Below, piece by piece: positions 1 through 64,000 of a DNA stretch of 64,000 bases; the first letter of the stretch is position 1, and each line of letters begins with the position of its first letter. Made by a program: the position numbers and the translations under genes. The stretch lies in assembly GCA_022072025.1 (NCBI GenBank), contig JAJVIP010000007.1:1-64000 (forward strand), written 5' to 3'. Under the pieces are notes generated by a model. That model made no database searches. It was given only the letters and a program-made list of their open reading frames with translations, and had not been told where the DNA came from. This DNA comes from Elusimicrobiota bacterium. Its GTDB lineage: Bacteria; Elusimicrobiota; Elusimicrobia; F11.

Positions 1-127
1 GAAAAGCCGGGTGCCACTTTATGTGCTCAGTAAAAGAATTATGTGAACAGTCCTCGTTCATGGCTGTTCGTTTCTTCGACTTCTCCGTCGATCTAAAATG
101 CCCTAGGGAAACTCGCCACATAAGCAT
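1..127 (-). CDS. Partial phage tail-region protein (N-terminal 42 codons)
   Basis: An open frame starts with ATG at 125-127 and runs off the left edge of the window (MLMWRVSLGHFRSTEK...). The start shares a base with the stop of the large tail protein upstream (TGATG), an arrangement typical of translational coupling, and an AGG-type ribosome site lies a few bases before it. The position after the tail-tip gene suggests another tail or baseplate component. Too little is present to assign a family. Confidence 0.45.
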   Translation of the reverse strand, partial: MLMWRVSLGHFRSTEKSKKRTAMNEDCSHNSFTEHIKWHPAF

Positions 128-2868
128 CAGACCTCCACCAAGTCAAACTCGGTTCGCATGTCCATGAGCGAATGGGCGATCCCAACCACACGGGCATCGA
201 ATGGCTGGCCAATTTGACGGGGCGAGTTGACGTTGATCGACACGCGGTCGCCCAATTCCATTTCGGGCAGGAACCGCGTAGTCAGGGTGGTGCGACGTTT
301 CGGGAGGTGATAGCGAGCGAAGTAACGCTTCGCCATGACCGTGGCCAAATCCACATCGGTTTGAAAAACAAGATTTCCGCCGCCCACAGAAAGCGACCGG
401 ACGCCGTATCGTTCAATGCTCGTCGGCGAGGCTTCACTTTCGCTTGCCGAATCCACCTCTTTGACAAATGTGCCGAAGGAAGCGCGAATAGTGTTATAGA
501 CGCGATCCCACCCCGGGGTGGCACTCGCTACCTTTTCGACGTTGGTGTCATCGAGAACAAGGACAGAAGTTGCGGGGATGGTTTTGTTTCGAAAAAAGAA
601 GGCCCCGTCACCGTCCAATCCGATTTCGTAGTCAGCAATCTTGGCGAGTTCCTTGATCACATCAAGAATAGATTGCGTTCCAAAATTCGCCATTGAAACG
701 AGGACACTGCGGGTTTTGAAGTTGATAAGGCTCTCACGTTGAATGGGAGCGTTCACCCCCGACGCGCTAAAGAGAGAAATGAAAATAAGTTTTTCAGTGC
801 GGACGGCGAAATTCGTGAAAGCGTATTCATCGGTCTGGATGGTTTCGCCCGGGCCAAGACCCTGGTAATAACTGAATCCGGAGGGCGAGTTGGCCACCGC
901 TGCCGTGAACCGTTGCAATTGTCCATCGTTGGGAACGAATGTCCCCTTCCAAGTGTCCCAGGACACCATGCCGGACCCGGCGTCAATAACGTTGGAGACG
1001 CCAAGAACGGGAAGAAATAATCGTTTGGCCGCAACCAAATCAGCGTCTTCCGTTGCGGTGATCTGGATTTTGAATTTGATGAAACGCGGAAAGGTAACGT
1101 TCGTAAAGGATCCCAGATTGGATCCGTTGGCGACGGATTGAGGCGCGGTGTAACCGATTCCATCAGCGCTCCAAGAAAAGAAATATTGGACAGCGGACGC
1201 ACTGCCGATGAGGTCTGCAAAAAAAGCTCCCAGCGTGTTAATAAGGGAAAAGCTGGTCAGGCCCGCCAGGTGAACGCCGTAATCAATGACCTTCTCCCAA
1301 GTACCGACCGGCAAGCCTGCGCTCGATCCGTTGTAGCGGAGATAATCCAATTGGAAATTGGTTTGGGTGAAGGCAAGGGCATGGAGATAAACACCCGCCG
1401 AGCCTCCGGCCGGCGCCAATCCCAACGCGCCGGATCCCACTTGCGTCCCATCAATGAACAGCTGCCAGGTGCTCGCAACCATGTTCATTTGAAGTCGAAG
1501 GTTCCGGAAGGTTGTGAGGTCGGTGGCGAATGGCCCGAAGGTGCTTCCGCCTGTTTGAACCCGGATTTGATTCGTGTTTTGGATGAAGATTTGTGCGCCT
1601 TTGGAATTGAGGAGTGCGAAGGAGCCGATCTCAATCTGGCCGTTAATCTGCGTGACCTTAATGCGGACGGAGATGGACCGCGAAAGACCGTTGCCGTCTT
1701 CCTTGAGGTTTTCGAGATGGTAGAAACTCGTTGGCGCATTGACCGACAGGATTCCGTTGGCAACGGTTCGGGTGACGCCTGCGGCATCATTCAGATTTTC
1801 AATCCAAGGGTTGCTTAGTCCTTCACCAACTTTTTCCTTTTCCTCAGCAGGCAGGAACAATCCCTCATATTGAGATGTCCACAGGGGCGTGATGGCGTCT
1901 GGAACGCGAACGAAATTGAGTCGGTCCACCGACGCGGCTTGCCATTTCGCCTTGGTGTCAAAGGCATCGATGGTGAGAAGACCATCGCCGCTGGGCGGCG
2001 CCTCCTCGACGGCCACCTTGGCTCCGCGCAATTCATATTGATTGAAATCTGTTTGGAGTGTGTGGAGGATTTCGCGCTCCACTGGCGGTTCAAAAACCAC
2101 CGGCTCAACCACGCCAACTGGAACTTGCGGAACGGTCGCCAGAAGATCATTGACGACTTGATGAATCTCCTGGTCTTTCTTCCAGATCACATAGTCTGCG
2201 CGGACTTCTTGGCCTGGACCCGGCTGAGCCGAGATAAACGTGATCTTGCCCGGTTGGAGAGGATCGTTCATATTGGACAATGAGTAGCGGAGTCCTGGTC
2301 GGAGAGGCTCGCCGGCCACACGGATTTCCTTAACGGTCCCAACAGGATACTGCGACGTGAGAAATTCCGATTGGACACCATCGCCCACGCCCAAAAGTTC
2401 GTTGGAGACGAAGAGGCCGGCCGCCTCCCCCGATTGAGTGCGCAGAAGCGCGTCCTGGCTTTCGATGTCCAGTTGAATCGTTGGCGCGCTCGAATCCTCG
2501 TTCACATCTTCAATGACACCCATGAAGACCGGAAAGGATTCTTCGAGTCCGTTTACTGTAAGACCAAGCGTGATGCGAATTCGAGATCGATAAACGAGAA
2601 ATCCAGAAAAGCGGGTGAAAGTCCCGTCCCATTGACGGTCGGAGTTATCAACCTCAATTCGGATGTTGGAGGCCTTGAATTCGTTGAGAGCGTCGGTATC
2701 CAGTTTCCAAGAGAGCCGGTCCAGCCGCACAACCTCCGTTGTGATATCGATGGGCGAGGCTTCCCAGCCAAGTCCCGATGCGAGTCGTCGGAACAATTCA
2801 ATCTTTCGTGTCGGGTTGATGAGGTTCGATTTCTGAATCGCTTTGAAATCCGCTGAAACCGTTTTCAT
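127..2868 (-). CDS. Phage tail-tip / minor tail protein, 913 aa
   Basis: A large structural protein encoded directly after the tape measure gene (4-nt ATGA overlap), the usual place for distal-tail or tail-tip proteins of long non-contractile tails. Residues about 20-120 resemble the N-terminal part of distal tail proteins (an ELFRRLASGL segment, then beta-rich sequence). Residues about 380-510 look like a laminin-G/concanavalin-type beta-sandwich (for example QIEIGSFALLNSKG and WQLFIDGTQVGSG), which may bind carbohydrate. The C-terminal ~150 residues (LGDRVSINV, VVGIAHSLMDMRTEFDLVEV) resemble the end of phage tail-associated proteins. The role, host adsorption and tail-tip assembly, is inferred from order and composition. 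Confidence 0.7.
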   Translation of the reverse strand: MKTVSADFKAIQKSNLINPTRKIELFRRLASGLGWEASPIDITTEVVRLDRLSWKLDTDALNEFKASNIRIEVDNSDRQWDGTFTRFSGFLVYRSRIRITLGLTVNGLEESFPVFMGVIEDVNEDSSAPTIQLDIESQDALLRTQSGEAAGLFVSNELLGVGDGVQSEFLTSQYPVGTVKEIRVAGEPLRPGLRYSLSNMNDPLQPGKITFISAQPGPGQEVRADYVIWKKDQEIHQVVNDLLATVPQVPVGVVEPVVFEPPVEREILHTLQTDFNQYELRGAKVAVEEAPPSGDGLLTIDAFDTKAKWQAASVDRLNFVRVPDAITPLWTSQYEGLFLPAEEKEKVGEGLSNPWIENLNDAAGVTRTVANGILSVNAPTSFYHLENLKEDGNGLSRSISVRIKVTQINGQIEIGSFALLNSKGAQIFIQNTNQIRVQTGGSTFGPFATDLTTFRNLRLQMNMVASTWQLFIDGTQVGSGALGLAPAGGSAGVYLHALAFTQTNFQLDYLRYNGSSAGLPVGTWEKVIDYGVHLAGLTSFSLINTLGAFFADLIGSASAVQYFFSWSADGIGYTAPQSVANGSNLGSFTNVTFPRFIKFKIQITATEDADLVAAKRLFLPVLGVSNVIDAGSGMVSWDTWKGTFVPNDGQLQRFTAAVANSPSGFSYYQGLGPGETIQTDEYAFTNFAVRTEKLIFISLFSASGVNAPIQRESLINFKTRSVLVSMANFGTQSILDVIKELAKIADYEIGLDGDGAFFFRNKTIPATSVLVLDDTNVEKVASATPGWDRVYNTIRASFGTFVKEVDSASESEASPTSIERYGVRSLSVGGGNLVFQTDVDLATVMAKRYFARYHLPKRRTTLTTRFLPEMELGDRVSINVNSPRQIGQPFDARVVGIAHSLMDMRTEFDLVEV

Positions 2869-4784
2869 ACGGCCTCCCGGGCGAACCGCTCCTGCTTCGA
2901 GAGAATTGATTTGACGAGCTCTGCGCCCTCGGCAGCTCCCGCACGAGTCACCTCGGCTATGCGTTTCATGAGCAGGCGTACCTGGTCTTCGTTTGTTCCT
3001 TGAATTGAGATGTTGTTGGTCTGCGCAATTGAGACTTGGACATCCCCGCCAAATTTCCCAAGACGTTCCAAAGGAATGACCGCTTCCGGTCCGGCCTCGC
3101 CCACTTGAGCGAACGTGGGTTTGCGAACCACGCCTCCTTCGGCGAGCTTGATCCCTTTAAAAGCTCCACCCCCGATCGCGCCAACAGCAAAAATACCGCC
3201 CAACACACCAAGTCCACCGGTGGACCCGCGGAGGATCGCAGCTTCAATAGCGATGCGAGTGAACGTTTCGATAGCGGTCCGAAGCACCGACTTAAAAACG
3301 GAGTCGAAGACCGCCTGCATATTCTTTCCTTCGAGAATCACGTCCGCCATCGCATCGCCAACGGAATTGGCAAAGGTGCTGGCGACAGACTTGGCTCCTT
3401 CTTCCAGCGCTTTCATGTCCTCATCCAAAGATTCACGCGCCTCCTTGGATTTGAGCTTGGCGATTTCAACCGCGTTGATGCGGGCTTGCGTCAGTTCCTC
3501 TTCAGTAAGAATTCCCTTCGCTTTGAGCTCATCCATTTGCCGCAGACGCTGTTCCTTCTCCAACTCGATAAGTTCCAATTTCGCTTCGAGTTTTTCGCCA
3601 TCCAGTTCCAACCTCTCCGCATCAAGGCGCGTAATCGTGTCATGGGCGTCCTGCTGAGCCTTCTTTTTCTCGTCCGCTTCGCGGCGGGCCTCTTCGATGG
3701 ATTTATTCGTCATGCCGGTTTTGATTTGCTGGTCTTGTTCGAGAAGCTGACGGTTTTCCTTGGAGTACCGCTTCTGAATCTCTGCGGCTTGAGCAGCTGA
3801 CTCTTCCTCGATCGCTTGGTATTCGACGGCGAACCGTTTGTGGCGAGCCTGGGCGCCGTCAAAATTAAGCGTGAAGACTTCCTTCATGAACTCGGCAAAA
3901 TCTTTAATGTTCAGTCGTGCGTGGGCAGCCCAGTTGGCGATCACAACACCGAACATTTCGAAAAGTTGACTCACTTTGACGACAGCGCCCAACATGAGAT
4001 TGAAGGCAGGCAAAACACCGGCGCCAACAGTCTCTTTGAAATTGTCGAGTTGGTTTTTTGAGATGGCGAGCTGCTTGGCGTAGCCTTGTTGGCTCTCTGC
4101 CGCGCCAATAAATTGTTTGGAAAGAGCGTCGACCACTTCCTGAGCGGTATTGGCGTTTCCAATAAACGCGCCGAATTCATTTTTCAGCGCTCGAAGCCGA
4201 GAGGCGTCTCCTTGTAGAACAGGGCTCAAAAGCTCAAGAACGGAATTGAAATCTTTACCGGAAGCCGATGAAAGACCAAACGCCAAGCGAGTTGCTTGCA
4301 TGGCCTGTCCGACATCGCCCGTAATGCGGACCAGCCGTCCCATCGCCTCATACGTTTGCGTGTCAGAAAATTGAGTCGTCGCTTGTTGCTGTTCGGCGAA
4401 GGCCAAGATTGCTTCCTTAGATTTATCAAAGGAGCCACCGGTCGCGTCCACGGCAAAGGCCAGTCGCCGCAGAGCCTCCTCTTCCTGCAAAGCCGCGTCC
4501 GCCGACGATTTGAAAAAAGCTGTCAACCCAGCGACCGACGCGATGGCGAGAAGACTGCTGGCAAGCTGACTGGTCGCGTCTTTAACGGAATCAATTGAGC
4601 TCTTTGCTTCTTTGGTGCTCCCTACAAACTTCTTGAGACCCGTATCGATGCGGCCCGATGACTCAAACATCTCCTTGGCGAACCGATCTGAATTCTTTGC
4701 CGCCTCAACCATCATCTCAGAGAGTTTTTGGATGGTTGGCGATGCCTGGTCGATGGCCTCGAATTGAATCTGCAAACCCGGCAT
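2865..4784 (-). CDS. Phage tail tape measure protein, 639 aa
   Basis: Sets tail length and is threaded through the tail tube. The N-terminus (LQIQFEAIDQASPTIQKL) is typical of tape measure proteins. Hydrophobic stretches occur near residues 75-95 (ASSLLAIASVAGLTAFF), 260-290 and 530-550 (GGLGVLGGIFAVGAIGGGAF). A long charged coiled coil spans about residues 320-470. The C-terminus has the familiar signature FAQVGEAGPEAVIPLERLG. At 639 residues it is short for the family, which implies a short tail if length scales as usual. It lies between the tail chaperone-like gene and the tail-tip gene. Confidence 0.9.
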   Translation of the reverse strand: MPGLQIQFEAIDQASPTIQKLSEMMVEAAKNSDRFAKEMFESSGRIDTGLKKFVGSTKEAKSSIDSVKDATSQLASSLLAIASVAGLTAFFKSSADAALQEEEALRRLAFAVDATGGSFDKSKEAILAFAEQQQATTQFSDTQTYEAMGRLVRITGDVGQAMQATRLAFGLSSASGKDFNSVLELLSPVLQGDASRLRALKNEFGAFIGNANTAQEVVDALSKQFIGAAESQQGYAKQLAISKNQLDNFKETVGAGVLPAFNLMLGAVVKVSQLFEMFGVVIANWAAHARLNIKDFAEFMKEVFTLNFDGAQARHKRFAVEYQAIEEESAAQAAEIQKRYSKENRQLLEQDQQIKTGMTNKSIEEARREADEKKKAQQDAHDTITRLDAERLELDGEKLEAKLELIELEKEQRLRQMDELKAKGILTEEELTQARINAVEIAKLKSKEARESLDEDMKALEEGAKSVASTFANSVGDAMADVILEGKNMQAVFDSVFKSVLRTAIETFTRIAIEAAILRGSTGGLGVLGGIFAVGAIGGGAFKGIKLAEGGVVRKPTFAQVGEAGPEAVIPLERLGKFGGDVQVSIAQTNNISIQGTNEDQVRLLMKRIAEVTRAGAAEGAELVKSILSKQERFAREAV

Positions 4785-4785
4785 G

Positions 4786-5163
4786 TTACGGCTCCTTGAT
4801 GCCCGGGGTCGGCTCTAACGAGAAATTGATGATTTCGATGAAAAGGCCCGCCGACAATTCGTGATGAGACAGAACATCGTCGATGCAAACCGCATCTTCC
4901 TCGTCTTGAGCCGACAGTCGCGGCGATGACACGCCGGCCAGAAGAATCCGGCGCATGCGAGGTAACGTCGGGTTCGCCACGAGATCTTTAATGCGGCCGG
5001 AAAGCGCCTCTTTGTCACGGCGGGCCAATGTCCAGAGATCTTCATTCTCCTCCGCCAAAAGTAGTAGCGGCGCGCGCCGAATCTGAAAATTCATGCCGCA
5101 AACGAGAACGGACTTCTCATTTTTAAGTCTGCCCTTGAGGTCTTGGACGGAAATCGGTTGCAT
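4786..5163 (-). CDS. Putative tail assembly chaperone-like protein, 125 aa
   Basis: A small gene between the tail tube and tape measure genes, the position of lambda gpG/gpGT-type assembly chaperones. No recognised motif was found; the assignment rests on synteny. The ATG at 5163 (MQPISVQDLKGRL) is preferred over one seven codons upstream because the upstream one would overlap the tail tube gene and an AGGGA element precedes the downstream one. No second overlapping frame or clear slippery site of the lambda type was noticed. Confidence 0.6.
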   Translation of the reverse strand: MQPISVQDLKGRLKNEKSVLVCGMNFQIRRAPLLLLAEENEDLWTLARRDKEALSGRIKDLVANPTLPRMRRILLAGVSSPRLSAQDEEDAVCIDDVLSHHELSAGLFIEIINFSLEPTPGIKEP

Positions 5164-5170
5164 CGTGTCC

Positions 5171-6133
5171 CTAATAGGAAGCAACCGCGTTCGTTAAGAT
5201 CGCCTGAAGGCTGTAACCGGCCGCGAGGTTGTACTGCGCCTCGAAGGTCACGGCCGCGCCAAGCAGATCGTCTAGATTTCCAAACGGAAAGGCGGTGTAC
5301 CGGATTTCGGGCAACACAAACTCGAGCTGATTCTTGAACGTGTCTTCGATAATGTCGCCGGTGAGAATGATGTCGAGCACAGCTTGACTCGTGTCCAGGA
5401 ACTTTTGACGTTGAGCTTCGGACTCGAAATAGATTTCAAACCCGCCATCGATCAGGAACCGACCGGGCGAGAGGATGTCTCTCACATCCCGCGATTGGTT
5501 TAGCGTGCGATGTGCCACGGACCCGTTGTCGATATTCAGTGTCCAGCTCTTCACATTGAGGTCGCTGACACCGTCGATCTTGAAATCGGTTTGGAAAAAC
5601 ATCAAAGGCTTGGGAGCGCCATAATTCGGAACGAACGGAGAGGAAGCTTCCTCGGTTCTAAACAGAAGGTCTGCGTTAACCAATCCCTTTCCATCGACCG
5701 CGCCAGACAAAGCCAGCTTCTTGATAACCGTCAGCGGGTAGCGCTTTTTTGAGAGACCCCTGTCAGCAAAGAATGTGAAAGACGGCATTTGGACGCTGTT
5801 TAGCCGTGAAAAGGTGTGACGATAAACCGTCGGAGAGTTGGGAGCGTCAGGTTGGGCGGTGGCCACCGCACCCAGACATCCATAAAGAAGATCGCCGACA
5901 GTCGAGGCCTCGATGTCGATGGTTGCGAGCGTTCCGGTTCCTTCCTTAAGTCCAGGAGCCGACGGAAAACGATCCTTGAATCCCCGGATTTTTTCGTCGG
6001 GAATCGGCGTGGTTGAATAATTGAGCTCCGTCTCCGCGCCGACCGCGAGAAACTTGGATGGACTTGCCTCGGCCACCCCTCGACTGGCTTCTTTTTTGAA
6101 TCCGAAGATTTTGTGTTCTGTTGCAAACGGCAT
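5171..6133 (-). CDS. Major tail tube protein, 320 aa
   Basis: A beta-rich protein of the size and position of siphovirus major tail proteins, between the tail-terminator gene and the tape measure gene. The beginning (MPFATEHKIFGFKKEASRG) and the repeated beta-strand pattern fit the phage tail tube family. A strong AAGGAGG ribosome site lies 6 bases before the ATG. It is the first gene of the tail operon and is preceded by an attenuator-like leader at 6164-6239. Confidence 0.8.
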   Translation of the reverse strand: MPFATEHKIFGFKKEASRGVAEASPSKFLAVGAETELNYSTTPIPDEKIRGFKDRFPSAPGLKEGTGTLATIDIEASTVGDLLYGCLGAVATAQPDAPNSPTVYRHTFSRLNSVQMPSFTFFADRGLSKKRYPLTVIKKLALSGAVDGKGLVNADLLFRTEEASSPFVPNYGAPKPLMFFQTDFKIDGVSDLNVKSWTLNIDNGSVAHRTLNQSRDVRDILSPGRFLIDGGFEIYFESEAQRQKFLDTSQAVLDIILTGDIIEDTFKNQLEFVLPEIRYTAFPFGNLDDLLGAAVTFEAQYNLAAGYSLQAILTNAVASY

Positions 6134-6163
6134 TTGACGCCTCCTTACGCGTCAACCCGAAAT

Positions 6164-6239
6164 AAAAAAGGCGCTGCCACTTCGAAGAAACAAAGGAAGT
6201 GACAACGCCTCAATCGGCTTGACAGCGCTTATGTGGTGG
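6164..6239 (-). promoter_or_regulatory. Leader 1: terminator with upstream competing hairpin
   Basis: Read on the minus strand, a 14-bp stem (6196-6209 with 6170-6183, containing G-U pairs) is followed by a six-T run at 6164-6169, giving an intrinsic terminator immediately before the tail tube ribosome site. Upstream of it a small hairpin, TCAA-GCCGA-TTGA (6210-6222), is closed by GCGC/GCGT. The GCGT is also part of the 5' arm of the terminator, so the two folds are mutually exclusive. The same architecture occurs at 14327-14394. The ligand or factor is unknown. Confidence 0.6.
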
Positions 6240-6263
6240 CCTTACGGCCTTTGGCCAATTGGC

Positions 6264-6755
6264 CTATTTTCGACTGCTGGTATCAACGGTGAAAACAAAC
6301 GCGGCCGCAGTCATATCCGCGTTGATGCTAGCGACCAAATTATCCTCCGGCGGCTCCCACTCGATGGACTTAAGCGCGCTAAAAAGCACCTGTCCATTGG
6401 GCAAAGACAACTCCCCCAAATCCACATTGTCGATCAAGAGTTCCGCAATCTTTTGGGCATCCACGGTCTTTGTTCGAACGATCTCCTGGTTCGCTCCAAA
6501 GGCTCCGACAAAGACGATCCGAAAGTTATAGACGATCCGATACGTTTGACCGGTTGTGATCCGCTCCAAATTTGTCGATGGCGACGGCTTTACAAACACG
6601 GCGGGAACGTTGTCGATCAACGTTTCCAGCGCCGGGAAAAACTCCAATGCCCCCATACCGACCACTTTAAGCGCCAGGGGCCCGGACAAATTCTGGTCGA
6701 TCAACTGGACAATCCGATCAGCGATCAAGGCCTCGTGGAGCCTTGGCGCCGCCAT
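6264..6755 (-). CDS. Putative tail terminator / neck protein, 163 aa
   Basis: A small protein in the head-tail joining block, immediately before the tail tube gene, where the tail terminator (lambda gpU-like) normally lies. It has N-terminal helices and a C-terminal beta-rich part ending FVFTVDTSSRK. The function is assigned by gene order only. It follows the gp10-like gene with a one-base overlap. Two GGCC-type hairpins (about 6237-6262) lie just after its stop. Confidence 0.6.
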   Translation of the reverse strand: MAAPRLHEALIADRIVQLIDQNLSGPLALKVVGMGALEFFPALETLIDNVPAVFVKPSPSTNLERITTGQTYRIVYNFRIVFVGAFGANQEIVRTKTVDAQKIAELLIDNVDLGELSLPNGQVLFSALKSIEWEPPEDNLVASINADMTAAAFVFTVDTSSRK

Positions 6756-7231
6756 CAGCGGCCTCCCAGTTCGGACAGGGTTTCCAGTATCCGTCCATTA
6801 AAAATAAGCTCGACCCGGGGTCCGGCCTCCACAGCCGCCGGCTCCAAATACGGCTGCGGCGCAAACCCGCGGCGCTGAATGGCTCGTCCAATCACAAATG
6901 CTGCGTCTTCCACGCCGAACTTCCGCCGGGCCCACACCTTTAATTGCTGAATGTTGGGAAACTTACCGGGCTTGCTTCCGAATTCCAGCACCGATGCATA
7001 GGGAAGAGACGACCCAACCTGGCCTACGATCTGGTTCCCATCCACCGTCACCATCTGGACAATGGAAGCTCGAAGAAGACCCCGCCACACCGGCGCGTTT
7101 CGCTTCGCCAAACTTTGAACGACGATCACCGTATCCCGCATCGCCTTGAAAAGAGCCAACCTCATCCGATTCGGCATCGCATTCATCAGCGCCAATATCT
7201 CAGGGGTGCCTTTGATCGTTACTCGGATCAC
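6755..7231 (-). CDS. HK97 gp10-like head-tail joining / tail component, 158 aa
   Basis: The sequence has the pattern of the HK97-gp10 family: an N-terminal helix (MRLALFKAMRDTVIVVQSLAK) followed by AP-VWRGLLRASI and the signature YASVLEFGSKPG. Members sit between the head-closure and tail-terminator genes and join heads to tails. The ATG overlaps the previous stop by four bases, so translation is probably coupled. Confidence 0.78.
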   Translation of the reverse strand: MIRVTIKGTPEILALMNAMPNRMRLALFKAMRDTVIVVQSLAKRNAPVWRGLLRASIVQMVTVDGNQIVGQVGSSLPYASVLEFGSKPGKFPNIQQLKVWARRKFGVEDAAFVIGRAIQRRGFAPQPYLEPAAVEAGPRVELIFNGRILETLSELGGR

Positions 7232-7575
7232 GATTTTTTCTCCGCAAGATCCACTTCGATGTGATGGTCGAATATGCTTTTTACTTCAGTGACCACAAAC
7301 TCCGCTCCCGTCGCCTCATTCGTCACTTCATAATTTTCCTTGAGTCCCTCGGCTGGGAGATCCGCCACGTTCGCAAAAAGCCGGAACGATCTCTTGGGCG
7401 TTTGCCCCAACACATTCCGGTCCAAGCCCGTGCTGCCGGGATTAAATCGAGCCTTAACATTTGTACCCACAACCACATGTTCGAAAACTGGCCGCTTCGT
7501 TCCCGATACGAAGCTCTGAACCGGTTTCTTGATCGTGATGCGGTCCATCAACAAGCGTACGGGCAACGCTCTCAT
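7228..7575 (-). CDS. Putative head closure (stopper) protein, 115 aa
   Basis: A small protein, predicted beta-barrel, with the order MDRITIKKPVQSF...VKARFNP...VTEVKSIFDHHIEVDL that resembles SPP1 gp16 / HK97 gp7-like head-tail stoppers. It overlaps the connector gene upstream and the gp10-like gene downstream by four bases each. An internal ATG at MDRITIKK is an alternative start. Confidence 0.65.
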   Translation of the reverse strand: MRALPVRLLMDRITIKKPVQSFVSGTKRPVFEHVVVGTNVKARFNPGSTGLDRNVLGQTPKRSFRLFANVADLPAEGLKENYEVTNEATGAEFVVTEVKSIFDHHIEVDLAEKKS

Positions 7576-8168
7576 GGCGCGAAATCAACTGGGAATCTCT
7601 GCCCCCAGGATTCCCAAGCACGATCCAATTCGTCATTGAGCTTCTTAAATGACCGCGACTGGCTGAAATCTCCCAGGCTCTCACTATCGACAAGCGGCCC
7701 GTTTTTTGACGATAGGGCGGTTTTCGCCACGATCAAGGTGGCAATCTTTTCAATAAGCGGTGGCACTTCGTTTCGGCCATAGATCCCCGACAACGTCACA
7801 TTCCGGATCCCGGAAGGAAATGCGCCGTCTCTTAAGGTGACGCTCCCGGTTCGTTTGTTGACCACATAGGCCGATGGAGATAAGACGTCTCCATCCACGA
7901 CAACCTGCGAAATGTCCAGTACAGGAAAGCAAGGTGCGAATATTCGAATGAGATCATTACCGTCCACGTCTTCCATAAAATTCTTCGGGCGAAAACACAT
8001 GCCCGTCCTTCGATCAATTTCTTCCATCGACTCATAAATCCACGCTTGTCGAACCTCGCCAGGCGATACCTCGCCGCCTGTCGCCTCGCTCACCAACGTC
8101 GAGTTGGTATAAGCAAAGGTAACGGTCACCACGACCGGCACCGATAAGAATGAGGCGACCGCCGTCAT
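7572..8168 (-). CDS. Putative head-tail connector protein, 198 aa
   Basis: Resembles gp6/gp15-like connector proteins: residues ~35-60 (VRQAWIYESMEEIDRRTGMCF) start a helix that is followed by a beta segment (FPVLDISQVVVDG, GSVTLRDGAFPSGIRNVTLSGIYG) and C-terminal helices. The protein forms the ring docking on the portal. It lies directly before the stopper gene. Confidence rests on both motif pattern and order. Confidence 0.65.
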   Translation of the reverse strand: MTAVASFLSVPVVVTVTFAYTNSTLVSEATGGEVSPGEVRQAWIYESMEEIDRRTGMCFRPKNFMEDVDGNDLIRIFAPCFPVLDISQVVVDGDVLSPSAYVVNKRTGSVTLRDGAFPSGIRNVTLSGIYGRNEVPPLIEKIATLIVAKTALSSKNGPLVDSESLGDFSQSRSFKKLNDELDRAWESWGQRFPVDFAP

Positions 8169-8485
8169 GATTTTTCCCCAATGATTCGTTCGTCATATGC
8201 TTTCAACTTTTCCTGATAAGCCTCCGCCAATTCATCAATCGCCTCATCCTTGGCTTTGATGATCGCCGCGATGCGCTCATTTGACAACTCGCAAACCACC
8301 GCGAATCGCTCCACAAAAGCCAACGCTTCAATGAATTTTTGGTGATTGGTTTTCAGGTTCTGGATGAACCGATGCCGCTTGACTGCGGCTGTGGTTAAGG
8401 GAGCGTGGGCGGAATCCGTGAAAACAGAAACGCGGGGAGTATGATCACGGCTCCGGTGGTTGATAACGGCCAGATCTCTCTCCAC
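8165..8485 (-). CDS. Small charged helical protein of the head region, 106 aa
   Basis: Family not recognised. The C-terminal half is strongly helical and charged (KDEAIDELAEAYQEKLKAYDERI), likely a coiled coil. The proposed start is GTG at 8485 with a G-rich stretch before it. It overlaps the connector gene by four bases, which supports real translation. A role in head completion is possible but not shown. Confidence 0.55.
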   Translation of the reverse strand: MERDLAVINHRSRDHTPRVSVFTDSAHAPLTTAAVKRHRFIQNLKTNHQKFIEALAFVERFAVVCELSNERIAAIIKAKDEAIDELAEAYQEKLKAYDERIIGEKS

Positions 8486-8502
8486 AGAACCCCATCTCGC
8501 CT

Positions 8503-9834
8503 TTACCGCCCACCGGTTCCATCACCCACACCAGCCGTCTTTGAGGCGGTGGTATCCGCGGCCGGCACATTGGCAGTCCCGTCCGACCACGAGGTCAGCG
8601 TGTCTTCCGTTTCAACTTTGTAAGCAAACGTCTGGCCGTTTTCAGGTAGAGGAACCTCGTTATCCGGTCGACGATTGACCGCGTTGGAGGAGCTGTCGTC
8701 AAATGAAATGCGACCCGTCCCTTTGGGAATCAATGACGAATTGACTTTAAGCGCGGTGGCCGGATTAAACACCGCTCCCAATATCCGATAGATGTTGTAA
8801 CCGTTGGCATTGGGATCAAGAACCGCGTCCCAAGAAACTACCACCTTATTCGATGACACCTCGGTGCCGAGATTCTGAACAATGGACGAGATCAGTTCGA
8901 CAAAGACAAGGTGGATGTTTTCCGTCATGACTTCACTTGAAAGGTTTGATGTGTTCCCTTGGGAATCAACGGCAAATAAGAAGTAGGTGAAATCTTTCCC
9001 ATTGTCGGAATCAATGAGAGATTGGTCCTGATACGACGTGGCCACAGCCGGAATCGCGTCGTCGACCGTTTGCACACCGGAGGCTCCGAGCACGTTTCCC
9101 AAATTGGGAATCGAGACTGTTCCATTGCCGGGCACGCGATAAAGCTCGTAGTGATCAAGGTCCTGAAGCGTTGTTTGATATATGACGATGATTCTGTTGC
9201 CGGCCGTGAAACTGGTTCCCACTTCGGTAATCACTCCGGTCGGCAAATCGATGGTGTACTCGGTGGTCTCGGTTTTCACCGACAACGTCACAGCTTTAAT
9301 GATGGATCCGGACAAATGCGAAAAGAACAGACCGTTTTTCAAAACAATCTCACCCGTACCGGTGTTGACCGATTTCACCTCAGCGTATTCTTCAAGACCT
9401 GTGACACCGTCTTCGATAACCACAAAGGCATCCGGAACAATATCGACGGGGACGGGTGTGTTGACGTTGATGATCCGCTGTCCGTGACTGACCGTGGCGG
9501 TCAGCGTCGTCTGCTGGCCCGAGGTGGCTGTCCGTTCATAAACGGAATAGGTTCCAACGATCACCGGATCAAATTGGAGTTCGTGAACGGCTCCATTGGC
9601 GCCTTCGGCGACATCAGGCGTGTTGTCGGGATTTTTGATGAGCTCACCGCCGATCACTTCATTGCGAGTCGGGGCCGTCCAGTTAAGAGTGATTCGCGTT
9701 TTTCCTTTCGGAGTCGGTCCGTCGACAAACTGGAGCGCCTGGATAAGACCCAAAATCGGCGGTTGCGGCGCGAGAATGTCCGCTGCGAGATTTCCTAGAA
9801 CCTGTTGTGAAAGTAGTGACTCAAGTGTAGCCAT
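8503..9834 (-). CDS. Phage structural protein with fibronectin-type repeats, 443 aa
   Basis: Two Fn3-like modules can be seen: about residues 30-260 (TRITLNWTAPTRNE... LQDLDHYELYRVPGNG) and 325-430 (KVVVSWDAVLDPNANGYNIYRI ... FAYKVETEDT). Such modules decorate capsids and tails and may bind cell-surface glycans. It lies between the fibre-like gene and the connector gene. Its exact place in the virion is not determinable. A GGAGGAAAATT ribosome site precedes the ATG. Confidence 0.65.
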   Translation of the reverse strand: MATLESLLSQQVLGNLAADILAPQPPILGLIQALQFVDGPTPKGKTRITLNWTAPTRNEVIGGELIKNPDNTPDVAEGANGAVHELQFDPVIVGTYSVYERTATSGQQTTLTATVSHGQRIINVNTPVPVDIVPDAFVVIEDGVTGLEEYAEVKSVNTGTGEIVLKNGLFFSHLSGSIIKAVTLSVKTETTEYTIDLPTGVITEVGTSFTAGNRIIVIYQTTLQDLDHYELYRVPGNGTVSIPNLGNVLGASGVQTVDDAIPAVATSYQDQSLIDSDNGKDFTYFLFAVDSQGNTSNLSSEVMTENIHLVFVELISSIVQNLGTEVSSNKVVVSWDAVLDPNANGYNIYRILGAVFNPATALKVNSSLIPKGTGRISFDDSSSNAVNRRPDNEVPLPENGQTFAYKVETEDTLTSWSDGTANVPAADTTASKTAGVGDGTGGR

Positions 9835-9852
9835 GAAATTTTCCTCCTTAAA

Positions 9853-11544
9853 TTAGGTGTTGTTGGCGATTTGGTTTGTGCCTGTGCCGCTGTTGTTGGT
9901 GATAACAACCAAGCTGTTTCCGATCACCACAGCGCTATTGGCATTGGCCTCAAGCAAGATTGTTGAGCCATTGCTCACGTTACCGATGACGGAACATGCC
10001 GTTGAGCCGGATCCGACAATGACGGCGTTTTTTCCGGATCCGAGTGAGATCATGTTTCCAACCGCAGCTTTTTGAGAGGTGGAAAGCCGGATACCCGCTC
10101 CGGACATCGATCCAAAACTCAAGACAAGTCGGCAGTTCATAACTCGACCGGGTTGCTGCATGAAGTCGTTCACGTTGCCGTTATTCTGGGCCTCCGTTAA
10201 TTCACAACTGTCGATCAGTTCTCCGCCTTGAACCATCGCTGTGCTCAATCCGTTGCCGTTGTTCGTGATGATGCAATTGCGCATCTGTCCACCCGTCGAC
10301 ATAAAGATCCATGAGCCAGAAGCTTTGTTGCGGACGAATTGGCAGTTTTCGATAAGACCATTGGTTCCGCCAAAAGAGATGCCGACAAAGGGACTTCCAC
10401 CGGCCCGGCCAGGTTGGTTCTCATCTATCTTAAGGTCGCGCAGTCCTTGGTTATTGCCGGAAACGGCAATTGTATTCACCGCTCCCATCGCTGCGTCGCA
10501 TAGGATGGTGGTTGCGTCGCGGCCTTGGCCTTGCAAGGTAACTTTGTTGGGAATAGTTAAAGTGGCATTAATGAGGTAGCTCCCTTCGCGAAGCTGAACG
10601 ATGCCACCACCCGCCGTACCCGCCGCTGCCAATGCGGCCTGAATATTGGCTGTGTCGGTGGCCGCGACGCCGGTTGGCGCAGCGACGACTTGGGTTTGAT
10701 AGCCCGTCACCCCGCCGCCGGTGGCCGCGATCACAACTTTGTTATTTGGCTCATCTTGGGTCAGTGAGATGTTGGCGCCGGCCTCGAGCTTCACATCACC
10801 GATAAGTGGGTTTGCTTCGCCCAATTTCCGAACACCGGTCACACCGGCGTTGGCGATGGTGATCTTGTCGTTGGGATCGTCTTGAGTAAGAGTGATACCC
10901 GGACCTTCCTCAATCGAAACGTCGCCGGTTAAACTCGTCGCCTCTCCGGTTTTTTTCAAGGAAGATACGCCACCTGTCGCAGCGGCCTCAATCGTCACAT
11001 CACCGGTTCCATCCGGCGGCGTCACGGTAATTCCCGTTCCGGCCACAATCTTTCGCACCGAGGTGCGGGCTGTGTTGGTAGACGGAACCGGAATAGAGTT
11101 GTTTGTGGCGGTATTTCCTGTGTCGGTGTAATTGAGCGTGGATTCTCCGGTGACGTCCGCAAGAAAACGCTCTTGACCCGTGGCGGTTGATTTGTATATC
11201 CGATAGCCTGTTGCGCCCTTCACAATCTCCCATTGAAGAATGACCGGCAACGGCGTCACCGGCTGGCTCACCTGGGCCTCAAGTGTGACTGGGATCTTGT
11301 TCTCGGTGGTCTCGCCGGCCGCGTTGATCGCGGTCACTTTGAAGAAATAAATTGCGCTGCCCAAAAGCTCGGACCCGACCGCCCCAGAGCCGAGAGTGGC
11401 GAGCAGGGTCCGGGGCGGCCGCAAGGTCCCTTGCTGGGCGTGGGCGTCCAACAAATCAAGATTGGCGTTGTGACCGGCTCCCCAATTCAAATCGCCGGTG
11501 TCGCGCTTGGTAAGTTTTAATTTCTCTGTAAAATTCTCGGCCAT
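9853..11544 (-). CDS. Fibre-like protein with Fn3 module and right-handed beta-helix, 563 aa
   Basis: Residues ~1-120 include an Fn3-like module (FFKVTAINAAGE, ATGYRIYKSTATGQERFLADV). Then come three near-identical segments of the type GVSSLKKTGEATSLTGDVSIEEGPGITLTQDDPNDKITIA, typical of phage fibre shafts. A pectate-lyase-like beta-helix occupies about residues 310-560 (GGIVQLREGSYLINATLTIPNKVTLQGQG and serial N-rich turns). Beta-helices in tail spikes often cleave or bind host polysaccharide. The start is placed at MAENFTEKL (11544) because an AAGGAA site precedes it and the longer frame overlaps the Fn3 gene upstream. Confidence 0.75.
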   Translation of the reverse strand: MAENFTEKLKLTKRDTGDLNWGAGHNANLDLLDAHAQQGTLRPPRTLLATLGSGAVGSELLGSAIYFFKVTAINAAGETTENKIPVTLEAQVSQPVTPLPVILQWEIVKGATGYRIYKSTATGQERFLADVTGESTLNYTDTGNTATNNSIPVPSTNTARTSVRKIVAGTGITVTPPDGTGDVTIEAAATGGVSSLKKTGEATSLTGDVSIEEGPGITLTQDDPNDKITIANAGVTGVRKLGEANPLIGDVKLEAGANISLTQDEPNNKVVIAATGGGVTGYQTQVVAAPTGVAATDTANIQAALAAAGTAGGGIVQLREGSYLINATLTIPNKVTLQGQGRDATTILCDAAMGAVNTIAVSGNNQGLRDLKIDENQPGRAGGSPFVGISFGGTNGLIENCQFVRNKASGSWIFMSTGGQMRNCIITNNGNGLSTAMVQGGELIDSCELTEAQNNGNVNDFMQQPGRVMNCRLVLSFGSMSGAGIRLSTSQKAAVGNMISLGSGKNAVIVGSGSTACSVIGNVSNGSTILLEANANSAVVIGNSLVVITNNSGTGTNQIANNT

Positions 11545-11554
11545 ATTTTTTCCT

Positions 11555-11974
11555 TCACAACCCGTACCCCAAAACATCAAAAGCAGCGCCGTAACCTTCA
11601 AGAGAAGAACCAAACGGCCTCTGACTAAACGGCGGATAACTGAATCCATTGGTGTTGGGATCGCCAAAAGGTGCTTCCCCAAATGGACTTTCTCCCCCGC
11701 CGGCTTCCTCAACCCCAACCACCGCATAAAACCGTGTCGGACCGGCTTCGGGATCGGTGTCGTCAAACTGAAACACATCCGTCTTAAGTTGGTTTTCATC
11801 GGCGATCAACTCGCCGAGTTCGTCTTTGTTGACTGAACGATAGACCCGAAACCCAAGAAGCTTATGACCCACCTTCACATTCACCGGATAATCCGCCCAA
11901 TTGAGCCGGACAAATCCCGGCTCGCCGGACGTCACACGGAAATTAGGAACGGGAGGGAGAGGGTGCGAGGACAT
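11555..11974 (-). CDS. Single fibronectin-type III domain protein, 139 aa
   Basis: Residues 8-105 follow an Fn3 pattern (PNFRVTSGEPGFVRLNWADYP ... LLGFRVYRSVNKDE ... TRFYAVVGVEEAG). The C-terminal 35 residues are rich in G, S, P and F (FGEAPFGDPNTNGFSYPPFSQRPFG), like a flexible tail. It sits between the small head protein and the fibre gene and may be a capsid decoration or fibre accessory protein. Confidence 0.65.
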   Translation of the reverse strand: MSSHPLPPVPNFRVTSGEPGFVRLNWADYPVNVKVGHKLLGFRVYRSVNKDELGELIADENQLKTDVFQFDDTDPEAGPTRFYAVVGVEEAGGGESPFGEAPFGDPNTNGFSYPPFSQRPFGSSLEGYGAAFDVLGYGL

Positions 11975-11988
11975 AGTTTCCGATGCCC

Positions 11989-12264
11989 CTATCTCCTCTT
12001 TTTCTTGCCGTGTTTCCTGGAGGATGCTCTTCGCGGTGAGGTCTCGACTGAATCTTTTTCAGGCTGACCGGCGGTTACACCAACGCCCACAAGCTCCGAG
12101 TCGATCGTTTCTTCATAGCCCACCTTGAGCAGATAGTCTCGCGTGGACTGATGAACGACGTCACATACCCCATCCACAACTTTAACCTGCTCGGAGTAGG
12201 CGTACTCCAAGAGCGGCGCCTCAGCCGTTCCAAATGGCGGATTCTTTTTCCGAAGACGGAACAT
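11989..12264 (-). CDS. Small basic protein after the capsid gene, 91 aa
   Basis: Family not recognised. It has an acidic/neutral N-terminal part (LLEYAYSEQVKVVDGVCDVV) and a very basic tail (RRASSRKHGKKKRR). The gene immediately follows the major capsid gene, where head accessory proteins or head-tail fillers are often encoded. The role is inferred only from position. Confidence 0.55.
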   Translation of the reverse strand: MFRLRKKNPPFGTAEAPLLEYAYSEQVKVVDGVCDVVHQSTRDYLLKVGYEETIDSELVGVGVTAGQPEKDSVETSPRRASSRKHGKKKRR

Positions 12265-12272
12265 GAACCCGA

Positions 12273-13175
12273 TTACAACGTGATACCGGCCAAGCGCGAC
12301 ACCTTGATATCGTTGGCCTGAACCAGCGTGATGTCCTGGAAGATATCGAACTCACTGAACTGAGACGACTTCTGTGGAAGCCGCATCATTTTCAGCGGAG
12401 TGAGTTCACCGACCCATACAGCGTTTGTGTCCAGGAAGAAAATATCGGTGCAATTATTGGACGTTCCCTGGGTCTGCGCGTCCGAGATGAAGATGCTTCG
12501 AAAGATCGGAATCCCGTTATAGACTTGCACACGAAACCCGCCTTTCACTTCCATTGTGTCCACGAAACGCTGTTGGGCCTGAAGAAGCGCGTTTAGTTTG
12601 CGGTTAGCCTTCTTGGACATAATGATCATATTGGCCATGCCGCGATTCAAATCGATGGCCTCGTCCATCAGATCAAGATTAAGCGGCGAACCGTTGGCGC
12701 CAGCGACGACGACTTGGCCCGATGGGATCAGTTTCCGCAGTCCATCAAACTGCTTCGGATTGACGGACGAATCTCCGTTGATAATGGCGTCTTCTTCCGC
12801 ATCCCTCACAGCTTGAAGCGCGTTGTTCACTTCTTCTGCTTCAATGTCCAGGAGCGTCTTTCCGACCGCCTGGAGCTTACGCGTCACCTTCCCGCGCTGG
12901 ATAAGCGTCTTGTACGGGAATTTTTTCTGGGCATAGCTTGCCTGTGTGTCCACCGGTTCCTCGGTGTCGTTCACAAAGGAACTTGCCGCACCGCGCGCTG
13001 TCCGTTGATTCAAAATCCATTCCGCGCCGGACCCCGGTTTGCGCGAAAGGTTTTGACGCAACGGGTTGTTCACTTCGATCAGTTCCTGAAGAACCTGATC
13101 GACCAGCGGTTGCTGGAGTTGCTGACCTGCGCTGGCGATATCCAACGCTTTTTTTAATTGCTCTAAGTCGTTCAT
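12273..13175 (-). CDS. HK97-fold major capsid protein, 300 aa
   Basis: Follows the protease/scaffold gene directly. The N-terminal helical segment (residues 1-60) is followed by E-loop-like sequence (SSFVNDTEEPVDTQASYAQKKFPYKTL), a spine helix (EAEEVNNALQAVRDAEEDAIINGD) and C-terminal A-domain strands ending FDIFQDITLVQANDIKVSRLAGITL, all typical of HK97-fold capsids. Thus the virion is a tailed phage of the Caudoviricetes. A GGAGG ribosome site lies before the ATG. Confidence 0.85.
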   Translation of the reverse strand: MNDLEQLKKALDIASAGQQLQQPLVDQVLQELIEVNNPLRQNLSRKPGSGAEWILNQRTARGAASSFVNDTEEPVDTQASYAQKKFPYKTLIQRGKVTRKLQAVGKTLLDIEAEEVNNALQAVRDAEEDAIINGDSSVNPKQFDGLRKLIPSGQVVVAGANGSPLNLDLMDEAIDLNRGMANMIIMSKKANRKLNALLQAQQRFVDTMEVKGGFRVQVYNGIPIFRSIFISDAQTQGTSNNCTDIFFLDTNAVWVGELTPLKMMRLPQKSSQFSEFDIFQDITLVQANDIKVSRLAGITL

Positions 13176-13201
13176 CTGATTTGGCCTCCTATGTGGAATC
13201 G

Positions 13202-13777
13202 TTAACCTTGCTGGAGGGCCAAGGCCACCTTGAGTTTTTTCTCAGGCGGCAACCCTTCAAAGGTCTTTTTGATGTCGTTGTTTTCCGGCTCAGGTTGGAC
13301 GACTCCTTTCCTTTGTGCCGGAATCTGCTTCAAGATCGGCTCGATCTGTTTTTTAATCTCGACGGAAATCATTTGGGCGACCTCTTCTTTTGTAAAGGTC
13401 GGCGCAGCGGGGGTCGTAACCGCAGGCGGCGTCCAGGTCTGGCCCACCGCTTCTTTGAGTGCCGCCTTGATCTCAATGGCGGTTGGTTCCGCATCACCGC
13501 CCAGCGCGATCAAACGGTCTAACATCGGCCAAACGGAGTCGAGTTTGGAAACCAGTTCACTGTCTTTGACCGTCTCTTTCTCTTTGTCCTTTTTTTGCTT
13601 TCCGTCTTTGCCTGCTATTTTTTCCGGTGGAGCGTCTGTGGGATTTGGAGTGTTATCCGGCTCCGCGGAAGGCTCTGGTTTGGGCTCTTCCGGTTTTGGG
13701 GTCTCGGGAGCCGGTGCTTCCTCGGGTTTGGGCTCTTCTGGTTTCAGCTCATCAATAGGGGTTTCTTGTTTTGACAT
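13202..13777 (-). CDS. Nested scaffold protein from internal start, 191 aa
   Basis: Within the protease gene, an ATG at 13777 (MSKQETPIDELKPEEP) is preceded by AAAGGAG nine bases upstream, a better ribosome site than many in the window. Translation from here would give only the proline/glutamate-rich and helical scaffold part without the protease, like lambda Nu3 inside gene C. This is inferred from the site; no expression evidence is available. Confidence 0.5.
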   Translation of the reverse strand: MSKQETPIDELKPEEPKPEEAPAPETPKPEEPKPEPSAEPDNTPNPTDAPPEKIAGKDGKQKKDKEKETVKDSELVSKLDSVWPMLDRLIALGGDAEPTAIEIKAALKEAVGQTWTPPAVTTPAAPTFTKEEVAQMISVEIKKQIEPILKQIPAQRKGVVQPEPENNDIKKTFEGLPPEKKLKVALALQQG

Positions 13778-14314
13778 GGGGTCGTCTCCTTTCTTCATTG
13801 AATCGATCTCATCGAGGGCTTTTTTCACATACCATCCGATGGCGCGGGCCTCGGGATTGGCCGGCACTGACACCAGCGACACTTCCACGAGGACCATCTT
13901 CTTAATGACATTGACCACCCGATCAAATTCAGGCATGAACTTTTTCTCGCGCTCGAGAACTTGGCCTCGGATGGAAAATTTATTGAGAACGCCCTCTTTA
14001 ATTTTCTGAATGATGTCGGGCTCGGTTTGAGAGATCAAAACGTCGATCAGAAGGCCGTTTTTATCGAACTCGGCTTTGGTCACCTTGCCAATGGATTTTT
14101 CGATGTCGTGATTGAGAAGAACGGTGGTGTTTGACAGCAAATCGAGAGATGAGGCCTTGAGCGCTTCTTCGGTGATGATGTCGCCCTGCAAATCAAAATC
14201 GGTTGTCGCCGCATAACCAACGACGTGAAATTCTCCCGACTCATCCATCTGTTTTAGGATGTCGAGTGAAAACCCGAATGGAATCTTTTCCAGTGTTGAT
14301 GTTTTTTCTTTCAT
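13202..14314 (-). CDS. Prohead protease fused to scaffold domain, 370 aa
   Basis: Residues 1-165 carry the HK97 prohead protease pattern: His69 in LLNHD, Ser114 in KFSIRG and Glu144 in EVSLVSVPANPEA. The protease matures the capsid. Residues ~178-370 are low-complexity (PEEPKPEEAPAPETPKPEEP) and then helical, as in a scaffolding delta domain. An internal ATG with its own ribosome site allows separate scaffold synthesis (see the nested entry). The gene is preceded by the attenuator-like leader at 14327-14394. Confidence 0.85.
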   Translation of the reverse strand: MKEKTSTLEKIPFGFSLDILKQMDESGEFHVVGYAATTDFDLQGDIITEEALKASSLDLLSNTTVLLNHDIEKSIGKVTKAEFDKNGLLIDVLISQTEPDIIQKIKEGVLNKFSIRGQVLEREKKFMPEFDRVVNVIKKMVLVEVSLVSVPANPEARAIGWYVKKALDEIDSMKKGDDPMSKQETPIDELKPEEPKPEEAPAPETPKPEEPKPEPSAEPDNTPNPTDAPPEKIAGKDGKQKKDKEKETVKDSELVSKLDSVWPMLDRLIALGGDAEPTAIEIKAALKEAVGQTWTPPAVTTPAAPTFTKEEVAQMISVEIKKQIEPILKQIPAQRKGVVQPEPENNDIKKTFEGLPPEKKLKVALALQQG

Positions 14315-14326
14315 GTCTCCTCACAT

Positions 14327-14394
14327 AAAAAAAGCGCCACCCCCGTTATTTCACGGAAGCAGCGCTTCAGTCGGTCCGACAGCGCGACTATGTG
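14327..14394 (-). promoter_or_regulatory. Leader 2: terminator with upstream competing hairpin
   Basis: On the minus strand a 15-bp stem (14352-14366 with 14333-14347) followed by T residues at 14327-14333 forms an intrinsic terminator before the protease ribosome site. Upstream, TCGG-ACCGA-CTGA (14367-14379) is closed by GCGC/GCGC; the inner GCGC belongs to the terminator arm. Compared with leader 1 the stems differ in sequence but keep pairing, and the loop RCCGA and the distal CACATA are conserved. This supports a shared, selected RNA structure. Confidence 0.6.
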
Positions 14395-14429
14395 TTTAAA
14401 TAAAGACTAAATTTTTCAATCCCAACGCC

Positions 14430-14500
14430 ATGACTTGTCTCGACCTGCCGAATCCTGGTCTATCAAGGCAAGCCTCGACACGCCGTTTCCTGCCTCACAA
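14430..14500 (-). repeat. Short degenerate GGC-type repeat tract
   Basis: On the minus strand, GGC triplets recur at roughly five- or ten-base spacing (AGGCAGGAAACGGCGTG, then AGGCTTGCC, GGCAGG, TGGCG). It looks like a short version of the tracts at 31461-31775 and 32459-32610. The signal is weak on its own. Confidence 0.3.
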
Positions 14501-14513
14501 CAAATTCCCATCA

Positions 14514-14690
14514 TCATGACCGCGCCAACACCTTATCTACATCGGCTCGTTTCATCGTTCGTCGTTTGATGACTCGGTAAATCTGATTGTTCTCACATTC
14601 CAACTCAATGGTCCCATAGAACGGCTCACCCTTAAGCCAGCGCTCAAGGAGTTTTTGGAACATTTCGATTGTGATGTAAGGTCCACCCAT
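14514..14690 (-). CDS. Small protein of unknown function, 58 aa
   Basis: A short frame, MGGPYITIEMFQKLLERWLKG..., ending ADVDKVLARS. A GGTGA site sits five bases before the ATG, and the codons read as a compact mixed helix/strand protein. The palindrome at 14732-14757 lies about 42 bases upstream and may control it. Leader 2 and the protease operon follow in the same direction. The function is unknown. The 119-base gap between it and leader 2 (14395-14513) holds only a weak GGC-type repeat (see below). Confidence 0.6.
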   Translation of the reverse strand: MGGPYITIEMFQKLLERWLKGEPFYGTIELECENNQIYRVIKRRTMKRADVDKVLARS

Positions 14691-14731
14691 ATATTCACCG
14701 CGAAAAATCTAATTCTTTGGATTGAAGCTGT

Positions 14732-14757
14732 CCATAAACTGTTTAAACTGTTTATGG
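14732..14757. promoter_or_regulatory. 26-bp near-palindrome, likely operator
   Basis: The arms CCATAAAC and GTTTATGG are perfect inverted repeats around a central GTTTAAAC. The site lies between the divergent small minus-strand gene (start 14690) and the plus-strand HNH gene (start 14783), so it could control both. A second degenerate copy is at 24800-24825. Confidence 0.55.
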
Positions 14758-14782
14758 TCTGACATTTTTAACTTCGAGGCAG

Positions 14783-16033
14783 ATGGCACGCATGATTATT
14801 GATGAAGAATTTGATGATTCGATAAGAATTGAGCTGATAAAAACTTCTCAAGGTCCCGGCTATTGCTTTTATGGTGACCTCTACCGGAGATATCAAATCG
14901 ATCTCGACAATATTGAGGGACGAAACTCCCTTCATCAAGCGCTCGGACGCATCTCCACGCGAGAACACAAACAGGGCCGCCCGCTGTTGTCCGCAGTTGT
15001 GGTAGACAAGAAAAACAAAAGGCCTGGTCCTGGATTCTTTGAATTGGCGAAAACACTCGGTCGATACGATGGGCCGTTAACAGGCCGCAAATCACAGGTG
15101 TTCCTAGATGCCGAACTTCGATCAATCTCTGATTATTGGAGTACTCACCCTTTGCCAACAAGCGAAGATTCAAATGGAAATGGCTCTACATCTGCTTCCG
15201 ATAACACTCGGGCACCTTTCGTAAAGTCCGCGCCTAAAATAGAGCAGATTGTTCTCCGATGGGAAGAGCCAGGCATAAAAAACTACGAAGATCGTTTCCC
15301 GATTTCTGAATTCTCTGAAGAATGCCGAGATGAAAGAAGGCAGCACGTTGTTGTCTCCCCTAACGGATCATCCTCTATTGCGAAATTTCGCTTGACCGTA
15401 AAAGATCGAGTTGCAACGTTGGATTACGGAGCCTTCCTGCATGAAAATCGAAAAGCGGGTATGGAAATAGGCATTATGATCTTGCGATTCGATGATCCCG
15501 ACAATATGACGGTGAAAGAAGCCTATTGGAAGCCGCCAGGAAAATCTCAAAGCCCTGCGTTGCTGAAACAAGTGGTCACGTATGAACCAATCGACTTGCC
15601 AGAGTACTCCCCATTAAAAGGCCAATCAACCAGAGCAGACGTCTCTATAAAGGAAAGGCCTGGGCAAGCCATTTTTCGTCGTCGCCTACGATCCGCCTAT
15701 GGCAACCGATGTTGCATCACAGGATGTGACGTCCCCGTGTGTCTTGACGGCGCCCATATTGACCAACACGAAAATTCCTCACACGACCATCCCAAAAACG
15801 GCCTCCTCCTCAGAAAAGATTTACATGCTCTTTTTGATGCAGGGCTTTTGGCCATAGAACCAACTGGCTTGGTAATCCATTTCAAAACAGAAGTTCGGTC
15901 ATTCTCCGAGTACAACGCTCTGCATGGGAGAAAACTGCGAGGGCCGGAGAAGAGATTTTCCGCTTACACTCCATCGCCCGATGCGTTGTCTCGGCGATGG
16001 AAGAAATTCATCGAATCTGAGAACTCACGGTAG
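14783..16033 (+). CDS. HNH endonuclease-domain protein, cargo gene, 416 aa
   Basis: Residues ~290-360 form an HNH_2-type nuclease domain: [19 protein letters not shown] followed by [37 protein letters not shown]. The zinc-binding cysteines and the AHI/NGLLL/HALFD motifs of the ββα-metal fold are visible. In related proteins this domain often follows an SRA/YDG or another recognition domain and cuts DNA. The N-terminal ~280 residues are not recognised and may sense a target. It is encoded against the direction of the surrounding structural genes and is followed eight bases later by the TPR/propeller/J-domain gene, so the two form an operon. The start is ATG 14783 after GAGGCAG; ATG 14792 is an alternative. 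Defence function is inferred. Confidence 0.75.
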
Positions 16034-16041
16034 GTGTAAAC

Positions 16042-18171
16042 ATGGGATTATTTGACTCTTTATTTGGGGGAACGAAACAACCGGCGGTGCGCGAGTCGAC
16101 GCCGCGAACCACTAGCAATCGGCCATTTGACATTATTGATTCCGCACAAGCCGCTTGGCAGAAAGGAGACGCTGCCCGCGCTGACAAGCTTTTCCTCAAA
16201 GGTATTTCGGCCTACCGAGAACAGGAACCAGACGGAGAAGATTTTGCGCTCGGCCGTTATGGTGCGTTTCTCTTGGATCAAAAGCGAATCGATGAGGCGC
16301 AACAGATTCTCGAACAAGCCGTCAATCACAAGACAGATATTCCGGCCGTCTGGTCGGATTACATCGAAATTCTTATCGGAAAGAATGATCTCAGCCTGCT
16401 TAAACAAGGCGTAGAAAAAATGGAAGCCTCACCACGAGGCCGGGTTGATCCGGAATTTTTACTCGCTCACGCCAAACGCCTTCAACGAAACGACAACTTT
16501 AAATTCGCTGAAGACGTCGCACGATGGGTCATCGAGCGCGCCACGCTTCAATCTGATAAGCAAGGACGGTGGGCCGCCATCGGGACACTGGGACGAATAT
16601 TGCAGGATGCCGAGCGTGAAAATGAAGCGGTCGCGCTTTGGCAAGAGGCCTTCAACGAGGGCAGCACAGATCCCGTCACCGCAGATCGTCTTTCTCTCCA
16701 CCTTGAACGATCCAAGAACTACGCGGACTCCACGCAAATTATTAAAGAAGCGTTGAGCCGCGGATTGCCGGCCAATGCGGAAGAATCGTTACGGAAACGA
16801 TTAGCACGATGCGAGGCCAAAGCGGAGGGGCGACCGACCACCAAAGGTAAAACCCGCGAAGATGTTCCCGCCTATTCAATTCGTGCTGGGGACGATTATC
16901 TTAAACCCCTGTTTCAGGTGCGATTAAAACCCGCCCCTAAAGACCTCGAACTCTTAGGCTCCACGGCGCGATGCCTACTCGCATCGAAAGAATCATCTTC
17001 GCTCATTGATATCGATATATTGACCGGAGCCGAAGTGAATCGTGTCGACGGTCTTCCCGTTTTGGATGACATGAAGTTTGCGCCGAATGGATATGGAATA
17101 GGTCTTAAGCGAACGGCCGCTGTCGGCAAAGGCCCAACTCATCTTGTTTTCTTAGACGACAAAGGACGGGTTAAAACAGAGACCTCCATCCCCGACGCGA
17201 CGTCGGACATCGCATTGGGCCCGAACCTGTGGTACGTCGGTTGCCGAGACGGATTTCTTTACGCCTTTAATCTGGAAGGAAAAAAACTCTGGTCGTGGGA
17301 AACCCCCGGCGCAAAGACACATCAAGACAACGTTTATTTTAGACCGTGTCCATACTACGTCTCATCGCAAGAATCTTTTGCCGCCATTGGAAGCATGGGG
17401 ACGATATTTGCAATCGACTCAAACGGTCGTACCCGTTGGACCCAAGTTATTCCCAATGAAAAACAAACCAAGTGGACTTTTACCGTTCCTATGGACGGAA
17501 TGACAGATGGGAAAGAGGCGTACAAAATTTTAGGGATTCCAGTTGGAGCAAAGCCTGAAGACGTTAAAGCTGCCTATCGCAAACTTGCCTTGGCCACGCA
17601 TCCGGATCGCAATCCATTGGACCCAAAAGCGACCGAAAAGTTTAGAGAGGTTCAAGGCGCTTACGAACGAATCGTTTCTGGAAACATCAGCCTGGGCAAT
17701 GGAAGCGAAAAAGGCGTTACCTTCACAATCGAAATTCAAGGGGTGGGGCCGATGATCAACTTCATTGCCGCTAATTCCGAAGGAGTGGCTGTTGGTTCAT
17801 CTCAGGGCCGGTTGTACTTATACGACGCCAAGGGTCAATTGAAGGAGGCTCGGGTTCTGGGCGACGGTCAGATTAGAGCGACGCTTAGGCCTGATGGATC
17901 ACTCGGCGCTGCCTGGTGTGATAACACTCTTTTGTTTTTTAAGAATGGAAAAATCGTAAACGCAGTCGAGGCTCCAGAGTATCCGACCGCCCTCACTATG
18001 ATCGGGGACGAGGTTGTCATTTCACGCGGGAAGCAGGCGTGGATTCTCGATGAGTATGGGCGTACTCGATGGATGACTGAATTTTCCAGGTCCATCACCG
18101 GTGTCGCTGTCCATGATGACGTTCTTGTTTTTTCTGCCGGTGTTTTGGTTGGATTTCGCAGACCACATTAA
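16042..18171 (+). CDS. TPR / PQQ-like beta-propeller protein with embedded J domain, 709 aa
   Basis: Residues ~30-270 are TPR-like helical repeats ([61 protein letters not shown]). Residues ~285-485 and 560-709 look like blades of a PQQ/WD-type propeller ([43 protein letters not shown]). Between blades, residues ~490-550 form a J domain with the HPD motif ([33 protein letters not shown]), which stimulates Hsp70. The J domain inside a propeller is unusual. The ribosome site GGTAGGTG is five bases before the ATG. It is probably a partner of the HNH protein, with a scaffold or chaperone-recruiting role. Its 3' end overlaps the convergent methyltransferase gene by four bases. Confidence 0.75.
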
Positions 18172-20252
18172 TTCGCGACCAATTTAACGCCTGACCCACC
18201 CGTCCCTTTCTCAACATAGGTATCCGATTCCTTAATCGGATAATTTGAAACCAGCAGCTCGTATTTATTCCGAAATCCCAACTGGTTCGCCCCCGTCCAC
18301 ACAGTCTTGACACGATAAGTTTTGAACCCTTTAAAGATCTTCGCCTTCTCCAGTTCGTAACTTAATAAGAATTGCCCTTTAATTTTGTGGAGAGCATCTA
18401 ATAGGTCATCCTCTTTAAAAAACTTCGATCCCACACCTCGGCTTTCGTCCGGCCAATGATTTGGATAAGGCGGATCTAGATAAATGAACGAATGGCTTGA
18501 GTCGAACAACTTGATCGCATCTCTCCAGTCTTTATTCATCAATTTCACGCCCTGCAGTCGTTCCTGAATTTGCGGCAATCGGTGCACCAGCTGGATTTTG
18601 TATCCCTCCCCCTTGGGTCCAGTCCGCATCCCTTCAATCCGGTCGGTCCTCCCCCAGTAGTTGGCCTTGTTGAGATACGCAATCCGATAAAAACGTTCCT
18701 TGGGTGAGCGCGGATCGTGATCAAAAACTTTTTTGACGTGAGATCGGGAAATCACCCAGTACTGTTTCTCCAGCCAGTCCTGATCCTTTTCATTCATGTT
18801 TTTGATGAACCGATACGCGAAGATCAGGTCCGGATTAATATCGTTTAACACTTCTTCATCCGACCGCTTCTTATGGAAGAACACCTGCGCCCCGCCGCAA
18901 AAACCTTCCACAAATGTTTTGTGTTCAGGAATCATGGGAACAAGCTTTTTGCAGAGCCGGAACTTCCCTCCGGGGCTTTTAAACGCGCCCTGGATCTTTT
19001 CCAAGTCCTCAACACCGTCGTATTGCGGAAAAAGCAGTGTTATTTGCCCTTCCATTCCCTCTGGCTTCGGCTCCAATTCCTTATCGATATACAGGTTGAC
19101 CGACTTCAGTTTGTTTTTTGAGATGAGTAGCTCCGTCACCCATTCCTGATTGCCGCCCGGACCTCGCATCTGATTTCGTCTTTTCACCCTGTATACGTTC
19201 AGCCCTTTGAAGGCGTCGGCCCGCTCCGCCGTGTATGACACAATCCAATCCGCTTTCAGCGTCTTGAGCATCTTTACGAACTTCTCTTCCTCAAAGCCGA
19301 AATCAAAAAGATTGAACGTGCCGGGATAGGGCGGATCGATGTAGAAAAACGTGTCCTCGCCGTCATACTTTCTCAGCACGTTGGCGTAATCCTTGTTGTG
19401 GATCACGATTTCCTTGATGCGCTGTTGAGCGCGAGTGATGTTGTTCTCAAAATCAATCGTCACCCCCTCGTTGGCCGGATTAAAGGAACCGCCGCGCTGT
19501 TTGCCGTAGGATGATCGCGTCAGGTAATAGCTCTTGTAGAACCGATCAAGCTCGCTCTCCGGTTTCATTTTCTTTAATCGCTCGTGGGTTTCTTTTTTGA
19601 TCACCCAATTGCGCTTGGCAAGAGCAGAACGCTGCTCCGGTGTGTGATCGCGAATGAACCGGTACATGAACGCGATTTCCGAATCACGGTCGTTCAACAC
19701 TTCCTGTGGCGAGGGATCTTTGGCGAAAAGGACAGCTGCGCCACCAGCAAACGGTTCGACGTAGGTTTTGTGATAGGGGATGTAGGACGCGATTTTGTGC
19801 GCCAGCGCTCGCTTTCCGCCATAAGATCCAAATGCCTGACGGACCCCCTTTAATGTCTCCGCCTCATCGTCAATGACGATTTCTTCGGGATCAGAATTCA
19901 CATCGGCCAACTCCTCTATAACAATCTCGTCCTCAAGATCGATTCCTTTTTCATCGGTGGGACTATCGGGAATAGGCCGATTCGACCTCTTGGTTAACTG
20001 GTCGTTTATCGTGTGAGAAAAGGCGCGCCGGTTCATCTCGGATTGAACCACTCCATGCAAACTGATCAGATCCTCCGCGCTCCAATCGGATCCGTTAAAA
20101 AACACCCGATGCCCTTCTTCAAGAACTTTCCACGACCGGTGGAGGATAAAATCCATCGATAGCAGTTCCTGATCCACGAGCTTATCAGGGGCCAACTGAA
20201 ACAGGTTCCCGAACTGTGCCAAGTTAATTTTCGTGATCTCTAGTGTTTCCAT
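18168..20252 (-). CDS. Double D12-class adenine DNA methyltransferase fusion, 694 aa
   Basis: Two Dam-like N6-adenine methyltransferase modules in one chain. Module 1 (~residues 140-375) has [13 protein letters not shown] (SAM site) and FYIDPPYPG (catalytic DPPY). Module 2 (~425-675) has [13 protein letters not shown] and IYLDPPYPN. Both share the D12 middle region (for example [14 protein letters not shown] and [14 protein letters not shown]). The first ~130 residues, with [32 protein letters not shown], are extra. Phages use such enzymes to protect DNA from restriction. The start is at 20252 because a GAGGTG site precedes this ATG and the longer frame overlaps the portal gene. Whether both modules are active is unknown; module 2 has EGF where EPF is usual. 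Confidence 0.85.
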
Positions 20253-20254
20253 CG

Positions 20255-22357
20255 TTACACCTCGCTGATAAAAGTACACCGGCAGTTGGGATGAACCGGC
20301 AGTAGATTGTGAGCCTCATCAAGGCTCAAATTTTTTCCAAGTTTGTCACCGGGGATGGACTCGGACACCGCCCGGCATTCAGGGCAAGCATCTTCTGAAA
20401 GGAGGAATACGACTCGATCAATTCCGGCTTGATCGAGCGCGTCCAGATTCCCTTCGTTGTAAGCCCGATTGGCCTCTGATCGGGCGATCATTTCCGCAAC
20501 CGTTTCTCTCGACACATCCCGCGCATGGCCAGCCCGCAGGACCCGCCCGTGAGCATCGATCACAGGCCGCACATTCACCGTGGCGAATGAATCAAGCTGA
20601 GCCGCCACGCGCTCTTGGAGTTTTTGGACGGGTTCATTGGCCGCGAGGCCTTCAATGAGCGCCTGGCGAATCGAATCTTTGATCGAGGACGAAATATGCG
20701 AGGCCAAGGTCGATGCGTTACCTCGGAGGAGTTCGTCCAATTCCATACTGATGTCATCGATGTCCTGGAGCTTGTTTCGCTTGGCCGCTAACTTAAGGGC
20801 CTTGGCGGCCGCCTCAAGCGAGTATTTTTCCAGAACGCGGCTGATGCCCTCCTCATCGATCACTTCGAGAATCACTTCAAGATCATCCAATCGTTTAAGC
20901 GTCTCAGGAAATTGAACACGCCGGAGCGACACGCCTCGAACAGCGACTTTATCGATTGAAAATTGAAGCGCCGCCTTTTCTATTTGTGGCACAACCCGCT
21001 CCCTGGCAATGGTCGGAATACGCCGACCAATACTTTCTTTGATCCGTTGGAAGAGTTGATCCAACGCCCGAGCGAAACGAGTCTCGATGGCAATCTGTTC
21101 AGGAGTGGCATTGATGACGGGTTTGGGGCGAGATCGTTTTCCCTTCACAAACTCCAAGTCTATCCTTCCGCTCTTTTCCAACTCCGGCATCCGAGGCGCC
21201 ACAATCCGACGAACCTCTTCCGGCTTGAGTACCCCGCCTTGAAGGTAAATATTGAAAATTTCCGCCTGGTCTTTTTCATCAATCGCCCGCTTATTAAATT
21301 GGAATGCCCAATCGGTGATTCCGAACCCGCCCCGGATAATGTGCTTGGTGATCTTTTCCGCCACCCGCATTTGGAACGGCAAAATGGTTTCCTCATAAAA
21401 CGTCTGAGTTTGATGCTCGCCTGTTCCCGCCCCGATATTTCCCGTTTCGATGATCGACACTTTGCTTGGGGGAACGCCGTATACCGCAAGGATTTCGTTT
21501 CGCGTAAACTCGCGCAGCTCCAAAAACTCCATGTCTTTCTGATTCACGCTGATCTGCTTGTATTCGACCTCACCCTCCAACACGAGATCAGCATGCGCTT
21601 GGTCGGGGTTTTTTGCTTTGGCCTGGAGGTATTCGCGGTTGCGCTCGACCTGCTCCGGCGTGGCGTCTTTCATGATAAATGCGCCTCGGATCTTGGCTCC
21701 ATTCACAAAAAAAGACCGATTGTAAACTTGGGCAAACCGGTCAACCGTCACCGGCAACACGAGCGAGATGAGTGGTGATAGGCCGTACAACGTCGCGCCT
21801 TTGGTGCCGAGTTTAAAATGAATGACCTCTCTCGGATCGAAATCAACCTTCTTGGCGGTCGTATAACGCGGACATTGCACGTAGCCGATGATGGTTCCAT
21901 GCTCGTCGGCTTTAACGCGCACTGTGGTCGCCTCAAGATTCCACAACTCTTTTGGTTTACCGTCCGGACCGTAAACGACCTCAAGAAACGCGTTTCCAAA
22001 AACGTATTCGTCCCGCGTGATGTCATCGAGTATTTCTAGGAAGGTGTCATTGGGATTGCAGTTGGCGAAAAACTCGGTCAAAAGCTCCGCATGGTCCGGA
22101 TTGGCGTCGGGCCGCAGCGGAACCAACGTATAACCGCGCGCCGTGACCGCTTTGCAGATGACACCGACCACGGCCCGCACCCAGGACGTCTGCTCATAGG
22201 TCTGATTAAAAATCTCGAAGTCGACGTCGGGATAAATTCCTTCGCTGGGAACCAACCCCAACACATGCGACACCATTTGTTTCGAAGACTTTTGGATCTC
22301 CCGTTGAAGCACGTCCCCAAAAAACGCTTTCACGATCCGGTCTTTGAGTCCCATCAC
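20255..22357 (-). CDS. Phage portal protein fused to MuF-like domain, 700 aa
   Basis: Residues ~1-420 are a HK97/SPP1-type portal: FGNAFLEVVYGPDGKPKELWNLEATTVRVK, ATLYGLSPLISLVLPV and EILAVYGVPPSKVSI. The C-terminal ~250 residues end in the Mu gpF-like minor head motif, LSEDACPECRAVSE followed by PVHPNCRCTF, with four cysteines and one histidine placed as in MuF proteins. Portal and MuF are usually separate neighbours; here they form one polypeptide. It overlaps terL by four bases. The portal forms the DNA entry ring, and MuF may be ejected or help head assembly. Confidence 0.88.
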   Translation of the reverse strand: MMGLKDRIVKAFFGDVLQREIQKSSKQMVSHVLGLVPSEGIYPDVDFEIFNQTYEQTSWVRAVVGVICKAVTARGYTLVPLRPDANPDHAELLTEFFANCNPNDTFLEILDDITRDEYVFGNAFLEVVYGPDGKPKELWNLEATTVRVKADEHGTIIGYVQCPRYTTAKKVDFDPREVIHFKLGTKGATLYGLSPLISLVLPVTVDRFAQVYNRSFFVNGAKIRGAFIMKDATPEQVERNREYLQAKAKNPDQAHADLVLEGEVEYKQISVNQKDMEFLELREFTRNEILAVYGVPPSKVSIIETGNIGAGTGEHQTQTFYEETILPFQMRVAEKITKHIIRGGFGITDWAFQFNKRAIDEKDQAEIFNIYLQGGVLKPEEVRRIVAPRMPELEKSGRIDLEFVKGKRSRPKPVINATPEQIAIETRFARALDQLFQRIKESIGRRIPTIARERVVPQIEKAALQFSIDKVAVRGVSLRRVQFPETLKRLDDLEVILEVIDEEGISRVLEKYSLEAAAKALKLAAKRNKLQDIDDISMELDELLRGNASTLASHISSSIKDSIRQALIEGLAANEPVQKLQERVAAQLDSFATVNVRPVIDAHGRVLRAGHARDVSRETVAEMIARSEANRAYNEGNLDALDQAGIDRVVFLLSEDACPECRAVSESIPGDKLGKNLSLDEAHNLLPVHPNCRCTFISEV

Positions 22358-23766
22358 ACAGCCGCCCTGATCTGATCACGCGGCCCTCGCTCTTCCACTT
22401 CGGGGATATCGCTTGTGTAGAAAATATTCGGAGCCACACGCTGAGCCTGAACACCTTGAAGCGCGAGCCACAATGCGTCCAGCATATCCTTGGTTCCGTC
22501 CGGAAACTCCATCAACTCTTCGATCATCTGATCAACCCAGGCCCCGCCCGTTCGGGGAAACCGGATAAACCCGTTTTCAAAAAGCGGCGCAAGGCCTCGG
22601 AGCCGGGCGTCCTTGTCGCCCTCAGTGTTCACATCTTTTAGCGGCAACCGCCGAGTCTCAGGATCGGTCCGGAGCGACTCAAGAAACGAGGATTGATAGG
22701 CGTTCGTCTCGACCATGATTAAACGCGGGGTGTGAAGGTGGTGGATCCGCTTGGCCACCCGCAGTTGCTCGGTGAACAAAATGTGGTCGCGGTAAGCGTC
22801 TTTGATATAGGCATCTCCGTGTTTATCCACGGCGATCACGCAGTAAGCAAAGTAGGCGTTGTTCTTTTTCCCCTTGCCCGCCGCGAGATCGATTCCGGCG
22901 TAGGTCGTCGCGCCCTCTGGAATTTGCTCGTACCGGCCAGAATCAATCCACGCCTCTTTAAAGTCCGAGTTGGCATCGCTCGATGGCTTGTTGAGATAGA
23001 GCATGCTGTAGTCGCGAGCGCCAAGTTGGGCGCGAATCGTTTTCAGTTTATCTGCCGAGAACTTTTCAGGAAACAGGATGTGCTGCTTCCCACTCTCGTC
23101 CGCCCACTCGGCCGGCTGATTGATCACTTTCCAATGCGCGTAACCCGGGTCCGACATGATGAAGCCGGCCAAGTCTTCTTTGTGCCAGCGCGGCGTGATG
23201 ATGATGATCTGGCCTTTGTCATCGTCCATGCGCGGCAAGACGTTTTTTCGAAACCACGAGATCACCTTGTGCCGCTGCTGAGGCGTCTGCGTATTCCGCT
23301 CGGAGCAGGGGTCATCGATGACGATCAAGTTGGGATGTATGGAGACCACCGTTCCCAGCACCGACGCCACAGCGATGGACGGCTCTTTTCGAATCTCGGT
23401 CCGCGGGATCTGAATCCGGTCCTCGGTCCATGTATGCGCCGACAAATCCCACGCGCCGTATTTCTTCTTGAAGCGTTCGTTCTGCGTAAGGTGCGCTTTG
23501 ATCTCTCGAAGAAAACCCTTCGCGTTATCAAGAATCTCGTTCACGAGAAGAATCCGCATATTGTGATCTTCCGTCAATCTAAAGAGCGGATAGCTGATCG
23601 TGCAGGCCGTCGTTTTCAAGTGGCCGGGCGGCGTCACCAGCACGATGTACTTCTCCCGAAGCAAGATATCGAACCAGGCCAAATGAAGCTCGGTAATCTG
23701 GTTGTATCCCAGCACGTCCTTCGAGAAGAAAAACAGGTTTTCCAGGCGCTGATCGTGGGTTAGCAT
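22354..23766 (-). CDS. terL: Terminase large subunit, 470 aa
   Basis: Packaging ATPase and nuclease. The ATPase shows a Walker A-like VTPPGHLKTT (residues 44-53) and Walker B LIVIDDP (147-153), followed by IIIITPRWHKEDLAG (coupling motif region). The RNase H-like nuclease begins at TTYAGIDLAAGKGKK and ends with the acidic DMLDALWLAL motif. The gene is followed by the portal gene and preceded by a 246-base gap with palindromes. No strong ribosome site precedes ATG 23766. Confidence 0.9.
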   Translation of the reverse strand: MLTHDQRLENLFFFSKDVLGYNQITELHLAWFDILLREKYIVLVTPPGHLKTTACTISYPLFRLTEDHNMRILLVNEILDNAKGFLREIKAHLTQNERFKKKYGAWDLSAHTWTEDRIQIPRTEIRKEPSIAVASVLGTVVSIHPNLIVIDDPCSERNTQTPQQRHKVISWFRKNVLPRMDDDKGQIIIITPRWHKEDLAGFIMSDPGYAHWKVINQPAEWADESGKQHILFPEKFSADKLKTIRAQLGARDYSMLYLNKPSSDANSDFKEAWIDSGRYEQIPEGATTYAGIDLAAGKGKKNNAYFAYCVIAVDKHGDAYIKDAYRDHILFTEQLRVAKRIHHLHTPRLIMVETNAYQSSFLESLRTDPETRRLPLKDVNTEGDKDARLRGLAPLFENGFIRFPRTGGAWVDQMIEELMEFPDGTKDMLDALWLALQGVQAQRVAPNIFYTSDIPEVEERGPRDQIRAAV

Positions 23767-23776
23767 AGGCAGACCA

Positions 23777-23790
23777 TTTTCGTACGAAAA
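23777..23790. promoter_or_regulatory. 14-bp perfect palindrome upstream of terL
   Basis: TTTTCGTACGAAAA is a perfect palindrome about 11 bases before the terL start. The half-site TTTCGTAC is repeated at about 23839-23846. It may be an operator or a packaging-related site; the function is unknown. Confidence 0.4.
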
Positions 23791-23847
23791 AAATCAAAGC
23801 CGTTCGAAGGATGGGATAGAGAGATTTTTCCTATGGGCTTTCGTACA

Positions 23848-23876
23848 TAAAAAATGAAGCCGGAACCCCTCCGGCT
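23848..23876 (-). terminator. Terminator between small and large terminase genes
   Basis: On the minus strand a perfect seven-base stem AGCCGGA/TCCGGCT with a five-base loop (23858-23876) is followed by ATTTTTTAT. It would reduce transcription from terS into terL. Confidence 0.55.
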
Positions 23877-23981
23877 GTTCGAAATAAAAGCGCGTAAGGA
23901 GCATACCGGGTTTGGCGTCGGATTTTTACGCTTTTGCTCCCTCGTCATTCCCGCGCCATTTCCCGACGGAAGATTGACTCG

Positions 23982-24000
23982 ACATAATGACGCATTATGT
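23982..24000. repeat. Inverted repeat ACATAATG-ACG-CATTATGT
   Basis: Eight-base perfect arms around three bases, just after the small terminase stop. A protein-binding site is possible. The remaining gap 23767-24012 holds no credible gene. Confidence 0.35.
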
Positions 24001-24012
24001 TGAGTGAACGCG

Positions 24013-24585
24013 CTAACCATTTGCACCGTTCTCCTCGCCCTTGAGATCACCGGGACTCGCTTCCTCCGTCGGCGGCTCACCCTCGTGTCCACGGTCGACG
24101 GGCGCGGTCGCCAGGTCAATATTCTCTCCGTCGGGAGCGGAGTTTTCTTTCGCCTTTTTCTTCTCAAGAAAAGTCCGGACGGTTACTTTCGTTTCTTCTG
24201 AGACCTCCATCATCGAGGAGGAGTCGGGGATACTGCCGTGAAGCGTTCGGATTTGCGTGAGGCGGCTTTGGAGTTCGCTCGCGCCATAAACCAAATCGCG
24301 GAAAGAGGCGTCGTCCATTTTGCCTTGGATTTTTTTGTAGAGCCGGAAGAGAAGCCGCCAGCCGTAATCGAGGATTTGGTTTTGGACGCGGGCGACTTTG
24401 GTATTGAGTCCTTCGTTGACGCCGCCGTCGGCCAGGAATTTATTCGCGTTGTCGATCCAGTATTTGACGGTGGTTTTGGGCAGGCCCATGTCGCGAGCGA
24501 TAGCGCTTAAAGATCCGCCGTCCTCGAGTTTCTGGATTGCGGATTGAATGATTTCTTTTGAGTATCGTTGAGGCCCTTTGCTCAT
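24013..24585 (-). CDS. Terminase small subunit-like DNA-binding protein, 190 aa
   Basis: Residues 1-45 contain a helix-turn-helix (KEIIQSAIQKLEDGGSLSAIARDMGLPKTTVKYWI), as in small terminases that recognise the packaging site. A helical oligomerisation region follows (LDYGWRLLFRLYKKIQGKMDDASFRDLVYGASELQSRL), then a charged tail. The start at MSKGPQRYS (24585) is chosen because an AGGAG site lies four bases before it; a longer frame exists but overlaps the small zinc-protein gene. Position two genes before portal supports the role. Confidence 0.75.
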   Translation of the reverse strand: MSKGPQRYSKEIIQSAIQKLEDGGSLSAIARDMGLPKTTVKYWIDNANKFLADGGVNEGLNTKVARVQNQILDYGWRLLFRLYKKIQGKMDDASFRDLVYGASELQSRLTQIRTLHGSIPDSSSMMEVSEETKVTVRTFLEKKKAKENSAPDGENIDLATAPVDRGHEGEPPTEEASPGDLKGEENGANG

Positions 24586-24601
24586 GGTGCTCCTGAAAAG
24601 A

Positions 24602-24793
24602 TTAAACCGGGACTGATCGGCAATCTTGCCGCAGTTGCTTTTGGTAGTCCCGTTGATACCGTTTCCGCCATTTGGTTTTGCATTGCCGATGAACCCATTG
24701 GTTCGAATAATCGGGCACGAGTTTTTTTCCACAGTGCCTGCAAAGGCGTGGTGCGAAAAGGTTCCGGTCGATTTTTCTATCTCTTGAGGGCAT
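24602..24793 (-). CDS. Small zinc-finger-like basic protein, 63 aa
   Basis: Contains CRHCGKKLVPDYSNQWVHRQC, a CxxC...HxxxC zinc-knuckle-like pattern, and a basic C-terminal helix (KWRKRYQRDYQKQLRQD). It may bind nucleic acid. Its ATG lies seven bases from the palindrome at 24800-24825, so expression is probably regulated there. It is the first gene of the packaging operon. Confidence 0.55.
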   Translation of the reverse strand: MPSRDRKIDRNLFAPRLCRHCGKKLVPDYSNQWVHRQCKTKWRKRYQRDYQKQLRQDCRSVPV

Positions 24794-24799
24794 GGTCGT

Positions 24800-24825
24800 C
24801 CATAAACCGTTTAAACAGTTGATGC
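24800..24825. promoter_or_regulatory. Second copy of the GTTTAAAC operator-like palindrome
   Basis: CCATAAAC, one base, GTTTAAAC, one base, GTTGATGC: a degenerate copy of the site at 14732-14757. It overlaps the stop codon of the upstream gene (TAA inside GTTTAAAC) and lies just before the zinc-protein start. It is probably a binding site of one phage regulator that controls late operons. Confidence 0.5.
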
Positions 24826-25188
24826 GGTGCTCGCCTCTGCGGACCGCACGTAACCGCCAAATGTTTTCTTTGCCGCATGAATCTTTTTCCGAAATTCAAC
24901 GTCGTTTTCATGTGGGATGAGCTGATTGATTTCATCCAGCGTGTAGATAACCAGGCCGGGATTCTCCGCTTCGGCTTCCGCCAAATATTCTGACTTCAAC
25001 ACAACAACGATATCTTCGCCCGGAAACAGATCGGGTTCGATCACAAGCCATTTTGATTTTGGATTGAGCGTGTAATTCTCGGTTCGAACCGGAATGAAAG
25101 GGGCGGCAAGGTCGCCACGAGTGTCACCCGCCCCAGCGCTAGGTTTTACCGAGCCACTTTTGTGTGTCAGTTTTCCAACCAGACTCAT
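24811..25188 (-). CDS. Hypothetical phage protein, 125 aa
   Basis: Family not recognised. A low-complexity beginning (SGSVKPSAGAGDTRGD) precedes a compact part (SKWLVIEPDLFPGEDIVVVLKSEYLAEAEAENPGLVIYTLDEINQLI) of mixed helix and strand character. The ATG overlaps the stop of the 180-residue gene by four bases. Its stop lies in the operator-like palindrome. It is at the end of the early operon, after the primase region. Confidence 0.55.
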   Translation of the reverse strand: MSLVGKLTHKSGSVKPSAGAGDTRGDLAAPFIPVRTENYTLNPKSKWLVIEPDLFPGEDIVVVLKSEYLAEAEAENPGLVIYTLDEINQLIPHENDVEFRKKIHAAKKTFGGYVRSAEASTASTV

Positions 25189-25727
25189 GAAAACATCATG
25201 ATCCGAAAGCTGTTGACACGGGCGGTGATATCGATCTGTCCCAGCATCCCTTTCACGACACGAAGATCATCGAGGATCAGAGGAAGAAGAAGCTGTGCGT
25301 CGCTTTGAGTTTGCTCGAACTCTTCTCGAATCGGATGCTCAATGGGAAGCGTTTGCTTCGTGAGAAGTTCATAGAGCGCGAAGAGCAGTGAGACAGGGAC
25401 CACACCTGCTAACTTAGAATCTGGATCGGGCGGAGTGATGCAGTGGATCGCCTCATCGACCGCTGTTTGAGCGAGGTATCTAATTCCCCAACCATCGCCA
25501 TTTGGCTCGCCGGATGAATTGTCCGCGAGATATTGTTCAAGCGTGGCCGGCGCGGCATGGGGGTGAGTTTGGCCGAAGTAGTCGCTCACTTGGTTTAGAA
25601 GCTCCCAAAGGAGACCCGTGCCCATCAAAAAATAACTTCGGCCGTGTTTGTCTCTTTGGATGAGCGGCCTGGGAAACCGCTGCCAAGCCAAGACTCTGTC
25701 TGCTTCGGTGTGATTTACGTTGTTCAT
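25185..25727 (-). CDS. Hypothetical phage protein, 180 aa
   Basis: Family not recognised. Mostly helical (LLWELLNQVSDYF, VSLLFALYELLTKQ, AQLLLPLILDDLRVVKGMLGQ). A strong AGGAGG site lies eight bases before the ATG. It begins just downstream of the iteron-like cluster and could be under its control. Confidence 0.6.
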   Translation of the reverse strand: MNNVNHTEADRVLAWQRFPRPLIQRDKHGRSYFLMGTGLLWELLNQVSDYFGQTHPHAAPATLEQYLADNSSGEPNGDGWGIRYLAQTAVDEAIHCITPPDPDSKLAGVVPVSLLFALYELLTKQTLPIEHPIREEFEQTQSDAQLLLPLILDDLRVVKGMLGQIDITARVNSFRIMMFS

Positions 25728-25749
25728 GTGATTAACCTCCTGGATTTTT

Positions 25750-26017
25750 AGGGTGCAACCCTGGGTGCAACCAAAAAACAGCTTGCACCCTGGGAAATTT
25801 GTTGATTTTCAAATCTTTGGGAGCCAGGGTGCAGGGGTGCAACCATTTCGGGGAAGTATTTGTATATTTATATGTATCCACCCCTCCCCCTCTTATTCTT
25901 TTCTTTTTCCAATCAATAGAGAGATACATACCCCTTGCACCCTTGGCACCCTTGCACCCTGTCGACGGAAAACGCCGGGTGCATCTGGGGTGCAAGCTCA
26001 TAGGGTTGCACCCTGAA
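25750..26017. repeat. Iteron-like cluster of GGGTGCAA, candidate replication origin
   Basis: About ten copies of GGGTGCA(A) or its complement TTGCACCC in both orientations occur within about 270 bases, beginning near 25751 and ending inside the 3' end of the primase gene (about 26010). An AT-rich stretch (TATTTGTATATTTATATGT, about 25857-25876) lies between the two groups. Dense direct and inverted iterons plus an AT-rich segment beside a primase gene suggest a phage origin. No gene is seen here. Confidence 0.6.
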
Positions 26018-28676
26018 TCTGCGTTAAATTCGTTCTTTCAACCGGCAACTGGAACTTGTGGAATCGGCGACCTCTCACTGTTCGCGCCCGCAATTGCACG
26101 TCCCACCCCACCTTTTTCAAAACCGGAACCGCCTCCGACAGCCGTTCGCCCAGTTGTCTCGCGTTCACAAACGGCGGCGGGAGCCCGTTTTCACGCGCCA
26201 GTCGCGAAAACAAGGTGTGCAAATCGAGGCTGGTTACTTCAAAATAAGCGCGGTGGCCGGGCAAGGCGTCTTGAAGATTGATGTCTCTAAGAACGGTCGG
26301 GGATTTTTGAATCAAGTCCAAGAAGGGCAGAAACACATTCGTCTCTTGCGACGCTTCTTCGGATGAAACATGCTGGGCTTCGAGCCACTGTTCGTCTAAT
26401 CCGTCGGGCAGACCAATCAATGCTTCTAACACGTCCCAGACCAAGAGAATGAGCGACAAGCATTCGAACGTGCGGCTCTTCGGATGATCCCGAAACGCTT
26501 TGGATAAATTAATTTCCAAGTCTTTGCGTTGCGAGAACCGCGGGAGAAGTTCATAGGCGATCAGATCGATCATCGCCGTAAAAATCTTGTCACGGGCGCC
26601 GCGAAGGCGGGAGATGTGATCTGAGACGGAGAAATCGGGATTGAAAAACGCCTGGTCGCATTGAATTTCCCATTGGCGCGAGATGAGTTCCGGTTTGCCC
26701 AGCGACTCGATGCCGTTAGTCAAAATAAAACAGTTGGCTCGCTCGCGAATGATCTCTTGGTTCTCGTAGAGTTTCCGCTTTTCGTGCACGATGCCGGTTG
26801 AGCTGGTTAGAAGAAAGTTCAGAAGATCCTTATCGATGTCGCGCACTTCTTTGTTGTCCAGAATCGTAAGCGGATTTTTTGAGCCATCCGTGAAATTGGC
26901 CGCGACCGTCGATAGCTTCCCGACATTTTCGCCGTAAAGCACATAACTCATGGTGGACGTGATGGAGCTTTTGCCGGAGCCGTGCACACCGGAGAGCCGC
27001 AGAAGGGGTTTCATGAAGCAGAAATCGCGCAGGAGAACGACAATCGTGTAGGCCAAGAGAAATGCCTTGTCGGGTTCGGAACACGGCGCGCTGTCGTAAA
27101 CGAAGGCCTTGAGCAATTGGAGGTTCTCACCGAGATCCTGCTTCTCCAGATAACGGAACGGTTGAACGCGGTCGCTCGGGTTCAAGAGAATATTATCGTC
27201 GTTCTGGCCGTTGGGGATCTCGGTCACCGAACGAGGCGATATTTTCAGAATGCGGCCGTCATGGTCGTGCGTGTGAATGAAAAGAACGGGGCCGTTGGTG
27301 TCGCCGTAGATCCAACTGGTGGAGCGAATCGGCGTTCCGCGACGCCTGGCGTGGTTTCGTAAGTATTCCCACAAGAATCGCCCTTCCGAATTGGTGACGT
27401 TGAAATGAGCGAGATCCTGTAGGAGCGCGTTAAAATTCCTGTTGTTACCGACGGTAAACACATGGCTGTCCAGACAGAGAAATTCCTCTGACGATTTGGG
27501 GTCAAAGAAAAACGCGCCGCGCCGGCCGAGATGACCGGCGGTGGCCTCGGCAATTTCAACTTGCCTCTCATGCGACTTCTTATCTTCGGCGTTTCGGATG
27601 CTGTCGATAATGTCCGACAGCTTTATGCCCTTCTCATTGGTCCCATTCAATCCAGGCACAAATCCAGAAAGGTTTAGCGCGGAAGTTTTATCGATGAGGT
27701 CCTGCAGCTCCTTGGCGGTGTAACAACGCTTATCAAACAGACCGCCGCCCATTTGCCGGGGCTTTGTGAAAAAATCCGTAACGTCTTTATCGTCCTTGGA
27801 TCCAAGCAAAGGTAATCGGATATTCTTGATTGACGCGACTTTCGATTCCTTGAACGCCTTGAGGACAATCGCTTCAACCGAGGCCTGTCCCTCGGAATCG
27901 CAGTCGTAAACCACCACAACGTGCTTATCTTTGAACAAGGGAATCCACTCACCGCGGAAAGAGCTGCAGCCGTGCGTGGAGGTGACCGCCATAAACCCTT
28001 GTTGCTGGAGCAGAAGCCGGTCCAATTCCCCTTCGCAGAGAAGAACCTGCTTCCCCTCATGCTTCAGGAGCTCGTCCGCACCGTACAAACGCGGCGTTGT
28101 TCCATGCCCCTTGAGATTGATCATCTTGGGCGTCTTGAGCGAACTATAAAGCCGGATGTTGACGAGCCGTCCACGTTCGTCACGAACAGGAATGGAGACG
28201 CGTCGGCGCACATTGTCCCATCCAAGACCATATTTTTTTATGGTTTCGTCGGTGAGCCCGCGCTTTTCTTTGAGATATCGAAGCGCCGATAAATTCGCCT
28301 GAAGAGTTTCGGCCAGCTGCCGGGGATATTGTTCGTCGATACGGTCCGACGGGGCGGCGGTTATTCCGCCCGGGCGCGGAACACCGGCCTTATCACCCAA
28401 CCGAAACAACACCTCTTTGAAAGAGGCGCCGGTTGAGTGCATGAGGAAATCAAACGCGCTCCCTTTTCCGCATTTCGCAAAACAGGCCCACTGGCCGGTT
28501 TTTTTGTTGTAGGCGAATGACGGATTGTGATCGTCGTGAAGCGGACAACAAGCCGCAATCCAATCCTCTCCTGTGGGCCGCTGCTTTTTAAGATTTGTGA
28601 ATACGTCGGAAAAGTCTTGGATCCGGCTTAGGATCTCCGCTTTGTATACCTTCCATTCTTCATTGTGGTTTGCCAC
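25998..28676 (-). CDS. Phage primase-helicase, 892 aa
   Basis: N-terminal CHC2-type zinc finger (CCPLHDDHNPSFAYNKKTGQWACFAKCGKG, residues ~43-73). Toprim domain at about 210-265 (VLLCEGELDRLLLQQQGFMAVTSTHG, then VVVVYDCDSEGQ). The C-terminal half has a AAA-type ATPase with Walker A LSGVHGSGKSSIT near residue 565 and LTILDNKEVRDID as the Walker B region. It therefore makes RNA primers and unwinds DNA at the fork. A candidate origin lies at its 3' end. It overlaps the ERCC4 gene by 17 bases. Confidence 0.88.
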   Translation of the reverse strand: MANHNEEWKVYKAEILSRIQDFSDVFTNLKKQRPTGEDWIAACCPLHDDHNPSFAYNKKTGQWACFAKCGKGSAFDFLMHSTGASFKEVLFRLGDKAGVPRPGGITAAPSDRIDEQYPRQLAETLQANLSALRYLKEKRGLTDETIKKYGLGWDNVRRRVSIPVRDERGRLVNIRLYSSLKTPKMINLKGHGTTPRLYGADELLKHEGKQVLLCEGELDRLLLQQQGFMAVTSTHGCSSFRGEWIPLFKDKHVVVVYDCDSEGQASVEAIVLKAFKESKVASIKNIRLPLLGSKDDKDVTDFFTKPRQMGGGLFDKRCYTAKELQDLIDKTSALNLSGFVPGLNGTNEKGIKLSDIIDSIRNAEDKKSHERQVEIAEATAGHLGRRGAFFFDPKSSEEFLCLDSHVFTVGNNRNFNALLQDLAHFNVTNSEGRFLWEYLRNHARRRGTPIRSTSWIYGDTNGPVLFIHTHDHDGRILKISPRSVTEIPNGQNDDNILLNPSDRVQPFRYLEKQDLGENLQLLKAFVYDSAPCSEPDKAFLLAYTIVVLLRDFCFMKPLLRLSGVHGSGKSSITSTMSYVLYGENVGKLSTVAANFTDGSKNPLTILDNKEVRDIDKDLLNFLLTSSTGIVHEKRKLYENQEIIRERANCFILTNGIESLGKPELISRQWEIQCDQAFFNPDFSVSDHISRLRGARDKIFTAMIDLIAYELLPRFSQRKDLEINLSKAFRDHPKSRTFECLSLILLVWDVLEALIGLPDGLDEQWLEAQHVSSEEASQETNVFLPFLDLIQKSPTVLRDINLQDALPGHRAYFEVTSLDLHTLFSRLARENGLPPPFVNARQLGERLSEAVPVLKKVGWDVQLRARTVRGRRFHKFQLPVERTNLTQIQGATL

Positions 28677-29142
28677 TCCGTTTCTCCTGCTGATAATTGA
28701 AAAATTTCTCCAAAAGCCGGTAGGTCACAGCTCGGCCGAACCGTCGATTGCCCGCAAAGAAAACCGCGAGCCGGTATTTCACCGACCAAGCCAAAAGCGT
28801 GTTAACCACCGCTTTGGGATTCATCTGCGAATAGGGCGGCGGCGTTAAACACTCCTCCAACGTGGCTTCGACAACAATGGCCGCATAGTCCATCGCGGCC
28901 AGCCGCTGGACTTCCCGTTCAAACCGTTTGCGCTGCGCTCCCACCGAGTTGAAAACGTCCTGCAGACTCTTCCGCTCAATAGCGACCTTCGTTTCGTATC
29001 CAAAAAGAGAATAATCGCCCGAGCGCAAAGCCATCACGGCCGCGCCCAGGTATTCGTAGGGCTGCTGCTCCCGCGAATCAATAATGATGGAAAGGGACCG
29101 TTCGGCCTCCGGCTTAGTGAGCGAACTAGCTTTTCTTCCCAT
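28660..29142 (-). CDS. ERCC4-type nuclease, 160 aa
   Basis: Has the XPF/ERCC4 nuclease core: IIIDSREQQPY, LRSGDYSLFGYETKVAIERKSLQDVF, where the GDY and ERKxxxD residues are catalytic or metal-binding. Single-domain versions occur in phage recombination or replication modules, acting on branched or flapped DNA. The start overlaps the end of the helicase gene by 17 bases. Confidence 0.82.
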   Translation of the reverse strand: MGRKASSLTKPEAERSLSIIIDSREQQPYEYLGAAVMALRSGDYSLFGYETKVAIERKSLQDVFNSVGAQRKRFEREVQRLAAMDYAAIVVEATLEECLTPPPYSQMNPKAVVNTLLAWSVKYRLAVFFAGNRRFGRAVTYRLLEKFFNYQQEKRSGKPQ

Positions 29143-30331
29143 TGATCAACTGCGTCAGATTCGTAAATCGTTTTCCCTGTTGATTGCGCCACACAACCCT
29201 GGGGATCTCATCGCGTTGTCCAACAAGGATCAAGAGTTGTTTCGCCCGGGTGACAGCGGTATAGAGCAGGTTGCGTTGAAGCAAGAGACCACCAAAGCTT
29301 TTGTGGACCGGCACGATCACAATCGGCCACTCAGAGCCCTGCGCTTTATGAACCGTGATCGCGTAGGCCAGCTCGAGATCATTTCCTTTAAGCGGCAACT
29401 GAACGCGCCTCTCCGGGCTTTCAAAATTCACCGCAATAATCTTTTCCGCTTTGTTGATCCCGGCCACAAACCCCATATCGCCGTTCACGATGTTGTGGTC
29501 GTAGTCGTTTTTCGTATTGATGACTTTGTCGCCGACTTTAAACGGATAGTTGGGGATTGGATCAGAGGGGTTAAGCGCTTTCTGAAGTTCGAGATTGATC
29601 GATTTGCAGGAGAGCGTCGTTTTCTCACGAATCGGCGAGATCACCTGAACATCTCGCAATGGGTCCAGTTTTCTGTTTTTCAGTAATTCACTTGAGAAGA
29701 ACTCAATGATCTTTGCCAACACATGCTCTTCTCTATCTCGACCAATAAAGTAAAAATCACCGGCGTTGTTATTTTCGGTGATGATGTCCTCACCGTTTTT
29801 TATGCGGTGAGCGTTTTGAACGATCAGGCCGTCTTTCTGCCGCTTGATGATGGTCAGCTCTTTGGATGGGACTGATTGCGAGTTCAACAAATCCCGAAAG
29901 GGGCTCCCCGGCCCCACCGGTGGAAGCTGATAATGATCTCCGACCAAAACCACCTTGGTGTGCGGCGACACCGCTTTCATCAGACTTGCCATGAGAGAAA
30001 TGTCCACCATCGACGTTTCATCCACCACAACAAGGTCCGCGGCCAACAAATTGTTTTCGTTTTTGGAGAATTCGAACCGGCCTTTCACTTTGGTGGGGCC
30101 CAACATGCGATGGATCGTCATCGCTTCTCGACCAGTGACCTCGGATAGTCGCTTAGCCGCTTTGCCCGAGGGCGCCGCGAGCGAGATTCGGTATCCGGGC
30201 CGCGCATGAGCGTCAACAATTGCTCTGACAACCGTCGATTTGCCGGTTCCGGCGCCGCCCGTCACAATGGAGAATCGGTGCTTGCGAACCAGATCTTCGG
30301 CTTCTTGTTGATCAGGGAAGAGATTCATCAT
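29126..30331 (-). CDS. RecD2-type helicase, C-terminal motor part, 401 aa
   Basis: Superfamily 1 helicase motor: Walker A VTGGAGTGKST (residues 24-33), Walker B VVVDETSM (101-108), GDHYQLPPVGPG (motif III), and C-terminal TVHKAQGSEWPIVIVPV and LLYTAVTRAKQLLILVG (motifs V and VI). It corresponds to the second half of RecD2. The N-terminal half is encoded separately upstream with a 20-base overlap, so the enzyme is split. It could assemble from two chains or arise by +1 slippage at CTC-AAA-AAT near 30330. Confidence 0.85.
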   Translation of the reverse strand: MMNLFPDQQEAEDLVRKHRFSIVTGGAGTGKSTVVRAIVDAHARPGYRISLAAPSGKAAKRLSEVTGREAMTIHRMLGPTKVKGRFEFSKNENNLLAADLVVVDETSMVDISLMASLMKAVSPHTKVVLVGDHYQLPPVGPGSPFRDLLNSQSVPSKELTIIKRQKDGLIVQNAHRIKNGEDIITENNNAGDFYFIGRDREEHVLAKIIEFFSSELLKNRKLDPLRDVQVISPIREKTTLSCKSINLELQKALNPSDPIPNYPFKVGDKVINTKNDYDHNIVNGDMGFVAGINKAEKIIAVNFESPERRVQLPLKGNDLELAYAITVHKAQGSEWPIVIVPVHKSFGGLLLQRNLLYTAVTRAKQLLILVGQRDEIPRVVWRNQQGKRFTNLTQLINGKKS

Positions 30332-31208
30332 TTTTGAGAAGCACCTTTATTTTGTTGGCCACAAAAGATTCGTCGTTGAAGAGCTGTGGCAAATAAGCGT
30401 TGTCGCCGTCCACTTTGATCACAGCTTCCGTGATGAGCTTTGGCAGAACAGCCTCAACTTTGGCGGATTCAATCGCCAACAGCTCGGCCGAGGCCTGAAT
30501 GAGGATCGGCTTCGGCAAAAAAACATGGCCGGCTTCTCTCGACGCCTTTTGAAGAACGTAGAGCAAGCCGGCCCGGACCCTGGGCAAACCCTCGGGGTCA
30601 AATCCAACTTTCTTGGCTATCGCATCGGCGATAGTAAACCCGACGCGATCAATCTCGGTCATCAGTTCATAGGGATTGCTCCGTATGCGATCAGGCGCAT
30701 GGACTCCCCAAATTTTGATGATGTCGTGAACAGCAGATTTTGGTATGCGGGTGCCGCCCACCATTTCTTTGAGCGTCAGAGTCAGTTTCTCACGCGCCTC
30801 GATCTCTTTAAGGCCCGCTGAGATTTTCTCCGCATGTTCCTTGGTGATTCCTGTGACTTTTTCTGCCACTTTCTCATGACTGTCTTTCAAAACAATCAGC
30901 GTCTGATCGCCAAACGCCTCGGTTAATCGCTCAGCCAAACGAGGACCAACACCATCGGCGTTTTCTTCGAGATATTCTTGGATCGCTTTGATTCCAGTGG
31001 GGTGGCGCGCCTCATAATCGACAAATTTAAACCCCCGCCCGAATCGTGGATGGTTTTCCCACTCGCCGTGAAAGGTATAGACCATGCCGATCTCCGGCCA
31101 GAGCATGGGACCCTTTACTGATGCGCCTGAATCCAACCGAGCGATCAGAAATCCGTCCTCGTGGTAACGGATTTCAACGAGTGTTCCCTCAAGAATTTCT
31201 TCGCTCAT
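30312..31208 (-). CDS. RecD2-type helicase, N-terminal part, 298 aa
   Basis: Matches the non-motor half of RecD2: an OB-like start (EGTLVEIRYHEDGFLIARLDSG ... YTFHGEWENHPRFGRGFKF), then helix-hairpin-helix segments (GIKAIQEYLEENADGVGPRLAERLTEAFG, VGFTIADAIAKKVGF) and a winged-helix-like end. ATG 31208 (MSEEILEGT) is preferred since family members begin at this point; upstream ATG 31235 is possible. It ends within the first codons of the motor gene. Together they would unwind DNA 5' to 3' in repair or recombination. Confidence 0.75.
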   Translation of the reverse strand: MSEEILEGTLVEIRYHEDGFLIARLDSGASVKGPMLWPEIGMVYTFHGEWENHPRFGRGFKFVDYEARHPTGIKAIQEYLEENADGVGPRLAERLTEAFGDQTLIVLKDSHEKVAEKVTGITKEHAEKISAGLKEIEAREKLTLTLKEMVGGTRIPKSAVHDIIKIWGVHAPDRIRSNPYELMTEIDRVGFTIADAIAKKVGFDPEGLPRVRAGLLYVLQKASREAGHVFLPKPILIQASAELLAIESAKVEAVLPKLITEAVIKVDGDNAYLPQLFNDESFVANKIKVLLKNDESLP

Positions 31209-31440
31209 CGTCGAGTTTGATGACCCCAAGGTCATGGAGCGTTCGGCATTGGCAACAAAGCGATTGATGCCGGTGCCAGACCATTTCATGCCGGTAAACA
31301 TCTCGAGCCGCTTCCAACCGCAAATAGAAGCTGTCCGATCTTGCGTTCGATCCCAACTGTGTCAGAAGATTCTCGAGCGCCGAGACGATATTCCTGTATC
31401 GACTCGCTGTGTCGCCCCATTTTTCTGTGTGAGTCATCAT
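31189..31440 (-). CDS. Small phage protein with Cys cluster, 83 aa
   Basis: Family not recognised. It starts with a helical region (ALENLLTQLGSNARSDSFYLRLEAARDVY) and has CCQC near the end. AAAGGAG lies six bases upstream of the first ATG, and the stop overlaps the start of the RecD2-like gene. A TTGTTTAAAACAA near-palindrome (31451-31464) stands just before it. Confidence 0.55.
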   Translation of the reverse strand: MMTHTEKWGDTASRYRNIVSALENLLTQLGSNARSDSFYLRLEAARDVYRHEMVWHRHQSLCCQCRTLHDLGVIKLDDERRNS

Positions 31441-31460
31441 GCTGTTCTCCTTTTTGTTTT

Positions 31461-31775
31461 AAACAAGCCACACCTCGCCTAGCCGCAGCCCGCCAACCAC
31501 CGTCATGACTTACCGCACTGATCCATACCCGGCCACACCCAACGCCGACTTGCCATAAATCTGGCCTTGGCTCGCCAAGGCTCACCTCTTCTCTCCTTGC
31601 CGGGACTTACCCAACCCTCAAAATCAGCCGCGCTGTTCGATAAAAAGGCCGCACCTCGCCTGACCAGACCATTCGCAACCCCGCCCACATCCGTCTCGTC
31701 TCGCCGCGTCAACCACCACGCCCGGCCGCAAGGTTTCCGCATCCAGCCACACGCGGCCTAGCCATAGTCACCTTG
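31461..31775 (-). repeat. Degenerate GGC-type repeat tract, 315 bp
   Basis: Gap between two early genes with no credible coding frame. On the minus strand GGC or GCGG recurs at about five- or ten-base spacing (for example GGCAAGTCGGCG, GGCTAGGCGAGG, TGGCGGGCTGCGGCTAGG), strongly biased to G on one strand. A second tract lies at 32459-32610, so the pair flanks one gene. It may be a recombination-related or protein-binding array, or a structured RNA. No function can be assigned. Confidence 0.5.
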
Positions 31776-31776
31776 C

Positions 31777-32424
31777 CTAGTTCTCCCACCTCTCGAATTT
31801 TTTCAGCAGAAACAGTCCGTATTCAGGTCGGTAATCGCCCAATCCAACCGTCATGCCTGCTCTCGTAATGACCTCATAGAGAAGTTCCGGCGTGATGTAT
31901 TCGGGCAGAAGCACTCGCACGAAAAATGTCGCAGTCCATCCGGATTTCATGGCCGGCCGAATGCGAGCGATCCGCGCTTTCTGAATGATGACGCCACGCT
32001 TATCCTCGAAATCCCAATGGTCAACACCGAGCGTTGCTACCTCCGGCATGACTTGGATTCCCGCTTTGAAGATATCCATCGCTGATTTGCGCGGACTCCG
32101 AGGGTCTTGATTGAACTTGGCGGAATGCACCAGACACTGTTTGAAATTTATTCCGGGGATTCCCAGCTGATTTGAATCAGGAACTCGATAAACGTAGGAC
32201 TCCAAGTTGTCAGTCTTTTTTTCTTGAGATCCTTTTTTTGCTCGCGCCTTTGCTTCTGCCGCTTCACAGTCGTAGCGGTGAAACAAAAGCGTGGACGTGC
32301 CTTCAACTTGCACCTCCATCACATAAGGCTGGTCGTGTTTCACCACCGCCTTTGGTTTGTAGGCGTCGCCCATATTTAATCCGGGGACCCGCTTGTCTTT
32401 TTTCCCGTCTAACGTTGCTTCCAT
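31777..32424 (-). CDS. Conserved phage recombination-cluster protein, 215 aa
   Basis: Resembles a widespread phage family near annealing and exonuclease genes, with an N-terminal strand (EVQVEGTSTLLFHRYD), a central LGIPGINFKQCLVHSAK and a C-terminal GMTVGLGDYRPEYGLFLLKKF. The glycine-rich end recalls RAMP-like folds, but this is not proven. A strong AGGAGGTGATG site precedes the ATG. It is unusual in being flanked on both sides by GGC-repeat tracts. Confidence 0.6.
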   Translation of the reverse strand: MEATLDGKKDKRVPGLNMGDAYKPKAVVKHDQPYVMEVQVEGTSTLLFHRYDCEAAEAKARAKKGSQEKKTDNLESYVYRVPDSNQLGIPGINFKQCLVHSAKFNQDPRSPRKSAMDIFKAGIQVMPEVATLGVDHWDFEDKRGVIIQKARIARIRPAMKSGWTATFFVRVLLPEYITPELLYEVITRAGMTVGLGDYRPEYGLFLLKKFERWEN

Positions 32425-32458
32425 CTCATCACCTCCTGTATTTTTTTAAAGAACGTGC

Positions 32459-32610
32459 CTCACAATGCCCAGCCAAACCGAACTCTGCCATGCCATGGTT
32501 CGCCGAACCTGGCCGTGCCGTACTCTGCCGAACCTTGCCGGATCACACCTCGCCGCACAGGACCCGACCCAACCAATGCCTTGGCGAACCAAGCTATGTC
32601 GTGGCTTGCC
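32459..32610 (-). repeat. Second degenerate GGC-type repeat tract, 152 bp
   Basis: On the minus strand units resembling GGCAAGGTTC, GGCAGAGTAC, GGCACGGCCA, GGCAGAGTTC and GGCATTGTGA follow one another, giving a roughly ten-base (or five-base) period. It lies immediately upstream of the ribosome site of the 215-residue gene and downstream of the DUF669 gene. No coding frame is credible here. Confidence 0.55.
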
Positions 32611-33051
32611 TCAAAAGGGTTCGTCGTCTGAATCGGCCGCAGGCGCAGCTGGCGCCGACTTTTCAGCTTTCTCATAGCCGGCGAAGGGCACGACATTTCT
32701 CATTTTTTTGGCTCCCTCCCCGTCCTCATACTCCTCGTTCAGAACTGAAAGAAGACATGAGCGTCCGATGATCATTTGCGGAGTTAAATCCAACTCGCCG
32801 CTCACATCCAAACCGAGTCGCGAACAAACAAGCTTCACGCGTTTAATCGCGGCCGAGCTGAACACCAACCGATCAAAGATGTACCGGCCCATATGCTCTC
32901 CTCCCATCACTTGGAACCGGACATTCCACATCTCATCTCCGTTTTGGGTGGACGCTTCTTCCACTTCGGTTACTTTGCAGTGATACTTTCCCGGTGGAAG
33001 AGGGCTAAAGTCGACGACGTCATCGATTTTGTTGAAGTCAATTTTTGGCAT
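32611..33051 (-). CDS. DUF669-family SSB-like protein, 146 aa
   Basis: Matches DUF669 phage proteins: MPKIDFNKIDDVVDFSPLPPGKYHCKVTEVEEAS followed by a beta-barrel-like GGEHMGRYIFDRLVF. The C-terminus is acidic and ends DDEPF, like the protein-binding tip of SSB, so it likely binds single-stranded DNA and recruits partners. The start at 33051 follows AGGAGG by five bases. It is next to the Sak4-like ATPase as in many phages. Confidence 0.78.
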   Translation of the reverse strand: MPKIDFNKIDDVVDFSPLPPGKYHCKVTEVEEASTQNGDEMWNVRFQVMGGEHMGRYIFDRLVFSSAAIKRVKLVCSRLGLDVSGELDLTPQMIIGRSCLLSVLNEEYEDGEGAKKMRNVVPFAGYEKAEKSAPAAPAADSDDEPF

Positions 33052-34072
33052 TGGAACCTCCTGTGATTTGTTTGGAAAGGGCGGCGTCAAGTTTTGAGGC
33101 GATGGTTTCGGCATCTTTCAGAGTGAGATCATCCAGAGCTTCGACACCGTAGGTCGCGAGACGTTTTTCGACGTGCTCAGAAGTCAGCCCAAGTTGCGAA
33201 ATTGCCTTTTCGATTTTGGTCTTTAACTCGGGCGTGATCATGGACATAGGCTTGGCCTTTCGAGAGAGCGCCTGCTTGCCGAAATAAGACTCAAAGACGT
33301 TGTAGCGGGCTTCCAATGGCTCTTTGGGCAACTCGAACGGTTCGGTCGGCAACTTATGGGACCTGTCTTTAAGGCACTTCCCCATGTGGCGGCCGTTTTC
33401 ATCGATGTAGAGATGAACAATGGTGTCGAAGAGATACGGAAGGCTTTTTTCGCCATCAAAAGTGTCCCCCATCGCCACCATAAATGAGCCTTCTTTGTAT
33501 TGGGGTTTCTGGCGGGCTGTCACGACCACGTTCATGTCCAGTGCAATGAGCTTTCGAATAAATTCTTTAAGCTCCGCTTTAAGCGTCATCCAGTCTTTGG
33601 GTTGCATGTCATAAAACTCGTGGCGATATCCCTTCGAGCCCTTGTTGCGAAGCAAGAAAAGGTCAGACCATTTTTTTTGGAGAGCTTCCCAGAGAACGGT
33701 GAAAGGATCGATCACGACGGTTCTAAAGTCGTGGCGTTTGGTGCTCAACCATTCAATTGCGTTGGTGGCTTGCTCAAACGTCGTCGCCTTAAGAACACCG
33801 AAATCGAACACGTCGCCGTAAAGATCGGCGCTTCCCTCCAGGTCGATCAGGGCCGGCTTTGGGAATTGAAGAGCGATCGTGGTCTTAAACACGCCAGAGT
33901 CGCCCCATAGGAAAAGTTTTAGTCTCTTCTCAACGGACTTTGCTTTTTGAAAGGGCGAGTCCGCGGTTTCTTCTTTTTTCGAGAAATCCAAGTGGACGGA
34001 TTTCTGGGCAACCGGCTGACCCGTCGGCTGATCCGGTTTCCCCTCATCGGGCAGAGTGACATCAGTTTTCAT
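33038..34072 (-). CDS. Sak4-like RecA-fold ATPase, 344 aa
   Basis: AAA_24-type phage ATPase: Walker A LWGDSGVFKTTIAL (residues 55-68) and a Walker B-like RTVVIDPFTVL, then MNVVVTARQKPQYKEGSFM. Sak4 proteins work with SSB-like partners in single-strand annealing. The C-terminal ~70 residues contain a helical TSEHVEKRLATYGVEALDDLTLKDAETIASKLD segment. The start at 34072 follows AAAGGAG by eight bases. It overlaps the DUF669 gene by 14 bases. Confidence 0.78.
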   Translation of the reverse strand: MKTDVTLPDEGKPDQPTGQPVAQKSVHLDFSKKEETADSPFQKAKSVEKRLKLFLWGDSGVFKTTIALQFPKPALIDLEGSADLYGDVFDFGVLKATTFEQATNAIEWLSTKRHDFRTVVIDPFTVLWEALQKKWSDLFLLRNKGSKGYRHEFYDMQPKDWMTLKAELKEFIRKLIALDMNVVVTARQKPQYKEGSFMVAMGDTFDGEKSLPYLFDTIVHLYIDENGRHMGKCLKDRSHKLPTEPFELPKEPLEARYNVFESYFGKQALSRKAKPMSMITPELKTKIEKAISQLGLTSEHVEKRLATYGVEALDDLTLKDAETIASKLDAALSKQITGGSNAKN

Positions 34073-34091
34073 ATGGCGTTCTCCTTTAGTG

Positions 34092-34895
34092 TTATTTGTA
34101 TTTGCCGATGCACCGCGACCAGTAACCACATCGTTCCGGTGAGCAGTGCCAGCCGTTGGGATTGGGATAAAAAACGCCGCTTTGAATAACCTTGGCCACC
34201 TGTTCGATCAATCGGAGAATGAATCGGCAGTCATCGTTGGTGCGGGTCGTGGCGATCTGGACGGCCTTCGGCTGTTTGTTTTTTACGATGGTGTCCAAAC
34301 GAAGTCCCTTTTCAATTTTGTTTTGGGAAACCCGATATCCCAAGCTGTAGATGCCGAGCTGGATATCCTTGTCGACGTCACTTTGGTTGGGCGTTTTGCT
34401 GTAAGCCTTGTTGTCGGCGATGAAGCCATCTTGGTCGACCAAGTCCCAAACACCGACCAGGTCATAAGGGAAATCGTCTCCTAAGCTGATCACAAACTTC
34501 TCTTCCACAAGGGCCGGACGAACGGTCGGCGCGATCAGCTTGTGATGAATTGTTGTGATAGCGACGCCTTCGTCTTTGACTTTCCCCGGATTCTCATCCG
34601 GCTGGAAGGCGATCTCCTCCGCTTTCAAGGCCACATCGAAATCGGCGGCATAGATCTCTTGCATGTCATTGAGAGGAAGGTCCTGACCTGTTTTGATTTT
34701 CTGCCGGTAGTTCGCCTCCACGGCGCCGTGCCAAACCTTGCTCTGAACCATCGCGGCCGATGGCGGAATTTTCAGGCCCTCGATGTAGCGGTTGCGAAAC
34801 TGCTCCGGGCAACGGAGAAACATGCTGATGGCTGTGGCGCTCAAGTGTTTCTTTTCCGGTTTTGCGATTTCGATGGCGGGGGTGTTAGTGTCCAA
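34092..34895 (-). CDS. PD-(D/E)XK exonuclease, RecB/Cas4-like, 267 aa
   Basis: N-terminal SATAISMFLRCPEQFRNRYIEGL is typical of RecB-family nucleases. The core YDLVGVWDLVDQDGFIADNKAYSK supplies the catalytic Asp and DxK residues. Cysteines at the start (FLRCPEQ) and end (WHCSPERCGYWSRC) could hold an iron-sulphur cluster as in AddB or Cas4. The gene likely provides the exonuclease for the Sak4/SSB annealing pathway. TTG 34895 with GAGGGG eight bases upstream is preferred; the ATG at 34934 would overlap the membrane-protein gene extensively. Confidence 0.78.
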   Translation of the reverse strand: MDTNTPAIEIAKPEKKHLSATAISMFLRCPEQFRNRYIEGLKIPPSAAMVQSKVWHGAVEANYRQKIKTGQDLPLNDMQEIYAADFDVALKAEEIAFQPDENPGKVKDEGVAITTIHHKLIAPTVRPALVEEKFVISLGDDFPYDLVGVWDLVDQDGFIADNKAYSKTPNQSDVDKDIQLGIYSLGYRVSQNKIEKGLRLDTIVKNKQPKAVQIATTRTNDDCRFILRLIEQVAKVIQSGVFYPNPNGWHCSPERCGYWSRCIGKYK

Positions 34896-35046
34896 TGGAT
34901 AACCCCTCAACAACCATGGCGGCCATGAGAACAATCAGCATGAGGAAACACAGGCCCATACAAGCCGACATCACCTCCATTTTGATCTCAAACCAATTTC
35001 GGTTTACCCAGTGATCAACTCGTTGTCGTAATGAAAGACGTTTCAT
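34885..35046 (-). CDS. Small membrane protein, 53 aa
   Basis: Reads MKRLSLRQRVDHWVNRNWFE followed by one hydrophobic segment (ACMGLCFLMLIVLMAAMVV). A positively charged N-terminus and AGGAGA six bases before the ATG support a real inner-membrane protein. The function is unknown. Confidence 0.6.
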   Translation of the reverse strand: MKRLSLRQRVDHWVNRNWFEIKMEVMSACMGLCFLMLIVLMAAMVVEGLSIGH

Positions 35047-35363
35047 TTTCCACTCTCCTGTTGGCCGCGGTCATTTTCAGCGGTGAACTGTTTCTTTTTT
35101 CTCAACCGGACCACTTTGAACGCGGTGTCGCCGAACGCTCGGGCAACGCAGGAGGTGAATATTTGGGCGATGTGCTGCCCCACCTCCGTGGTCTTGTCGA
35201 TGATGCAGACCTTCTCGGCCTTATCGAAATAGAAGGAGGCATCCAGTCGAACCTTGGCTTTCCCAAAAATGCTTTCAGCATTGAGGACCGCCCAATAGAG
35301 GTTTTCCTCGATTTCTTTGGGTGAGATCTCAGGTCTGAATTCAAATCGGTAAACCGCGTCCAT
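35043..35363 (-). CDS. Hypothetical early phage protein, 106 aa
   Basis: Family not recognised. Predicted mixed fold: YRFEFRPEISPKEIEENLYWAVLNAESIFGKAKVRLDASFYFDKAEKVCIIDKTTEVGQHIAQIFTSCV. AGGAGG lies seven bases before ATG 35363, so the longer upstream frame is not needed. Four-base overlap with the membrane-protein gene. Confidence 0.6.
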   Translation of the reverse strand: MDAVYRFEFRPEISPKEIEENLYWAVLNAESIFGKAKVRLDASFYFDKAEKVCIIDKTTEVGQHIAQIFTSCVARAFGDTAFKVVRLRKKKQFTAENDRGQQESGK

Positions 35364-35427
35364 AGATGCCTCCTGCTCTCTAGTCACAGGAAATCCCGGC
35401 AAAATGACGGATTTATTTTTGGGGCCG

Positions 35428-36024
35428 TTAGATATATTCGCCCAATCCCTCCTGAGAAAAGCTCTTGCGGATCCGCCGGATCTCGTCATTAAGCGTGGTT
35501 CGTTTGACCTTGAGGATTTCGGAGACTTCGGTGACGGTGTGACCTTTGAGGAGCAGGCGGCTTACTTTCTTTTGGAAGGTGGTCAGCCGACGCATCCCAA
35601 ACGACAGGACTTGGCGCATCTCGTCTTCTTCCACGACTAATTTTCGACCTCGGCGAGCGGGGCTTTGGTCTTCCCGAAGGATGTCTTCGTAGGTCACCAC
35701 TCCTTCGTTTTCATCGCGGCTCAATTCTTTATGAAGAGAGTCGCTGCGGAGCTGCGTTTTTCGCTTCTCTGTTTTCACGGCTTCAATAATGTTTCGAAGC
35801 CGGTTATCAAGGATGCGGCCGACCCAGGATTTCTCCTTTTCTTTGGCCGATGCCCCTTTGCCTTTCCGGTACAAATGGATCTGAATAAACAATTCCTGTT
35901 TCAGATCCCCGACATCTGTCGGCGTGAAACCGTATCTGCCGATCAGACCGCTGACTTTCTTTTCCACCATTTTCTCTTCCCACTTCTCGAACGCTTCGTA
36001 ACTGCCCCGTTTTTTATTGGACAC
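35428..36024 (-). CDS. Sigma-70-like phage transcription regulator, 198 aa
   Basis: Residues ~20-65 resemble sigma region 2 (KKVSGLIGRYGFTPTDVGDLKQELFIQIHLYRKG), and residues ~145-190 form a region-4-like helix-turn-helix (LTTFQKKVSRLLLKGHTVTEVSEILKVKRTTLNDEIRRI). GTG 36024 is chosen because GGAGGAGG precedes it by five bases; longer frames run into the terminator at 36081-36131. As the first gene of the early operon it may redirect RNA polymerase to later promoters. Its own expression is probably controlled by the tandem leader. Confidence 0.7.
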   Translation of the reverse strand: MSNKKRGSYEAFEKWEEKMVEKKVSGLIGRYGFTPTDVGDLKQELFIQIHLYRKGKGASAKEKEKSWVGRILDNRLRNIIEAVKTEKRKTQLRSDSLHKELSRDENEGVVTYEDILREDQSPARRGRKLVVEEDEMRQVLSFGMRRLTTFQKKVSRLLLKGHTVTEVSEILKVKRTTLNDEIRRIRKSFSQEGLGEYI

Positions 36025-36080
36025 TTGGTCCTCCTCCGGATCCGCGTCCGGAGGGAGGAATAGGGTCACGTCAAAAAAAA

Positions 36081-36131
36081 AGAGCCCAGTCGCACCCAAG
36101 GACGTGATCCTTGTTTGCGCGACTAGGCTCT
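36081..36131 (-). terminator. Intrinsic terminator in the sigma-gene leader
   Basis: On the minus strand AGAGCCTAGTCGC (36119-36131) pairs with GCGACTGGGCTCT (36081-36093), with a further inner AAGGA/TCCTT, followed by about nine T at 36072-36080. The 5' arm is also the closing arm of leader unit B, so terminator and unit B cannot form together. Confidence 0.65.
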
Positions 36132-36284
36132 AGCCGGCTTTGGCTCTAGGCTCTCACCAGCTTCTGGCGCTGTTAGAGTCGCTTAGATATGAGTCGGGGA
36201 TAAGCTCCCGACTTGATATGCAACTGGGCTCTAGCGGGTTTTGGCTTCGAGGCGCTCGCCCGCTTTTGGCGCTGTTAGAGTTGC
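36119..36284 (-). ncRNA. Tandem aptamer-like leader, two ~65-nt units
   Basis: Two similar units, A (36220-36284) and B (36119-36182), share the minus-strand core CTCTAACAGCGCCA and AGCCAAA. Each has an outer stem (GCAACT/AGTTGC in A; GCGACT/AGTCGC in B) and an inner stem (AGCGGG/CCCGCT in A; AGCTGG/CCGGCT in B); the changes keep pairing. A GTCGGG/CCCGAC hairpin separates them. Unit B ends in the terminator 5' arm. The layout is that of a tandem riboswitch or attenuator, but no known class was recognised. Confidence 0.55.
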
Positions 36285-36297
36285 ACCTGCTGTTTGT

Positions 36298-36319
36298 AAA
36301 AAGGGCGACGACGCCCTTT
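36298..36319 (-). terminator. Hairpin with T run after the zinc-ribbon gene
   Basis: On the minus strand AAAGGGCG-TCGT-CGCCCTTT runs into further T residues, just before leader unit A. It could end transcription from the zinc-ribbon gene. Confidence 0.5.
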
Positions 36320-36375
36320 AAACTCTCTTCCAGTTAGACGTTTGATAAAAATCGTGGACAATCCAGAAAACCAAC

Positions 36376-36588
36376 TTATGAAGGCTCAAATGCTGATAGG
36401 TAGCCCAACTCTCCATCGGAGAGCTTTTCATTGACTGTCTTGAACCATTCTCGGCATCGCTTGCACCAGGTTAACGTGCAACCGTTCATGAGATGGCTTG
36501 GCGCGGGTTTCATGCACTTGGGGCACACGATACGCATGGGTCGAAGATCTTCGGGTTGAACCGATACACTGATGCTGTTATGTGGCAT
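36376..36588 (-). CDS. Small zinc-ribbon protein, 70 aa
   Basis: Two CxxC pairs (CPKCMKP and TWCKRCREWF) separated by about 20 residues give a zinc ribbon. AAAGGAGG precedes the ATG by eight bases, the strongest kind of ribosome site. Small zinc ribbons in phages often bind DNA or RNA or modulate host enzymes. The exact role is unknown. Confidence 0.65.
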   Translation of the reverse strand: MPHNSISVSVQPEDLRPMRIVCPKCMKPAPSHLMNGCTLTWCKRCREWFKTVNEKLSDGELGYLSAFEPS

Positions 36589-36913
36589 GTTTTGACTTCC
36601 TCCTTTGATGATCTACGGGATCCAAGTAATAGAAACGACCGCATTGATAGGTAATCAAGCAGTCGCATTTAATCCTCGGCCCGTAACTTAATTCAGCCCC
36701 ATAATTCTTGTCCTCCCCATTGGGCTGCGATTGGATCTCAAAGGATCTCTTAGTCTTTGGGAAGGCGCTGTTTCGTGGAGCTTCAATATTCAGTCTATTG
36801 CAAACACATAAAACATTACAGACGTTACATTCCGTTGCAACCCTTTTTTTCAAAAGGTTCGTTCCGTCAAATTTCGCTCGAATCCTGTGTATTAATAAAG
36901 GTGGGACGACCAA
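36578..36913 (-). CDS. Doubtful small Cys-containing protein, 111 aa
   Basis: A frame from TTG 36913 with clustered cysteines (ECNVCNVLCVCN; IKCDCLITYQCG). It overlaps the zinc-ribbon gene start and the plus-strand small gene, and has no clear ribosome site. It may be partly real from an internal start. Kept only as a possibility. Confidence 0.25.
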   Translation of the reverse strand: MVVPPLLIHRIRAKFDGTNLLKKRVATECNVCNVLCVCNRLNIEAPRNSAFPKTKRSFEIQSQPNGEDKNYGAELSYGPRIKCDCLITYQCGRFYYLDPVDHQRRKSKHAT

Positions 36914-37125
36914 GGCGCGATCAACAAGACACTCAGAAAAATAAAGGGCCTCTTGCCAAAAAAGAGCCCCTCCATATACAGGTCGAGCCGGTCCCAGACA
37001 CGGAAGGCCGCTTCATAAGGGCTTTGCAGATGCTCCTTGATGCGGCCGCTGAAATCGGGCCGGGCCAACCTTCCGACTTGCATTCGCCTACCACCGAAGG
37101 TATAGATCCTTTAAAAAAGTCATGA
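36901..37125 (+). CDS. Small protein cotranscribed with the integrase, 74 aa
   Basis: Reads from GTG 36901 (MGRPRRDQQDTQKNKGPLAKK), with a C-terminal helical RFIRALQMLLDAAAEIG. Its stop overlaps the integrase ATG (ATGA). A small conserved gene in this position before serine recombinases suggests a recombination accessory or directionality role, but this is unproven. A longer frame from 36757 is less likely. Confidence 0.5.
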   Translation: MGRPRRDQQDTQKNKGPLAKKEPLHIQVEPVPDTEGRFIRALQMLLDAAAEIGPGQPSDLHSPTTEGIDPLKKS

Positions 37126-38822
37126 GTGCTCCCGAATCGACTTCTACAAATCTCACCGAAATCGTTAAGGTCGCCATCTACGCTCGCGTAAGCTCAGAAC
37201 GCCAGGAGCGCGAGGATACGATTGCCTCGCAAATTGCCCAGCTCAAGGCCTGCGCTGAAAAAAACGGCTATAAAATCACAGCAGACTTTATTGACAACGG
37301 TTACAGTGGCGAACTATTGGCGCGGCCGGCGCTAGACAAACTGCGTGACGATGCTGGGAAGGGCATATTCACCCGCGTTCTAATCAACAGCCCTGACCGA
37401 CTGGCTCGCCGATACCTCTACCAGGAGATCGTCATGGAGGATCTCCGAAATCATGGAGTCCAGGTCGAATTCCTAAACCGAAAAATTGCTGAAACGGATG
37501 AGGATCGCCTCTTATTGGGAATCCAGGGGCTTTTCTCCGAATATGAGAAAGCGAAAATCAGAGAGCGGGTTCGCCGTGGGCGAATGCATAAGGCCTATAG
37601 CGGGTTTGTCGTTGGCGGGTGCGCCCCTTACGGCTACAAATACTTACCACGTGTAGCAGGGCAGATGGGGCGGTATGAAATCGACAAAGAACAGGCGCGA
37701 GTCGTAAAAATAATTTTCGACGCGGTCGCCAATAAAGGGTTATCCCTTCATAAAGTACAGCGGTACCTTGCGGAGAAACAAATCAAACCGCCGGGAAGAT
37801 GGGGTGAACGTCAATTCTGGGGACGAAGCACACTGAACAAAATCATTCGAAACACGAGTTACTACGGGACAACTTATTACAACAAGAATATTCCCGTTGA
37901 ACCGACTTTCCGTAAATCCACGAAGTACCGCCGAATGAAACGAACCAGCAATCGTTTGAGGCCAAAAAATGAATGGGTGCCAATTACCATTCCAGCCATT
38001 CTCGACAAGGAATTATTTGATCGTGCTCAGCGGCAGGTGAACGCAAATATAGCGTTGTCTGGGCGTAACTGCCGCCATGAGTATCTTCTTCGCGGATTGA
38101 TCCGCTGTGGGAATTGTAACTCCCCCTACCTGGGTTGCCCATGTCATGGGGTTTACTACTACCGTTGCATTCAGAGACAGAGGGCCTACCCACTTCCAAG
38201 ATCGTGCTTTATGCCCCAGATTAAGGCCGATCGATTGGACGAACTTATTTGGAAAACAATTATGGCGGCCCTGAACAATCCCAAACTTCTGACCAGCCAG
38301 CTACCCAAACTCGTTGAGACCAAAACAACAGAAGCAAAAGATCTCGAACAAGCGCGAATTGAATCTGCCCAACATTTCGAAAGACTTAAAGAAGAGGAAA
38401 ATCGTCTTTTGGAAGCCTATGCCACGAAGGTGCTCACCATAGACCAACTTCAAGATTACATGACGAAATTGAAGGGGCGAATTCAGGAAGCAGAAAAACG
38501 GATGAAATCAATGCATCCAGCTCAGACTGACGAGGCTCCCATTGACGCCACCAATCCTGAAGTAATGGAGCGCTTTCTGAAAACGCTATCGGAGGGCATC
38601 AAAGTTATCGAGGGTGATTTCGTCAGGAAGCAACGTTTCATCAGGCTTTTGGTCGAAAAAATAATATTGGATAAAGAAGGCATCCGAATTAAGGTATTTC
38701 TACCCTCTGATGGCCTCGATCCCGCTTCCTTTTTTTGTCAATTTGAGTCCACAGCAATAGCACGTTGTGGCCACCGCTGGCGGCGATTTCAAGAGCTCGC
38801 TTTGCAAAGATTTGTCCTTTAA
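37122..38822 (+). CDS. Large serine integrase, 566 aa
   Basis: Catalytic domain at the N-terminus with AIYARVSSERQ (Ser24) and the conserved INSPDRLARRYL and GLFSEYEKAKIRERVRRG motifs. A recombinase domain follows (GGCAPYGYKY), then a zinc ribbon with CGNC and C-H-C (residues ~325-355), then a coiled coil (residues ~400-470). It catalyses attP x attB recombination without a tyrosine enzyme. The 3' end runs across the phage-host junction: the last ~22 codons are antisense comM sequence, so the natural phage form may have another C-terminus. Confidence 0.88.
   Translation: MSAPESTSTNLTEIVKVAIYARVSSERQEREDTIASQIAQLKACAEKNGYKITADFIDNGYSGELLARPALDKLRDDAGKGIFTRVLINSPDRLARRYLYQEIVMEDLRNHGVQVEFLNRKIAETDEDRLLLGIQGLFSEYEKAKIRERVRRGRMHKAYSGFVVGGCAPYGYKYLPRVAGQMGRYEIDKEQARVVKIIFDAVANKGLSLHKVQRYLAEKQIKPPGRWGERQFWGRSTLNKIIRNTSYYGTTYYNKNIPVEPTFRKSTKYRRMKRTSNRLRPKNEWVPITIPAILDKELFDRAQRQVNANIALSGRNCRHEYLLRGLIRCGNCNSPYLGCPCHGVYYYRCIQRQRAYPLPRSCFMPQIKADRLDELIWKTIMAALNNPKLLTSQLPKLVETKTTEAKDLEQARIESAQHFERLKEEENRLLEAYATKVLTIDQLQDYMTKLKGRIQEAEKRMKSMHPAQTDEAPIDATNPEVMERFLKTLSEGIKVIEGDFVRKQRFIRLLVEKIILDKEGIRIKVFLPSDGLDPASFFCQFESTAIARCGHRWRRFQELALQRFVL
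38740..38765. other. Phage-host junction (attL or attR) within comM
   Basis: comM reading frame matches family sequence up to GGHNVLL (coding end near 38755) and then continues as unrelated LWTQIDKKRKRD, where the family has a GPPGSGKT motif. The junction is therefore near 38740-38760. The crossover dinucleotide cannot be fixed without the other end or an empty site. The other att site is outside the window. Confidence 0.75.
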
Positions 38823-39411
38823 CATCGGAAAAATCAACTGAATATGTTTTGGAGTTTTCAAAAACACGTTTCCTATCGATTATTAACGGGACCATTGGGA
38901 GATCATTGGTTAAGGAGTCAACCACCTGCTTAAGATTCTCCACGGGATAAATTGAGAGACCCGCGACCAGAGCCGCTTCACGACCATTTTTTTGAGGCAG
39001 GAATAAGCCCTTCAATCCCTTGTTCTTTAATCCCAAGGCGCATGGAAGAACGCCGCGTACGGGTCTTAAATCCCCATTCAATCCCAACTCTCCCAGAAAT
39101 GCATGATCTTTCAACGGACCACTGGGAATAATTTCTGAGGCAGCCAAAATTCCAAGAGCCATGGCCAAATCAAAGGAGGGCCCCTCTTTCTTGATGTGTC
39201 CAGGCGCCAAATTAACTGTGATGCGCTGGATGGGCATTTCATAACCCGAATTCTTAATGGCGGCCACCACCCGTTCACGGGATTCTTTAACGCTGGTGTC
39301 TGGTAAACCCACAATTGAAAATGATGGTAATCCAGGACGGAGATCAACCTCCACTGTCACAGGATATCCATCAATCCCATGAATGGCCGCCGAAAAAACG
39401 CGAGAAAGCAT
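38755..39411 (-). pseudogene. comM: Truncated comM/yifB, Mg-chelatase-like ATPase gene
   Basis: Starts at ATG 39411 with MLSRVFSAAIHGIDGYPVTVEVDLRPGLPSFSIVGLPD, then VKESRERVVAAIKNSG and a S5-like fold, and reaches ALEIAASGGHNVLL. Intact ComM is about 500 residues and continues with a Walker A ATPase; only ~220 remain here, and the frame then runs into phage sequence to a stop at 38689. ComM promotes branch migration during natural transformation, so the lysogen probably lacks this function. Confidence 0.85.
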
Positions 39412-39507
39412 AAAAACCTCAATTGAAGGGGATGCGAACAATATAAGGGAGGGACTGAGAGGGGTGAAAATTTTGCGGCTGGGATCCTACAACAAAAAGT
39501 TAAAAAC

Positions 39508-40977
39508 CTAAAACGATTCGACGGGACTCTTTTTCTTCGCGACCACCAAAACCGAAAGCCCAAAAGGGAGGGACACCCATTTTTCAAACTTGAGCAACCC
39601 AACCAGCCAATCAAAAATTCGGATCTGCTGGGTGGGTAATAATTTTCTTCTCAAAATCTTTCCGTTGATGAGCCACGCCAAGGCCCCCATCAGGTTCAGA
39701 TAACGCATGCTTTGAATCTCAAATCCTGCGTTGATCAAAAGATCTTTCAATTCATTCTTCCCATATCGACGCTTATGCCCCAGGTGAACATCCAACGATG
39801 AAAAAAGAGCAGGATGTGCGGGCACCACAACCGTCAAATTCCCCCCAATAGGCAGGAGGGTATTGATATTTTTTAAAGCCAATTCCTGGTTCTCAATGTA
39901 GGCAAGCACATTGACGGCCAGAACGGAGTCCGGTCGATGGGCTTTTGTCAAGTTTGATGCGTTATTCCTATCGGAGAGATCCAATTTTTCGACTGCCACA
40001 TTATCGTGATATTGATAACGCCGGCGTAGAGAGGTGATAAAAAAATCATTTATATCGGTGGCCACAACCCGGTCACGCGACGTCAGGTATTTCGTGAAAT
40101 TGCCGGCTCCAGCCCCCACCTCCAATATTCTTTTCCCGAGACTTGGCTCGCACTGCAAAAAAAGCCATCGATTGTATTGTCCGGCCCCTTGCATTATCCA
40201 AACCGTATTGAGGCCTGAAGTTTCGTTATAAAGGTCATCCAGGAGCCAAAACTTCAAAATTGTGAAAATTGCGGATATCCCATCTTTCCAATTTATTTTT
40301 TTCCCCTCCGCATAGGTTCTGCCGCGATAAGAAATCGGAACTTCATAGATGCTCAACCCCAATTTGGACATCTTGGCTGTAATTTCTGGCTCAAAGCCGA
40401 ACCGATCGGACCGGAGAGGGATATTTTTAATGATTTCTGTTTTGAAAACCTTGTAACAGGTTTCCATGTCGGTGAGATTTAAATTGGTGCACATATTGGA
40501 AAGAAAGGTCAGCAAACGGTTTCCCAACATATGCCAGAAGAACAAAACGCGGACGCGGTCTCCTCGGAATCGTGAACCGAAAACCACATCGGCGTCCCCA
40601 GAAAGAATAGGTTCAATAAGGCGAGGATATTCTTCGGGACTGTATTCCAAATCGGCATCTTGAACTATCAGTAGGTCTCCAGTGGCTTGTTGGATACCTG
40701 TTCTTAAGGCGGCCCCCTTCCCCTGATTTTTTTCGTGAAAGATCACTTTGATTATGGAGTTGGGATAGAGAACAGCTTCAGATTCAATTTGTCGCAACAA
40801 GTCGCGGGTTCCATCGGTCGACCCATCATCTACAAGAATGATCTCTTTGGCCAAAGGAACATCAGCGATGCGTTTGAGAATTTGTCGGAAGGTCGCCACC
40901 TCATTGTAAACAGGAACGACAACCGATAAAAGTCTCAATCCTTGCTGTGAACTTGTTGGATTTGGTCTGTGGTTCAT
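39508..40977 (-). CDS. Glycosyltransferase family 2 fused to methyltransferase, 489 aa
   Basis: Residues ~15-245 are a DPM1-like GT2 (LLSVVVPVYNE, ILVDDGSTDG, GKGAALRTGI, VQDADLEYSP with the DxD), usually adding sugar to a lipid carrier. Residues ~265-450 are a class I SAM methyltransferase (ILEVGAGAGNFTKYL, VVATDIND). Fusion of glycosyl and methyl transfer suggests modification of a surface-glycan sugar. ATG 40977 (MNHRPN) is used; TTG 41013 is possible. It is the last gene of the polysaccharide series before comM. Confidence 0.8.
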   Translation of the reverse strand: MNHRPNPTSSQQGLRLLSVVVPVYNEVATFRQILKRIADVPLAKEIILVDDGSTDGTRDLLRQIESEAVLYPNSIIKVIFHEKNQGKGAALRTGIQQATGDLLIVQDADLEYSPEEYPRLIEPILSGDADVVFGSRFRGDRVRVLFFWHMLGNRLLTFLSNMCTNLNLTDMETCYKVFKTEIIKNIPLRSDRFGFEPEITAKMSKLGLSIYEVPISYRGRTYAEGKKINWKDGISAIFTILKFWLLDDLYNETSGLNTVWIMQGAGQYNRWLFLQCEPSLGKRILEVGAGAGNFTKYLTSRDRVVATDINDFFITSLRRRYQYHDNVAVEKLDLSDRNNASNLTKAHRPDSVLAVNVLAYIENQELALKNINTLLPIGGNLTVVVPAHPALFSSLDVHLGHKRRYGKNELKDLLINAGFEIQSMRYLNLMGALAWLINGKILRRKLLPTQQIRIFDWLVGLLKFEKWVSLPFGLSVLVVAKKKSPVESF

Positions 40978-40999
40978 CGGGTCAATGATTGAAAAAGAC

Positions 41000-42484
41000 T
41001 CAACTGAACTCAAGCTTTTTATCAGGTGAGAGATCTGACATAAACAGTGGGTCCACAGATGGAAAGGATAATTCCGCCATAATCAACCAAAAAAACATGG
41101 CCACCTCAAAATTAATCAAATGTGAACCAAAGAAAAAACCGGCCAAAAGGCCCATGAGAGATGACAAGGCCCCCCATTGAGAAAACGATTTACAGGGTGA
41201 ACTGAAAAAACTTCCAAGGGCCGCCACGATAAAAAAGAGAAAAATACTCAGCCCTACCAACCCTTGTTCTGCCGCTATTTGTAAATATTGATTTCCTGCA
41301 TTATCGTTTACAATATTGCCGATTTCATCTTTATAAACGGGAAAACGAACCAAATAGGTTCCCAGCCCTACGCCCAGAACAGGATGATGCTGAAAAGTCA
41401 CCCATCCTGATTTCCACATCACCTCTCGCTCCTTAATTATGGAGGAGAGAGGCAAGTCCCCCGACATCAACCCTTTCACCCGCATGGCAACAGCATTAAA
41501 TCTGGAGCTTTCTCCCACGCGAAGTCGCTGATCTATGACAAATGAAAATCCCAGCAATCCAACAAGAACAAACAATCCCAATGTGAGTTTTGGTTTTTTG
41601 AACAACAAAAATGGGAACAAAAACAAAAGGGCGATAAAAAAAGTTAGATAGGCGGACCTCGAAGCGGAAACAAGCAAAAGGAAAAACATCGAGAGTGCAA
41701 CAAACAAGGAAATTTTCGTAAAGGACTTTTCAAACATAGTGCCCAACAAAAGGGGCAACATCAACGCACAAGAGAGGCCCAAGGCATTCGGGTCAGAAAA
41801 GGAGGCATTGTATTGCGGTTTCCCGCCTCTTAAAAACTCCACCAAAAGGCCCAATGATGTGACGCCAAAATATTGCAACGCACCCAAGAGGCCCGCCAAT
41901 ATAAATCCATAAAAAAGCCAATTGATCTTTTCCTTTCTCATGGGAAATTTTCTCCACCAACAAAAAACAATCAGACCGGAAACTGCGGTCAAAAAAGACA
42001 ATATGCTCCAACCCAGAGCATGAACCAACGTAATCGAACCCCAAGACGCCTCCAGCACTGTTTTTCCCAAAGGCCACCAGGGATAAAATCCCATCAAAGC
42101 GACCCCCACTGACATAAGGATATTTAGGGAGAAAATAAAAACGGGCTGGGCCATTCTTAATTCAAACATTTGCTGTTTCCGAAACGAACGCCACCACACC
42201 CCGGAAGCCACCCCATATAAAACAGGCAAACTGGCAGGAATACCTCGAATGGAAAAAATATGTCCCAAAAGACCCATGAGTGGGAGGAAAAAAAAGAACC
42301 CGAGCATTGCTTCATTTGGAAAATAAAAACTCCCCATAAACGCCAACAACATGAGCGCAAAAAGAATCAAGGCTCCCCAGGGGGTGGAATGAGCGACAAT
42401 CATGATACAGAGCAGAATAGATACCGAAAGGAATATTGTTACCCAGTGAACAGGAAGGACCAAATGAATACTTCGGTTCATCAA
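41000..42484 (-). CDS. O-antigen ligase/polymerase-like membrane protein, 494 aa
   Basis: Strongly hydrophobic with about 11-12 membrane segments. The periplasmic loop has WKSGWVTFQHHPVLGVGLGTYLVRFPVYKDE followed by NAGNQYLQIAAEQGLVGLSIFL, the Wzy_C/WaaL signature (H...G.G...N..L....E.G..G). It joins or polymerises glycan chains in the periplasm. The paralogue at 46577-48292 shares the type but not sequence detail. Confidence 0.8.
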   Translation of the reverse strand: MMNRSIHLVLPVHWVTIFLSVSILLCIMIVAHSTPWGALILFALMLLAFMGSFYFPNEAMLGFFFFLPLMGLLGHIFSIRGIPASLPVLYGVASGVWWRSFRKQQMFELRMAQPVFIFSLNILMSVGVALMGFYPWWPLGKTVLEASWGSITLVHALGWSILSFLTAVSGLIVFCWWRKFPMRKEKINWLFYGFILAGLLGALQYFGVTSLGLLVEFLRGGKPQYNASFSDPNALGLSCALMLPLLLGTMFEKSFTKISLFVALSMFFLLLVSASRSAYLTFFIALLFLFPFLLFKKPKLTLGLFVLVGLLGFSFVIDQRLRVGESSRFNAVAMRVKGLMSGDLPLSSIIKEREVMWKSGWVTFQHHPVLGVGLGTYLVRFPVYKDEIGNIVNDNAGNQYLQIAAEQGLVGLSIFLFFIVAALGSFFSSPCKSFSQWGALSSLMGLLAGFFFGSHLINFEVAMFFWLIMAELSFPSVDPLFMSDLSPDKKLEFS

Positions 42485-42494
42485 GGGTCAATCC

Positions 42495-43334
42495 TCAAGT
42501 GATTTCTTTTTGGGCCAGTTCCGTGGATGATTGATGTTTCAACCGAATTCGGATTTTGAAGAAATCCGATAAAACCAAATACACAAAAATAAAATTGTCC
42601 ACCCAATACCGTCGCCAAAGACGAATGGGTTCTTGAATGTAACGATAAAACCATTCCATTCCAATATTTTGAATCCAACGTGGGGCCCGCTTGGCTCGAC
42701 CCGCAATCACATCAAAACTTCCCCCCACCCCCATACAAAAAGGAACACCCAATTGACTCAAATTTTGATTGAGCCAATATTCTTTTTTGGGGGAACCCAT
42801 GGCAACAAACAAAATATCCGCGTTAGACCTGGCAATTTCCGAGACAATACGGGCATTGTCATGTTCGAGGAAATATCCATTATGGGCTCCCGCAATATGA
42901 ACACCCGGATATTTATTTTTCACATGTTCCAAAACCGTGTCCAACACCCATTGAACCGCTCCCAAGAAAAAAACTCGATATTTCTTTTTGTCCGCTTCGA
43001 CAAAAAGCCGTTCCATGAGATCAATACCGGTGACACGCTCGGGAATGGGTCTGCCGAGCAATTTAAGGGCCCAGACCACCGACTGGCCATCTGCGTTAAT
43101 TAAAGAACATGAATGCACAATGTTTTTTAGAACGGGATCCCGATGCATGAGAACCATTTTCCCCGCATTGATAACACAATGTTGATGAGGACGACGATCG
43201 AGAATCATCTTGTTCACTTCCTCGACCGTCTCTTCCAAATTGAGACAGGCCGTAGGGCACCCCAACAAATAAACGTTTTTTTCAAACAAATAGGGAGCGG
43301 AACTAGACGTGGAAGGGGCCGTGAGGGGTATCAT
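42495..43334 (-). CDS. WecG/TagA/CpsF family glycosyltransferase, 279 aa
   Basis: Carries the GT26 pattern: VINAGKMVLMHRDPVLKNIVHSCSLINADGQSVVWALKLLGRPIPERVTGIDLMERLF, then PGVHIAGAHNGYF and DILFVAMGSPKKEYWLNQNL. Such enzymes transfer N-acetylmannosaminuronate-like or related sugars to undecaprenyl-linked intermediates. It overlaps the membrane-protein gene by four bases. Confidence 0.85.
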   Translation of the reverse strand: MIPLTAPSTSSSAPYLFEKNVYLLGCPTACLNLEETVEEVNKMILDRRPHQHCVINAGKMVLMHRDPVLKNIVHSCSLINADGQSVVWALKLLGRPIPERVTGIDLMERLFVEADKKKYRVFFLGAVQWVLDTVLEHVKNKYPGVHIAGAHNGYFLEHDNARIVSEIARSNADILFVAMGSPKKEYWLNQNLSQLGVPFCMGVGGSFDVIAGRAKRAPRWIQNIGMEWFYRYIQEPIRLWRRYWVDNFIFVYLVLSDFFKIRIRLKHQSSTELAQKEIT

Positions 43335-45082
43335 AACCGAAGCCTAAAGAAATAGAAGACAAAAATAAAGCTCCCAATGCACATAAGAGGGACAAGGTAA
43401 TAAACAACAGGAGCCAACACTTTACGTAAAAATCTCTGCGGTTTAAGGGGGGGCGAGGATGATTCAGCCGAAGATAGAAGTGTTGGGTTGAAGTTGCGAT
43501 CAATCCAAGGACGGATATCTTTGGATTCGTAAAGAGCGTGACAACCCTCATCCAGAAAGGTGTTTTGATCTACAACAGGAATAGGTTCTCGACAAGGGAT
43601 CTGGCCCTTCTCTTCAAACAGGATCAGAACAAGCCCCTTATCATTGTATTTTTCGAAGAATGAACGCAGCCCGTCTTTTAAATCTCTTTCTGATGTCTCA
43701 CACCCGGCCACATTCAGTATTGAAACAGTTTCAGGTGGCAATTGGCTCCCCAAATAGCGCATGTATAAATCCGGAATGGGCAAGAGCCAACATTGATTGG
43801 ATAACACCAGCACGGGGCGACGGTGGGCCTTCGCCCGCTCAAAAAAATCGTATTGAGGAGAAAAATTCATCGGACGAGTACGGAGCGCGGTCCACCCTGT
43901 CCCAATTTCATTTCTGTATTTTTTGAAATCTTTGGAAATTGAAGATTTCCATAAATATAAGAAGACTCCCCCAACAAAAGCGATGAACGCGATTCTGCCC
44001 CATCGGGCATTCCAACGATAAAGCCAAACTCCCATCGCATCTACTCCCAAAAATGCCAGAAAAAGCGTGGGGGCGACATAGGCGATCAAATATCGTTCTT
44101 GCATGGGGAAAGAAGATCGCGCTGTAAAAACCATATACACAAAATAGAGAGCGGGACCGGTTGCCAATCCAGCAACCCATGCCAGAAGACGCTTGGGACG
44201 TTCAGGATGACACAAACCCATCAAGGAAAGGACTGAATAAAAAGAGAGAGGAATCGTCGCCCAGGCCCAATGGAGGAGGTGGCTCTCCCAAGCCATTTTC
44301 CACTTCAATCTAAATACTTCGTTGGACTCAGGAGGATAAAACAACATACTGATGATCGGATAAATGTTGAGGATAACGGTTACAACAACGACCATTCCCA
44401 TCCCCAAAAACAACATCAATGGCCAAACTGTGTGTGGCGCGTTTTTTTTGACAAATCGCACAAATACAAACATAAACACAACTGCCGCCAACCCCACATA
44501 AGGCCAAGCAAAGAAATGGGAGTTCAATCCCAAGCCAAAGGCGGACAAAGCCAGCCAAAATGAAGCGCGAATATTGCCTTTCTCCAATTTCCAGAAAGCA
44601 CTTCCGAAAATTAAAAGTGTGAGCCATGACAAAAGACTCGAAAACGAATAACACTGGGCTTCATAACTGAAACGGTATTCGAGCTGACATAAGCCGACAA
44701 GCATGGTTCCTAAAAGTCTAACCTCTGCAAATCGGGACCAAGGAAACAGCAATACAAACAACAGCGTAAGTCCCGCATAAAACCAAGGCACAAGCGCAAA
44801 ACCCGCTTCAGTGGGGACAAAGATCTGGAACCAGATCCATTTCTTCATCGCGAAATCAATGACGGGCTTATAAAAATAACATACGGTCCTACAGAGTTCT
44901 CTAAGTGACGAGGGAGAAGATAGATAGGTGTGGTTGTTACAAACTTCATCGCTCCACAATGGATAATAAACACCCGGCGCTCGGTACAATTGAAGAAACA
45001 CCACCAACAGCAGTCCAATCCCAAGAATCAGGGAGTCAAGACCATATTTCTTTATCAGCAACGGAACGTTTTTGCTTACCAA
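43331..45082 (-). CDS. Polytopic membrane glycosyltransferase-like protein, 583 aa
   Basis: About 11 membrane segments from residue ~15 on, with the early periplasmic loop YYPLWSDEVCNNHTYLS (Asp-Glu after the first helix), as in GT-C enzymes such as ArnT or PMT-like mannosyltransferases. A soluble part lies at residues ~385-520, followed by a C-terminal helix. It likely uses polyprenyl-phosphate sugars made by the GT2 proteins. The substrate is unknown. Confidence 0.65.
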   Translation of the reverse strand: MVSKNVPLLIKKYGLDSLILGIGLLLVVFLQLYRAPGVYYPLWSDEVCNNHTYLSSPSSLRELCRTVCYFYKPVIDFAMKKWIWFQIFVPTEAGFALVPWFYAGLTLLFVLLFPWSRFAEVRLLGTMLVGLCQLEYRFSYEAQCYSFSSLLSWLTLLIFGSAFWKLEKGNIRASFWLALSAFGLGLNSHFFAWPYVGLAAVVFMFVFVRFVKKNAPHTVWPLMLFLGMGMVVVVTVILNIYPIISMLFYPPESNEVFRLKWKMAWESHLLHWAWATIPLSFYSVLSLMGLCHPERPKRLLAWVAGLATGPALYFVYMVFTARSSFPMQERYLIAYVAPTLFLAFLGVDAMGVWLYRWNARWGRIAFIAFVGGVFLYLWKSSISKDFKKYRNEIGTGWTALRTRPMNFSPQYDFFERAKAHRRPVLVLSNQCWLLPIPDLYMRYLGSQLPPETVSILNVAGCETSERDLKDGLRSFFEKYNDKGLVLILFEEKGQIPCREPIPVVDQNTFLDEGCHALYESKDIRPWIDRNFNPTLLSSAESSSPPLKPQRFLRKVLAPVVYYLVPLMCIGSFIFVFYFFRLRL

Positions 45083-45088
45083 TTGAGG

Positions 45089-46567
45089 TTAAGGAACTCG
45101 CCGAGCAAGAACATTGAGCTCAGCTCCCAAAATATAATGGTGATCCAATACTTCGAACCCAGCCCGCTTCAAGGTTTCGGTTAAGGAGGGAAGACTGTAA
45201 TGAGTGATATGTTCATCCGCATAACCGTTGGGATGGACCCGTTTATAAACCCCCTCAATAAAAGGCCAGTAGGGACGTCCATAGTCTGGTGTCCCAATCA
45301 CCATCATTCCTCCGGGTTTAATCACACGCGCCAATTCCTGAAAAGGGCGATCTCCACCAGGAATATGCTCTATGACTTGGGAGCAAATGATTCCTTCAAA
45401 AGATTTGTCCGCAAAAGGAAGGTCAAAGATACTCGCTTGAACAAGGGCTGAGCATTTCTGCCGTGTATAACGAAGTTTGTAGAGCGCGACATCCAATCCC
45501 ACCATATTGGGTAGATCTTGAATAATTCGGCTCGATCCGCATCCCACATCCAAAATAATTCCTTTCCAATGTTTGGCCCAACCCAATATGGCTTTATGCC
45601 GAGACCGTTGCCAATACCGTTGGAGAGGAATAATGCTGTTAAAAGCACGTTCATCATAATCAGCCGACGCGATGGAGGAGCGAAGGGCCCACATGGATTT
45701 GAGCGTTTTAAGTAAACAAATGCCGAACTCAATTAATCGAGCTTTTGACTTGCCATCAACACGGGGAGCGTAGTGGAAGGGAACCTCCCCAATTCTCCAA
45801 CCGTTCGTATGAACCTTAATGAGAATTTCTTCGAGCGCCTCAAAATTTTTCCCTTGAATTTTAACGCCTTGAAGAACTTCTTTTCGGTAAAGTCGAAAGC
45901 CACTCGACATATCCTTGACTGGGATGGAGAGAACTCGCGCAAATACCACGTTTAATACTCGACTTAAAATCTTTCTAAAAGCGGGGGCTTGAAACTTTGC
46001 GCCGGGAACATAACGGGAGGCGATAATAACCTCGCCTTTGGACCGCGCTTGCCAAAGATGTTCCACGAAACCAGCAGGGTGAGACAAATCAGCGTCCATG
46101 GTCAACACATAACGCCCACGACTAACGGAGAATCCCTCATTCAAGGCCTGCCCATACCCCTGTTCCTTTTGATGAATTACTTGAGCTCCGCAAGATCGAG
46201 CCACTTCCGCTGTTTTGTCTTTGGAGCCCCCATCCACAACAATAATTTCATGCGAAACATTCATTTTTTGCAGAGTTTGTTTCAAATCTTGCAACAAAAC
46301 TGAAATGTTTTTTTCTTCATTTAAGGTCAAAACGATGACAGAAACTTCATGAACATAATCGGTTGCATTTGAGACGGAGTTGGGCTCAAGAAACAGAGGA
46401 ATACCCCGATAAGTGGCAAAGGAGGCTTCACAGCTTTCGCAAATCACACGGCGATCTCTTTCTTGTAAGTGAGACGTTTTACATCGTGGGCAGGCCCATC
46501 TTTCTAGTATCAGTGAATCAATGGCAACGCGTTTTTCAGGAATTGTCATGTCGGCGGTGATGGGCAT
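45089..46567 (-). CDS. Zinc-ribbon + GT2 + methyltransferase fusion, 492 aa
   Basis: Residues ~20-60 form a zinc ribbon (ACPRCK ... ICESCEASFATYRGIPLFL, like the YcaR/Trm112 type). Residues ~70-300 are a GT2 domain (SVIVLTLNEEKNISVLLQ, VVDGGSKDKT, LTMDADLSHP). Residues ~330-490 are a class I methyltransferase (ILDVGCGSSRIIQDL, GIICSQVIEHIPGGDRPFQELARVIKPGG). A three-domain fusion is rare. Likely glycan synthesis with coupled methylation. It is separated by only six bases from the GT-C gene. Confidence 0.8.
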   Translation of the reverse strand: MPITADMTIPEKRVAIDSLILERWACPRCKTSHLQERDRRVICESCEASFATYRGIPLFLEPNSVSNATDYVHEVSVIVLTLNEEKNISVLLQDLKQTLQKMNVSHEIIVVDGGSKDKTAEVARSCGAQVIHQKEQGYGQALNEGFSVSRGRYVLTMDADLSHPAGFVEHLWQARSKGEVIIASRYVPGAKFQAPAFRKILSRVLNVVFARVLSIPVKDMSSGFRLYRKEVLQGVKIQGKNFEALEEILIKVHTNGWRIGEVPFHYAPRVDGKSKARLIEFGICLLKTLKSMWALRSSIASADYDERAFNSIIPLQRYWQRSRHKAILGWAKHWKGIILDVGCGSSRIIQDLPNMVGLDVALYKLRYTRQKCSALVQASIFDLPFADKSFEGIICSQVIEHIPGGDRPFQELARVIKPGGMMVIGTPDYGRPYWPFIEGVYKRVHPNGYADEHITHYSLPSLTETLKRAGFEVLDHHYILGAELNVLARRVP

Positions 46568-46576
46568 TTCTTATCC

Positions 46577-48292
46577 TCATTTAGAAGTTATTTGTCGCTC
46601 TCTGCTATATCTCATCATGAGCCCGATGAAAACCCAAAATGGAACCGCCATAAAAGGCCCTTCGAGCACAACATTAAAAGATGCGGCCCCTATATACCAA
46701 ACCCAGAAACAGACTGAAAAATAGGCCAAGAGGTCCCGCTGTTGACAGAGAGACCAAGCTCCGAATAAAAAAAACAAATTGATTGCAATAAATCCGCCCA
46801 AACCGATCAATCCTATACGGTAAAAAATGGCCACTATGGAGTTATGAAAGTCGATCCCATACCAATGATGCGAGACCAAACGTGCCTGTTCCTCAGGGGT
46901 TAATTTAAAAGGAGGGCGAGGAACCACATCTGCTGAGGGAATACGTCCGGGATCGCTTATTCGATCTCGGAAATCATATGTCTTCTTCATTTCTAAAAGA
47001 GCCAATCTGTATCTCTCTGGATCGGTGAATGGATTCATACTTTGGACAATAAAAGGTTCTGAAAAACCCATACCGAATAATGGGCTCTTTTCAGCAACTT
47101 GTTTTATGCCGTCCAACCAAACATTCAATCTCCAAGAAACATTGCCAGCCTCACTGTTGGCAACGAAAAATGTGTGAATTTTTAATTGGATTTTGTCTAG
47201 AACCGAAACTTGACCAATCTCATGTGCTGATGATTTTCCCGAAAAATCAGATTTCTTATATGTGAAAAACAGGAGTAAAAATATAAACGCCGCCAAGGGA
47301 ACCATTAAATATCCTGTTTTAAACAATGGGTTTCGTGCACCAAATTTCACAAACAAGAACAAGATAAGAGCGATGACCAGGAAAGTGATTCCGCCTCGGA
47401 TTATTCCGGCATGAAGAGATCGAGAAGGTTGAGTGGGTACGACAGGTTCATTTTTGAGGTTTAATTTAACCCTGGATTGTTCCGGACTTTTTTTCTCACT
47501 CATTTGATGAAAAAGTCGCTGGTATCGACCAAGTCCAGGCGGCGCACCCCAAATGCCAATGGAAATAGCAGCGCTAATGAAAAAGAAAGCCAGGAAGGTG
47601 GCTCCATGTCTTATAAAAATCCTTGGAACCCCACAGGATAGAAAGAGAAAAAATACCACACAGACTGTTACGAGAAAAACCAAAAAACCCGAACGGATGG
47701 TGGTAAAAAAAACAGTCAAAGAAGTTAAGGTCCCCAAGACACAAAACGCCTTAGAACGCCACCCCTGATCAAAACGAAAAAATGAATAAAGCGCTGAAAA
47801 CATAGAGGCCGATATGGCCGCGATTCCCGCCTGCGCGTAATGCGGCCACCAAGAGAAACCCACCAAAAAATTGGCCATCGTGCAGACAAGCCCCCCCAAA
47901 AACATCCAGAAGAGCAGCCGTCGAATTAAGAGAGTGTCACGAAACAAATTGTAAACGAGAAAAGTAAACAAAGAGTAGTAACACAAAGCCGAACGTTTCA
48001 GCGTGTCAATCATCTCACCCCCGCTTTGTTGAAGCACAGGCCAGATCGCCACAAGACCAGCTGTCCAGAAAATAAGGAGGGGGATATAAATCCACAAATC
48101 CTTTTTCTCATAGTGCCATTTCCCACGAACAACCATTCGAATAAAGGCAACCAAAAGACCCCCCAGTACCAGTTCAGAAATAAACAATGGAAGGGGCCCC
48201 ACCCAAATAAAAGTGTAGGCAAATCCCTTGTTAAATCCAAAGAGGAGAGCCAAATAAAGGCCCAAAAGATCAGTCAGGATCAAAGGAATCAT
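46577..48292 (-). CDS. O-antigen ligase/polymerase-like membrane protein, 571 aa
   Basis: About 11-12 membrane segments and, near residues 400-480, the Wzy_C-type loop (VWLDGIKQVAEKSPLFGMGFSEPF ... VSHHWYGIDFHNSIVAIFYRIGLIGLGGFI). The loop is longer than in the protein at 41000-42484 and contains a low-complexity linker (MSEKKSPEQSRVKLNLKNEPVVPTQPS). One of the two may be the polymerase and the other the ligase. Confidence 0.75.
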   Translation of the reverse strand: MIPLILTDLLGLYLALLFGFNKGFAYTFIWVGPLPLFISELVLGGLLVAFIRMVVRGKWHYEKKDLWIYIPLLIFWTAGLVAIWPVLQQSGGEMIDTLKRSALCYYSLFTFLVYNLFRDTLLIRRLLFWMFLGGLVCTMANFLVGFSWWPHYAQAGIAAISASMFSALYSFFRFDQGWRSKAFCVLGTLTSLTVFFTTIRSGFLVFLVTVCVVFFLFLSCGVPRIFIRHGATFLAFFFISAAISIGIWGAPPGLGRYQRLFHQMSEKKSPEQSRVKLNLKNEPVVPTQPSRSLHAGIIRGGITFLVIALILFLFVKFGARNPLFKTGYLMVPLAAFIFLLLFFTYKKSDFSGKSSAHEIGQVSVLDKIQLKIHTFFVANSEAGNVSWRLNVWLDGIKQVAEKSPLFGMGFSEPFIVQSMNPFTDPERYRLALLEMKKTYDFRDRISDPGRIPSADVVPRPPFKLTPEEQARLVSHHWYGIDFHNSIVAIFYRIGLIGLGGFIAINLFFLFGAWSLCQQRDLLAYFSVCFWVWYIGAASFNVVLEGPFMAVPFWVFIGLMMRYSRERQITSK

Positions 48293-49317
48293 TTTCGAAA
48301 AAAAGTTTTCCCTATATTTTTGTGAAATTTCATATCGGCAAAGACAAAAGGATCACGCCCCACGCCCAAACGCAAAGCGCTCATCGCGGAAGAAAAATCA
48401 TGGGAAGCCAACCGAGGCCAGTAATACATTTTGATTCTCTCCCGCAATGCCAGTTGTTGATTCGACAACTTTTCTCTTTTGAACAGACGAGAAAACAACT
48501 CATCAAAAGCATCGTGAAGTTCTCTTCCCTCAGTTCCAAACAACAATGGCTTATTACGCAGCATAGCGGTAAGCCGTTGGCATGTGACCGAATCCACATC
48601 TGGCCAAAGCCTTCGAATGAGCCTATCCACGATGCCATCCAACTCTCGCTCCATGTCAGCCCGATTGGTATTCGAAGTCGATTTTTTACTGGCCCTATAT
48701 TGAAAAAGGACTTCAGGCACATTGCGAAGGTCATAATCCTCCATGAGCCGGGTCCAAAGTTCGTAGTCTTGAGCAAATCGCACCGACTCGCTATAACCAC
48801 CCACTTTTTTCAGAACTTCAGTTCTCATCATCACCGTTGGATGAGCCAGGCACCGACGTGTCAAGTCCCCATCTGAAAGCAAATGACATTTTATGTCCAA
48901 GGGATCCGCCGGATACCGCATCGTTTTCAAGTAATGTCCTTTTTCATCAATCTCTTGATGCCAACTGCCCACCACCGCCGTTTCAGGATAGGTCCTCAAA
49001 CTGTCCCGTTGACGTTCAAACCGATGAGGCAAAGAAACATCATCGGCATCCATCCGGGCCAAAAATGGACCCTTGGCCAACCCCAAACCCACATTCAGCG
49101 CGCGCGTTTGTCCCAAGTCTTTTTCATTGCGAACAAGTCGAACCCGAGAATCATTAAAGGAAGAAATGATATCGACCGTGTGGTCCGTGCTCGCATTATC
49201 CATTACGATAAATTCAAAATCGCCAAACGATTGATTGAGAATGCTTTTCATCGCTTCTTCAAGGAACCGTTCGCCATTGCGAACACTCATCAGAACCGAA
49301 ATTTCAACCACGGGCAA
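48289..49317 (-). CDS. Glycosyltransferase family 2, 342 aa
   Basis: Begins directly in the GT-A fold: VEISVLMSVRNGERFLEEAMKSIL, FEFIVMDNASTDHT, NVGLGLAKGPFLARMDADDVSLPHRF with the DxDD metal site. C-terminal helices vary. Likely transfers a sugar to the growing O-unit in the cytoplasm. Its end overlaps the downstream membrane gene by four bases. Confidence 0.85.
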   Translation of the reverse strand: MPVVEISVLMSVRNGERFLEEAMKSILNQSFGDFEFIVMDNASTDHTVDIISSFNDSRVRLVRNEKDLGQTRALNVGLGLAKGPFLARMDADDVSLPHRFERQRDSLRTYPETAVVGSWHQEIDEKGHYLKTMRYPADPLDIKCHLLSDGDLTRRCLAHPTVMMRTEVLKKVGGYSESVRFAQDYELWTRLMEDYDLRNVPEVLFQYRASKKSTSNTNRADMERELDGIVDRLIRRLWPDVDSVTCQRLTAMLRNKPLLFGTEGRELHDAFDELFSRLFKREKLSNQQLALRERIKMYYWPRLASHDFSSAMSALRLGVGRDPFVFADMKFHKNIGKTFFRK

Positions 49318-50368
49318 GCACGGCGTCCACGGTTTTTTGAAGACCAGCAGACAAATTGGTAGTGGGTTGCCAATTCAAAAGATTTGACGCTTTGGACACA
49401 TCCGCGTAAAGAGACATGTTCTCCCCTTTTCGGTAAGGGACCGCGCCATAGATTGGCTCTCCACCTCCGCAAAGTTCGACAACTTTGGCCACCACATCTC
49501 GTACTGCCACCGGAATTCCAGAAGCCAAGTTAATGACATGTCCCAATGCTTTTTTTTCATTTGAGGCGGCAATGAGCCCCTCCACCACATCGTCAATGAA
49601 ACAAAAATCTCGTAATTGACGACCTTCCGACGTATTAAATTTTTTCTTTTGGTGGCATCCCTTGATAATTTGAGGAAGAAAGCGTCGTTCATCTTGACCA
49701 GGACCGTACACCAAAAAGAAACGGACCACCACACCAGGAAAACCCTCTGTTTTTGAGAGCATCTGAATTAAATGTGTGGCCGCCACTTTTCCCAAGGAAT
49801 AAGGGGCAATCGGGTCTTCCCGAAGGTTTTCATGTTGGGGCGAAGGGGCGTTTCCATATTCATCGCTGCTCCCCACTTGAACAAAAGATTCCAATGATTC
49901 GCGGTTCAGGGCCTCCAAAAGGTTTAACAAGGCTTCAAAATGTTGATCAAGGACAGATCTTCCATTTGAGAAAAAGGGAGTGTGCTCGATATAACCCGCC
50001 AAGTTAAAAACTTTATGAAATTTTCTTCCGGCGAGCGCGGAAGCCACGGCCGCCTTGTCGCGCATATCTAAAATTATCTTTTCCAAAGAACCTTCTACGA
50101 ATCCTCCGTGACCCGTCGCCCCGGCGATCTTCTGGCCGGGGCCCAAGTTCGCCTCAGCGGATCCGGCCTGTAACGGACTCATCCTGGGCTTAGAACCTGG
50201 ATCCTCGCCCGTCCGGCAGGCGGGCCAGCCAAACGACATGCCGGGATGACTGCGTTCGCCATGTCTACCCAACGAAAGAACGGTGACCTGATTCCCTTGA
50301 TCCATCAATCGCCGAGTCAGATGTGATCCGATAAATCCATCCCCTCCAGCGATGAGGATATTAGCCAT
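49304..50368 (-). CDS. NAD-dependent epimerase/dehydratase with in-frame repeat insertion, 354 aa
   Basis: Extended SDR: NAD-binding GGDGFIGSHLTRRL at the N-terminus, FNLAGYIEHTPF and the catalytic YSLGKVAATHL (YxxxK). Residues ~36-88 (starting RHGERSHPGMSFG and running to GATGHGGF) are an insertion between strands 2 and 3, encoded by a genomic palindromic repeat at 50112-50254. The frame is intact across it. The normal protein would be ~300 residues. The product likely makes a nucleotide-linked hexose derivative. The effect of the insert on activity is unknown. Confidence 0.8.
   Translation of the reverse strand: MANILIAGGDGFIGSHLTRRLMDQGNQVTVLSLGRHGERSHPGMSFGWPACRTGEDPGSKPRMSPLQAGSAEANLGPGQKIAGATGHGGFVEGSLEKIILDMRDKAAVASALAGRKFHKVFNLAGYIEHTPFFSNGRSVLDQHFEALLNLLEALNRESLESFVQVGSSDEYGNAPSPQHENLREDPIAPYSLGKVAATHLIQMLSKTEGFPGVVVRFFLVYGPGQDERRFLPQIIKGCHQKKKFNTSEGRQLRDFCFIDDVVEGLIAASNEKKALGHVINLASGIPVAVRDVVAKVVELCGGGEPIYGAVPYRKGENMSLYADVSKASNLLNWQPTTNLSAGLQKTVDAVLARG
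50112..50254. repeat. Palindromic repeat inside epimerase gene
   Basis: Outer arms CCCGTCGCCCCGGC (50112-50125) and GCCGGGATGACTGCG (50240-50254), similar to those of the intergenic copies. It contains internal hairpins (GGCCGGGGCCC, CCTGCCGGACGGG region). The inserted DNA keeps the reading frame. Confidence 0.7.
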
Positions 50369-50855
50369 GCTTTAAATTCCAATCATAGGGAATGCTATTT
50401 TTGAAGGGGTCCATGCGATTGATTTCAGTTGGGTCATGAGGAATCGTGGAACAATTGGCAACAAGGGCGGAGGATGTTCCCACCCCTTTAAATCCGTTCC
50501 ATACTTTGGGCGGAATGGTTACCAACAGGTAATTATCAACACCCAGGAAAATTTCCATGAGCGATCCGCGACTCGACGATTTCTCACGGTCGTCGAATAG
50601 AACCAATTTGATTTGCCCTGAGAGGACCGCATAGTTCAATGTCATCTTGGAATGGATATGCCACGCTTTCACCACACCAGGATGGACAACAGAAAAATAA
50701 ATTTCTCCAAACTCCTTAAAAACAGGCGAATCATTTCTCAACATATGCATGATTTTTCCCCGTTCATCGACAATTTGCTTCAGCGGCGTGATGACCACCC
50801 CCTCAATGGCTCCTCGTTTTGGTTCAGCTGACAGCTTCTTTTGCTTTGCATTCAT
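50361..50855 (-). CDS. RmlC-like cupin, dTDP-sugar epimerase-like, 164 aa
   Basis: A cupin fold with YFSVVHPGVVKAWHIHSKMTLNYAVLSGQIKLVLFDDRE, where His in AWHIH is typical for RmlC-type epimerases and ketoisomerases; GVDNYLLVTIPPKVWNGFKG continues the barrel. It overlaps the epimerase gene by eight bases. Likely acts on a CDP- or dTDP-keto-sugar produced by the dehydratase nearby. ATG 50855 with GGAG eight bases before is chosen. Confidence 0.75.
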   Translation of the reverse strand: MNAKQKKLSAEPKRGAIEGVVITPLKQIVDERGKIMHMLRNDSPVFKEFGEIYFSVVHPGVVKAWHIHSKMTLNYAVLSGQIKLVLFDDREKSSSRGSLMEIFLGVDNYLLVTIPPKVWNGFKGVGTSSALVANCSTIPHDPTEINRMDPFKNSIPYDWNLKHG

Positions 50856-50895
50856 AGCGCCGCTCCGCCGCAACCCAACAAGGGATCAAGTATGG

Positions 50896-51068
50896 CCGTC
50901 GTCCCGGCCCATTTTTTAAAGGATGTGTGCCGCGAGAAGAGCATAAGCCGGGACCCAGCCTCTCCCGAGGAGGAGGTGAGTTCATCACACCTTCTGCCGG
51001 AACGACTGGGCCCCGGCTTATACACTTGCCAACCATCACTCCTCTTAAAAACTAGGCCGGGGCGACGG
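50896..51068. repeat. Large imperfect palindromic repeat R1
   Basis: Outer arms CCGTCGTCCCGGCCC (50896) and GGCCGGGGCGACGG (51055), inner arms ATAAGCCGGGACCCAG and TGGGCCCCGGCTTAT. It fills most of the 50856-51131 gap between the cupin and the CDP-glucose dehydratase genes; nothing else is seen there. Confidence 0.75.
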
Positions 51069-51131
51069 CGACCTTCAAACATTTCTTCATATAAAAACAA
51101 GATCCTACGATTCCATTTCATAAATATCCTT

Positions 51132-52106
51132 TTAATTTGAAAAGTGAGTTCGGTACCACTCAATTGTGTTCAAAAGACCTTTTTCCAAATTAAACAGTGG
51201 TTTCCATCCAAGCACTGCCTTGGCCTTTCGAGAGGAGAGATGTTGATCAATAATTTCATTGGTGGCCTGGTTGAGAATCCTGGGTTTTAACGGGGACTCC
51301 ATGAGCCGAGAAACCAGCCCCACAATCTGAAGAACCGTGAGAGGTTTTTCATAGCTGAAATTAAACGCCTCCCCATGATATTTCCGATCGGCCAGGGCTT
51401 CAGCCAAATGGAGATAGGCGTCCACGCCATCTTCCACATAGATGTAATCACGAATGAATTTTCCATTGCTGCGAATCACGGGCCGTTCGCCTCTTAAGAG
51501 GGATACGATCGTTCCTGGAACCACTCGATTTAAATTGAGGTCACCGCCGCCAAAGAAATTTCCACACCGCGTGATCGCGACTGGAAGCCCGTACGATTTG
51601 TAATAGGCATGACAAAGCAGATCCGCGCATGACTTGGACACATCGTAGGGGTGTTTTCCATTTAAGGCAGTCTCTTCGGTGTAAGGTAATTTTTTCTGAT
51701 CCCCATAGGCCTTATCGCTGGACGCCACTACAATTCTTTTGACGGAACGCGTTTGACGGCAGGCTTCCAGAATATTCCAAGTGCCCTTGATATTGGTCTC
51801 GAAAGTCCCGATCGGACTCCGGTTGGCCGCTCCCACAATGGTCTGAGCCGCCAGATGAAAGACAACTTCAATCTCATATTCATTCAACGCTCGTTCTAGG
51901 AGAGCCCGGTCTTCCACCTCGCCACGAACCACCGTGACTTGCTGAATCGTTTCATCCAAAACCAAATTGGACTTGGGAGTCCAATCTCTTACAAGCGCCA
52001 CGATATTGGCCCCATCATCCTTGAGTCGACGGGTCAACCAAGATCCCAAGAGTCCCGTGGCCCCTGTCACGAAAACATTTCGATTTTTCCAGTGTGTTTT
52101 CACCAT
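51132..52106 (-). CDS. rfbG: CDP-glucose 4,6-dehydratase, 324 aa
   Basis: Extended [22 protein letters not shown] near the N-terminus, [38 protein letters not shown] and the catalytic [45 protein letters not shown]. The order and [13 protein letters not shown] loop are typical for RfbG. It makes CDP-4-keto-6-deoxyglucose. The start overlaps the cytidylyltransferase stop by seven bases. Confidence 0.85.
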
Positions 52107-52831
52107 GATTTCCACGGCGCTCCTTTTTTCCAAAGTTTATTCAAGTGGTCCCGCTCACGGGGTGTATCCATGCATTGCCAAAAACCATCGTGCCGATAGG
52201 CGCGCAATTGGTCTTGGGCCGCAATTCGCTGTAAAGCGCCAAATTCCAAATCGCAATCGGCTTTTGTGCTTAAAAATTGAAGGAATTTTTTTTTGAAAAC
52301 AAAAAAACCGCCGTTGATGTGCCCGGTACTCAGCTGGGGTTTCTCTTCAAAGCGAACCACCCGATTGCGCTTGAGGGCCATCTCGCCAAAACGAGAGGGC
52401 GGGTGAACCACCGTAACAGTCCCAAGTTTCCCGTGCCGAATATGCGCATTGTGCAGTTTGGACAAATTGGAATTGATCACTCCGTCTCCATAAGTCAAAT
52501 GAAAATGGTCCGCCTGAAGATAGGCCTCCACCCGTTTCACACGGGCTCCTTTTAAGGTGTGAAGGCCTGTTTCAACGAAAGAAATTTCCCAAGGAGTATG
52601 CCGGTCTTTTGAGAAATATTTTTTAATTAAATCTCCCCGGTATCCCAAGGGCAACACAAACCGCCTAAATCCGTGGGACGCATAAATTTTCATGATGTGC
52701 CACAAAATGGGTTTCCCTCCCACCTCTACCATTGGTTTTGGGCGAGGCTCTCCATCTTCGCGCATTCGGGACCCTTGTCCCCCACACAAAATGACCACAG
52801 GAATTCGGCCCAAGTCAGCAAAGGCCATCAT
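52100..52831 (-). CDS. rfbF: Glucose-1-phosphate cytidylyltransferase-like, 243 aa
   Basis: Nucleotidyltransferase with [44 protein letters not shown], the signature of RfbF-type enzymes, and [10 protein letters not shown]. Produces CDP-glucose for RfbG; the pair overlap in the operon. Together they start a CDP-deoxyhexose branch. Confidence 0.85.
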
Positions 52832-52869
52832 TCCTCCGTCGGTATAAACTCAAACCCATAACTTGTCTC

Positions 52870-53823
52870 TCAACCATGGCGCCCTCCAATCAATTCTTTC
52901 GATTGGAAAAAGGTGGCGATGTTTTGAGCAGCGCGAAGTTCCATGGCCGCCCGGGAAGCCGTGGTTAAGGTCGCCACATGGGGCGTACAAATCACATTGG
53001 GGAGTGAGGCGAGTGGGCCTGAATAGGGTTCCGTTTCATACACGTCGAGCGCCGCCCCGGCAATTTTCCGGGCCGATAACGCCTTGTGGAGAGCTCCCTC
53101 ATGCACCATATACCCACGGGAGGTGTTGATCAGAAACGCGGTTGGCTTCATCTGTGCAATTTCTTTTTCTCCCATCAGATATCCTTCCTGCATACTCCGC
53201 GTGGCATGCAAGGACACCACGTCTGACATCGCGAGTAATTCAGAAAAATTCACAAGTTTAATAGAGGGTGGCACATCGGATGGTTTTAAAAATGGATCGG
53301 ACACAACCAGATGGGCTTGAAACGGTTCCAAACACCGCGCTACCGCGCGAGCGATCCGGCCAAACCCAACCAATCCCACCGTCCATTCCGACAACAGAAC
53401 TCCTGTATGTTTTTTCCAAAGTCCCGCTCTGGCGTCCGCCAAATGAAGAGGAAGATTTCTAGCCAAAGACAACATCATGGCCACAGTCATCTCAGCCACA
53501 GGCTGAACCACTTCATCAATGGTAATGAACACCTGGATTCCCCGCGTTTTGGCGGCCGACATGTCTATCGCATCGGTTCCAATTCCACAACGGCTGATAC
53601 ATTTCAACATGGGAAGTTGAGAAAAAAGAGCCTCATCATACGGTTCCACACCAGCCAATACCGCTTGCGCGTCTTTCATTAACTCAGCCATTTCCTCTTG
53701 TTTGACCCGACGCCCCAACGTATTCAGTCTGACTTCAAGACCCGCTTTTTCCATGACCGCAATTGGAGCCTGCGTGGTCTCACAAAATTGCTGCAAAGCC
53801 ACATATACAACCGGTTTCTTCAT
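52870..53823 (-). CDS. D-isomer 2-hydroxyacid dehydrogenase, 317 aa
   Basis: PGDH-like: substrate domain (LGRRVKQEEMAELMKDAQAVLAGVEPY), NAD-binding GLVGFGRIARAVARCLEPFQAHLVVSDPF and C-terminal FLINTSRGYMVHEGALHKALSARKIAGAALDVYETEP, with the catalytic ARxG/E/H pattern (CGIGTDAID; PHVATLT). Likely acts on a hydroxyacid intermediate of an acidic sugar, since a serine role would not explain this location. Confidence 0.75.
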   Translation of the reverse strand: MKKPVVYVALQQFCETTQAPIAVMEKAGLEVRLNTLGRRVKQEEMAELMKDAQAVLAGVEPYDEALFSQLPMLKCISRCGIGTDAIDMSAAKTRGIQVFITIDEVVQPVAEMTVAMMLSLARNLPLHLADARAGLWKKHTGVLLSEWTVGLVGFGRIARAVARCLEPFQAHLVVSDPFLKPSDVPPSIKLVNFSELLAMSDVVSLHATRSMQEGYLMGEKEIAQMKPTAFLINTSRGYMVHEGALHKALSARKIAGAALDVYETEPYSGPLASLPNVICTPHVATLTTASRAAMELRAAQNIATFFQSKELIGGRHG

Positions 53824-53863
53824 GCCGAATCTCTCATGAAACTCGGAAAAACATGAGTAAAAA

Positions 53864-54112
53864 CCGTCATCCCGGCCCCTATGTTAAGTGTGGCAATCGC
53901 GGAGAACAGAATAAGCCGGGATCCATCCTTTCCAGAGAAGAAGGGTGCCCCTAATAATCCAGTTGAATCGTGCCCAAAGGGATTGCACAAGACGCCGTCG
54001 CCCCGGCAATTCTTTGGCCGGGGCCCAGGTTTTCCCCATGAAGAAAACCTGGATCCCGGCTTATCCATTTGCACGGAATCACTTCGTTTCTGAAAAAGGG
54101 CCGGGAAGACGA
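53864..54112. repeat. Palindromic repeat R2 with a nested second repeat
   Basis: Outer arms CCGTCATCCCGGCCC and GGGCCGGGAAGACGA, inner arms ATAAGCCGGGATCCA and TGGATCCCGGCTTAT. A second element starting CGTCGCCCCGGC at 53996 (also seen inside the epimerase gene) is nested in it. Fills the gap between two genes. Confidence 0.75.
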
Positions 54113-54120
54113 CATTCATC

Positions 54121-54888
54121 CTAGAAAACTCCTGTCATAAGAATTTTCTCAAGAACGGCAATTTGCCGAGGGTCTTCTTGCATATATTTTTCTACCATCG
54201 CCACCTCGCGCGGCTCATTGATTCCCGGATATCCTTTCAAAAATTCCACTCCTTGCAACGGGATGTTATGTTCAAGAATCCGATTCTGATCAATGGACTC
54301 TTGAATTTCAAGCGGAGTGCGACTCAATTTTCCATAGGACAACAGAAATTTTTTTTCATATCCCAAGAGACCCAAAATGATTCGCACATTTTCGGATTTC
54401 AGATGAGAAAAAATGCGAGAACAAAACATCACCCGATTGGTTTGAGTCACCACGCATTTAACGACCGCTCGGTCATCGAGTTCAGAGGCCTCGGCGATAG
54501 GAGCCACCGCGTTCCACGCCGGTCCCGCGGGGTTTTCATGGATGGCGTCCACCATCTTTTTGAGATCCTCAGGTAAAATCAAAATTTCATCGCCTTGGAC
54601 ATTGACCACATGGGTGGCGTCGAGCTGGCGGGCCGCTTCGCAAACACGATCTGTCGCTCCGGGATGATCGGGCGAAGTCATCATCACGCGGCCTCCATAG
54701 CTTTCAATCGCTCGCTTGATTTCCTGGTCACAGGCCGCCACCACAACATCTGAAAAAACACCTGATAAAAGGACCCGCCGCCTCACATGTTCCACCATGG
54801 GAAGACCTTGAAAAGGTAACAGGGGTTTCCCTGGAAATCGGCTCGAGGCCATGCGCGCGGGGATAATGGCGGCCACTTTCACATTCAT
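54121..54888 (-). CDS. KdsB-like cytidylyltransferase, 255 aa
   Basis: Begins VAAIIPARMASSRFPGKPLLPFQGLPMVEHV, typical of CMP-Kdo or CMP-acylneuraminate synthetases, and later VVNVQGDEILI (nucleotide and metal site). It activates an acidic sugar with CMP. Shares an ATGA overlap with the upstream SDR gene. The particular substrate is unknown; the neighbouring aldolases suggest a higher-carbon keto-acid. Confidence 0.8.
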   Translation of the reverse strand: MNVKVAAIIPARMASSRFPGKPLLPFQGLPMVEHVRRRVLLSGVFSDVVVAACDQEIKRAIESYGGRVMMTSPDHPGATDRVCEAARQLDATHVVNVQGDEILILPEDLKKMVDAIHENPAGPAWNAVAPIAEASELDDRAVVKCVVTQTNRVMFCSRIFSHLKSENVRIILGLLGYEKKFLLSYGKLSRTPLEIQESIDQNRILEHNIPLQGVEFLKGYPGINEPREVAMVEKYMQEDPRQIAVLEKILMTGVF

Positions 54889-55598
54889 TGAGGAAGCGTC
54901 CCACAATCAACATTGACACATTGGCCCGTAATCGCAGAAGAAGCAGATGTGCCCAGGAAATAAACCGCTTCAGCCACTTCCTCCGCTGTTGGCAACCGAC
55001 CCAAGGCTGTCTGTGTTTTGGCGAAATCTTTCAAATACGTTTTAACCGATTGCCCGCGGGGAGGAGCGGCCGGATCTTGCAATGAATTTAAAATAGTTTC
55101 CGTGGTGACATAAACGGGACAAACGGCGTTGACGCGAATTCCTTTGGGGCCCAGCTCTTTGGCCAGTGATTGCGTGATTCCATTCACCGCAAATTTGGAG
55201 GCGCAATAGGCGCTGTTGTTGGCGCTCCCGCGTTTGCCAGCCAAACTTGAGACGTTCACAATAGCCCCGCCTTTGTTCAAAAACAAAGCCGCCGCCTGAG
55301 ATCCCCAGAGTGTCCCCAACACATTGGTCTCATACAGCTCAGACATGAAATTATCGTCAATATCCTCAAGCGGTTTCCATTTTGATACCCCCGCGCAATT
55401 AACGAATAGGTCCAACCGACCATGTTTCATTTTTATATTTTTCGCGAAGGACAACAGACTTCGACGATCTCGGACGTCCCCTTCGTGAGACCGAGAAAAA
55501 ATCTCCACCTGCGCCCCACGCTTTTTCAGAAGCCGCGCAATGGCCAGCCCAATGCCGCGGTTTCCTCCTGTCACGATCGCCACCAACCGGTTTTTCAT
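54885..55598 (-). CDS. Short-chain dehydrogenase, 237 aa
   Basis: Classical SDR: VAIVTGGNRGIGLAIARLL, LFVNCAGVSKW, NVSSLAGKRGSANNSAYCASKFAVNGI (YxxxK) and NVDCGTLPQ. Two SDRs in a row suggest sequential oxidation and reduction of a sugar or keto-acid. It follows the second SDR with a one-base gap. Confidence 0.85.
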   Translation of the reverse strand: MKNRLVAIVTGGNRGIGLAIARLLKKRGAQVEIFSRSHEGDVRDRRSLLSFAKNIKMKHGRLDLFVNCAGVSKWKPLEDIDDNFMSELYETNVLGTLWGSQAAALFLNKGGAIVNVSSLAGKRGSANNSAYCASKFAVNGITQSLAKELGPKGIRVNAVCPVYVTTETILNSLQDPAAPPRGQSVKTYLKDFAKTQTALGRLPTAEEVAEAVYFLGTSASSAITGQCVNVDCGTLPQ

Positions 55599-55599
55599 T

Positions 55600-56385
55600 C
55601 TAAATCGTCATGGCGGTAAAACCGCCGTCCACCGCCACAATGGAACCGGTCACAAAACTGGCCGCGTCAGACAGCAGCCAAAGCACCGCGCCGGCCAATT
55701 CTTCCGGTTTTCCATATCGCCCCATCGGGGTGTGTCCCAAAATTTTCTCTTGTCGTGAGGGATCAATAAAATTTTTCATGCTCCACTCTGTGGGGAAAAA
55801 ACCAGGTCTTAAAGCATTCACGCGAACGTTTGAAAGCGCCCACTCGCGCGCCAAGTTTTGGGTGATATTAGCCACCCCCGCTTTTGCCACCGAATAGACG
55901 AAGGCCTTTGACAAAGGCGGACCTGAGGAAGCCGACGCAAAATTCACAATGCTCCCTTGTTTTCTTTCAAGCATCGATCGGCCAAAAATTTGGCAAGCGA
56001 GAATAGTGGCGGTCACATGACTATCAAAAATCCGGTGAATTTCTTCTTCTGTGATCTCTAGAAATGGGGTCGGCGCGTTTACACCGGCTCCATTTAAAAG
56101 CGCGTCCACGCGACCGTATTTTTTTATGATTTTTTCATGCACGATTTCCAATTCGGTTCTTTTGGTTACATCACAGACAAAATCCGTGAGCGGATATTTT
56201 GTTTTATCCAGTGAACTGGGGCGTATATCCACAACAGCCAATTCCATACCGGATTCCATCATGGCCTTCGCGAGCTCCGAACACAAATATCCCGCGCCCC
56301 CAATGACCACGCCCACCTTGCCTTTGAGGTTGAACCGTTCGTCAATTGATTTTGTGACGCGCGTAGCTTCCAAAGACTGGGTCAT
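55600..56385 (-). CDS. Short-chain dehydrogenase, 261 aa
   Basis: Classical SDR with GVVIGGAGYLCSELAKAM (altered glycine motif), NGAGVNAPTPFLEIT, FVYSVAKAGVANITQNLA (YxxxK) and GSIVAVDGGFTAM. It is distinct from the preceding SDR and may oxidise or reduce a different carbon. It overlaps the HAD gene by four bases. Confidence 0.85.
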   Translation of the reverse strand: MTQSLEATRVTKSIDERFNLKGKVGVVIGGAGYLCSELAKAMMESGMELAVVDIRPSSLDKTKYPLTDFVCDVTKRTELEIVHEKIIKKYGRVDALLNGAGVNAPTPFLEITEEEIHRIFDSHVTATILACQIFGRSMLERKQGSIVNFASASSGPPLSKAFVYSVAKAGVANITQNLAREWALSNVRVNALRPGFFPTEWSMKNFIDPSRQEKILGHTPMGRYGKPEELAGAVLWLLSDAASFVTGSIVAVDGGFTAMTI

Positions 56386-57023
56386 GCCGCCATCCTCGCT
56401 TCGGCGAAGTTTTTCATATAAGGGATTCCTTGATGTTCAAGAGCGGGGTTGGCCACACCAACAAAAGGACATCCCGCCGTTTTGGCCGATTCAAAATCTT
56501 CCGTGGTGTCCCCCAAAAAAACCACTTCTTCTGATTTAAAGTTTTTTTGTTTCAAGATGTTTTTGATCCATTCTGATTTTTGTATCGGAGCGCCTTGAAT
56601 ATGCCGAAAATAAGCCCGCCATCCACGCGCCTCAAGGATTTCCAGCAATACCTCCTGGGGAGTGCTGGAGAGGAGCGCGGTTTCAAGATGTTGTTGGGAG
56701 CGCACGAATTCAAGCGCTCCCGGAATTTCCGGAGCTGCAATGATCGCTTGGGTGGTGGCGGCCGCATATCTTTGGTGCAAGCTCCGCTCAATTTCGGGGG
56801 TGTAGGGTTTTTTCAAAATCTGCTCATAGACATATCGAAACTTTGTCCACCGAGGCGTGTGATGATGGGAATGACAATAGGTCAAGATCTCAGGATAATC
56901 AGAGAGGTATTCCGAAAAGCAAACATCAAACGCCTTTAACTTGATGGGATTTGAATCAACCAAAGTGCCATCAAAATCAAAAATAATCATTTTTAAATGG
57001 GGGTCAGAAAAGATATCAGTCAT
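56382..57023 (-). CDS. HAD-family phosphatase, 213 aa
   Basis: Motif I MIIFDFDGTLVDS, motif II ALLSSTPQ and motif IV VFLGDTTEDFESAKTAG. The cap region is of the beta-phosphoglucomutase/Gph type. It likely removes a phosphate from a sugar intermediate, as KdsC does in Kdo synthesis. Confidence 0.8.
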   Translation of the reverse strand: MTDIFSDPHLKMIIFDFDGTLVDSNPIKLKAFDVCFSEYLSDYPEILTYCHSHHHTPRWTKFRYVYEQILKKPYTPEIERSLHQRYAAATTQAIIAAPEIPGALEFVRSQQHLETALLSSTPQEVLLEILEARGWRAYFRHIQGAPIQKSEWIKNILKQKNFKSEEVVFLGDTTEDFESAKTAGCPFVGVANPALEHQGIPYMKNFAEARMAA

Positions 57024-57063
57024 AGCGCTGCCGCGACCCAGTCAAAAGTACCACCACCCAAAG

Positions 57064-57236
57064 CCGTCATCCCGGCCCATCTTTTAAAAGAGGAGAATGA
57101 TAAAGAATGCATAAGCCGGGATCCAGCTTTTCCAGAGGAGGAGGAGAGGCCGTCACACCTTTCGCGGGAACGGATGGATCCCGGCTTATCCATTTGTCCG
57201 GAATCGCTTCGCCTACGAAAATGGGCCGGGATGACG
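57064..57236. repeat. Palindromic repeat R3
   Basis: Outer arms CCGTCATCCCGGCCCAT and ATGGGCCGGGATGACGG, inner arms ATAAGCCGGGATCCAG and GGATCCCGGCTTATCC. It is the cleanest copy of the family in the window. The gap 57024-57295 contains only this repeat. Confidence 0.8.
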
Positions 57237-57295
57237 GTTGTCGGAGGTTCTCTTCGCGAAAAAACATGAATCAACGAGGTCATACTATATGTCAT

Positions 57296-58075
57296 TCACA
57301 CTTTAACTTTCTTAACAGAACCAATCAGGCCCTGCATACGCTCTCCCCACTTCCAAAGCAAGAAAACGTCAGACGATAAAACGACAAATGTTTGACCGGC
57401 CTTGAGGGCTTCTTGAACATTCTTTTCATTGGGATCAACAATTTGGGTTCCACAGGCTTTTCCGTATTTGGCGCAGGCTTTGGCCACACGATCGCAGGCT
57501 GCCACCACTTCCGGATGAAAAAGCTGACCTGGAATTCCAAGAGATCCCGACAAATCATAGGGTCCGGCCATCACGCCATCAATTTCTTCCAAAGCCAAAA
57601 TCGATTCCACCGCTTCCACCCCTTGAACGGATTCAATTTGAACAATGAGAACCGAACGCTCATTCCAGGTTTTTGTGTAGGAATCAAAATCGTGCCCATA
57701 TCCTTGCGCGCGCCCCACACCGAAGCTTCGTTTCCCCAGCGGTGGATATTTTGACCATTCGATGATTTTCAGCGCCTCTTCTTTCGAGTTGACCATCGGA
57801 ACAATGAGTCCATCGGCGCCTGAATCCAACAATCGTTTGATTTGCTCCGCGTTATGCGAGGAAATACGGGGAAGGCAGGGAATCTGAGCGGCTTGAGAGG
57901 TGGCCATAATGCCTTGGGCTTCTTCCAAACTTATCGTGCTGTGCTCGAGGTCAATGCTGATGAAGTCCACACCCGCGCGGGTAAAGGTTTCCGTTATGGA
58001 CGGATGCCCCAAAGACGTCCAGGCCCCGAATAAAGATTCTCGATTCCTTAGTTTTTTTCGAAAGTCGGCGCTCAT
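57296..58075 (-). CDS. HpcH/HpaI aldolase family protein, 259 aa
   Basis: Class II-type aldolase pattern: LFGAWTSLGHPSITETFTRAGVDFISIDLEHSTISLEEAQ, then GADGLIVPMVNSKEEA, VLIVQIESVQGVEAVESIL (catalytic E) and DGVMAGPYDLSGSLG (metal D). Family members condense or split 2-keto acids and aldehydes. With the cytidylyltransferase it may build a keto-acid sugar. Overlaps the transaldolase-like gene by four bases. Confidence 0.85.
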   Translation of the reverse strand: MSADFRKKLRNRESLFGAWTSLGHPSITETFTRAGVDFISIDLEHSTISLEEAQGIMATSQAAQIPCLPRISSHNAEQIKRLLDSGADGLIVPMVNSKEEALKIIEWSKYPPLGKRSFGVGRAQGYGHDFDSYTKTWNERSVLIVQIESVQGVEAVESILALEEIDGVMAGPYDLSGSLGIPGQLFHPEVVAACDRVAKACAKYGKACGTQIVDPNEKNVQEALKAGQTFVVLSSDVFLLWKWGERMQGLIGSVKKVKV

Positions 58076-58764
58076 TTGAATAGTTTCGCTCCATCGGCCA
58101 GAAACATTTGAACCGTTTCTTTGGAATAGGGGTGCACCAACATCCCATCGATCAAATTGGGCATGGCGGTCACAATATCCGCACCCGCTTCAAACCATTC
58201 CACGATATTGAGAACTTCTCGCGTGGACCCCACAATGATTTTGGCTGAACTTCCAAACGCGTCCAAAAGCGATCTCAACCGGCGCACCTCAAGACGAGAG
58301 TCATAACCCATGTTGTTGACGCGCCCTCCAAAAATCGACACATAGGTCGCGCCGGCTTGCGCGGCCATAAGGCATTGCTGGGCACTCATCATCGCGGTGA
58401 CGTTAACGCGAATGTCATGTTTTTTTTCGAGCTCATGCACCAAACGCAAATTGTCCAACTCTCCATTGGGGCCATGAATCGTAATTTTTACGTTGATATT
58501 TTTCGCCCATTTCGAAAATTTCAGGGCTTGTTCCAACATCTCTTTTGAATCATTTGAGGTGACTTCCACTGAAAGAGGCAAGGGACTGATAAGTTTGGCA
58601 ATTTCTTTGGAGCGTTTTTCGATGCCTTCCCATCCGCCTGTTACGCCATCTTTGAGCATGATGGACGGATTGGTGGTGACGCCCCTGATGATGCCCATAT
58701 GGAAATACTTTTCAATCTCAGAAATCTTCCCCGTATCCAAAAATAATCCTGTCAACGAACCCAT
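58072..58764 (-). CDS. Transaldolase / fructose-6-phosphate aldolase-like, 230 aa
   Basis: Small transaldolase type: GLFLDTGKISEIEKYFHMGIIRGVTTNPSIMLKDG, KINVKITIHGPNGELDNLRLVHEL (Schiff-base lysine in VKITI), RVNVTAMMSAQQCLMAAQAGATYVSIFGGR. It makes or breaks carbon-carbon bonds using dihydroxyacetone. Within a glycan locus it may supply a sugar precursor. Confidence 0.85.
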   Translation of the reverse strand: MGSLTGLFLDTGKISEIEKYFHMGIIRGVTTNPSIMLKDGVTGGWEGIEKRSKEIAKLISPLPLSVEVTSNDSKEMLEQALKFSKWAKNINVKITIHGPNGELDNLRLVHELEKKHDIRVNVTAMMSAQQCLMAAQAGATYVSIFGGRVNNMGYDSRLEVRRLRSLLDAFGSSAKIIVGSTREVLNIVEWFEAGADIVTAMPNLIDGMLVHPYSKETVQMFLADGAKLFK

Positions 58765-58786
58765 GTTCTCTCCTTAGGCTTCCGCC

Positions 58787-59770
58787 TTACCACAAGATGT
58801 CAGACGGCCCCCAGCTTTTGGGGGCCACTGCGTTTGAAAATCGTTGAAACCACCGAGCGAGACAATAACGACCCTTGATGTTGGGTAACTTTCCTAAAAA
58901 TCCTGATCCTACCAACACCGAACGTTTTATTTTGGCCGCCTCAATTTCCGTCAAAAGGCCTTGCTCCAATGCATATTGAAGCAATTCCACAACAAAATCA
59001 TTTTTTTCATAAAGCAAGGCAATCACAACAAATTTCAAAATTTGATTTTTAGAAATTTTTTTTCCGGAGACCCTGGGATGAAAAAGATCCTTGAAATACA
59101 ACGCATCTCCGAATATTAGCTGGCCCCGGTGATTGGCGGTATTTTCTCCTCCAGCCCTTTTCCACCAACATCGTTTCAAATCAAAAAGAGCAAAGCCATG
59201 GGAACGCATGAATTCGTCTATATGGGAAAAGAGGGGTTGACCTTTATATACTTCAGCGAACTCCACTTCCACCTCAAGCCCCAACAACGAATCAAGAGAC
59301 TCCTCAGCTCCCCGCAAAACTTCTATTTCCGCACCTTGCACATCTAACTTCATGAAATCAGGCGCGACATGGACCGAGTTGAGAGCGTGATCCAGTGTAT
59401 CAACGGAAACTTGAACGGTTTTTTCAACCTGGTAGCGTTCAGATTTCGGGAACCGGTTCAAAAATTCACGGTTCGGCATCAACATTGAGGAACAACCGGG
59501 TGATTGAGTCAAATTGAGAATTCGTTGCTGTTTTTGATCCGCCAAGGCTGTCGAAATAAAAACTTCATTTTTGTGAGCGGTCTCATTTAATCGTTGGCAT
59601 TCAACCGGATCGGGTTCAAAACCGACAACAGACAAATGGTCCCTTAAAGGGATCCAGCGGCCTTGTACCCCGGCCCTGGCTCCAACATCGATTAAATGAA
59701 TGGGATCCGACTTCAAAATATCATGGAAAACAGAGGAATGAAGGAGTGATTTAATCAGAGAGGGCCTCAT
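58787..59770 (-). CDS. FkbM-family methyltransferase, 327 aa
   Basis: SAM-binding LIDVGARAGVQGRWIPLRDHLSVVGFEPDP and VAPDFMKLDVQGAEIEVLRGAEESL, characteristic of FkbM. Likely O-methylates a surface sugar. The long C-terminal part (~90 residues) is unusual. It overlaps the next FkbM-like gene by four bases. Confidence 0.85.
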   Translation of the reverse strand: MRPSLIKSLLHSSVFHDILKSDPIHLIDVGARAGVQGRWIPLRDHLSVVGFEPDPVECQRLNETAHKNEVFISTALADQKQQRILNLTQSPGCSSMLMPNREFLNRFPKSERYQVEKTVQVSVDTLDHALNSVHVAPDFMKLDVQGAEIEVLRGAEESLDSLLGLEVEVEFAEVYKGQPLFSHIDEFMRSHGFALFDLKRCWWKRAGGENTANHRGQLIFGDALYFKDLFHPRVSGKKISKNQILKFVVIALLYEKNDFVVELLQYALEQGLLTEIEAAKIKRSVLVGSGFLGKLPNIKGRYCLARWFQRFSNAVAPKSWGPSDILW

Positions 59771-60564
59771 GCGTTTTTCATTTCTGCTTTGACCGCCCGT
59801 TCCCAGATTTCAACTTGACACTGGTGAACCGGCTTTTTAAACACAATCTGAAGACCCGCCTTGCTCAGGATTTCTCTTGCCCGCTGGTCTTTGTTTCCAA
59901 TGGAGTCGAGTTCAACAAGAATGGACCGGACAGAGGAGCCCCCGATGGTTTTAACGGCCCCCTCTAAAATCTCCGCCTCCGTTCCATCAACATCAATTTT
60001 TAAAACAGTTGGGAATCGGTTAGACGCCTGCACGAAATCATCCAACTTCATGGCCCAGATCCCTTCTCGAAAGACCACTGGTTTTCCATTGAGTGTCTGC
60101 TGAAGCGGGGCCGTTGATTCGGAATGCAAAGCCGCTCCGGGTGTAAAATCTTGAACGTAAAGGTGACTCAAACCCGTCACCGAACTCAGGCCCAATCCAT
60201 AAATCTCGATCACATCCTGTAAATTATTGGCCGCCACATTGTCCCGCAACAAATGGAGATTCGAATATTCCGGCTCGAAACAAATCACACGCAATCCCGG
60301 ATGACGAAGCGCCGCGTAGAGCGAATAGATTCCGATATTCGCGCCGATATCAAAAAGGGTGTCAGTTGAGGTGAGAGATTGATCAATCCAGTCCAAAGTT
60401 TCTGGTTCCTTTGTATTAAAAGTGCTCCAACGGTAATTGGTTATGAAATTATCACAAGCCAGGGAAAAACGGAGGCCGCGAGAATGTACCATTCGTCTTG
60501 CTTTCAAGGAGTCGGATAATTTCCAGCGAAGCGAATTAAATTTGTTGGATATTTGAGAAAGCAT
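59767..60564 (-). CDS. FkbM-family methyltransferase, 265 aa
   Basis: Core LFDIGANIGIYSLYAALRHPGLRVICFEPEYSNLHLLRDNVAANNL and VLKIDVDGTEAEILEGAVKTI. Two different FkbM enzymes in a row suggest two methylation positions. ATG 60564 shares bases with the isomerase stop (TGATG), so the longer upstream frame is not used. Confidence 0.85.
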   Translation of the reverse strand: MLSQISNKFNSLRWKLSDSLKARRMVHSRGLRFSLACDNFITNYRWSTFNTKEPETLDWIDQSLTSTDTLFDIGANIGIYSLYAALRHPGLRVICFEPEYSNLHLLRDNVAANNLQDVIEIYGLGLSSVTGLSHLYVQDFTPGAALHSESTAPLQQTLNGKPVVFREGIWAMKLDDFVQASNRFPTVLKIDVDGTEAEILEGAVKTIGGSSVRSILVELDSIGNKDQRAREILSKAGLQIVFKKPVHQCQVEIWERAVKAEMKNA

Positions 60565-61184
60565 CAGTGGGGGCGCCCTTTCTCCCCGTTCACGGTTGTT
60601 TCCCATTTGTTGCCCTGCGCCATGAGTCGTGGGTCTGAAACAAGGCCATGCCATATGACCGCTTGAAACGCTTCGGAATGCGGCGTCACATTTTGTGGAT
60701 TCACGGTTGGAACCACCACCACAATGTCGCCTTTTTGTTTGGTGTAGCCTCCATCCCGCCCGACCAATCCCAGGACTGTCATCCCGCGGGATTTCGCTTC
60801 ATCAATCGCTGACACCAAATTGGGGCTGATATTCTTTTCACGGTTTCCCCCCCCCACTGAGAAAATGAGAATGGCATCTTTGGGCCCTCCGCGGCTCACT
60901 TTGAGCCAAGCGGAAAAAACCGTATCCCACCCTTCATCATTGGTTCGGGCCGTCAACTCAGACACGTTATCGGTCGGCGCGTAAGCCTCAATCCCGGCCA
61001 GCTTTCTAAAATCATTTACGGCATGGCCGCAATTGCCGGCGCTTCCGCCCACCCCCAAAAGAAACAACCGGCCACCTTCTGAACGTAACTTCACCAGCCG
61101 CTCAACCATTTTGTCGATGGCGCCCTTGTCCAACTGGCGCGCCACCTGTTCAACTTCTGAAAAATAACTCTCAATAAATGTCAA
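60564..61184 (-). CDS. SIS-domain sugar-phosphate isomerase, GmhA-like, 206 aa
   Basis: Phosphosugar-binding motif FLLGVGGSAGNCGHAVNDFRKL and FSVGGGNREKNISPNLVSAIDEAK are typical for the GmhA (sedoheptulose-7-phosphate isomerase) family. It may convert a ketose to an aldose phosphate for a heptose-like unit. It precedes the FkbM gene with a one-base overlap of stop and start. Confidence 0.82.
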   Translation of the reverse strand: MTFIESYFSEVEQVARQLDKGAIDKMVERLVKLRSEGGRLFLLGVGGSAGNCGHAVNDFRKLAGIEAYAPTDNVSELTARTNDEGWDTVFSAWLKVSRGGPKDAILIFSVGGGNREKNISPNLVSAIDEAKSRGMTVLGLVGRDGGYTKQKGDIVVVVPTVNPQNVTPHSEAFQAVIWHGLVSDPRLMAQGNKWETTVNGEKGRPH

Positions 61185-62143
61185 TTTTTCCTCCCCACAA
61201 TTCGAGCGAAAGAGCTTAAGCCGCCTTTCTGTAAAAATTTTTGAAACTCCTGTTTTACGTCGCCATCGGATGTCATCAATTCACGCTCAAAAGGTGATAG
61301 GGACACATTAAGCTTTTGATTGAGATGCGCTTGGACAATCTCAACATCCAAAACGCCCGGCGTGCTGATTTCGAGAAGCGTAAATCCTGATTTTTTGAGT
61401 AAGTTTTCCAATCCTCTCAATGTAAAACAATTCGTACGGTCCGGCGGGCAAAAATAAAGATTATCGAACCCCAACAAAGCCATGTCAAAACCAGAAGCCA
61501 CCAGCGAGGTCAAAAAGAGAATACCGCCTGGAGCCAAAAGATCATGTGTTCTTTCGAGTAACTTCTGAGGATCGTCCACGTGATCCAAACTTTCAAGCAT
61601 CACAGCGGTGTTAATGTTTTTCTTCGGAACAGGTGAACCCAAAATCAAATCCATCTCATCGATCATAATCACATCGCGAAAAAGCCCACTGGATTTAAGG
61701 AGCGCTGTAAAACGACTGGTGGGCCCCGCCAACTCCATTAAGCTGGGTTTTTCAACCCCCTGCATTTGAAGTGTGCTCTCGATCCAATCGATCTTGGGGC
61801 GATAGACATTTTCATCACGACTTGTGACGACACCGGAATGAAAACCATTGGGGGACAAACGCCTTTGATTAACTTCTTTTAACAAAGAAGCCCACCCAGC
61901 ACTTTCTGGCAACGTGGAAAGAAACAAACTGTCCGTATCGGGACATCGACTGTATTCAAGACCTTCGATGGTTCCTGCAGGAACCAAAGGGCTCCCCGTA
62001 ATAAGAGAACGTTCACGGCGTTGGCTTTTTCCCGCCAACACCTTTTTGGTGGTTTCAATGCAAAACTGACGGTAGGTGCGCAATCCGTCGAGAGGTTTTA
62101 CAGACGAAAGCGGGAAAGCAACATTGGTCTCAGTTAAAATCAT
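61181..62143 (-). CDS. SAM-dependent methyltransferase-like protein, 320 aa
   Basis: A class I methyltransferase core is visible around SLMELAGPTSRFTALLKSSG (altered motif I), NTAVMLESLDHVDDPQKLLERTHDLLAPGGILFLTSL. The first ~100 residues are similar to a small-domain start (CPDTDSLFLSTLPESAGW). Likely modifies a sugar in the same pathway. Overlaps the isomerase gene by four bases. Confidence 0.72.
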   Translation of the reverse strand: MILTETNVAFPLSSVKPLDGLRTYRQFCIETTKKVLAGKSQRRERSLITGSPLVPAGTIEGLEYSRCPDTDSLFLSTLPESAGWASLLKEVNQRRLSPNGFHSGVVTSRDENVYRPKIDWIESTLQMQGVEKPSLMELAGPTSRFTALLKSSGLFRDVIMIDEMDLILGSPVPKKNINTAVMLESLDHVDDPQKLLERTHDLLAPGGILFLTSLVASGFDMALLGFDNLYFCPPDRTNCFTLRGLENLLKKSGFTLLEISTPGVLDVEIVQAHLNQKLNVSLSPFERELMTSDGDVKQEFQKFLQKGGLSSFARIVGRKN

Positions 62144-62144
62144 A

Positions 62145-63161
62145 TCAACCCCTCCTCACCGGTGCGACGTCGCGCTTGGCATAGACGTCCCGGATAATTT
62201 CCATTACTTGCCTCGCCTCATCGAGCGTTCCATGAGTGGGCGGCCTCTTTTCTTTGATGGAAGCGATAAATTCCTGAACTTCCTTGTCCCAAGATTCGTC
62301 TCGATCAAAATGAATGATCTCTTCACGCGGGTTCCCCAGCGCAAAGGCTTCATCTTCGAACTGCCGTTTTCCGATAACCAATTGTTCTCGGCCATAACTG
62401 CCCGTGCGAGACAGAAGACCTGTGGCAATCAAATATCCATTTTCACAACCGATCTCGAACCGAAAGGTGTGTTTCCACAAGGTCGCGGAAGAATGGAGAA
62501 ACGCCGGAACGCCAGTTTCCGATCGGAGCAGGAGGAAAGCATTGTCTTCAACGCCACATTTCCAAAAAGCGTCATTTAATATCACATCCGATACCTGGCA
62601 AGGACCCAAAAAGTTCAAAAAGATATCAAGCATATGAATCCCTTGGTCCAACAAAATCCCCCCACCAGAGACCTGCTTGTCGTTGCGCCAACTTTGGCGA
62701 TAGTGCACACCGCCCGACTTTCCATAGGTTCCTTTCATGTAAAGGATCGGCCCCAAACTTCCGCCTTTGAGAAGTGATTTGGCTGTCACAACAGAGGGGT
62801 GGAGACGATGATTAAATCCAAAAACGACTCGATGATCGGGAACCGATTGCGCGGCCTCCGCAATCCGTGAAAAATCATCCCAATTGCGCCCCGGTGGTTT
62901 TTCACAAAAAACGTTTCGACAATTCTTGATGGCTTGAACACAAAGATCGGCGGTCACATTGTTCGGAGTGCAAATGAAAGCGGCATCAAATTGATTCCAT
63001 GGTATTCGCTCACTGGGGGACAAGAGAGATCCAACGATGTCTTTCGAGTGGGATTCAAGCGCGGGATCGTAAATCTTGAGGTCGGTGACATCGGGATGTT
63101 GCTGAAGAACTTTCGCGCGAATGCGCCCCATGTAACCATAACCGAAAACGATGCATCTCAT
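62145..63161 (-). CDS. Gfo/Idh/MocA family oxidoreductase, 338 aa
   Basis: Begins MRCIVFGYGYMGRIRAKVLQQHPDV (NAD-binding) followed by DAAFICTPNNVTADLCVQAIKNCRNVFCEKPPGRN, with the EKPxG motif, and the C-terminal GILLDQGIHMLDIFLNFLG. It oxidises or reduces a sugar or inositol derivative. It is one base from the methyltransferase gene. Confidence 0.88.
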   Translation of the reverse strand: MRCIVFGYGYMGRIRAKVLQQHPDVTDLKIYDPALESHSKDIVGSLLSPSERIPWNQFDAAFICTPNNVTADLCVQAIKNCRNVFCEKPPGRNWDDFSRIAEAAQSVPDHRVVFGFNHRLHPSVVTAKSLLKGGSLGPILYMKGTYGKSGGVHYRQSWRNDKQVSGGGILLDQGIHMLDIFLNFLGPCQVSDVILNDAFWKCGVEDNAFLLLRSETGVPAFLHSSATLWKHTFRFEIGCENGYLIATGLLSRTGSYGREQLVIGKRQFEDEAFALGNPREEIIHFDRDESWDKEVQEFIASIKEKRPPTHGTLDEARQVMEIIRDVYAKRDVAPVRRG

Positions 63162-63190
63162 GGCTTAACTCCGCCGCATCCAAAGAATTT

Positions 63191-63277
63191 GTCATTCTGA
63201 ACGAAGTGAAGAATCTCTATGGGATTATTAAATATTCTGTAGAGATCCCTCGGTCGCCACGGCGACCTCGGGATGAC
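63191..63277. repeat. Short repeat of another type (R4)
   Basis: GTCATTCTGAACGAAGTGAAGAATC followed by AGAGATCCCTCGGTCGCC and ending CTCGGGATGAC: a different palindromic repeat with GTCAT...ATGAC ends. It lies in the gap between the oxidoreductase and the partial gene at the edge. Confidence 0.6.
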
Positions 63278-63324
63278 AAAAATCTGAAGTTTTCTACGTA
63301 AGAAAAATAGCAATTGTGCTGTCA

Positions 63325-64000
63325 TCATATAGGGGGCCGATTGTACAAAAGGTATTGCGTTAATTTGGCGACGGAGGCTTCGTTCAAGGGTTGAACCAAC
63401 CCTTCCACGTCTTGGGCGGCCTTTTCCCAAGCCACCAACATTGTTTCGTCAGTGGAACTTTCGCAAGAATATTTTTTAAGAACCTCCAAACCTTCCTCCA
63501 AAGAAGACACCTTTTCTTTCCACCCCTGCACCCAACACAAGGGATCAACCACAGGGCCCGGCTCCCCATTCCAATAAAGCGGCTTCACCCCCGCCAACAC
63601 CGAATAGAGGGCTGCGGAGGAACCCCGGTAGATCAATGTCGAAGCCCGCGAAAAATCGTCTTGAATATTCGGCACGCGAGATAATTCAATGTTCTGGAAA
63701 TCCTCTCTCCGTTTTTTCAAATGGGGCTCCACTTTTTCATAGGGCAGCACAGGATGACACCTGAAGACAAAGGCATGATCGGGCAACCGCACTGCCATCT
63801 CCATGGCCAAATCAAACAACAGAATCATTTCAGACAATATTCCCTCCGGTAAAATGAGTACTGTTTTTTTCTCGGGGCGAGGACGAATATCGACAAGAGA
63901 AGTGGCTATTCGCCGATGCGAACCATAAGCCAAGAAAGTGGGACTCCAATTTTTTAGCCCGCTTTCTAAAATCTCAAGGGTTCGCTCTCCCGTACAAAGA
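63325..64000 (-). CDS. Partial glycosyltransferase-like protein, C-terminal 224 aa
   Basis: Open frame from the right edge (LCTGERTLEILESG...) to a stop at 63325. It contains KTVLILPEGILSEMILLFDLAMEM, FVFRCHPVLPYEKV and ASTLIYRGSSAALYSVLAGVKPLYWNG, the GT-B-type C-terminal pattern found in capsule or surface glycan transferases (a nucleotide-sugar site near RGSSAALY). The N-terminal half is outside the window. Confidence 0.65.
   Translation of the reverse strand, partial: LCTGERTLEILESGLKNWSPTFLAYGSHRRIATSLVDIRPRPEKKTVLILPEGILSEMILLFDLAMEMAVRLPDHAFVFRCHPVLPYEKVEPHLKKRREDFQNIELSRVPNIQDDFSRASTLIYRGSSAALYSVLAGVKPLYWNGEPGPVVDPLCWVQGWKEKVSSLEEGLEVLKKYSCESSTDETMLVAWEKAAQDVEGLVQPLNEASVAKLTQYLLYNRPPI

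Follow-up and report, generated by a model that had tools for sequence, protein, structure and literature searches.

Temperate phages and their satellites of the P2 and P4 types carry hotspots in which a fixed slot between conserved phage genes is occupied by exchangeable defense-type genes. Chaperones are implicated in defense as well, as shown by bNACHT25, in which phage sensing requires DnaJ and its contact with DnaK, and chaperone guarding has been proposed for other systems too (PMC12169576). Here, we describe a prophage-borne pair of genes in an Elusimicrobiota genome, one coding for an HNH nuclease and the other for a protein with its own J domain. All positions are those of the window, by which we mean the whole stretch of 64,000 nucleotides that was analyzed.

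A two-gene insert among phage head genes

Two open reading frames, both with ATG starts, are on the plus strand at positions 14783 to 16033 (gene 1, 416 aa; an HNH nuclease from HNH_2, a PADLOC HNH profile, and a match to PDB 6yex) and 16042 to 18171 (gene 2, 709 aa; a TPR/propeller/J-domain protein from Pfam and a structure model), with a gap of 8 nt (16034 to 16041) between them. Leftward of the pair and on the minus strand are a 58-aa small phage gene (14514 to 14690) that adjoins the slot, a prohead protease (13202 to 14314; Peptidase_S78) that forms its left flank, and an HK97-type capsid gene identified by Pfam. Rightward, and also on the minus strand, Pfam identifies a double D12 adenine methyltransferase (18168 to 20279), a portal, and a terminase; the methyltransferase forms the right flank, with a 4-nt overlap between its stop and that of gene 2. 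Both flanking genes are kept in related phages, which have homologues of the small gene at the equivalent place. These coordinates and flanks agree with the preliminary description, which had two genes eight bases apart running against the phage structural genes. Third-position GC is 0.46 to 0.50 in the pair versus 0.60 to 0.70 in the neighboring phage genes. We also note a RecD2-like helicase on the minus strand at 29126 to 31301, divided between two open reading frames with a 20-nt overlap; the split presumably reflects a frameshift, either programmed or an error.

The insert is bounded by the methyltransferase stop and an inverted repeat, CCATAAACTGTTTAAACTGTTTATGG (14732 to 14757), which marks the left edge of the slot and is conserved in related phages by sequence comparison. 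A promoter-like TGGACA-17-TAGATT (14706 to 14734, minus strand), with the same layout in relatives, is a candidate promoter for the operon of small gene, protease, and capsid. In several phages with an empty slot (L061, L065, L066, L068, and L069), the methyltransferase stop abuts or overlaps the repeat, after which come TGGACA, 17 bases, a TAGAAT-like sequence, and then the small gene. Where inserts are present, they always end at the conserved repeat and the capsid-operon promoter. The repeat was considered as the cargo's own operator and rejected as such, since it is conserved in phages with or without cargo, and it is thus a regulatory element of the phage. A second copy is at 24800 to 24825, ahead of the terminase operon, and two copies are also present in L061, L068, L069, L076, L101, L102, and L103. 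Because the repeat precedes the terminase operon too, a common late-gene regulator is suggested.

The cargo slot in related phages

Viral loci were recovered by portal (nine loci), capsid (ten), and protease (sixteen) searches, many being common to several of these. With the capsid profile, six copies were detected in the genome to which the window belongs, and eight further genomes of the phylum yielded more. The six copies in this genome (G000) are in C7, C10 (two), C13, C4, and C30, and the readable slots differ from each other, save for those of C13 and C4, which are closely similar. We compared the methyltransferase-protease site in 20 other distinct phages, several of them in the window's own genome, with near-identical loci counted once (as for L069, taken together with L065 and L101, which are the same). 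L104, whose slot reads N, stands outside the count, and L126 begins within the slot. Both sides of the slot are visible in 19 of the phages, and in L098/L099 the methyltransferase side is past the contig start, leaving the left edge visible.

The slot is empty in 11 of the 20 phages (L061, L066, L068, L069, L073, L102, L103, L105, L107, L109, and L130), where it spans about 50 to 570 bp and usually holds the small gene only. It is filled in the other nine (L074, L076, L078, L096, L097, L098/L099, L100, L106, and L108/L131), with genes that differ from the pair, and the earlier proposal that the pair is prophage cargo is well supported by this pattern. These inserts code for a GmrSD_N protein (L097; E 6.9e-30), a PIN_12 protein (L100; 2.8e-29), an AIPR protein with an Mrr-like N-terminus that is also matched by PADLOC AbiU (L106; 6.6e-29 and 4.3e-27, respectively), and HEPN_AbiU2 (L078; 1.8e-9) together with a 158-aa protein that is membrane bound by appearance. 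Another has three genes, one with NOV_C (L074; 1.7e-6), and others code for a 145-aa protein with an ExK-like motif, noted by eye, beside a Sel1-repeat protein (L108), or for a single protein, again membrane bound by appearance (L076). About 10 kb in L096 (L096:4788-14211) is occupied by genes for a Ser/Thr kinase-TPR protein, a sigma factor, PEGA, and CsgG-like and lipoprotein-like products, and two nearly alike contigs carry an AcrB-family (RND) efflux pump (L098:342-3464 and L099:53-958) immediately ahead of the small gene, protease gene, and capsid gene. Cargo is antisense to the structural genes in the window and in seven of the nine filled slots, the exceptions being L096, with genes on both strands, and L098/L099, in which the pump is on the structural strand. 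The GC content of the inserts that were measured is mostly well under that of the surrounding locus.

Judged by the sequences of its contents, which include known defense families, the slot is a hotspot for prophage cargo and defense genes, and it is not limited to defense, because the AcrB-family pump, the kinase/sigma/PEGA cluster, and the L076 protein of membrane-bound appearance are also there. The pump and the cluster lend some plausibility to reading the pair as a module for stress response or proteostasis that includes a DNA-processing enzyme, giving the host a benefit other than against phages. We regard this as unlikely, since a nuclease with a restriction-linked N-terminal domain suits defense better, and nuclease-type or abortive-infection-type domains are present in five other inserts.

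Two further features of these phages are recorded here. A gene of 247 to 257 aa is between terminase and portal in L061 (9264 to 10007), L068 (8771 to 9514), and L074 (1087 to 1860) and is lacking from the window; by eye, its product recalls DNA-modification proteins of the Mom type. L105, with its capsid gene on the plus strand, has a match gap of about 1.2 kb (11484 to 12652) within the methyltransferase gene.

Domain organization of the two proteins

Gene 1 had been described as an HNH_2-type nuclease with an unrecognized N-terminus of 280 residues. The nuclease assignment holds, with an HNH_2 match at residues 310 to 359 (15710 to 15859, plus strand; E 3e-12) that passes the Pfam cut-off and intact motifs (CCITGC from 310, GAHI at 323, NGLLLR at 339, and DLHALFD at 346) that place H325, N339, and H348 in the catalytic core. 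A PADLOC HNH profile matches with an E value of 8.7e-15, and the PADLOC HNH models match across the HNH part only. The N-terminus is partly recognizable, as residues 1 to 121 (14783 to 15145, plus strand) form a widespread small domain, whereas the middle region, about residues 150 to 285 (15230 to 15637, plus strand), has no trustworthy Pfam, PHROG, or NCBIfam match, and its predicted strands are of low to moderate confidence. The AlphaFold model is confident only at residues about 10 to 125, with most residues of the N-terminal domain above a pLDDT of 90, and a fold search with the model returned nothing at an E value of 0.001.

Homologues of the N-terminal domain are stand-alone proteins of 110 to 160 aa in bacteria and archaea (Actinomycetota, Pseudomonadota, Chloroflexota, Planctomycetota, Bacteroidota, and archaea), and in four of the nine non-Streptomyces loci inspected they are adjoined by known defense genes. 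One homologue is inside a type I restriction-modification operon with HsdR, HsdM, and HsdS around it (L040), one follows a type IIG enzyme (L030), one is between a type III methyltransferase and a GajB-like helicase (L035), and one is between a DRT8 reverse transcriptase and a PDC-S31 protein (L029). In the window's own genome, a 430-aa protein with this domain adjoins a type IIG-like methyltransferase. The association with restriction is to be read as linkage and not as a rate, because the neighbors scanned were those chosen by eye. Gene 1 thus brings to attention a small domain without a name that is linked to restriction of types I, IIG, and III.

The closest solved structure to gene 1 is the HNH endonuclease 6yex (E 1.8e-5), which we take to be VcaM4I, a type IV restriction enzyme, and the NCBIfam model for phosphorothioate-DNA restriction matches at 8.1e-8, far under its cut-off score. 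Both matches would suit a stand-alone, type IV-like HNH nuclease whose middle region recognizes modified DNA and for which gene 2 serves only as a folding helper. We consider this improbable: no EVE, SRA, SBD, or other modified-base reader was detected in residues 1 to 285, although a divergent one is possible where the model is weak (142 to 285), and 709 aa is a costly helper for folding only.

The preliminary description of gene 2 as a combination of TPR repeats, propeller, and J domain also stands, with support that differs among the three parts. The J domain (residues 491 to 545; 17512 to 17676, plus strand) has a strong Pfam DnaJ match (residues 493 to 542, E 1.2e-16) and an HPD motif at residues 520 to 522 (17599 to 17607). 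Residues 28 to 261 (16123 to 16824, plus strand) form a TPR-like helical solenoid of 13 predicted helices, mostly with pLDDT values of 70 to 92, in which the Pfam TPR matches are individually weak. Propeller strands are modelled at residues 341 to 482 (17062 to 17487, plus strand; here with weak matches also) and 559 to 704 (17716 to 18153, plus strand), flanking the J domain within a low-confidence region of a structure model built without an alignment; the propeller match is weak (Pfam ACSF4, 4e-5), and the region also matches designed and PQQ propellers. Gene 2 is therefore probably a J domain inserted between the strands of a beta-propeller. No PADLOC model matched gene 2. Candidate relatives with a propeller and a J domain on rhizobial plasmids were set aside, as they look like short, ordinary DnaJ/CbpA-like proteins in which the extension past the J domain looked like chance, and only one was annotated; a candidate in the same class (L010) is a J protein of 153 aa.

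Recurrence of the pair in other genomes and prophages had been proposed as a check on joint function. Searches of limited reach gave no second copy; they covered 341 genomes from the phylum, samples from three further phyla that were each queried with one gene (gene 1 in two phyla and gene 2 in one), and phages, plasmids, and viral contigs. Single-protein scans of the viral contigs found nothing for gene 1 or gene 2, which is weak evidence because exact 8-residue matches were required. A single scan of the genome collection with the N-terminal domain as query found proteins with this domain only, and no single system in PADLOC-DB 2.0 has models that match both genes. With no second example of the pair, its joint function is argued from one operon.

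Proposed function and comparison with known systems

The contents of the slot in relatives and the restriction-linked domain of gene 1 mark the pair as prophage cargo and a candidate for defense, and we think it rather probable that it has a defense function with the HNH protein as effector. As a two-gene anti-phage (or anti-plasmid) module, the pair would be made by the lysogen and would shield both host and prophage. Gene 1 would be the effector, its HNH domain cutting DNA and being aimed by the middle region and by the N-terminal domain, which may bind or position DNA or a restriction partner. Gene 2 would act as an adaptor, with TPR and propeller surfaces that hold the nuclease, an infection-derived protein, or both, and a J domain that passes the complex or client to DnaK, such that the nuclease would be assembled or released once phage proteins load the chaperone system. 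From these parts we infer that the two proteins may act together, that DNA would be cut during infection, and that DnaK would be the switch. The chaperone-gated mechanism, taken alone, is decidedly more tentative than the defense function. Somewhat more speculative again is a defense system with its own J-domain sensor, in which the propeller/TPR protein would monitor the DnaK machine, or the phage proteins loading it, and DnaK would activate the nuclease.

The mobile context and the adjacency of the genes, only 8 nt apart, could also be expected of a toxin-antitoxin or addiction pair in which the HNH protein is toxic to the host and is restrained by gene 2 with the help of DnaK. This partly overlaps the defense reading, and as an explanation of its own it is quite improbable, given that both proteins are large and that the N-terminal domain is usually found among restriction genes. 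A structural or packaging role, with gene 2 as a morphogenesis chaperone and gene 1 as a packaging HNH protein, would account for the location among head genes, and HNH proteins are common beside terminases, but it is very improbable in view of the opposite strand, the lower third-position GC, and the eleven relatives in which the slot is empty and the head genes are retained.

If the pair is defensive, it would be, as far as we could find, the first system to encode its own J domain beside a nuclease, and it would offer a simple two-gene setting for chaperone-based phage sensing, to be compared with host DnaJ and bNACHT25 (PMC12169576). Apart from the pair, candidate defense genes can be drawn from the slot itself, which belongs to a prophage family with members in nine genomes of a single phylum.

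Like the hotspots of P2/P4-type elements, this is a fixed slot between conserved phage genes with exchangeable defense-type contents; it differs in phage family and in position (between the methyltransferase and the capsid-operon promoter), is not reserved for defense, and has contents known by sequence. Gene 1 has the same kind of HNH core as 6yex (E 1.8e-5) and, more generally, as type IV HNH restriction enzymes; it differs in starting with the small restriction-associated domain, and searches for a reader domain found none. Gene 2 resembles class C J-domain proteins in having an HPD-containing J domain, with none of the G/F and C-terminal substrate domains that come next in classes A and B; its J domain is instead between propeller strands and is preceded by an N-terminal TPR solenoid, a layout for which no relative was found. 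TPR and propeller scaffolds are shared with the MoxR-vWA ternary conflict systems (PMC7159879), whereas the pair is a two-gene operon that has a J domain in place of the MoxR ATPase and vWA protein. With bNACHT25, the pair would have in common a DNA-degrading effector, and sensing in that system needs a J protein and its contact with DnaK (PMC12169576); in contrast to bNACHT25, the pair lacks a NACHT ATPase and encodes the J domain itself, within a probable propeller.
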